From assembly GCA_028277825.1 (NCBI GenBank), contig JANQFN010000184.1:1-33847 (forward strand): a stretch of DNA of 33,847 nt. The letters are read 5' to 3'. Shown here piece by piece: positions 1 through 33,847 of the stretch. Made by a program: the position numbers and the translations under genes. Position 1 is the first letter of the stretch, and each line of letters opens with the position of its first letter. The notes beneath the pieces were generated by a model. It had not been told where the DNA came from and ran no database searches. It saw only the letters and a list, made by a program, of their open reading frames with translations. The stretch comes from Desulfarculaceae bacterium. Lineage in GTDB: Bacteria; Desulfobacterota; Desulfarculia; Desulfarculales; Desulfarculaceae.

Positions 1-117
1 GCTGTGTCCTGGAACTTCCTGCCCGACACCGCCATCAGCCTGGAGTACCTGCGCGGCAGCTACGAAAACGACGACGAGCGCGACCTGATTACCACCCAAT
101 TGGCGGTGGCATTCTAA
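1..117 (+). CDS. C-terminal fragment of an outer-membrane porin-like protein (LbtU-type siderophore porin is possible)
   Basis: Frame 1 reads AVSWNFLPDTAISLEYLRGSYENDDERDLITTQLAVAF*; alternating beta-strand pattern ending in a terminal Phe typical of outer-membrane barrels; truncated by the window edge. Confidence 0.55.
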   Translation, partial: AVSWNFLPDTAISLEYLRGSYENDDERDLITTQLAVAF

Positions 118-130
118 GAGGCCGCTATTT

Positions 131-170
131 AAAACAGGCCGCGGTCGGCAAGGGCCGCGGCCTGTTTTTA
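131..170 (+). terminator. Rho-independent terminator
   Basis: AACAGGCCGCGG..CCGCGGCCTGTT perfect stem followed by T5, just after the porin stop codon. Confidence 0.85.
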
Positions 171-220
171 CTTGATGAGAGCTTGTACTAAGCCACACTT
201 TCCATCCCGGGTGCGAAATC

Positions 221-1144
221 ATGGCGAGGCGAGAAATGACCCAAGCTGAATGCAGCACTGACTATGCCATCGAAGTGACGCATCTCAAGCACCAGTACGG
301 CAAGCGGGTGATCTACGAAGACTTGAACTTCAAGGTCCCCCACGGCAAGGTGTTTGCGCTGTTGGGCAAAAACGGCGTGGGCAAGACCACCTTGATCAAG
401 ATCCTCATGGGCTTTTTGCGCCCCACTGCCGGCGATTGCCGCGTTTTCGGGGACGCCTCCCATGAACTCACCCCGGAGACCCGAAGCAAGATAGGCCTGC
501 TTTTCGAAGGACACCTGGCCTACGAATTCATGAGCATCGAGGGGGTGGAGCGCTTTTTCGCTCCCTTCTATGCCAATTGGAAACAAGAGTTGTACTATGA
601 CCTCACCGGCAAACTGGGCCTGCCCAAAAACCACAAGATAGGCAACATGTCCGAGGGACAGCGATCCCAGGTGGTGCTGGGGCTGCTCATGGCCCAGCAA
701 CCGGAAATGCTGATTCTGGACGACTACACCATGGGGCTGGACGCGGGCTACCGTCGCCTTTTTTTGGATTACCTGGCCGATTACCTCAAGGCTGGGGACA
801 AGACGGTCTTGGTCACCTCCCACATCGTGCAGGACCTGGAAAAAATAGTGGATGAGGTTATTTTCCTGGAGCGCGGTGGATATACCACCCAAATGCCGCT
901 CAGAGATTTCCTGGAGGGATTCAGGCAATACAGCCTGCCCAAGGACGTTTGCCGGGAGGTGCCCTTCAAGGACGAAATGATCAAAAATATAGAAGATGGG
1001 GGAGCAAACTACTTATTATACTCATTTGCCAATTTCCGAACCGTGGCGGCCCACCTGGCCGAGAGGGGGATTACTCCCGAGGGCCTTGAACAGCTGCCCA
1101 TGGGCTTTGAGGACGCATTTATCGGCTTCACCGGAAGGTATTGA
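221..1144 (+). CDS. ABC transporter ATP-binding protein
   Basis: Walker A GKNGVGKTT, signature-like MSEGQRSQ, Walker B MLILDDYTMGLD, H-loop TSHI. Confidence 0.9.
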   Translation: MARREMTQAECSTDYAIEVTHLKHQYGKRVIYEDLNFKVPHGKVFALLGKNGVGKTTLIKILMGFLRPTAGDCRVFGDASHELTPETRSKIGLLFEGHLAYEFMSIEGVERFFAPFYANWKQELYYDLTGKLGLPKNHKIGNMSEGQRSQVVLGLLMAQQPEMLILDDYTMGLDAGYRRLFLDYLADYLKAGDKTVLVTSHIVQDLEKIVDEVIFLERGGYTTQMPLRDFLEGFRQYSLPKDVCREVPFKDEMIKNIEDGGANYLLYSFANFRTVAAHLAERGITPEGLEQLPMGFEDAFIGFTGRY

Positions 1145-1153
1145 GAGATATCC

Positions 1154-1822
1154 ATGTTCGCCTCGATCCTCCATAAGGAATTCATCAAACTGCGTGCCTT
1201 CTGGCTGGCGGCCCTGGCCCTAAACGCCTGCATCATCGTTTACGTGTTGCTGGAGATGCTCAAGCTGTTCCGCATGGATCACGCCGAGGTGGTCTGGTAT
1301 CGCGTAATACACCTGGGGCAGATTTACTACGAGCCCTTCATGTATGTAATGGTCATAACCGGTATTTTCCTGGCCTTTGCCCAGTTTTTCCCCGAGATGA
1401 AAAACCATCGCTTCCGCATCTCCCTACACCTGCCCCTGGCGCCTCATAATATAGTGCTGGGCCACATCCTGGTGGGTCTGGTGGCGGTGGTGTTGATCCT
1501 GGCGGTGGATGTCATGGCCCTGTACATAATGACGGGTTTATATTTCCCGTCGGAGATTGTGCATCGCAGCGTGTTCACCGTGCTGCCTTGGGCCCTGGCC
1601 GGACTCAGCGCCTACATCGGCTCCACGCTGGTGTTGCTGGAGCCCACCTGGCGTTTGCGCATCTTCAATTTCGTGGTGTCCCTGGGCGTGACCGGACTGT
1701 TCTTGCTGCCCGCAGACCCCGGGGCCTATGCCCACATACTCATTCCCCTGTTCGCCCTGGTTTTGTTTTTCGCCCCCTCGGTGCTTTTGCCCGCCTACCG
1801 TTTCAGATACCGGAAGTTTTAG
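1154..1822 (+). CDS. ABC transporter permease-like integral membrane protein
   Basis: 222 aa with several hydrophobic helices, immediately downstream of the ATPase. Confidence 0.7.
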   Translation: MFASILHKEFIKLRAFWLAALALNACIIVYVLLEMLKLFRMDHAEVVWYRVIHLGQIYYEPFMYVMVITGIFLAFAQFFPEMKNHRFRISLHLPLAPHNIVLGHILVGLVAVVLILAVDVMALYIMTGLYFPSEIVHRSVFTVLPWALAGLSAYIGSTLVLLEPTWRLRIFNFVVSLGVTGLFLLPADPGAYAHILIPLFALVLFFAPSVLLPAYRFRYRKF

Positions 1823-1825
1823 ACC

Positions 1826-3100
1826 ATGATGCTCCTCGCGCGATATGCACTGATCATACCGGCTATCATTGTCATGGCCTTCTATGCGCCAATGCTTTTC
1901 GATGTCGCCTTTGGCGAACGGGTGCAAAAAACCCACATCTTCTACAGCCCGGTGCTCAAGAAGTTCATTTGGCTGGACAAGTTGATCTCCCCGGAGGAAG
2001 AGGGTCTGGAAGACGTGCACCATGCCCAGTTCGTGCAGATGGACCAGGACGGCAAGCGCTACACGCGCCAGGAATTCGAAAAACTGCTGCCCTTCATCTA
2101 TTACCGCAACATGGAGATCTGGGGGCTGTTGCCCCTGGAGTTGGAAGGCAAGACCTTTGACAAAAACACCATAAAGGCCAACCGTCAAGTCATCGAGTTC
2201 AAGCCCCGCCAGATTGATGACCGAGCCCTGAAAGACGAGGTGTATCCCCTGATAGAATCGGTGCCCGGCTCGGCCCGCCTGATTTTTCCCGAAGACCGTT
2301 TTCGCCTGGGCCGGGAATTTGAATTCATAAACGCCGATTACAACCGGCGTGATGAAAAGGTGACCCAGGTTTTCAACGACGCGCTGAAAGAGGCCGGCTT
2401 CCAATTTCCGGGGCGCTTGGCCGCGGGCAAGTCCACCATACTCAAGCCTTTTGACGAGGGGGTTTTTTTGGTGGACGCGGACGGCAATGTCTTCCACGTG
2501 AAAAGGGTCAACGGCAAACCCCGTGTAATCAAGACCCCCATCGACCCAGCGCTGAACGTGCGCTCCATCAAAGTGAATGAAAACAGGCGCAAGGAATTTT
2601 ACGGGTTGGCGTTGACGGGGGACAAGCGCCTGCACCTGATTTCATACGACAACTACCGCCTCATCCCACTGCCCCTGGAGTCCTATGACCCGGAAACCAT
2701 GGACTTCAAACTGATCATCAATCCCCTGTACCGCACTGCCACGTATTCCGATGACGAAACTATCCGCGCGGTGGTGATGGACTCCCAGTACCGCCCCCTG
2801 GACAAATACCAGCACACCATGCCCGGGGCGAGCCTCACTATGGCCCAGAGTATCTTCAACTCCCTGACTCCCTTCAGGCTGAACCTGGAGGATCCCACCC
2901 AGGGCTATTTCTCGTTAGAGATAGACTGGCACGGCTGGCGCTCCTGGATATCCATAGCCATCGGGCTGGCGATCTTTGTCTTTTTGGCCTACCGCCGGCG
3001 CTCCAAGGGTCCGGCCCTGGTCATGGACGGCATCCTGGTGGCACTCACCGGGCTCTACGGCCTGGTGGCGGTCAGCATACTGCCGCCTCAAAAGGAGTGA
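1826..3100 (+). CDS. Membrane protein, possibly DUF4857-like, ABC-operon partner
   Basis: 424 aa with N-terminal TM helix, long extracytoplasmic region and C-terminal TM pair; 3-bp gap after the permease. Confidence 0.55.
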   Translation: MMLLARYALIIPAIIVMAFYAPMLFDVAFGERVQKTHIFYSPVLKKFIWLDKLISPEEEGLEDVHHAQFVQMDQDGKRYTRQEFEKLLPFIYYRNMEIWGLLPLELEGKTFDKNTIKANRQVIEFKPRQIDDRALKDEVYPLIESVPGSARLIFPEDRFRLGREFEFINADYNRRDEKVTQVFNDALKEAGFQFPGRLAAGKSTILKPFDEGVFLVDADGNVFHVKRVNGKPRVIKTPIDPALNVRSIKVNENRRKEFYGLALTGDKRLHLISYDNYRLIPLPLESYDPETMDFKLIINPLYRTATYSDDETIRAVVMDSQYRPLDKYQHTMPGASLTMAQSIFNSLTPFRLNLEDPTQGYFSLEIDWHGWRSWISIAIGLAIFVFLAYRRRSKGPALVMDGILVALTGLYGLVAVSILPPQKE

Positions 3101-3105
3101 GAATC

Positions 3106-3131
3106 GCCGCCAGCACGCGTGCGCTGGCGGC
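3106..3131. terminator. Hairpin between convergent genes
   Basis: GCCGCCAGC-acgcgtgc-GCTGGCGGC perfect 9-bp stem; no clear T-tract. Confidence 0.5.
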
Positions 3132-3173
3132 CATGTGCAGCCCGGGAAGGCAAAATGGGCCGGGGCGAGCCGG

Positions 3174-4193
3174 TTACCTTCTGGCGATATCCAGATCCAT
3201 CACCCCCATGGGCGTGTCAATGGACCTGGAGCTTACCTGCCTGAAACCGGCTCTCAACATGGCCTCGGCCAGAAATCCCTGCTTGAAGCTGAAGCCCTGC
3301 TCGGATTTCAGCGAGTCCAGCAAGTGGCCCAGCATGGTGTCGGGCTGGGTGTTTTCGTGGGTCATGCCTTCCTGGAAACTGATGAAATAGCCCCCCTGTT
3401 TAATGGCCCGGTAAATCTTGCCAAAAAGCTCGTCGATGCGGTCCTTGGCAAAATTCAAAGTGGCGCTGGCAAAAATCAGGTCCCAGTGTTCCCCTATATC
3501 GTCCTGGATATAGTCTCCCGGCACGGCCCGGAACCTTTCGCCGAGGCCGAACCGGCGGCTGAATTCCTCGGCCGCCTCCAAGACGGGAGCCCGGTCCATG
3601 ACCGCTCCCCTCATGCTGGGGTGGGCGTCGATGATATATAAGGTGAAGATACCGTGACCGCCGCCCAGATCCAGCATGTGTCTGAAATCCGCGAACCCGG
3701 GTAGGCCGGATACTATGCCCGCCATGGTCTGTCCCATCTCGCCCAAGGCCCATTGGGCCCCGGCCCGGGCCCATTGGGCCCAAAGCTCCGGGCTGGCCGG
3801 GTCTTGGGACGGGTCCGCCGGCGGAGGCCCGTTGCGCACCAGCTCCGGCACTTGGGTCAGCCCGGCGCTGGCCATCCGGTCGATGCCCCGCAGAAGGTCC
3901 CCCACATAGGTGGGGGAGTCTTTGCGTAAAAAGGCTTGGCTCAGGGGGGAGTTGCGGTAATTACCTTCCCGTTTGGCGAGCAGGCCGATGGTAGCCAGGG
4001 CGTCCAGCACGCGGGCGGTGTTGAGCGGGTGCAGCCCCAGCTCGCCGGCCACCTGCCTGGCGGACGCAGGCTGGTCCAGACAATCGAACAGGCCGAGTTC
4101 CAATCCGGCCAGCATTATGCGGGCGCGCAACGCACCTTTGATAATGTCGTACAATTCTTTGTAGCTTTGCTGGGTATGAGGTAACGCGGCCAT
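3174..4193 (-). CDS. SAM-dependent O-methyltransferase with N-terminal winged-helix/dimerisation domain
   Basis: MLDLGGGHGIFTLYI SAM motif; N-terminal wHTH-like region (PASARQVAGELGLHPLNTARVLDALATIGLL); start at MAALPHTQQ preferred because it follows an AGAGG-type RBS. Confidence 0.8.
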   Translation of the reverse strand: MAALPHTQQSYKELYDIIKGALRARIMLAGLELGLFDCLDQPASARQVAGELGLHPLNTARVLDALATIGLLAKREGNYRNSPLSQAFLRKDSPTYVGDLLRGIDRMASAGLTQVPELVRNGPPPADPSQDPASPELWAQWARAGAQWALGEMGQTMAGIVSGLPGFADFRHMLDLGGGHGIFTLYIIDAHPSMRGAVMDRAPVLEAAEEFSRRFGLGERFRAVPGDYIQDDIGEHWDLIFASATLNFAKDRIDELFGKIYRAIKQGGYFISFQEGMTHENTQPDTMLGHLLDSLKSEQGFSFKQGFLAEAMLRAGFRQVSSRSIDTPMGVMDLDIARR

Positions 4194-4419
4194 GATCGCC
4201 TCTTTACCGGTTGGCTTTAAAAAATGCCCGAGTTGCGCCAAAAGTGCTTTTGTCAGTGTGTTTATTAAAACTCTGCTGAAGCCGCGAGGAGACCTCGGAG
4301 GCAGGGACGAAGATTTTTAGGCACAGTGCTTTCCTCCTGTTGCCGGTGGTTCAGCCGGCCCTATGCGCACAACCTGGAGCCATTTTCAAAGGCCCGAGAC
4401 AATGCGATCAGGAACGCTC

Positions 4420-4578
4420 TCAGAGGCTTGTATCATATGCGGCCAGGATGGAACCCATGTCTCCCTTGCGCCACATGGGGCGGCCGCAGTGAACGCAAAA
4501 AACCCGGGCGTCGTCCACACCGCCTACGTAATTAGCCCGGTGCAGGCAGTGATGGCAATAATAGGTGTAGACCGGCAT
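4420..4578 (-). CDS. Small zinc-ribbon protein
   Basis: MPVYTYYCHHCLHRANYVGGVDDARVFCVHCGRPMW, two CxxC knuckles; GGAGGT RBS upstream of the internal ATG. Confidence 0.7.
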   Translation of the reverse strand: MPVYTYYCHHCLHRANYVGGVDDARVFCVHCGRPMWRKGDMGSILAAYDTSL

Positions 4579-4615
4579 GATAGACCTCCATCTTCCGGCG
4601 GACGGAAATGTTTTG

Positions 4616-5884
4616 CTAAGCTTGATTTTGGAACACTCCACCTTGCTTCTCGATTGCCCGCAGCAGGTTTTCCAAGGCCTTCACACCGCTGCCTTGCATG
4701 GGACAAAACGGTGTCTGACAGCGCTTGCACTGCTTTTTGACAACCTTCATGGCCCCATGGCTGTTAATAGTCGTAATGTAGATTACCAAGTCGCTTTTGG
4801 CGACCACATTACGCAGGGCTTTGACACCGGAACGTGTCTCGCCGGTGTGAAACAGGCATTCACCTCCCATGTCGGCAATGGCCTTGCAATAGTTTGGCTT
4901 CAGACGGTCAAGGCCTCCGATCACCGCAACCTTGCGGCCCCGGAGGGGGCAATCCTTGGTATTGGTGCAAACCTGGCCGGCCATGGCGACTTCTTCCACC
5001 GTGTGGGCGCGTTCCCGCTCCCGGCCATTGGTTTTCTCCGGCTTCCTGGCTGGTTTTAATTCCCCGTCTCTTTCGGACAAGGCCAATCCGCGCCACACAG
5101 ACAGTTCTTGTCGCTGCTTGCGCAATTCTTGTTCAAGTTGGTGGATTTGTTTATTAAGCTTTTTTATTTCCTTCTTGCTTGCGTTGCCGCTTGGCTGCTC
5201 CTGGCTGGGCGGGGATTCCTTGGGGCCATCCTTGCGGCGCAATTGTGCCTTTAACTTCTGATTTTCATCGTTCAAATCTGTGATGCGGGAACTAAGGTCC
5301 CTGTTTTTCGCGGCCAGCCTGGCCTGGCGCTTCTTGGCATCCTCGGGCTGTTGTTGTCCCGCGCGCAGCCCTTGCATGCCCAGCAGCATTACCAAATGGG
5401 CCAGCCTGCGCCCCAGTGCCCGCACTTCAGGGGAGTCATGCTGATAGCAGGCCCATATCAAAGGCGGCAACCAGGTTCTCTTGTCCGCGGCTTCCAGGAT
5501 GCCTTCCACATCCCGTCCAGCCATCTTCATGACGGTATTGTTGAACTTGCGCCCTATTTCCTTATTAACGGCGATCCTCAGTTCCCGGTTGTGGTGACAG
5601 CTTTCGTGCAAATCACCCAATATCTGCTCTTTGCGTCTGGCCTCGACCGGCTGACCGGCGCGTTTCAATAACCTTTTCATCTCTTTTTCGCTTAGAGCCG
5701 AGGCAAGAAGCACCGTCACCGCCAAGCAATCCTGATGCCACTCCAGTGTATCGGAGTGCTGTTGCACCTCTGGTTCCGTAGTCTGTTGCGCCAAACCCAA
5801 TACGGTCATGGAATCCACCTCGATATGTTCATCAATTAAGTGTGCATTATATTGTTTGATGACACGAACTTTTGTAAGTGTCAA
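4616..5884 (-). CDS. DUF2325-like protein with central coiled coil
   Basis: C-terminal KVAVIGGLDRLKPNYCKAIADMGGECLFHTGE...DLVIYITTINSHGAMKVVKKQCKR; heptad-rich middle region. Confidence 0.7.
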   Translation of the reverse strand: MTLTKVRVIKQYNAHLIDEHIEVDSMTVLGLAQQTTEPEVQQHSDTLEWHQDCLAVTVLLASALSEKEMKRLLKRAGQPVEARRKEQILGDLHESCHHNRELRIAVNKEIGRKFNNTVMKMAGRDVEGILEAADKRTWLPPLIWACYQHDSPEVRALGRRLAHLVMLLGMQGLRAGQQQPEDAKKRQARLAAKNRDLSSRITDLNDENQKLKAQLRRKDGPKESPPSQEQPSGNASKKEIKKLNKQIHQLEQELRKQRQELSVWRGLALSERDGELKPARKPEKTNGRERERAHTVEEVAMAGQVCTNTKDCPLRGRKVAVIGGLDRLKPNYCKAIADMGGECLFHTGETRSGVKALRNVVAKSDLVIYITTINSHGAMKVVKKQCKRCQTPFCPMQGSGVKALENLLRAIEKQGGVFQNQA

Positions 5885-6067
5885 GCTTTTTCGGCGGCCA
5901 AGGCCGCAGCCCTGGGCAGGACGGTCTTTGCCAAGTTATTCGAAGATTGCAGCCCTCAACCATAACCAGCTACTGTCCGGACATTGATATGGAGTACCTG
6001 TCCTAGCAGTAATAAATGAGGTTACTTCATATACATATCTAAATATTAAGCAACTTAAACTAAATTA

Positions 6068-6095
6068 TTGACTTCTAATTTTAGCGTGCTATACT
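6068..6095 (+). promoter_or_regulatory. Predicted sigma70-type promoter for feoAB
   Basis: TTGACT - 16 bp - TATACT. Confidence 0.6.
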
Positions 6096-6256
6096 CTGCC
6101 GCAGTTAGCTGGCACAATGTCAGCATTTTAAAAGAGATTTGTTGGTCTGAATTCACCGCGCTCCTGAAATTTTCCATTTTTTCAGGGTGCAGGATTGAGG
6201 CCTTTTTAAACAAATCTGAATTAGATGCCCCTTATTCTGTTGGAAGCGCCTTTATA

Positions 6257-6493
6257 ATGAGCCGGAAAATTACCTTAGAAGACCTTTCGCCCGGAACCAG
6301 CGGCAAGGTTTTGGCCCTCAATGCCACCGGTGACCTGGGCCAGCGTCTCTTGGACCTGGGCTTTTATCCCGGCGTGGAATTTCGCGTAATCCGCAATGCT
6401 CCCCTCAACGATCCTTTCGAACTGGAGATGATGGGCTATCTCATCTCTCTGCGCCACAAAGAGGCCGGATTTGTAGAGGTGCAACCGCTATGA
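6257..6493 (+). CDS. feoA: FeoA ferrous iron transport protein
   Basis: SH3-like FeoA sequence MSRKITLEDLSPGTSGKVLALNATGDLGQRLLDLGFYPGVEFRVIRNAPLNDPFELEMMGYLISLRHKEA; internal ATG of the 6068 ORF chosen by homology pattern. Confidence 0.9.
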   Translation: MSRKITLEDLSPGTSGKVLALNATGDLGQRLLDLGFYPGVEFRVIRNAPLNDPFELEMMGYLISLRHKEAGFVEVQPL

Positions 6494-8970
6494 GCACACG
6501 CGTTTACGCGGCTCTGGCCGGTCAGCCCAACTCGGGCAAGTCCACCATTTTCAACATGCTCACCGGTGCGCGCCAATTCGTGGCCAATTACCCCGGGGTG
6601 ACGGTGGAAAAGAAGGTGGGCTACTTCAGCCAGGATTCGGCTAAAGTCGAATTGGTTGACCTGCCGGGCACCTACAGCCTCACTTCCTATTCAATGGAAG
6701 AGAGGGTGGCCAGAGACTTCGTGCTCAATGACGATCCCACGGTGGTGCTAAATGTGGTGGACGCCTCCAACCTCAGGCGAAACCTTTACCTCACCATGCA
6801 GCTTTTGGAGATGGACATTCCGGTCGTGTTGGATCTGAACATGATCGATGTGGCCAAGAAAAAGGGCTATGAAATAGACAAGGAGGTGCTCGAGGAAGAG
6901 CTCGGGGTCAAGACTGTAACCTCCGACGGCAAACGCGGCGTCGGCCGGGAAGAGCTGCGCCACATTCTCGCCCACGCCGGCGACGGCCAAATAGGGCTGC
7001 CGAGCTTTCGCATGGACTACGGTCCCCTGGAGCCGGCCATCGGCCGCCTGCAAAATTTGCTGGAGTTGGAGCCGGAGCTGAAGTCCCGCTGCCCCACCCG
7101 CTGGCTGGCCATAAAACTGCTGGAGGACGATGAAAGGGCCGTGAGCCTTGCCAAGGAGCACGCCCTGCAGTGGAGTGAGTTGGAAAACAGTTTGGTTGGC
7201 GAACGGCAGGCGTTCGAGGCCGATTTCACCATTCGCCCCGCCCAACACATCGCTTTCCGCCGGCACGAAACCGCAGAGCGCGTCGCCAAGGCGGCGCTCA
7301 AGGCAAAATATCCGGGCAGGCGCAGCCTGACCGACCGCATCGACGGAGTGCTTTGCCACCGAGTGGCCGGGCCGATCATCATGTGCGCCGTGTTTTACTC
7401 GCTGTTCGAACTGGCGGTCAGTCAGGGGGGCCGTCTGGCCGCCATGGTCACGCCCTATCTGAGCCAGGCCCAGTTCTTCTTGGAAGGTTTTCTGCCGGCT
7501 CCGGGCTACATGCACGAACCTTTGATCACATCCCTGGCCTCTTGGTTCATGACCAGCGTCAGCGCCCTGTTGGTCTACATTCCTCAGTTCTTTATCCTCT
7601 TTGCGCTGATCGCCATCCTGGAGGACGTGGGGTATCTGCCGCGCATGGCCTTCATGCTGGACCGCATCTTCAAGCGCTTTGGGCTGCACGGCAACTCCAC
7701 TTTGCCTTTCATCCTGGGGGGCATATACGTGGGCGGCTGCGCGGTGCCCGGGGTGATGGCCTGCCGGGCGGTGCCGGACGAGAGGGCCAGGCTGGCCACA
7801 ATCCTCACCGTGCCCCTGATGAACTGCCTGGCCAAGACCGCCTTCTACATCATGCTGGTGGGCGCCTTCTTTCCCAACAACCAGGCCGGGGCCATGTTCT
7901 TCATCTCCACCATAACCCTGATCATGGCCTTGCCCATCGCCCGCGTGCTCAGCCTAACGGTGCTCAAGACCCACGAGACCGCACCCTTCATCATGGAAAT
8001 GCCCACCTATCACCTGCCCACCGTGCGGGCGGTGTTGACCCGGGCCTTTGAGCGGATTTGGGTATACATCAAAAAGGTGCTCACCATCGTGGCCGCGGTG
8101 GCCGTGGTGATCTGGGCCCTGTTGCAGTTCCCGGGCGTTGATCAAGCCAAGACGGACCATTTTCAACAGCAGGCCCAGGCCGCCTTGGCCAAATTCGAAA
8201 AGGCCATCGCCAAGACTCCTTTGGCCAAGCGCATCAACAGCGAAGACGACCTGATGGCCCTGTTCGCCTTCCGGGCTGATTACCGGGCGGCCAAGGCGGC
8301 CGCGGCCGGGGACCGCGCGGCCAGCAAGGCGGTCAATACCCGCTTCAAGGCCATGGACCCAGTCTTCTTCGAGGCTGTCAAGAACCGCAGGTCCAAGTCC
8401 TACAAGGCCTTCAACAAGCTGCGCAAGACCAGGGCCAGGATCTGGCGCGAACGGCAGGGGGAACGCATCAACAACAGCATTCTGGGCAAGATGGGCATGG
8501 TCCTGGAGCCCATTTCGCAATTCGCCGGCTTCGACTGGCGGGTGAACGTGGCCATGATCAGTTCCTTCGCCGCCCGGGAGAGCGCCACCGCCACCTTCAA
8601 GGTGCTCTACGGCATCGGCAATGACGGCAAATACGCAGGACCGGCCATGGGCGATTCGGCGGGCGGCAAGCCCATAACGCCGCTCAACGCCACCGCCCTC
8701 ATGCTCTTCATGGCCCTGTTTCCGCCCTGCCTGGCCACCATCATCATCGTGCGGGTGGCCACCCAGAGTTACCGCTGGATGCTCTTCGCCTTTGCCTACC
8801 CTAGCATCCTGGGCATGCTGGCGGCCTGTCTGGTCTACACCGGCGGCGGAGCCCTGGGATTGAGCGGATGGGAAGCCATGTGGACCTATTACGGACTGGC
8901 CTTGGCCTTTGCCGTGTTCATGGGTTGGCTTCCCCTTAAACGGTACTCAAGCAATCCAAAAGGAGCCTGA
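6490..8970 (+). CDS. feoB: FeoB ferrous iron transporter
   Basis: N-terminal G domain GQPNSGKST, VDLPGTYSLTSYS, NMID; membrane Gate motifs including GGCAVPGVMACR; overlaps feoA by 4 bp. Confidence 0.95.
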   Translation: MSTRVYAALAGQPNSGKSTIFNMLTGARQFVANYPGVTVEKKVGYFSQDSAKVELVDLPGTYSLTSYSMEERVARDFVLNDDPTVVLNVVDASNLRRNLYLTMQLLEMDIPVVLDLNMIDVAKKKGYEIDKEVLEEELGVKTVTSDGKRGVGREELRHILAHAGDGQIGLPSFRMDYGPLEPAIGRLQNLLELEPELKSRCPTRWLAIKLLEDDERAVSLAKEHALQWSELENSLVGERQAFEADFTIRPAQHIAFRRHETAERVAKAALKAKYPGRRSLTDRIDGVLCHRVAGPIIMCAVFYSLFELAVSQGGRLAAMVTPYLSQAQFFLEGFLPAPGYMHEPLITSLASWFMTSVSALLVYIPQFFILFALIAILEDVGYLPRMAFMLDRIFKRFGLHGNSTLPFILGGIYVGGCAVPGVMACRAVPDERARLATILTVPLMNCLAKTAFYIMLVGAFFPNNQAGAMFFISTITLIMALPIARVLSLTVLKTHETAPFIMEMPTYHLPTVRAVLTRAFERIWVYIKKVLTIVAAVAVVIWALLQFPGVDQAKTDHFQQQAQAALAKFEKAIAKTPLAKRINSEDDLMALFAFRADYRAAKAAAAGDRAASKAVNTRFKAMDPVFFEAVKNRRSKSYKAFNKLRKTRARIWRERQGERINNSILGKMGMVLEPISQFAGFDWRVNVAMISSFAARESATATFKVLYGIGNDGKYAGPAMGDSAGGKPITPLNATALMLFMALFPPCLATIIIVRVATQSYRWMLFAFAYPSILGMLAACLVYTGGGALGLSGWEAMWTYYGLALAFAVFMGWLPLKRYSSNPKGA

Positions 8971-8974
8971 TATC

Positions 8975-9292
8975 ATGAAAAAAACAATGACGATAATTGG
9001 TGTGCTGGCCCTGTGCCTGGGCCTGGCGCTACCGGCCTTGGCCCACAGCCCCATCTGCACCTGCTATGACAACGGCGACGGGACCATAACCTGTGAGGGT
9101 GGGTTCAGCGACGGCTCTTCGGCCTCGGGCGTCAACATGTATGTCAAGCAGGGCGGCAAGGTGCTGATCAAGGGCGCCATGAACGCCGACAGCGAATTCA
9201 CCTTCAAAAAGCCCACCGGCAAATACCTGGTGGAGTTCGACGCCGGCGAGGGCCATGCGGTGCTCATAGACGGCAAGGACATCGTGGAATAA
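8975..9292 (+). CDS. Small secreted protein of unknown function in the feo operon
   Basis: Signal peptide MKKTMTIIGVLALCLGLALPALA then HSPICTCYDNGDGTITCEGGFSDGSSASGV; AGGAG RBS. Confidence 0.75.
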   Translation: MKKTMTIIGVLALCLGLALPALAHSPICTCYDNGDGTITCEGGFSDGSSASGVNMYVKQGGKVLIKGAMNADSEFTFKKPTGKYLVEFDAGEGHAVLIDGKDIVE

Positions 9293-9296
9293 CCGT

Positions 9297-9331
9297 GACC
9301 CCCGCTCCCTTTCGGGGAGCGGGTCTTTTTT
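9297..9331 (+). terminator. Rho-independent terminator
   Basis: CCCCGCTCCC-ttt-CGGGGAGCGGG stem followed by T6. Confidence 0.85.
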
Positions 9332-9387
9332 GCAACTAGAGTTAGAGCAATCAAATTAAGGAAGGACTTTTTTACAGGAGGAGAACG

Positions 9388-10197
9388 ATGAAACGGATGA
9401 CCGCGGTAATGGCCCTGGCCATCATAGCTGTATTCGCCATGAGCGGCGCTGCCTCGGCCCACTTTCAGTTGATCTACACCCCCGATGCAGTCTATGAAAA
9501 GGGCCAGGAGATCCCCTTGGACCTGGTCTTCACCCATCCCTTTGAGGCCGGGCACACCATGGACATGGGCAAACCCCAGCAATTCTACGTGGTGCACAAG
9601 GGCAAGAAAAAGGACCTCATGGGAACCCTGAAGCCCATCGAGTGGACCAGCCTGACCAACAAGGGCAAGGCCTATCGCAGCACCGGTTACAAGATGCGCG
9701 GCATGGGCGACTGGGTCTTCGTGCTGGTCCCCGAGCCTTATCTTGAGAAGGAAGAGGGCGTCTACATCCAGCAGATCACCAAGATGATGGTCAACGTCGC
9801 CGGCATGCCCACCGACTGGGACGCCGAACTGGGCCTGCCCGCCGAGATCGTGGCCCTGGACAAGCCTTATGCCCTATGGACCGGCAACGTATTCCGGGGC
9901 ATTGTCAAGTCCAATGGCAAGCCGGTGCCCTTTGCCGATGTGGAGGTTGAATACCTGAACCATCCGCCGGTGCCCGGCAAAGACATGTTCCAGAAAAATG
10001 CCCTGGCCACCGCGCCGCAAGACTCATTTGTGACCGGCACCATCAAGACCGATGCCAACGGCATGTTCACCTATGCCATACCCAAGGCCGGCTGGTGGGG
10101 CTTCTGCGCCCTGGGCGTGGGTCCTGACAACAAGTTCAAGGGCAAGGAGAACTCTCAGGACGCTGTCATCTGGGTCAAGGCCGTTGACATGAAATAA
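9388..10197 (+). CDS. DUF4198-like secreted protein, possibly metal-uptake associated
   Basis: Signal peptide MKRMTAVMALAIIAVFAMSGAASAHFQLIYTP; NikM/DUF4198-like sequence ending in GWWGFCALGVGPDNKFKGKENSQDAVIWVKA. Confidence 0.7.
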   Translation: MKRMTAVMALAIIAVFAMSGAASAHFQLIYTPDAVYEKGQEIPLDLVFTHPFEAGHTMDMGKPQQFYVVHKGKKKDLMGTLKPIEWTSLTNKGKAYRSTGYKMRGMGDWVFVLVPEPYLEKEEGVYIQQITKMMVNVAGMPTDWDAELGLPAEIVALDKPYALWTGNVFRGIVKSNGKPVPFADVEVEYLNHPPVPGKDMFQKNALATAPQDSFVTGTIKTDANGMFTYAIPKAGWWGFCALGVGPDNKFKGKENSQDAVIWVKAVDMK

Positions 10198-10458
10198 CAG
10201 CATAGCACCCAATGGACGCTTGCCGTCCACGCAGCCGTCCCCGTAATTCACTCCCCACGGGGGCGGCTGCTTTCTTAGTAATTCCGCCCTTTCCCAGCGC
10301 CATGAAGGCAGTTGCCCGCGGCGGCGGCACCGCCGCCGGGCGCAGTCCGGGCTGGTGTCCAGACCTCCTTCCCGCCCAACCTGATTGGGACACGGCGCTT
10401 TGTGTGCTATATTAGCTCCAAAGCGGCACACCGCCGGGAAAGGGAACGTTCATTCCCC

Positions 10459-10998
10459 ATGAATCCGACAACAGAAACCGGGGTGCCTCCCAGCGGCAAC
10501 CTGACTCCTCAACTGGAGGACTATCTGGAGGCGATTGCGGAGTTGCAACAGGAAAACCGGGTGGCCCGGGCCAAGGACATAGCCGATCGGCTCAGCGTCA
10601 CCCGGAGCACCGTAACCTCTGCCCTCAAGAGCCTCAGCGAAAAGCACCTGATCAACTACCAGCCCTACAGCCATATCACCCTGACAGACGCAGGCGAGGC
10701 GGTGGCCGACGAGATTATCCGCCGCCACGAGGTGTTGACCAAGTATCTGCGCAAGGTGCTGCAAATTCCCGTGGCCATGGCAGAGGAAAACGCCTGCCGC
10801 GCCGAGCACGTACTGGATCAGGAGGTCATCGAACGCATGGTTGACTTTCTGGAGTTTCTGGACAAGTGTCCGCGCACCGGCGCGGCTTGGCGCTTGGCCT
10901 TTGATCATTTCTGTCAGGATGGTGAAGACTTAGACAACTGCAAGGAATGCATCGGCAAGTGCTTGGGTGATCTGTACAGCAAGGACCCCGCGACTTAA
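10459..10998 (+). CDS. DtxR/MntR-like metal-dependent transcriptional regulator
   Basis: LEDYLEAIAELQQENRVARAKDIADRLSVTRSTVTSALKSLSEKHLINYQPYSHITLTDAGEAVADEIIRRHEVLTKYL. Confidence 0.88.
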   Translation: MNPTTETGVPPSGNLTPQLEDYLEAIAELQQENRVARAKDIADRLSVTRSTVTSALKSLSEKHLINYQPYSHITLTDAGEAVADEIIRRHEVLTKYLRKVLQIPVAMAEENACRAEHVLDQEVIERMVDFLEFLDKCPRTGAAWRLAFDHFCQDGEDLDNCKECIGKCLGDLYSKDPAT

Positions 10999-11176
10999 AA
11001 AACCAAAGCTTTGCGGCATTACCTCCGGCAGGCCAGGCCCCCCAAAGGTTTACCTCCCTCCGCAAGCCTCCAAGGCCCATACCCCCGGGTGCGCTTGCCG
11101 GGGATCTAGCGCTGCCCTGTTACGGGTTTGGGGTGAACTCGCTCATTGGTGAGAGCATAGTCCGGTTGGCGGGCGG

Positions 11177-11842
11177 TTAAACTTTCCTAGAGGCCGCAAC
11201 CAATTCAATGATAGTAATCTCAGACGGCGCGGCAACCCGCATGGGTGGTCCCCAGGTGCCGGTGCCGCGGCTGACATATATTGAGGAGTCTTTTTCGAGC
11301 CTGTAGGCCTCGGCCACGTAGGGGAACTGCAAGCGGACCAAAAACCCAAAGGGGGTTATCTGTCCGCCGTGGGTGTGGCCGGAAAGCTGCAAATCGAACA
11401 GGCCCAGGGTCTCCTCTGGAACCAGAGGCCGGTGGCGTATGAAGATTGTGAACAACTCTTGAGGCAGTTTGCGCAATAGGGCCGCCTCGGCGGCTCCGGA
11501 AGGTTGCCGGTCGTCATCCACTCCAGCCAAATTGATGCACCCGCCCACGCTGAGCCCTTCCTCCCTCAGCAATTTGAACCCGGCACTCCGGTGGCAAGCC
11601 AAGGCCCTGTCCAGGCCAACGTAGTATTCGTGATTTCCGATCACGGCAAATTTGCCCATGGGCGCGGGCAGCTCATTCAAGCGGGCGGAGAGTTCTGTCA
11701 TGCCCGGCATGCGGCCGTCCAACAGGTCTCCTGCGGAGATCACCACGTCCGGAGCCTCCCGGGAAACGCGGTTTCACACGGCATCGAGCCAATCCCCATC
11801 AGTCATGACCGATAGATGCAGGTCGCTTATCAAGGCCATTGA
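11177..11842 (-). pseudogene. Metallophosphoesterase pseudogene with internal stop and lost N-terminus
   Basis: LISDLHLSVMTDGDWLDAV*NRVSREAPDVVISAGDLLDG..GNHEYYVG..LSGHTHGGQ; TGA at the expected Trp position; upstream sequence replaced by an IS relic. Confidence 0.8.
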
Positions 11843-12367
11843 TGTGGGGCTTGTCTGTAGCGAACTCATCCTTGCCATGACCGGCCCTCAAGTGCTTTCC
11901 GAAACCTACATCAACGAGGCCATTGTAGCCTCTCCAGCCATCAGAGTAGATGACGCTGTCCCCCAAGCTTACCCTTCCCCGAATGACTGCTTACAGAATG
12001 GCCTTGGAGCAATTGGGCACTATTTTGGTGTACACGCTGCCATTGCGTTTGAAGATGCCGAAGACGATGGTTTTTCCGTAAGCGCTTCTTCCCCTTTTGC
12101 CCTTTACTCGCCTGGCGCCGAACTAAAGGGGGATCTGGAGTTGCAGAACTGGGCCAGACGCATCCGGATGGCACGCAGATAACGGTTCCGTGTTGCGGCT
12201 CAGACCCGCCAGGGAGGCTATCTGAGAGGCATTGAGATCAACCGAAAACAGGCGCAGCAACTCACGGAATTTACGTTCTGAAATGTGCGCACCTTTTCTA
12301 TACTTATTTTTTACTGTCATGACCGTATGTTAGCATGCCTCAAATAGGCCTAAACGTGTCATGACCC
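11842..12367 (-). mobile_element. Degenerate IS1595-family element, copy 1 (transposase relic, truncated at its C-terminus)
   Basis: Minus strand NKYRKGAHISERKFRELLRLFSVDLNASQIASLAGLSRNT, then frameshifted sequence, then DSVIYSDGWRGYNGLVDVGFGKHLRAGHGKDEFATDKPHINGL; outer end ...CCTAAACGTGTCATGACCC. Confidence 0.75.
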
Positions 12368-12699
12368 AATTGTAAGTGTCTATTCCCTGACATGAAAAGG
12401 GAGCCAACCACGAAGGTTAACTCCCTGATATTATTGGCAGTCCCAACCCGCTGCCAATCCCAAGTTAGAAAACTTAAGTTACAGATTATATTGAATTATT
12501 AGCCTTGTTACTCAACTTGTTGCCAAATGATTTGCCACTCTTTAGCCAGGACCTGATTGTTCTTAGGTTCTAACCGAAACAGTTTTGAGCAACAGAGAAG
12601 GGTTTAGCCAATTTCAAATTCATTATGCTCGACTCGTAAGGCCACCACCGCCGCATTGCTTTTTTGCCACCAGAGCCTAAAGGTGCCAAGGCTCGATTC

Positions 12700-12898
12700 T
12701 GTTATCTACCATAATAAGTTGAAAATATTAGTATATAAGTTGGGAAGGCATCGATTGGACCTAGGTCTGCTACAAAGGGAAGTGGCTCGGACAATAGGAG
12801 TATGCGAAGCCACTATTATTAACTGGGAAAATAACCGCTAAGATCCTGCCCATCACTTCACTCTCATGATCATCAATTTTTGGGGATAAGCTTCAATC
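12700..12898 (+). pseudogene. XRE-type HTH relic
   Basis: LGRHRLDLGLLQREVARTIGVCEATIINWENNR*DPAHHFTLMIINFWG*; continues in frame past an internal TAA. Confidence 0.6.
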
Positions 12899-13049
12899 AA
12901 AAAAACAGCCAAAGGCATTGTCTCTGTAAACTAATCACAAGCTAGTTAATTATTTAATTTAATTAACTTTAAGCCGCCATGAATTCCAAGTGCCAATAAT
13001 CCTAATAGCGTTATGTGGCTCAGAAACCTTGATCTGAGAAGGAAAGCCC

Positions 13050-13082
13050 TTGACAAACTTATTGTATACGTATAAGTATACA
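13050..13082 (+). promoter_or_regulatory. Promoter with palindromic operator, copy 1
   Basis: TTGACA-7 bp-TGTATAC-N6-GTATACA. Confidence 0.55.
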
Positions 13083-13153
13083 TATAAATATAATTGATTT
13101 GGCCTATCAAATGTTTCCGTTTGGTATTGTGCCGATCTTGAGCGAGAGTTATC

Positions 13154-13386
13154 GTGATAAGGAAGAAAATAGCTAAGGAAATAAATCGTATACGTGAGGT
13201 GCTTCGTATCACACTGGTAGTTCATGCAGAAAGACCAGCTTATCCAAAATATTGCTTTCGCGGACTAGGTGCAATCAGTCTTCCTTGCATATTGCAACTC
13301 TGGCGAAGATAGCTCAAGGCTTTGTGGTGTCTTCAACTCTTTTAACACCAGTGGAGCGACATAGCTTTCTGCAAATGTTCAAATAG
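13154..13386 (+). pseudogene. Frameshifted XRE-family regulator relic
   Basis: Frame 1 VIRKKIAKEINRIREVLRITLVVHAERP.. then another frame ..SSLHIATLAKIAQGFVVSSTLLTPVERHSFLQMFK*. Confidence 0.5.
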
Positions 13387-13523
13387 GGAAGGGTGAGGGT
13401 AAGAAGCGAGAAGCTAGCTTTAGCTGTAGCGACTAATTTAGGTGGGGTTCGCCGGTGCATTGACAAATTCCATCCTAAATCCTTTCCTTGCACATATTGG
13501 TACTTGTTGATAGTTTTTTACCT

Positions 13524-13593
13524 TGATTTGGGCGAGTTGGGGGTAATTATTTGTGTGAATTCAATATTTATTTGACTCCCACTCGCCCAAATC
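13524..13593. repeat. Inverted repeat / long-loop hairpin
   Basis: GATTTGGGCGAGT (13524-13536) and ACTCGCCCAAATC (13581-13593), perfect 13-bp arms followed by TTTT. Confidence 0.6.
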
Positions 13594-14310
13594 TTTTATT
13601 TCAGTTCTTTGTAATCACATGGGGTAGCAGATGGCCTATTCGACGAAGAAAGTCGCCTGAGATTCTAAGAATTTCAGGCGGCTGGTAATACACCTAAGTA
13701 GGACTGCCGGTGCACGAGGCATTATTTCATGTTGTATCCATATTTACCAAAGGTTTTGATATATCTCTACTCAAGCTCAGATATTGCATGCGCACAAAAA
13801 TGGATTATGTGCACCCAACATAAAACTTTTAAAAAAGCGAATATTGGACATAAAAGCTGGCAAACCGTCCCGTTTGAAAATTAGCAAATTATCCGGATAC
13901 TAACACAACAAGTGCCGTCAGAATTTATTACAATTAAATTTTGCAAGTGAGCAAGTAAATGGCTGGCAAAACGAGTTGGTGTTATATAGGGATTTACGCC
14001 CTTGGTGCCGATTATTTCGTCTGAAATAGCAATTAAGGTTTATGGTTTTATTCATTAAATATTAGGGATTATTAATAAAGAGATTAGAGGAATAAAATGT
14101 GTTTCCGGTCCGGTCTAAAACTACGGAATAATCTATGAAGTGGCAGATACTAGAAATACCAGCATTTGAATTACGCCGGCGTGGACAACCCCAAAAAAAC
14201 AGGAACATATTTGCTTGCCAACCTTTGTTAATGGCTATGGCCTTTGCATGGAAGGCGCAGTCAAATTTGTAAATTGCGACATTATTGCTGAAATCGTTGG
14301 TCTGTAATCC

Positions 14311-14400
14311 TTTAAGCCGCTGGATGTGGAAATCTTAGCCTCATCATTAGTCCGGAACAATCGATCAGTTGAGGCTGTTTACAAACTAACCTATCAATAA
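14311..14400 (+). pseudogene. C-terminal relic of a 2-oxoacid dehydrogenase E1-beta
   Basis: FKPLDVEILASSLVRNNRSVEAVYKLTYQ*; aligns without gaps to KPLDMDQIIKSVKKTNRAV of the fused E1 in this window. Confidence 0.65.
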
Positions 14401-14412
14401 ACAGGAGTCCAC

Positions 14413-15651
14413 ATGGCCCTTGATATCATTATCCCCAAGTTGGGGCTCACCATGGAGGAGGCTGTCCTAATCACCTGGAATTTTGCGCCGGGCGAAATGG
14501 TGGCCTTGGATGACGCAGTTTTAGTGATTGAGACAGACAAGGTCTCTTATGACTTACCTTCCCCGGGTGAGGGCCTTTTGCACCCCGTTGTCGCTGTAGG
14601 CACAACTGTGAAAGTTAGCCAGGTGGTGGGATATCTCGCCCACGACAAGGCCGAACTCGAAAAACTACAAAACAAAACACCAACGGCTGAAGTCGGTGTA
14701 ATCAAGTCAGTTACTCCAAAAGCAGATTCTACGGCGTCCTCCGAAAAGGAAATGAAACCATCCCACACACACAGAGATAGTCGTAGAATCAAAGCTTCTC
14801 CCCTAGCCAAAGCTATGGCAGCTAAACACGGTCTGAATCTGTCGCGCATCCAAGGTAGCGGACCAGATGGCCGCATTGTTAGAGCCGACATCGACCAGGC
14901 CTTGGAGCATGGTGTGACTGCTGCTCCGGTAGAGTTAGCGCACCAAGACCCTCTAATTCTTACTCCTGCTGCAGAGGTTCCTGTCGCGGGTATACGTAAA
15001 ATTATTGCCGGTAACATGCATCTCAGCCTTAGCACTCAGGCTCAATTAACTCTGCATACCGAGGCATCAGCGACGAATTTGGTAAATTTTCGCGGCAAAT
15101 TGAACCGACGCTACGAAGTTGAAGGCCCCAAAGTTTCCTACAATGCAATCATTTTGAAGGCAGTGGCCCACGCTCTGTGTTTACATCCCAACTTGAATTC
15201 CAGTCTGGATGGAGAGGTTATTAAAACTTGGAACCAAATAAACATCGGGTTGGCTATGGACTCGGGCGATGGATTATTGGTTCCCAAGATCCGAAAACCT
15301 CATTTGAAAGGCATCAAGGACATCAGTCGTGAAATTGATGAAATGACCGAGCGTGCCCGTGCTAAAAAACTTCTACCGGATGACTTGGCAAGTGGAACAT
15401 TTACCATAACTAATTTGGGCCCCTGGGATATCGATCACTTCACACCCATAGTAAATCATCCTGAGAGCGCTATTTTGGGCGTTGGGCGCATAGAGGAAAA
15501 GATGGTTGTGAAAAACGGACAAGGTTTTGCCGAATCCCGATTAAGTTTAAGCTTGACCATTGACCACCGAATTATCGACGGGGCTCCAGGAGCTGCTTTC
15601 TTGAAAACAATCAAGGATTTCATCGAAGATCCTTTGTTTTTGCTGGAGTGA
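14413..15651 (+). CDS. Dihydrolipoyl acyltransferase (E2) of a 2-oxoacid/acetoin dehydrogenase complex
   Basis: Lipoyl domain ETDKVSYDLPSP, subunit-binding domain KASPLAKAMAAKHGLNLSRIQGSGPDGRIVRADI, catalytic DHRIIDGAPGAAFL. Confidence 0.93.
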   Translation: MALDIIIPKLGLTMEEAVLITWNFAPGEMVALDDAVLVIETDKVSYDLPSPGEGLLHPVVAVGTTVKVSQVVGYLAHDKAELEKLQNKTPTAEVGVIKSVTPKADSTASSEKEMKPSHTHRDSRRIKASPLAKAMAAKHGLNLSRIQGSGPDGRIVRADIDQALEHGVTAAPVELAHQDPLILTPAAEVPVAGIRKIIAGNMHLSLSTQAQLTLHTEASATNLVNFRGKLNRRYEVEGPKVSYNAIILKAVAHALCLHPNLNSSLDGEVIKTWNQINIGLAMDSGDGLLVPKIRKPHLKGIKDISREIDEMTERARAKKLLPDDLASGTFTITNLGPWDIDHFTPIVNHPESAILGVGRIEEKMVVKNGQGFAESRLSLSLTIDHRIIDGAPGAAFLKTIKDFIEDPLFLLE

Positions 15652-15654
15652 AAG

Positions 15655-17016
15655 ATGAAAAGGTTAGACTTAGTTGTAATCGGCGGGGGACCTGGTGGAG
15701 TGGCGGCAGCCATTAGGGGCACCCAATTAGGCGCTTCAGTGGCCATTATTGAAAAAAGTTTGTGGGGAGGGTTGTGTCTGAATCAGGCTTGCATTCCTAC
15801 CAAATTTATCTCTTCAGCTGCAGACAGATTGAAATACTTGGAGGCTACATTTGCTTATGGGGAATATAAGGCTCCCAGCTTAGAACCAAGTGAGTTATGG
15901 AAACAAAAAGACGAGCTCTCCAATTATTTTTCAATGGGCACAAAAGGGCTATTGACCTCCAAAGGCATAAAGCTGATAGAAGGTCTAGGTAGGTTGGATG
16001 GACCTGGCAGGGTGACCGTAGGCGACGTACAGATTGAGACTAAATCAGTCATTATTTCATCTGGGAACATTTGGGCTGCACCACCGGTACCGGGTGGTGA
16101 CTTGGACGGCATAATAAATTCCAGCCAGTTTTTAAATGATGATCAGCTACCTCAAACGGTCCTTCTATTGGGTGGAGGTCCGTGGCAGTTGGAATTGGCA
16201 CAGTTTCTGGTCACCGCAGGCAAAGAAGCAACTGTGTTGGAAGAAGGCCCTAATATTTTACCCACTTGGGAAGAGGAGATTGCTCAACGCTTGCGTGCCA
16301 TCATCAATAGAGAGCCGTTAACTATTTTCAATCATGGCAAAATACAAGGTTTTAAGAAAAAAGATGGCAAAATCAGAGCAGATGTGACCGTGCGCGACAA
16401 AGAGACCTCCTTGACAGTAGACCGTGTTATCTACTTCGGACGGACACCTGGTTTGGAAAACCTTGGTCTGAGTTCTGTTGGCCTAACGAATCTACATGTT
16501 AACGAACGCCAAGCCACTGGTGCCCCAGGCGTCTTTGCGGTGGGCGATGTTACCGGCCAGGAGGGACTATCCCACTTGTCATCTGCACAAGGTATTTGCG
16601 CTGCTGAAAATGCCCTTGGGGGCGAAACGAGCTTGAACCTTGGAGCGGTACCTAAAGTTGCCTATACAAATCCCCAGGTTGCATCGGTGGGACTGTCAGA
16701 GAGTCAAGCTGAAGAATTGGGATTCGAAGTGATTACTGGAGAGGCTTCCTTGGGCACAAGTCCCATGGCCATGATAACCGGCCAATCCAACGGTGTAGTC
16801 AAGGTAGTGGCGGAAGAGGAATATGGAGAGGTGTTGGGAGTGCATATACTAGCACCGATGGCCACCGAAATTATTGGTGCGGGAGTACTGGCTTTGCAAA
16901 TGGAAGCCACACTAAATGACCTCTGTATGGCGTTAATTCCTCACCCAACAATCGGGGAGTCTTTAACCGAAGCAGCGAGAGACGCACTGGACAGGGCAAT
17001 CTATCAAGCTGGATAA
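15655..17016 (+). CDS. lpdA: Dihydrolipoyl dehydrogenase (E3)
   Basis: FAD motif VIGGGPGG, redox CLNQAC, VFAVGDV, HPTIGESLTEAA. Confidence 0.9.
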   Translation: MKRLDLVVIGGGPGGVAAAIRGTQLGASVAIIEKSLWGGLCLNQACIPTKFISSAADRLKYLEATFAYGEYKAPSLEPSELWKQKDELSNYFSMGTKGLLTSKGIKLIEGLGRLDGPGRVTVGDVQIETKSVIISSGNIWAAPPVPGGDLDGIINSSQFLNDDQLPQTVLLLGGGPWQLELAQFLVTAGKEATVLEEGPNILPTWEEEIAQRLRAIINREPLTIFNHGKIQGFKKKDGKIRADVTVRDKETSLTVDRVIYFGRTPGLENLGLSSVGLTNLHVNERQATGAPGVFAVGDVTGQEGLSHLSSAQGICAAENALGGETSLNLGAVPKVAYTNPQVASVGLSESQAEELGFEVITGEASLGTSPMAMITGQSNGVVKVVAEEEYGEVLGVHILAPMATEIIGAGVLALQMEATLNDLCMALIPHPTIGESLTEAARDALDRAIYQAG

Positions 17017-17029
17017 ACAAGTTAGATTT

Positions 17030-17370
17030 AACTCAAGTCAACTGTTGGCGCTTCAGCCAGCAAAAGAATTCAGGAGGTTGTTTTAGCCGCCAAGGGAAAT
17101 GTCGGAATTAATGAGTTTTTTACAAGGATTGTCACCGAGTAATTAAAGTGTGCTCGCTCTCGGTGACCAACGGGATTATTTATAAACCGGCAATGTACTG
17201 GCTGCATTTATTGAAACTAATGAAAATGGAAAAGGATATTATGCATGCGACATGTGCGTGATGGTTTACTATAAACTAGCCCTGGAATTGTATCTTGGCC
17301 AAGAATGTTGTTTTGAACATCTTCATGGTGTTGGGCATGGCTACAGCGCTACCAGAGGAAACGTTTAACT
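17030..17370 (+). pseudogene. Decayed ORF fragments between E3 and lipBA, family not identified
   Basis: In-frame fragments VGASASKRIQEVVLAAKGNVGINEFFTRIVTE* and TGNVLAAFIETNENGKGYYACDMCVMVYYKLALELYLGQECCFEHLHGVGHGYSATRGNV*. Confidence 0.35.
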
Positions 17371-17403
17371 AGATTAATATTTAACAAAGGAGTTGAAAGC
17401 AAT

Positions 17404-19017
17404 TTGTGTCATTCCCTGCAAGATAGAGTATTGAACACTAAGCAATTTCCAGCTCTCAATATTGAAGATTGGGGACTACTGTACTACGGAGCGGCTCTAG
17501 AGCGTCAGAAAAATTTGGTGAATAGGATATTGGCCGGTGAGGTTGGTGACCATCTTGTTTTGGTAGAGCATCCCGCCGTAGTGACTGTTGGTGCAGGTAA
17601 TGGGAAAGGCGACCTGCGTGTCCCCCGTATAGCCTTGTACAAAATGGGTGTCGGCTTGTATCAATCCGATCGGGGAGGCAAAACAACTTATCATGGGCCC
17701 GGCCAACTGGTGGTTTATCCTATCATTAAACTTCCCCCCAACATTGATAGCTCTCTATATATTCGTAAACTGCTTACTGTGACAATCAAAGTTATTAGAA
17801 AATACGGGCTGGAATCCAATCTCCGTAAAGGTAGGCCGGGCCTGTGGTTGGATAGCCAGAAGATTGCCAGTATTGGCGTTGCTGTTAGACGTGGAGTGGC
17901 CTATCACGGTTTGGCTCTCAATGTTAACAATGATTTGACCCCATTTGACTGGATCGTTCCGTGTGGTAGCACAGGAGAGAAGTTCATCTCCATGCAGGAG
18001 ATGTTGGGACGGCCAGTGGATATGACCAGTTTAAAAGAAGATTTGGTTCACGAGTTTCGCCTTGCATTCGGCTATATTCAGCCAAAACCATTGAAACGAC
18101 CGTCATGGCTTAAGCTACCTTCACTTGACATCAACAAAATGTCAGCAACCCAAAAAATTCTCGATAAGTTTTCTTTGAATACGGTTTGTCACAATGCAGC
18201 TTGCCCAAACCTTGGGGAATGCTTTTCGCGGGGAACTGCAACCTTCATGATTTTGGGGGAACATTGCACACGTAATTGTCATTTCTGTGCAGTCAAAAAG
18301 GGCAAGCCCAAAAGGTGCGATATTGAAGAACCCCTGCGGGTGGCTCGGGCAGTTCGCGAGTTGGGTTTGCAGTATGTAGTAGTCACCTCAGTGGCACGGG
18401 ATGATTTGCCCGACGGCGGGGCTAACCACTTCGTAAACACTATAAAAGCGATCCGGGAATTTTGTCCAAGAGTACCAGTTGAAGTCTTAGTTCCAGATTT
18501 TATGGGAATCAAGGAGGCTTTACACATAGTTTGTGCCACAGAGCCGGACGTGTTTAACCACAATGTGGAGACAGTACCTCGCTTGTATGGCTTAGTTAGG
18601 CCTCAGGCTGATTATGCTCGCTCCCTCAAAGTGCTTGCCTATGCTGCCAATCACGGTCTGCAAGTTAAATCAGGCTTGATGTTGGGCCTAGGAGAAACCA
18701 ATTATGAGATCGAAAAAACACTTGTCGACTTGAGGTTTTCAGGCTGTATGTATTTAACCTTGGGTCAATATCTTGCTCCTTCTTCAGAACACGTTTCTAT
18801 GAACCAGTATGTTCCACCAAAAGATTTTGACAAGTGGGCAAACAAGGCTAAAAGCATGGGTTTCAGGGATGTTGCCGCAGGACCTTTGGTTAGGAGTTCA
18901 TACAAAGCCGAAGCCATGCACTTGTCGAATGATCGCACAAACACTGCCTTAGCATTGGATTCTTCACTCCAATCCGTAAAGGAGCCAAGCGATAGTGAGT
19001 TTGCTTCCTTAACGTAG
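17404..19017 (+). CDS. Fused octanoyltransferase (LipB) - lipoyl synthase (LipA)
   Basis: N-terminal LipB: DRGGKTTYHGPGQLVVYP, KIASIGVAVRRGVAYHGLALNVN, PCG; C-terminal LipA: CHNAACPNLGEC, radical SAM CTRNCHFC, C-terminal RSSY; TTG start with AAGGAG upstream. Confidence 0.92.
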   Translation: MCHSLQDRVLNTKQFPALNIEDWGLLYYGAALERQKNLVNRILAGEVGDHLVLVEHPAVVTVGAGNGKGDLRVPRIALYKMGVGLYQSDRGGKTTYHGPGQLVVYPIIKLPPNIDSSLYIRKLLTVTIKVIRKYGLESNLRKGRPGLWLDSQKIASIGVAVRRGVAYHGLALNVNNDLTPFDWIVPCGSTGEKFISMQEMLGRPVDMTSLKEDLVHEFRLAFGYIQPKPLKRPSWLKLPSLDINKMSATQKILDKFSLNTVCHNAACPNLGECFSRGTATFMILGEHCTRNCHFCAVKKGKPKRCDIEEPLRVARAVRELGLQYVVVTSVARDDLPDGGANHFVNTIKAIREFCPRVPVEVLVPDFMGIKEALHIVCATEPDVFNHNVETVPRLYGLVRPQADYARSLKVLAYAANHGLQVKSGLMLGLGETNYEIEKTLVDLRFSGCMYLTLGQYLAPSSEHVSMNQYVPPKDFDKWANKAKSMGFRDVAAGPLVRSSYKAEAMHLSNDRTNTALALDSSLQSVKEPSDSEFASLT

Positions 19018-19050
19018 AGAGCTGTAACAAAGCGATTGGACGGTAAAAGC

Positions 19051-19476
19051 ATGAATATTGGTGGATTCGAGTTCCCAGAGAACCTCTATTATGACTCTGA
19101 TCACTGGTGGATTAGGCCAGAAGGTGATCAGCTTGTACTTGGCATGGATGACTTTGCACAAAAATTGGCGGGGGAAATTGTTTTCGTGCAACTTCCGACA
19201 GCAGGTAAAAAATTGAAGAAAGGTAAGAAGCTATCCAAAGTTGAATCGGGTAAATGGCTTGGGAAAATAATCTGCCCTGTTGATGGCAAATTAATTGATG
19301 TAAACCAAAACCTAGAAGCTATCCCTACCCTGATAAACCAGGACTGCTATGGAGACGGCTGGATGTTCCGCATCAAAGCAAATGAAATCTCCCAACTAGA
19401 TGAACTTATCCATGGAGCACAGGCAATAGAGGTCTGGGCAAGGGAAGAAATAGCTAAGCATGTGCAGTCCAGTTAA
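19051..19476 (+). CDS. GcvH-like lipoyl carrier protein
   Basis: FPENLYYDSDHWWIRPEGDQLVLGMDDFAQKLAGEIVFVQLPTAGKKL..KVESGKWLGKIICPVDGKL..GDGWMFRIK; Lys aligns with the GcvH lipoyl lysine. Confidence 0.85.
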   Translation: MNIGGFEFPENLYYDSDHWWIRPEGDQLVLGMDDFAQKLAGEIVFVQLPTAGKKLKKGKKLSKVESGKWLGKIICPVDGKLIDVNQNLEAIPTLINQDCYGDGWMFRIKANEISQLDELIHGAQAIEVWAREEIAKHVQSS

Positions 19477-19485
19477 GTTCATATC

Positions 19486-20157
19486 ATGAATGATGGAGAT
19501 TTAATAAAGGTCCTCGTCGCCTGCGGTAATGGTATTCTGTGCAAAGGAATTGCAAAAATACTGACCGAAGAACCTAAAATAACTGTCATTGGCGAACTGA
19601 ATAGTGGTCAGGAGGTCATCAATAAAATAGACAGTATGTTGCCGGATATTGTGGTAATTGAATTTTATTTGCCCGAACTAAACGGGGTTGATGTCGCCCA
19701 ACGAATAAAAAAAAAGTATCAAAATATTAAGTTTATCATGTTTTCCACATCAGATTTAAAAGATAAGTATATTTTTGAGATGTTGAAAACTGGAGTCGAG
19801 GCCATTCTGGATAAAAACAGCACTTATCAAGAATTGATAATAGCAATAAATGCTGTACACTTTAGTGAATCTTATCTCAGCCCTTCTATATCGTCAAAAT
19901 TAATAAAAAGCATGTTTAAGGGCTCAGCATGTTCTGGCTATGGAGATAGGTTCGGGCTAGAACGGCTTACTCAACGCGAGAGAGAAGTAATACAATTGAT
20001 TGCCGAAGGGTTTTCTTGTCGGCAAATTTCAGATAAACTATGTATTAGTCAAAAAACAGTGAGGAATCATAAAGCCAATCTAATGAAAAAATTGAATTTG
20101 CGCAATGTGGCTGAAATTACAAAATACGCTATACAAAATAACGTTGTGCTAATGTAA
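19486..20157 (+). CDS. NarL/LuxR-family response regulator with atypical receiver domain
   Basis: Receiver-like N-terminus; LuxR HTH LTQREREVIQLIAEGFSCRQISDKLCISQKTVRNHKANLMKKL. Confidence 0.88.
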   Translation: MNDGDLIKVLVACGNGILCKGIAKILTEEPKITVIGELNSGQEVINKIDSMLPDIVVIEFYLPELNGVDVAQRIKKKYQNIKFIMFSTSDLKDKYIFEMLKTGVEAILDKNSTYQELIIAINAVHFSESYLSPSISSKLIKSMFKGSACSGYGDRFGLERLTQREREVIQLIAEGFSCRQISDKLCISQKTVRNHKANLMKKLNLRNVAEITKYAIQNNVVLM

Positions 20158-20167
20158 TAAACAGGAT

Positions 20168-21494
20168 CACTAGTGTCCGGCTAACTATCAAATAAATTCA
20201 ATTGGTTGCCAGGTGGGTAGTTTAGGTTTTTGTAATCGATTTCATTTAAGGCGATCAGTAAGGGGGTTTTGTTAAAAATGGAAACGCTGAGGATTTGTAG
20301 AATAGTGTAGAGGCTGTGCTGTACACCGAGCCGTTTCTTGATGATGGCCACCAACAGGTAAACAGAGATGGCTATCCAGACTTGAGTTTTCACGGCGTTC
20401 GGGGAGTATCCGTAAAAGGCTTTGATCCGCAAGTGCTGTTTTATCCATTTGAAGAACAACTCAATCGCCCAACGGGCTTTGTACAACTGGGCTATGGTGA
20501 ATGGGGGCAAGTCAAAATTGTTTGTGATGAACACCAGCTTTTTTTGTGTTTCAGTGTCACGAAAGGAAACACGGCGCAGTTTGTCAGGGTAGTCGTTCTT
20601 GGCCTTGTGGCTGGTGAGTACTCCGGTCTGGTCACATCTTAGGCCGATGGTTTTATCTACCGGGCTTGAGTAAACACGACGATAGCCGAGATTTCTTTTT
20701 GCTCTTATAACGAAGAAGGCTTTTGCCTGATGAATAGTGTGCAGACGGGCATAGTCGGTATAGCCCCTATCCATCACGTAGAATGAGCCTTGCTCGACAA
20801 GCAGCAGGTCCATGACATTAACATCGTGCAGCTTCCCTTCGGTTATGTGAATGAACTGTGGGATGCTGCCCCGCAGATTTAAAAGTGTGTGCACTTTGAT
20901 TGCGGCTTTGATTTTTCTGAAGCGGGCCCATGGAAACAGGGTAAGACAAAGGTCGATAATACTTGAGTCCAAAGCATAGATGGGAGCCTTAAGATCAATG
21001 CCCAAGTCTTCATCCGCGTAAAGGCCCCTGGCGATGCCGATAAGAATTTGAGCGAAATCAGCATAGATGCGGCAATCACGCTTTTCGTTTGCGTCGGCCA
21101 GGGTGCTTCGACAAACGCGGGAACGAATACCCATATGATACAGCCTTGGCTGTGCCGCTCTGAGGCAGGCTTCAATGTCTCTTAGACTTTCACGAAAGGT
21201 CAGCTGAGCAAAGGCCATACAAAGAAATTGATCCAGGCATGACAAGGTGCGCACCCTATGGTTGCCGTTATATCGTTTGACACATTTACGGAAATCGTGA
21301 AGCGGCAGGTGCTTCATGACCTGAGAAAAAATTGTTCGTTCTGTATTCATGGACCATTCCCGGTACCAGAGAAGTGATAGAATGGCCCAATTTTACTAAA
21401 TCGATTTCAAATCGATTACGGTCGAAACTAGATGCAACCCATTTAATTGACTGGATTATTTGGTTTATCTCAAAAAGTTAACCGGACAGTAGTG
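20168..21494 (-). mobile_element. IS4-family insertion sequence
   Basis: Terminal inverted repeats CACTAGTGTCCGGCTAACT / CACTACTGTCCGGTTAACT; flanking 9-bp duplications AAACAGGAT (20159-20167) and AAACAGAAT (21495-21503). Confidence 0.85.
20181..21350 (-). CDS. IS4-family transposase
   Basis: 389 aa; DDE-type ALDSSIIDLCL, VMDRGYTDYARL, YKARWAIELFFKWIKQHL. Confidence 0.93.
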   Translation of the reverse strand: MNTERTIFSQVMKHLPLHDFRKCVKRYNGNHRVRTLSCLDQFLCMAFAQLTFRESLRDIEACLRAAQPRLYHMGIRSRVCRSTLADANEKRDCRIYADFAQILIGIARGLYADEDLGIDLKAPIYALDSSIIDLCLTLFPWARFRKIKAAIKVHTLLNLRGSIPQFIHITEGKLHDVNVMDLLLVEQGSFYVMDRGYTDYARLHTIHQAKAFFVIRAKRNLGYRRVYSSPVDKTIGLRCDQTGVLTSHKAKNDYPDKLRRVSFRDTETQKKLVFITNNFDLPPFTIAQLYKARWAIELFFKWIKQHLRIKAFYGYSPNAVKTQVWIAISVYLLVAIIKKRLGVQHSLYTILQILSVSIFNKTPLLIALNEIDYKNLNYPPGNQLNLFDS

Positions 21495-22163
21495 AAACAG
21501 AATATGTTGCAAAAAGACTAAGTTAATGATGTTATGGCTAACTGCAGAAACATAAGTACCGAATAAATGATCGGCATCACCAACTTGCTTACGTGAAAAA
21601 ACCTCAGACGTTAGATTTTCACAAAGTTATATTTTATATGTATTTTGTCTTCAAGGAAAGGCCTTTCTGCGGGGCGCTACAATCTAAGCGCAAGCTACTG
21701 AGAATTTAGTAGAATTCAACTAGGTGGTTGATGGTGACAGTGGCAAGCCAGAAGCGTTTGACGCGTGCATCAGGAGTAGAGATTGATGAGTAAGATAATC
21801 ATAACCTTTTACTTTAGGGGCCCAATGGAACAAACACCACCAGATACGTGGTACTGGACTGTGAGGTGCCTGGGTTGTTTGTGCGTAAAAAGTCCCCCAC
21901 CCTTATCGGAATAGACCCTTGAGACCCAAGCTGCAATGGTTTGTTGTGGACACGATGATTTCGGATGTGTGAGATAGCTGTGAATAAATAAATTTGTTAA
22001 TAACGAAGGCTAGTAAAGGTGGTGCGAGAAATCACTCAAGCGGGAGGGCATTTATTTATATTTGCATTTTCAGTAGGGTACCTAATTAGGTTTGTAGAAA
22101 CAGTGGCTAAACAAATAAATTATGGGCGGAATAATTACCACTTTCATATCTATTAAAGGGAAA

Positions 22164-22755
22164 GGGGCACTACAACTTTAAAGGCTGATTTCTGAAGATT
22201 TTCAGCAACAGCCTGTATATGTTTTAATTTCTGCAGTTGAACCTAAATTCGCACTCTCTAAAATACAAGATAAATGCATAAGGATGTATCCCTTGGTATT
22301 TGACAAGGTGGATTTTGGCAAATGTATCCGCGTCAGCCATCGGAGCAGATGACGCTGTCCAACTTACCCTTCCCCGAACGCCCCTTTGCAGAGTGGCTTT
22401 GGCGCAATTAGGCACTATTTCAGTGTACACGCTGCCGTGGCGTTTGAATATACCGAGGACGATGGTTTTTCCGTAAACTCCTCTTCCCCTCTTGCTTTTT
22501 ACACGTCTGGTTCCAAAGAAAGATAGTAGACCTGGAGTTGCAGAACTCAGCCAGACGCATTTCTATAGCACGAAGATAGCGACTAAGCCCAGAGCGCTAG
22601 GGAGACGATCTGGGAGGCATTGAGGTCAACCGAAAACAGGCGCAGCAACTCACTGAATTTGCGCTCTGAAATGTGCATACCTTTTACATACTTAGCTTCG
22701 ACTGTTACGACCGTATGTTAGGATACATCAAATATGACTAAACGTATCATGCCCC
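22164..22755 (-). mobile_element. Degenerate IS1595-family element, copy 2, internally deleted
   Basis: Minus strand retains VYTEIVPNCAKATLQ, DSVICSDG*RGY, then LVKYQGIHPYAFILYFRECEFRFNCRN*NIYRLLLKIFRNQPLKL*; ends GGGGCATGATACG / GGGGCACTACAAC. Confidence 0.7.
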
Positions 22756-22929
22756 ATGATTATAGAATTGATCTTATAATACTACGTGTTGCATGATGCC
22801 AACAACAATAATAAAAAGTCGAGCTATTTAGCTGGGTTAACTTATTTTGATGAATGCGTGCTTGCTGAAGTGACCAGGAAGGCATAAGACCATTGCGGTA
22901 TCAAATAAATCGCTGGAATAAAAAAACTC

Positions 22930-22962
22930 TTGACAAATAGATTGTATACGTTTAAGTATACA
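22930..22962 (+). promoter_or_regulatory. Promoter with palindromic operator, copy 2, upstream of the GntR gene
   Basis: TTGACA-7 bp-TGTATAC-N6-GTATACA, same geometry as copy 1. Confidence 0.6.
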
Positions 22963-23142
22963 TATAGAAATACATAAACGCCGCACTGCAGCGACACAAG
23001 GGCAGAGTGATAAAAGTTGCGATTTGCTCGGATGAACTTGAAAGCTCAAATTAATTCAACAGATAATTGCTTAATTACCTGCATAACTGCACATGTGTTC
23101 GTTATAGTTGAATAGATTGAATATCCCAATAACAGGTACAGA

Positions 23143-23931
23143 ATGGTTGTTGGGCTATATACGGTATCCCCAGTAGGAGAAAACGTGGAAGCACTCAGTT
23201 TTTTAGAGCCAGTATCCACCAAAGGTAATTTAGCCAATAAGGCTTATGTAATAATCAAGGATGCCATAGTTAACGGATGGATCACATCTGGCCATTGGCT
23301 TATGGAAGACGAGGTCGCAAAACAACTTTGTATCAGCCGCACTCCAGTGCGAGAAGCATTTAGGCGTCTTCAAGGTGATGGACTGCTTGAATTTATACCT
23401 CGAAAGGGAGCTCGAGTCCCTGACCTTAGTGATAGTGAACTGGAAGAACTTTTAGACGCTCGCGAACAAATCGAAATTGCTTTTTTGGGACGCTCAATTG
23501 AAAATATTGATCTTAATAAATTGAATAAATATGCTAGTGAATTTAAAGATCTTGAGAAAAAAATGATTGGTGCTAAGGATGTTTATGAAAATATATCTGA
23601 CCTACAATCTCAGTATATAATGCTCGATAGAAATTTTCATGATTTCATAATTGAATCCTCGGGAAATAGATATTGGCTAGAAATATACCATAGTTTGCGC
23701 AATATAATCCAGTTTTCATCCTTTAAGGCAGGACTTATATCATCTCAATTTGAAAAAGCAATTGAAGAGCATAATGCTCTTATAGATGCAATTATGGCTA
23801 AAGATACTTTAACTGCTAAAAAAATAATGAGTGCCCATATCCAAAATTTCAAAAAACGTCTTCTTTTTGCAATTAAGAGAAATAAACGACCCCTACCAAC
23901 AGCTAGCTCAAACAAAAGAAGTCACGGGTAA
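23143..23931 (+). CDS. GntR-family transcriptional regulator with FCD-like C-terminal domain
   Basis: wHTH LANKAYVIIKDAIVNGWITSGHWLMEDEVAKQLCISRTPVREAFRRLQGDGLLEFIPRKGARV; helical C-terminal ligand domain with NFHDFIIESSGN. Confidence 0.9.
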   Translation: MVVGLYTVSPVGENVEALSFLEPVSTKGNLANKAYVIIKDAIVNGWITSGHWLMEDEVAKQLCISRTPVREAFRRLQGDGLLEFIPRKGARVPDLSDSELEELLDAREQIEIAFLGRSIENIDLNKLNKYASEFKDLEKKMIGAKDVYENISDLQSQYIMLDRNFHDFIIESSGNRYWLEIYHSLRNIIQFSSFKAGLISSQFEKAIEEHNALIDAIMAKDTLTAKKIMSAHIQNFKKRLLFAIKRNKRPLPTASSNKRSHG

Positions 23932-24053
23932 CATCAAAATAGCACTAAGTAATCTCATCGTGGCAACTACGAATAACTACTAGTAAAAATATATCACAGT
24001 AAGTAGTAACAATCTATTATAATAAGCATTTATTTTTAATAGAAGGAAGTCTA

Positions 24054-24959
24054 ATGGATAAGATAATTATTGAAGCTAGGATTAACGAGTTGGCGTCGAA
24101 AGATGATAATAGTAATGTCCCTTTAGTTCCCGAAGAAATTATTGCAGATTCTGTGGCATGTTATAATGAAGGTGCTTCAGTATTACATTACCACGGAAGA
24201 AATTCTGATGGCACCCCTAACAATAGTCCAGAAATTTATAAAGAAGTAAATTCGGGGATTCGAAATGTCTGCCCCATACTATTGCATCCATCATTAGGTT
24301 ACATTGCAAACGATGCGAGTGCTGAGGAACGTTTTTTCGCGATTGAAGAAATGATGAAAAAACCTGGGACCGCTCCGGATTTTGCGCCAATGGATGTCGG
24401 AAGTGTTAATGTTGACTGGTGGGATCCTAAATCCAATCGATATACCACGACGGATCTCATTTATAAGAATTCAACGGAAACCCTAATGTATTTTGCTGAC
24501 AGGATAAACCACTATGGTTTAAAGCAGTATCTTGTGACCTGGAATGTTAGCTTTACGCGTCAGCTTGAGGCATTTATGAAAATGGGCATAGTACCGGAAC
24601 CCGCTTATATATGCATATGTCTAACTGATGGTATTTGCCTCTCTGGACATCCCGGAACACCGGAGGGCCTGTCCGCACAAATTCAATTTATGCCAAAAAA
24701 TAGAGACATTATCTGGACGGTAGTAAATTACAAGGGCAATTTGTTCAAACTCACCGAAATGATTATTAATGCAGGTGGACACGTGTCCATTGGGCTTGGC
24801 GACTATCACTTTAAGGAATACGGCATTTTAAGTAACGCAGAAATAGTAGCTATGGTCGTGAAGCAAGCTCGAGACTTGGGTAGGGAACCAGCAACCGTGG
24901 AAGAAACTTGTGAGATATTAGGAATAGAACCCACTGGTAACGGTTCCAAGCAAAATTAA
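24054..24959 (+). CDS. BKACE / 3-keto-5-aminohexanoate cleavage enzyme-like protein (DUF849)
   Basis: IIIEARINE..VPLVPEEIIADSVACYNEGASVLHYHGRNSDG..ILLHPSLGY; HxH metal motif; GGHVSIGLGDYHF. Confidence 0.85.
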   Translation: MDKIIIEARINELASKDDNSNVPLVPEEIIADSVACYNEGASVLHYHGRNSDGTPNNSPEIYKEVNSGIRNVCPILLHPSLGYIANDASAEERFFAIEEMMKKPGTAPDFAPMDVGSVNVDWWDPKSNRYTTTDLIYKNSTETLMYFADRINHYGLKQYLVTWNVSFTRQLEAFMKMGIVPEPAYICICLTDGICLSGHPGTPEGLSAQIQFMPKNRDIIWTVVNYKGNLFKLTEMIINAGGHVSIGLGDYHFKEYGILSNAEIVAMVVKQARDLGREPATVEETCEILGIEPTGNGSKQN

Positions 24960-24979
24960 TTAAAAGAAGGAGAAGAGCA

Positions 24980-25993
24980 ATGCAATATCTGAAACATCTT
25001 ATTTTAGTCACGTCGGTCATCACCACCTTTTTGTTTCCTGTAACTTCTATCGCTGAAGTTCTTAAGATGCAAACATTTCTAGGGCCAACAGCAAGTACCA
25101 CCAAAGCATTTGAGGAAATGGCTGCCAGATTAAAAAAGGAAACAAATGGTGAAGTGCAAATCCAAGTGTTTCCAGGCAACACCGTGGTCAACGCAGCAGA
25201 AACAATCGATGCTATTGAGAATGGTTTGTTGGATGGCCATTATACAGCTCCAACTTATTTTGCTGGTAAGGATCCTGCCTTAGGTGTACTTGGAGACACT
25301 TTGTCAGCCTATCCGGATTCCGTTACGCGAGATAAATGGTTTAAAGAAGGCAGAGGATTGGAAATCGCCAGAGCACTGTATGCTAAGCACGGTCTCTTTT
25401 TTGTCGGGCCGGTATACTGGCCAGAAGAGCAAATACCGTCTATGGTTCCCATAAGATCAGTTAAGGATTTCAAGGGATTAAAAATGCGTTCGCCTGGTGG
25501 TATGCCTTCTGATTTGCTTACCTTGGCTGGTGCTTCAATGGTTAAAATGGGTGTAGGTGAATCCGTGAGCGCTATGGAGACTGGGGTGCTTGATGCGACC
25601 GACCTAGCAAATGTAGCGTTAAATGTTGCCCTCGGAATGCATAATAAAGCTAAGTATTCGATACTAGCGCGTCACTCCATGCCAACTACCGAAGTATCCA
25701 TAACGTTAGCCAAGTGGAATAGGTTGTCACCTGCAAAACAACAGAAAATAATTGATGCTGTTGCATGGCTCAACGAAACTTTGCGTAAAAGGTTAACTGA
25801 TGAAGATAAGGCCGCAATAAAGCGAGCAAAAAACGAACTAGATGTCGAGTTCATTGAGTTTGGGAAAGATGATGCTGCCACATTTAGAACTATGCTTCTC
25901 AAAGTATGGGATAAATGGGCAAAAAAGAGTAATGATAGTAAGGTGATCATAGACAGCCATAAGGATTACTTAAAGAAATTGGGGTTACTGTAG
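24980..25993 (+). CDS. TRAP transporter substrate-binding protein (DctP family)
   Basis: Signal peptide then EVLKMQTFLGPTASTTKAFEEMAARLKKETNGEVQIQVFPG; FKGLKMRSPGG with conserved carboxylate-binding Arg. Confidence 0.9.
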   Translation: MQYLKHLILVTSVITTFLFPVTSIAEVLKMQTFLGPTASTTKAFEEMAARLKKETNGEVQIQVFPGNTVVNAAETIDAIENGLLDGHYTAPTYFAGKDPALGVLGDTLSAYPDSVTRDKWFKEGRGLEIARALYAKHGLFFVGPVYWPEEQIPSMVPIRSVKDFKGLKMRSPGGMPSDLLTLAGASMVKMGVGESVSAMETGVLDATDLANVALNVALGMHNKAKYSILARHSMPTTEVSITLAKWNRLSPAKQQKIIDAVAWLNETLRKRLTDEDKAAIKRAKNELDVEFIEFGKDDAATFRTMLLKVWDKWAKKSNDSKVIIDSHKDYLKKLGLL

Positions 25994-26001
25994 CCTAAAC
26001 T

Positions 26002-26025
26002 GAGGGCCTGTGCATGCAGGCCCTC
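26002..26025 (+). other. Intercistronic stem-loop between dctP and dctQ
   Basis: GAGGGCCTG-tgcatg-CAGGCCCTC perfect 9-bp stem, not followed by a T-tract. Confidence 0.8.
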
Positions 26026-26088
26026 TGAAAAAATCTTAAAGAGTGCGCACTAGTTAAACTTAATTATACGGATTAGTGGCTACTTCCC

Positions 26089-26619
26089 ATGCAAACATCA
26101 AAAGGAAAAAGTCCTATTAACTATATTGCTATAGGGCTAGGCGACATTTTGTCATGGAGTTTTCTAATAATAGTGGCCCTTATGGTTTATGAAGTGGTTG
26201 CCCGCTACTTTTTCAATAGCCCGACCATTTGGGCACACGAAATATCTGGAGTGCTAGCTGCTGTTTCGTTCATTTTTGGAGGCGCGTATTGTATGGCTCA
26301 TAAGTCACATATGCGTATAACATCTCTTGCAGACAAAATGTCTCCAAGATTTCAAAGTTTGTCGACTGCTATTGGCAACGTGGCCGGGATAACGTACCTT
26401 AGTGGATTAGCTTATGCTACGGCCGTGATGTCAAATAAAACCTTGTTCAGATTTACGCCATCGGGTGACTGGAATCCTGAAAGATCCGGTACCAGTTGGA
26501 ATACAGCAGCACCTTCTTTTATAAAATTTGCACTTTTCATAGGGACTGCATTTTTTTTGGTGGTTCTGCTTGCAAATATTCTAAACCGCCAGCCCGATAA
26601 AATGAAAGATTCAAAATAG
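26089..26619 (+). CDS. TRAP transporter small permease (DctQ family)
   Basis: Four hydrophobic helices, VYEVVARYFFNSPTIWAHEISG motif. Confidence 0.88.
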   Translation: MQTSKGKSPINYIAIGLGDILSWSFLIIVALMVYEVVARYFFNSPTIWAHEISGVLAAVSFIFGGAYCMAHKSHMRITSLADKMSPRFQSLSTAIGNVAGITYLSGLAYATAVMSNKTLFRFTPSGDWNPERSGTSWNTAAPSFIKFALFIGTAFFLVVLLANILNRQPDKMKDSK

Positions 26620-26622
26620 AAA

Positions 26623-27933
26623 ATGGATATAGCCACAACCTCGGCTTTAATACTCCTTACTATGATTGGGCTGCTTGCCATTGGTGTACCAATGGCATTT
26701 GTATCAGGTGCCATAGCGGTCTTCCTCGCATTCATTAATTTCGGGCCTAACGCACTATTTATTTTGGGTAGCCGTACTGCGGATTTTTTAAATTCATTCG
26801 CTCTAGTTGCTGTACCTATGTTTGTGCTGATGGCGTCGATATTAGAGCGTTCAGGCATAGCGAAAGACCTTTATCGAGCATTCCATATTAGCGCTGGAAA
26901 TTTACGCGGCGGCGTGGCAATTGTGACTCTATTAGTTGCCATTATGCTGGGGGCTACCACAGGTATCATTGGGGGCGAAGTGGTCCTGCTAGGTCTTATT
27001 GCCTTACCTCAAATGATTAAATTAGGTTATAACCGAAAATTGGCAATAGGTACCATTACAGCAGGCGGCTCACTGGGGACGATGATACCTCCAAGTATTA
27101 TACTGATATTCTATGGTATCACTGCAGAGGTATCGATATCTGACCTGTTCTTAGCGACAATATTTCCTGCATTTTTATTAGCTTTATTGTATATTGGATA
27201 TATTTTAATTAGATGTCATATAAACCCTTCCTTAGGTCCAGTAGCACATGAATCAGATAATAAGCTAAGTTGGAAGGATAAATTAAGTCTGTTTAAAGGC
27301 GTAATCATACCTATCATAGTCGCTGTAGTTGTGTTGGGTTCTATCTACGGTGGCTTTGCATCAATCACAGAATCTGCTGCAATCGGCGTTGCCGGCACCT
27401 TAATTGCGGCATGGGTGCGTCGAGAGTTAACCTGGAAAATGCTACGTGGCGCACTTATTCAATCAATGAAAACTTGTGGAATGGTATTTTGGCTTGTTTT
27501 TGGTACAAATTCACTGATAGGCATTTATAATTTGCTGGGAGGTATCACTTTTGCGAAACAAATTTTGATAGGTGTTTCCAGTGAACCAATAGTGATCATT
27601 TCAGTAATGGTTGCGGTTTTTTTATTGCTAGGAATGTTCATCGATTGGATTGGAATACTATTCCTTACAATGCCCATATTTCAACCGACTCTCCAGGCAA
27701 TGGGATATGATCCAATATGGTTTGGTATTGTCTTTAACTTATCGATGCAAATAGCGTATCTTACTCCTCCTTTCGGACCTGCATGCTTTTACCTCAAGGG
27801 GGTCGCACCTCAAGAAATTACATTGCAGGAGATATTGTCAGCACAGTGGCCTTTTATAGCATTACAAGTACTGGCATTGTCAATAGTCATACTGTTTCCA
27901 TCTTTATCCCTTTGGCTACCAAACTTATATTGA
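26623..27933 (+). CDS. TRAP transporter large permease (DctM family)
   Basis: Polytopic 436 aa; GGSLGTMIPPSIILIFYGI, MLGATTGIIGGEVVLLG, TPPFGPACFYLKGV. Confidence 0.93.
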   Translation: MDIATTSALILLTMIGLLAIGVPMAFVSGAIAVFLAFINFGPNALFILGSRTADFLNSFALVAVPMFVLMASILERSGIAKDLYRAFHISAGNLRGGVAIVTLLVAIMLGATTGIIGGEVVLLGLIALPQMIKLGYNRKLAIGTITAGGSLGTMIPPSIILIFYGITAEVSISDLFLATIFPAFLLALLYIGYILIRCHINPSLGPVAHESDNKLSWKDKLSLFKGVIIPIIVAVVVLGSIYGGFASITESAAIGVAGTLIAAWVRRELTWKMLRGALIQSMKTCGMVFWLVFGTNSLIGIYNLLGGITFAKQILIGVSSEPIVIISVMVAVFLLLGMFIDWIGILFLTMPIFQPTLQAMGYDPIWFGIVFNLSMQIAYLTPPFGPACFYLKGVAPQEITLQEILSAQWPFIALQVLALSIVILFPSLSLWLPNLY

Positions 27934-27944
27934 GGATATTATTG

Positions 27945-29978
27945 ATGAAATCAAAAGATATTGTAAGCAAAAAAACAAACAACGATAAAACAATTGCCCT
28001 GACGAATGAAAATCTGTTGCACATGCTTTCCACAATGATAATCATACGACAATTCGAAACAAGTGCTGCAGAACTATTTAGTTCTGGCGAAATTAGAGGA
28101 ACGGCTCACTCATGTGTAGGGCAAGAGGCAATCGCTGTAGCTGCATGTGGTGCTCTTGCAAAGGATGATTTTATTCTTACTCACCATCGGGGACATGGCC
28201 AGACTATTGCCAAGGGTGCTGATATAAAGTTGATGATGGCCGAGTTGATGGGTAAGGAGAACGGGTATTGTCGTGGCCTCGGAGGCTCCATGCATATTGC
28301 TGATTTTGATTGCAAGGTCTTAGGCGCCAATGGAATTGTCGGAGCAAGTATGGGGTTAGGAGTTGGCGCAGCTCTTGCAGAAAAGACCAAAAGCTCTAAT
28401 GCGGTTGGCATAGCTTTTTTTGGAGACGGCGCTGCTGGTGAAGGTATTTTTCATGAAGCTTTAAATTTGGCGTCAATCTGGAACTTACCTATCGTATTTT
28501 TTTGTGAGAACAACCAGTACGGTATATCTACGCGAATGGAAGATGTAATTGCGGGAAAAGGAATTGCGCGGAGAGCTGAAGCTTATAACCTACCCGGTCA
28601 ACAGATTGATGGAAACGATGTATTCCCCATATATGAAACCGTAGCTGATGCAGTTAAGCGAGCCAGAGATGGTTGTGGACCATCGCTAATTGAAGCGATG
28701 ACCTATCGCTGGGGTGATCATTCAATGCGGGCAAATTTGCCACGATATAGAACTGAAGATGAAGTTAACGAATGGCGTGACCGTGATCCCATTATGCGCC
28801 TTTTGAAACATTTGATTGATATAGGAAAATGTGACCGGGCTATGTACAAAAAAATGTGCGACCAAGCCATCGAAAAGATAGGTGACGCAATTAATTGGTC
28901 TAGGAAACAGAAAATATTGAAGTATGACACTGCGATTAATATAGTGTATGCTCCCCCAAAAGTGGAAGGCTTTGAGCCATCCCCAGGCAACCGCAACATT
29001 AGTTATGCGGAGGCGATCACTGAGGGAATTATGCAGGAAATGGAACGAGATACTTCTGTGATTCTCATCGGTGAAGACGTAGGCAAAATTGGTGGGATAT
29101 TCGGCCTTACTAGAGGCTTGCAAGAAAAGTTCGGCTCTGAACGGGTACGTGACACACCTATCGCTGAGAATGTTCTTTCCAACTGTGGCGTAGGCGCTGC
29201 AATGATGGGGCTGCGACCTATTGTTGAAGTACAAATATTAGATTTTATAACACTTATGATGGATGGCATAATCAATCAAGCAGCAAAAGCACGTTTCATG
29301 ATGGGTGGTAAAACCAAAATCCCAATTGTCTTTAGAGGGCCGCAAGGAGCTGGAATTAGCTTAGCGGCTCAGCACAGTCAATCTCTTGAATCATTGTTCA
29401 CACATATCCCTGGGCTCGAAGTATATATTCCCTCCAACGCCTATGATGCAAAAGGATTAATTGTCGCTGCCATTCGATCTGACAACCCTGTCATTTTTAT
29501 AGAAAATAAATTATTATACATGATTTCTGAAAGCAGGCCTGTACCAGAAGAGTGTTATGCGATCCAGCCTGGAAAAGCACGAATTGTTCGTGAAGGCACT
29601 GACTGTACCGTTATTGCACTGTTATCAATGGTCGATCAAGCTATGCAAGCCGCTACTAAGCTGGAAAAGAAAGGCATTTCCATAGAAGTCATTGACCCGC
29701 GTACTGTGAAACCCTTGGATATGGACCAGATTATTAAAAGCGTAAAAAAAACCAACCGTGCGGTGATCGTACATGAATCGGCTAGGTTTTGCGGGATTGG
29801 CAGTGAAATCGCCTCAAATATTATGGAACAGGCTTTCGATTGGCTGGATGCTCCGGTGGCCAGAGTCACAGCACCCAATATGCCTGTACCCTATAGTGCC
29901 AAGTTAGAGCAAAAATATATACCAAATGCTGATGACATAACTAAATCTGTAAAAGAAGTCTATTACTATGCTCGCTAA
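27945..29978 (+). CDS. Fused thiamine-PP-dependent 2-oxoacid dehydrogenase E1-alpha/E1-beta
   Basis: Alpha: GDGAAGEGIFHEALNLASIWNLPIVFFCENNQY ThDP motif; beta: ISYAEAITEGIMQEMERDTSVILIGEDVG, DTPIAENV, VKPLDMDQI; one continuous frame; start at MKSKDIV. Confidence 0.92.
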   Translation: MKSKDIVSKKTNNDKTIALTNENLLHMLSTMIIIRQFETSAAELFSSGEIRGTAHSCVGQEAIAVAACGALAKDDFILTHHRGHGQTIAKGADIKLMMAELMGKENGYCRGLGGSMHIADFDCKVLGANGIVGASMGLGVGAALAEKTKSSNAVGIAFFGDGAAGEGIFHEALNLASIWNLPIVFFCENNQYGISTRMEDVIAGKGIARRAEAYNLPGQQIDGNDVFPIYETVADAVKRARDGCGPSLIEAMTYRWGDHSMRANLPRYRTEDEVNEWRDRDPIMRLLKHLIDIGKCDRAMYKKMCDQAIEKIGDAINWSRKQKILKYDTAINIVYAPPKVEGFEPSPGNRNISYAEAITEGIMQEMERDTSVILIGEDVGKIGGIFGLTRGLQEKFGSERVRDTPIAENVLSNCGVGAAMMGLRPIVEVQILDFITLMMDGIINQAAKARFMMGGKTKIPIVFRGPQGAGISLAAQHSQSLESLFTHIPGLEVYIPSNAYDAKGLIVAAIRSDNPVIFIENKLLYMISESRPVPEECYAIQPGKARIVREGTDCTVIALLSMVDQAMQAATKLEKKGISIEVIDPRTVKPLDMDQIIKSVKKTNRAVIVHESARFCGIGSEIASNIMEQAFDWLDAPVARVTAPNMPVPYSAKLEQKYIPNADDITKSVKEVYYYAR

Positions 29979-30016
29979 AATATAGATAGCAGCTTATCGA
30001 AAAAATGTGATGACGT

Positions 30017-30033
30017 CACTCACTATGTGAGTG
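30017..30033. other. Small hairpin after the fused E1 gene
   Basis: CACTCAC-tat-GTGAGTG, adjacent to palindrome TGACGTCA. Confidence 0.5.
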
Positions 30034-30151
30034 CCATAATTTTGTGATGCAATTGTTCATTGATAAAAACCTAATTAAGAACTAAATATTTATTTTAAAA
30101 GTCAAGCTGAGTTGGCAGGGTTTATGATTTTTATTTCCAAGGAGGTTATTC

Positions 30152-30961
30152 GTGCTGAAAAAATTTAAGTCAATTTTACAGTCGAAGCAAATATCTATAG
30201 GGACTTGGAGCCAGATGGCAAGTTCAGAATTAGTTGAAATACTTGGATTTAACGGTTTTGAATTTACAATTATTGATTGTGAGCATAGTTCATTTGGAGT
30301 GGAAACGGTAGAAAACCTGTCCCGCGCATGTGATTCGGTAGGAATTGGTTACGCTGTGCGAGTGGAAAAAAATGACGCAACTCTTATCATGAAATTGCTC
30401 GATGCAGGCTGCAAACATGTTGTTGTTCCTAATGTCTCTACAAGAGAACAGGCTGAATACGCAGTGGCTTCCACTAGGTTTGCGCCAAATGGATTGAGAG
30501 GTGCATGCCCTTGTGTGCGAGCTGGAGCTCACCATATACGTGATTGGAAAAAATATGTTTCTGAACAAGAGGCTCAAGTTGAGGCTATAGCACTCGTTGA
30601 AACGAGTGAAGGTTATCATAATTTCAAAAAATTAGTGAGTGTAAAAAATCTAAATACATTTATGTTTGGCCCTTTTGACTTATCTGTATCCATGGGATTG
30701 AATGGCGATTGGCGTCACAAGAAAGTCCAGGATGCTGTTCGGGAAATGGTGAATATGGCAATTGATGCAGGTGGCTCCGTAATTATGCCTATTTTTTCCC
30801 CCTACGAAGATGAATGCAAACAGACAATCGATGAATGGCACCGGCATGGAGTGAATACATTCATTGTGGGTACAGACAAAATTATCATAGCAAATGCCAT
30901 TTGCCGGTGGAACGAAATATTAAGAAAGATATTACCGGTTACTTCTCGACCTGAATCGTGA
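30152..30961 (+). CDS. HpcH/HpaI-family aldolase
   Basis: DCEHSSF, VVVPNVSTREQAEYAVASTRFAPNGLRG, VETSEGYHN, FGPFDLSVSMG; AAGGAGG RBS. Confidence 0.9.
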   Translation: MLKKFKSILQSKQISIGTWSQMASSELVEILGFNGFEFTIIDCEHSSFGVETVENLSRACDSVGIGYAVRVEKNDATLIMKLLDAGCKHVVVPNVSTREQAEYAVASTRFAPNGLRGACPCVRAGAHHIRDWKKYVSEQEAQVEAIALVETSEGYHNFKKLVSVKNLNTFMFGPFDLSVSMGLNGDWRHKKVQDAVREMVNMAIDAGGSVIMPIFSPYEDECKQTIDEWHRHGVNTFIVGTDKIIIANAICRWNEILRKILPVTSRPES

Positions 30962-31116
30962 TAGTAAAATAAACGCTTCTCTCAAAAAAAGATTCAAAAG
31001 TAAACATGACACACTTGTTTCGGGTTATTATTAATGCATCAAATGACATTACTTAAAAAAATAAACACCAATGTATATAGAATTATTTGGCTTCGTTAAC
31101 TTCTTCTTGGTTTCAT

Positions 31117-31132
31117 GATCTCAATTGAGATC
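31117..31132. promoter_or_regulatory. Perfect 16-bp palindrome upstream of the split E1 genes
   Basis: GATCTCAATTGAGATC followed by TTTTAATA, 44 bp upstream of the E1-alpha ATG. Confidence 0.4.
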
Positions 31133-31175
31133 TTTTAATATCATTTCACTGCCATACAAATAGTGTTGAGATATA

Positions 31176-32162
31176 ATGGAAAAAGACAAAAAAAAGATGT
31201 TAGGGCTTTATCGCCTTATGGTGACTATTCGACAGTTTGAGATTATGGCAGGAGACGATTTCGCTGCCGGAGTAATACCTGGGTTTATTCACCTTTCTAT
31301 TGGACAAGAGGCAAGTAGTGTTGGGGTTTGCTCATGCCTTAGGAAAGATGACTACGTTACCACAACACATCGTGGACATGGCCATATGATTGCTAAAGGT
31401 GCTGATCTTAATAAAATGGCTGCCGAATTGTATGGGAAAAAAACAGGATATTGTAAAGGAAAAGGAGGGTCTATGCATATTGCTGATTTTTCAATAGGTA
31501 TTCTGGGTGCCAATGGAATCGTTGCTGGCGGGTTGCCGATAGTAACAGGTGCTGGTTTTTCTATTATGATGCGTAAAACGGATCAGGTTGCAGTTTGTTT
31601 TTTTGGTGACGGGGCTAGCAACCGAGGAACTGTACATGAATCCATGAATATGGCCTCTATCTGGAAACTGCCAATCATATTCGTGGTGGAGAATAACCAG
31701 TATGCATCCACTACTCCCAGCACTTACTCGTATTCGGTTAAGGACTTATCTGTCCGGGCAGCCGGTTATGAGATGCCTGGTATAACCGTAGATGGGAATG
31801 ACGTGTTGGCTGTGCGCAAAGCAGCAAAAGTAGCAATAGAGCGGGCTCGATCCGGATATGGTCCAACATTTATTGAGAACAAAACTTATCGCATTAGGGG
31901 CCACTTCGAAGGGGATCCACAGAGATATCGCGATCAAGAAGACGTATATGCTCAATCTACCAAGAATGATCCAATTGAGCGCTTTGGCAGTACCCTCAGC
32001 AAAAATAAAGTACTCAATGACCAAATCATTAAGCAAATTTGGAATGATGTATCCTTGGAGCTGGACAAGGCCAAGGAGTTTGCAGAACAAAGCCCCTTCC
32101 CCGAACCAGAAGAAGCATTGGAAGATCTTTACGTAAATGTTAAGACAACTGGCTGGGAGTGA
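31176..32162 (+). CDS. Thiamine-PP-dependent dehydrogenase E1-alpha (AcoA/PdhA-like)
   Basis: THRGHGHMIAKGAD, GDGASNRGTVHESMNMASIWKLPIIFVVENNQYA, YRIRGHFEGDPQRYR. Confidence 0.93.
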   Translation: MEKDKKKMLGLYRLMVTIRQFEIMAGDDFAAGVIPGFIHLSIGQEASSVGVCSCLRKDDYVTTTHRGHGHMIAKGADLNKMAAELYGKKTGYCKGKGGSMHIADFSIGILGANGIVAGGLPIVTGAGFSIMMRKTDQVAVCFFGDGASNRGTVHESMNMASIWKLPIIFVVENNQYASTTPSTYSYSVKDLSVRAAGYEMPGITVDGNDVLAVRKAAKVAIERARSGYGPTFIENKTYRIRGHFEGDPQRYRDQEDVYAQSTKNDPIERFGSTLSKNKVLNDQIIKQIWNDVSLELDKAKEFAEQSPFPEPEEALEDLYVNVKTTGWE

Positions 32163-32168
32163 AATCGG

Positions 32169-33149
32169 ATGGCCGAGCGTATCATGAGTGCTTCAGCAGC
32201 TTTGGCTGAAGCCTTGATTGAGGAAATGCATCGTGATCAAAGCGTATTTATTGTGGGTGAGGATTTAACAGCACATTCAGGAATATTTGGACAGTTCAAG
32301 GGTATTCCCGAAAAATACCCTGACCGGATTATAGATACACCTATCAGCGAGGCGGCCATAATGGGAATTGGAATTGGCGCATCGATCACTGGTATGCGAC
32401 CTATTGTTGATATACATTTTTCTGATTTTATAACATGCTGCATGGATGAGTTGTGCAATCAGGGGGCAAAGATACGCTATATGTTCGGAGGCCAAGTGAA
32501 ATTGCCTTTTGTACTTTTTTGCCCTGACGGTGCTGGCCTTAGAGGTGCTGCTCAACATTCCCAATCTTTAGAGGCTTGGATGATGCATATACCTGGGCTT
32601 AAAGTTGTAGTTCCCAGCGAGGCCGCTGACGTGAAGGGACTTATGAAGGCTAGCATCCGTGACGACGATCCGGTGGTTTTTTTTCAACATAAAAAATTAT
32701 TCGCCAAGCAGGGTGTGGTTCCCGAAAGCGATTACCAAATTCCGCTCGGGCAGGCCGCCGTCAAAAGACTAGGAAATGATGTGAGCTTGCTGTGTTATGG
32801 AGCCGGCTATTATTTGTGTCAAGAAGCCGCGGTGGAATTGTATAGCAGGGACATAGATGTGGAAATTGTGGATATTCGAACTCTGAAGCCATTGGATATA
32901 AAAACGGTAGCAAAATCTATACAGAAAACCCACCGGGCGGTTATTGTACACGAAGCTTGTCTGACCGGAGGGTTTGGCGCTGAACTGGCTGCTCTTATAC
33001 AGGATGAAATGTTTGATGATCTAGATTCACCGATTAAAAGGGTCGCAGCGAAAGACGTACCTATACCGTTCTCTCCCCCTATGGAGGACTTTGTTTTACC
33101 TAGTGTTAGCGATGTAATATCAGCAGTACATTCAGTAGTTTATCGATAG
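32169..33149 (+). CDS. 2-oxoacid/acetoin dehydrogenase E1-beta (AcoB/PdhB-like)
   Basis: SASAALAEALIEEMHRDQSVFIVGEDLTAHSGIFG, DTPISEAAIMGIGIGAS, LKPLDIKTVAKSIQKTHRAVIVHEA. Confidence 0.93.
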   Translation: MAERIMSASAALAEALIEEMHRDQSVFIVGEDLTAHSGIFGQFKGIPEKYPDRIIDTPISEAAIMGIGIGASITGMRPIVDIHFSDFITCCMDELCNQGAKIRYMFGGQVKLPFVLFCPDGAGLRGAAQHSQSLEAWMMHIPGLKVVVPSEAADVKGLMKASIRDDDPVVFFQHKKLFAKQGVVPESDYQIPLGQAAVKRLGNDVSLLCYGAGYYLCQEAAVELYSRDIDVEIVDIRTLKPLDIKTVAKSIQKTHRAVIVHEACLTGGFGAELAALIQDEMFDDLDSPIKRVAAKDVPIPFSPPMEDFVLPSVSDVISAVHSVVYR

Positions 33150-33493
33150 AAAAATATAGCAGTTGAAAATGGAATGTCTTAAAATCGTTGGAATATTAGG
33201 GAAATCATTTTAGTTAATTGGTTATTTGAGGTTAGAGGATTGATTCCTTGCCAGGGAAGGACTAACTGTAAAAACAAAGTACCTTCCTGCACCTAGACAT
33301 ACTCTTATTTATTTGGATACACCGTAAGATCCTTCCCTATAAAGTCAATTTACCCATAGAAAATAGCACCTTCCTATGGTGCATAGCTCCTAAAAAATCA
33401 ATGCGTACTTTTTATTGATATGTCCCCGGTAATTAACGATTTGCCGTTTGTCGGAACCGCAGTCTAAATAATTAGGAAAAATGGGCAGAGAAT

Positions 33494-33540
33494 TGACATA
33501 AAATGGGCGATTAGCCTATTTTCAATAATGACATAAAATG
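33494..33540. repeat. 12-bp direct repeat TGACATAAAATG, period 35 bp
   Basis: Exact copies at 33494-33505 and 33529-33540. Confidence 0.6.
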
Positions 33541-33767
33541 ATAAAAAAATCAATAGTATATTGGGTAATGTCAATTAGTTAGTCACCATTTAATCAAATG
33601 TGGAGTGTTTAACTTAAAGATTAAAATTGCCATTAAAATTAACATTACCAACGCTTTCAAGCAGGTAAGGGGTGAACCTAACGCATGAAAGTGTTTATGG
33701 CGGTCTATCTTCGAAAGCGAGAAAGATAGATCGATTGCTGGAATACATGAAAGGAGACAAGGTTCAA

Positions 33768-33847
33768 TGAAAAAACTTATCGTGATCGTGGCGGCCGTAG
33801 CTATGCTGGCTATGGCGGCCCCGGCCCTGGCCGACATCGCCAGCCCG
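33768..33847 (+). CDS. N-terminus of an exported protein, possibly a porin
   Basis: AAAGGAG RBS; signal peptide MKKLIVIVAAVAMLAMAAPALADIASP; truncated by the window edge. Confidence 0.65.

Follow-up and report, generated by a model that had tools for sequence, protein, structure and literature searches.

A LipB-LipA fusion protein as a putative dedicated lipoylation enzyme of dehydrogenase complexes in Desulfobacterota and Chloroflexota

Introduction

Lipoylation is generally supplied by two free enzymes, both individually long known: LipB attaches an octanoyl group to a lysine within a lipoyl domain, after which LipA adds sulfur to the protein-bound chain.

Several described systems bring an attachment enzyme and a lipoyl synthase together. 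In the family NF053790 (bifunctional lipoate--protein ligase/lipoyl synthase), LplA is fused to LipA. The acetoin dehydrogenase cluster of Pelobacter carbinolicus holds genes for a lipoyl synthase (AcoS) and for LipB (PMC3543383), and lipS1-sLpl(AB)-lipT-lipS2 gene sets have been described in sulfur oxidisers (PMC10332631).

Here, we analysed a stretch of 33,847 nucleotides from a Desulfarculaceae bacterium (contig JANQFN010000184.1, hereafter the window), in which LipB and LipA are encoded as one protein. The order of attachment enzyme and lipoyl synthase is identical to that of the LplA-LipA fusion, but the attachment half is LipB, an octanoyl-ACP transferase, and no lipoate ligase. Indeed, when the window protein was evaluated as a member of NF053790, it was rejected: only its LipA half matched the model, at 390.1 bits against a cut-off of 800. 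As in P. carbinolicus, a lipoyl synthase and an octanoyltransferase are encoded within an acetoin dehydrogenase-type cluster, although there they are two genes (Pcar_0346 and Pcar_0350) and not one protein. The sets of the sulfur oxidisers are similar in that the lipoate-making genes travel with the lipoyl protein served, while their ligase and two radical-SAM proteins are different enzymes. A literature search among open-licence papers found no published description of a LipB-LipA fusion.

The fusion gene and its two domains

The first-pass annotation had proposed that LipB and LipA share a single frame of 537 residues with the key residues of both domains intact, and both claims held. The frame 17404-19017 (forward strand) translates without interruption to a lone terminal stop, with neither stop nor frameshift between the domains, and both halves score above curated cut-offs. 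The earliest possible start is the TTG at 17404, which AAAGGAG precedes by about 11 bases. The features of the locus are listed in Table 1.

The LipB half passed the cut-offs of NCBIfam PRK14345 (NF010925; 167.4 bits, cut-off 155) and TIGR00214 (129.4 bits, cut-off 83.55), and the LipA half passed those of TIGR00510 (358.8 bits, cut-off 310.25) and PRK12928 (390.3 bits, cut-off 210). The Pfam domains found were LplA-B_cat and Radical_SAM, and the closest solved structures were the lipoyl synthases 4u0o and 5exi and the lipoyltransferases 2qhs and 1w66.

All the catalytic and cluster residues that were checked are present. As in known LipB proteins, the LipB half has the RGG-T-HGPGQ motif (RGGKTTYHGPGQ, residues 90-101) and the catalytic Lys153 (KIA-G motif) and Cys187 (PCG motif), the last two kept across the fusions; unlike them, it shares one chain with LipA. 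In the LipA half, the auxiliary-cluster cysteines Cys262/267/273 (CX4CX5C), the radical-SAM cysteines Cys288/292/295 (CX3CX2C), and RSSY (residues 497-500) are all there, as in the TIGR00510 family, but the LipB domain takes the place of the short N-terminal extension. The checked motifs are retained in the other fusions, with the single departure of RGGKATSHMPGQ in the HGPGQ stretch.

In the window protein, the conserved end of LipB and the P-x-W-L start of LipA are just some nine residues apart. An AlphaFold model, built from two sequences only (the window protein and one relative), had a mean pLDDT of 43.5 and a pTM of 0.41, values so low that the model was set aside.

Table 1. Features of the window related to the LipB-LipA fusion locus
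Feature	Coordinates	Strand	Details and basis
Promoter/operator-like element, copy 1	13050..13086	+	upstream of the E2-E3-LipBA-GcvH set
E2 acyltransferase, 2-oxoacid/acetoin dehydrogenase-type	14413..15651	+	one lipoyl domain, likely target; domain/profile matches
E3 dihydrolipoyl dehydrogenase-like flavoprotein	15655..17016	+	domain/profile matches
LipB-LipA fusion gene	17404..19017	+	537 aa, TTG start; frame, profile matches, homologous fusions
Octanoyltransferase (LipB) domain	17449..18075	+	residues ~16-224; profiles, solved relatives, Lys153 and Cys187 present
Lipoyl synthase (LipA) domain	18085..18930	+	residues ~228-509; auxiliary and radical-SAM cysteines, RSSY present
GcvH-like lipoyl carrier	19036..19476	+	ESGK-motif Lys conserved, possible second target; domain/profile matches
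LuxR-type response regulator	19486..20157	+	after the gene set; domain match
Promoter/operator-like element, copy 2	22930..22966	+	upstream of the GntR-BKACE-TRAP-E1 set
E1-alpha and E1-beta genes	31176..33149	+	likely partners of E2/E3

Distribution, selection and origin of the fusion

A domain search for other proteins carrying both LipB and LipA, which the first-pass annotation had suggested, was then carried through on whole genomes: it returned 15 more fusions, all from Desulfobacterota or Chloroflexota, for a total of at least 16 including that of the window. In the host's phylum (Desulfobacterota), they were found in G009, G010, G022, G053 (where the copy is interrupted by a contig end), G061, G135, G334, and G417, and in five genomes of the genus g86 (G134, G220, G244, G382, and G418); the Chloroflexota genomes are G440 and G455. 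The frequency was 11/396 in an even draw of genomes of the host's phylum and 2/349 in Chloroflexota. Phyla beyond these two were covered by one short-pattern scan of genome contigs, which detects close relatives only. The fusion was not found in the eight other genomes of the host's genus that were searched, and tblastn against plasmids gave, among the matches listed, no fusion but just separate or adjacent lipB and lipA.

The dN/dS values, computed on five pairs of relatives, ranged from 0.11 to 0.18 in LipB and in LipA alike; the window copy is outside this set, having no relative close enough, and one further pair (L021/L025) was discarded for a value absurd for proteins this similar, probably due to an extraction or alignment error. 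Both halves are thus under purifying selection in the relatives. Given the uninterrupted frame and the 15 homologues joined in the same way, a chance origin of the fused frame is excluded.

The genomes differ in what they encode besides the fusion. No other LipA or LipB match (E <= 0.001) was found in G220, which has a completeness rating of 100%, or in the two Chloroflexota genomes G440 and G455. In G010, a single contig, the fusion is the sole LipA match and one separate LipB is also present. A LipS2 homologue occurs in G010, G220, and G455, and none in G440; LipS1/LipS2-type synthases could replace LipA. Besides the fusion, the genome of the window encodes two stand-alone LipA proteins and one LipB, so the fusion is accessory in this host and dispensable for lipoate in general.

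In the phylogenetic analysis, the LipB halves formed a single clade (84/93). The LipA halves required two changes on the free tree, and a single clade was not rejected (p-AU 0.555). The simplest reading of these trees would be a single fusion event, after which the gene moved between lineages.

Gene neighbourhood

Among the 14 loci with sufficient flanking sequence, 13 have E2 and/or E3 genes of the acetoin/2-oxoacid dehydrogenase type adjoining the fusion, the sole exception being G061; in the Chloroflexota genome G455, E3 lies immediately upstream. In the window, E3 and the fusion are separated by 387 bases without a clear gene (17017-17403), an interval that is short or absent in relatives. 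A further observation concerns E1: E1-alpha and E1-beta also occur in a single 731-aa frame at 27783-29978, near the separate pair listed in Table 1.

In genus g86, the fusion is part of a longer gene set: Lin0512, E1, AcoX, SDR, E2, E3, and LipB-LipA, then a multihaem cytochrome with a membrane part, GcvH, a CCG/4Fe-4S protein, LplA-DUF116, a LipT-like protein (a geranylgeranyl-reductase-like flavoprotein), LipS1, and LipS2. From the cytochrome to LipS2, the set is complete at the five g86 loci (L041-L045) and partial at three others (L034, L038, and L039), and parts of the longer set are found in G010, G061, and G135. Its LipS1 and LipS2 score under the family cut-offs (211 bits against 230 and 213 bits against 270, respectively), and by this measure they are relatives and not confirmed members of these families. 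A set like sLpl(AB)-LipT-LipS1-LipS2 adjoins the fusion in g86 and G061, and the gene order in g86 recalls that of the sulfur oxidisers (PMC10332631). In the window's genome, an LplA-LipT-LipS1-LipS2-type set lies apart from the fusion, on another contig (C111).

Proposed function and alternative explanations

Taken as a whole, the fusion looks more like a dedicated cofactor-fitting enzyme than a one-genome curiosity, and we consider it probable that LipB-LipA is a bifunctional lipoylation enzyme dedicated to a complex. The LipB half would take octanoyl from acyl carrier protein and attach it to the lipoyl-domain lysine of the adjoining E2, and possibly to that of the GcvH-like protein. Once the octanoyl chain is protein-bound, its C6 and C8 would receive sulfur from the LipA half, a radical-SAM enzyme predicted to have two 4Fe-4S clusters. 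Joined, the two enzymes would allow one horizontally movable gene to activate an acetoin/2-oxoacid-dehydrogenase-type complex wherever the operon lands.

We infer the enzymatic activity, the choice of target, and any kinetic gain from the tether; E2 (and perhaps GcvH) as the target is the best reading of the gene neighbourhood. The first-pass annotation had also suggested a substrate hand-off between the two sites. A putative hand-off is plausible, perhaps helped by the tether. Since the target protein carries the octanoyl intermediate on its lipoyl domain, it would be the whole acceptor domain that passes between the sites.

The alternative that survives best is that the two halves are active but independent: the fusion would merely ensure equal co-expression of an operon pair, with no hand-off, and bifunctionality would be unaffected. 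We regard this as quite possible, if somewhat short of even chances. Coherently with it, relatives often have separate lipB and lipA genes adjacent in the same order as in the fusion, which makes the loss of one stop codon a simple route to it. In the Chloroflexota genome G578 (L031, 1177-2718, reverse strand), an unfused pair beside E3 abuts in frame as TAG|ATG, so that one lost stop codon could suffice. In addition, the join ranges from about 9 to 25 residues across the fusions, without conserved sequence. On the other hand, the fused state has been kept across two phyla in proteins diverged to about 50% identity, which suggests a benefit of the join.

A second alternative is that the main target is the GcvH-like neighbour rather than E2, with lipoyl-GcvH acting as a relay or delivering electrons to Hdr-like proteins. 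A lipoyl relay from GcvH to E2 exists in Bacillus and in mitochondria. The GcvH-like gene directly follows the fusion in the window, where the lipoyl lysine of its product is conserved; in G010, G061, G135, and the five g86 genomes, such a gene is located close to the fusion. However, it was not found at the examined fusion loci of G009, G022, and G417, several loci carry the LplA-LipT-LipS1-LipS2 set, which could serve GcvH instead, and no LipL-like amidotransferase was identified. We hold this explanation to be rather unlikely.

An even less probable elaboration would make the fusion the cofactor loader of a hitherto undescribed lipoyl electron chain, composed of acetoin-type E1/E2/E3, a GcvH-like carrier, a CCG/4Fe-4S (HdrD-like) protein, and a membrane multihaem cytochrome. 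In such a chain, the fusion would load E2 and LplA-LipT-LipS1-LipS2 would load GcvH; its putative components are encoded together in g86, G010, and G135.

If LipB-LipA is the dedicated enzyme that we propose, lipoylation by one chain, which judging by homology has no other LipA or LipB beside it in some genomes, would offer a simple system for the coupling of octanoylation and sulfur insertion. Its compactness could also make the fusion useful where lipoyl enzymes of foreign origin are to be activated. More generally, the conserved neighbourhood points to dehydrogenase complexes with their own cofactor machinery in sulfate reducers and their relatives.

The low-GC segment and its shared element

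The GC content of the contig is about 0.57 over the left 12 kb and about 0.43 beyond, with an abrupt change near 12.3 kb; the other contigs of the genome have about 0.62. The left part encodes a FeoB with 80% identity to its counterpart in another genome of the genus, and thus belongs to the host's lineage. The step at 12.3 kb is either an island border or a contig join.

This step, in an assembly of 640 contigs, could suggest that the fusion is a decayed or chimaeric gene produced by misassembly, but this explanation is so improbable that we reject it for the LipB-LipA join: the gene lies 5 kb inside the low-GC part, its frame is open with all motifs kept, and 15 homologues are joined in the same way, some of them in genomes assembled as a single contig (G010, G417, and G134).

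A repeat of about 440 bases (11918-12368 and 22317-22756, 82-85% identity) flanks the 10.4-kb segment containing the fusion. When a stop and a few residues are omitted, its first copy reads like a damaged transposase of the IS1595 type. The whole picture is consistent with a catabolic segment that is co-regulated and was gained by horizontal transfer.

Finally, the 37-bp element listed in Table 1, with the pattern TTGACAAA...ATTGTATACGT.TAAGTATACATATA, occurs exactly twice with none expected by chance, a figure that, the pattern being derived from its two copies, means that the repeat is non-random and no more. The GntR/FCD regulator encoded at 23143 is a candidate binder of this element.
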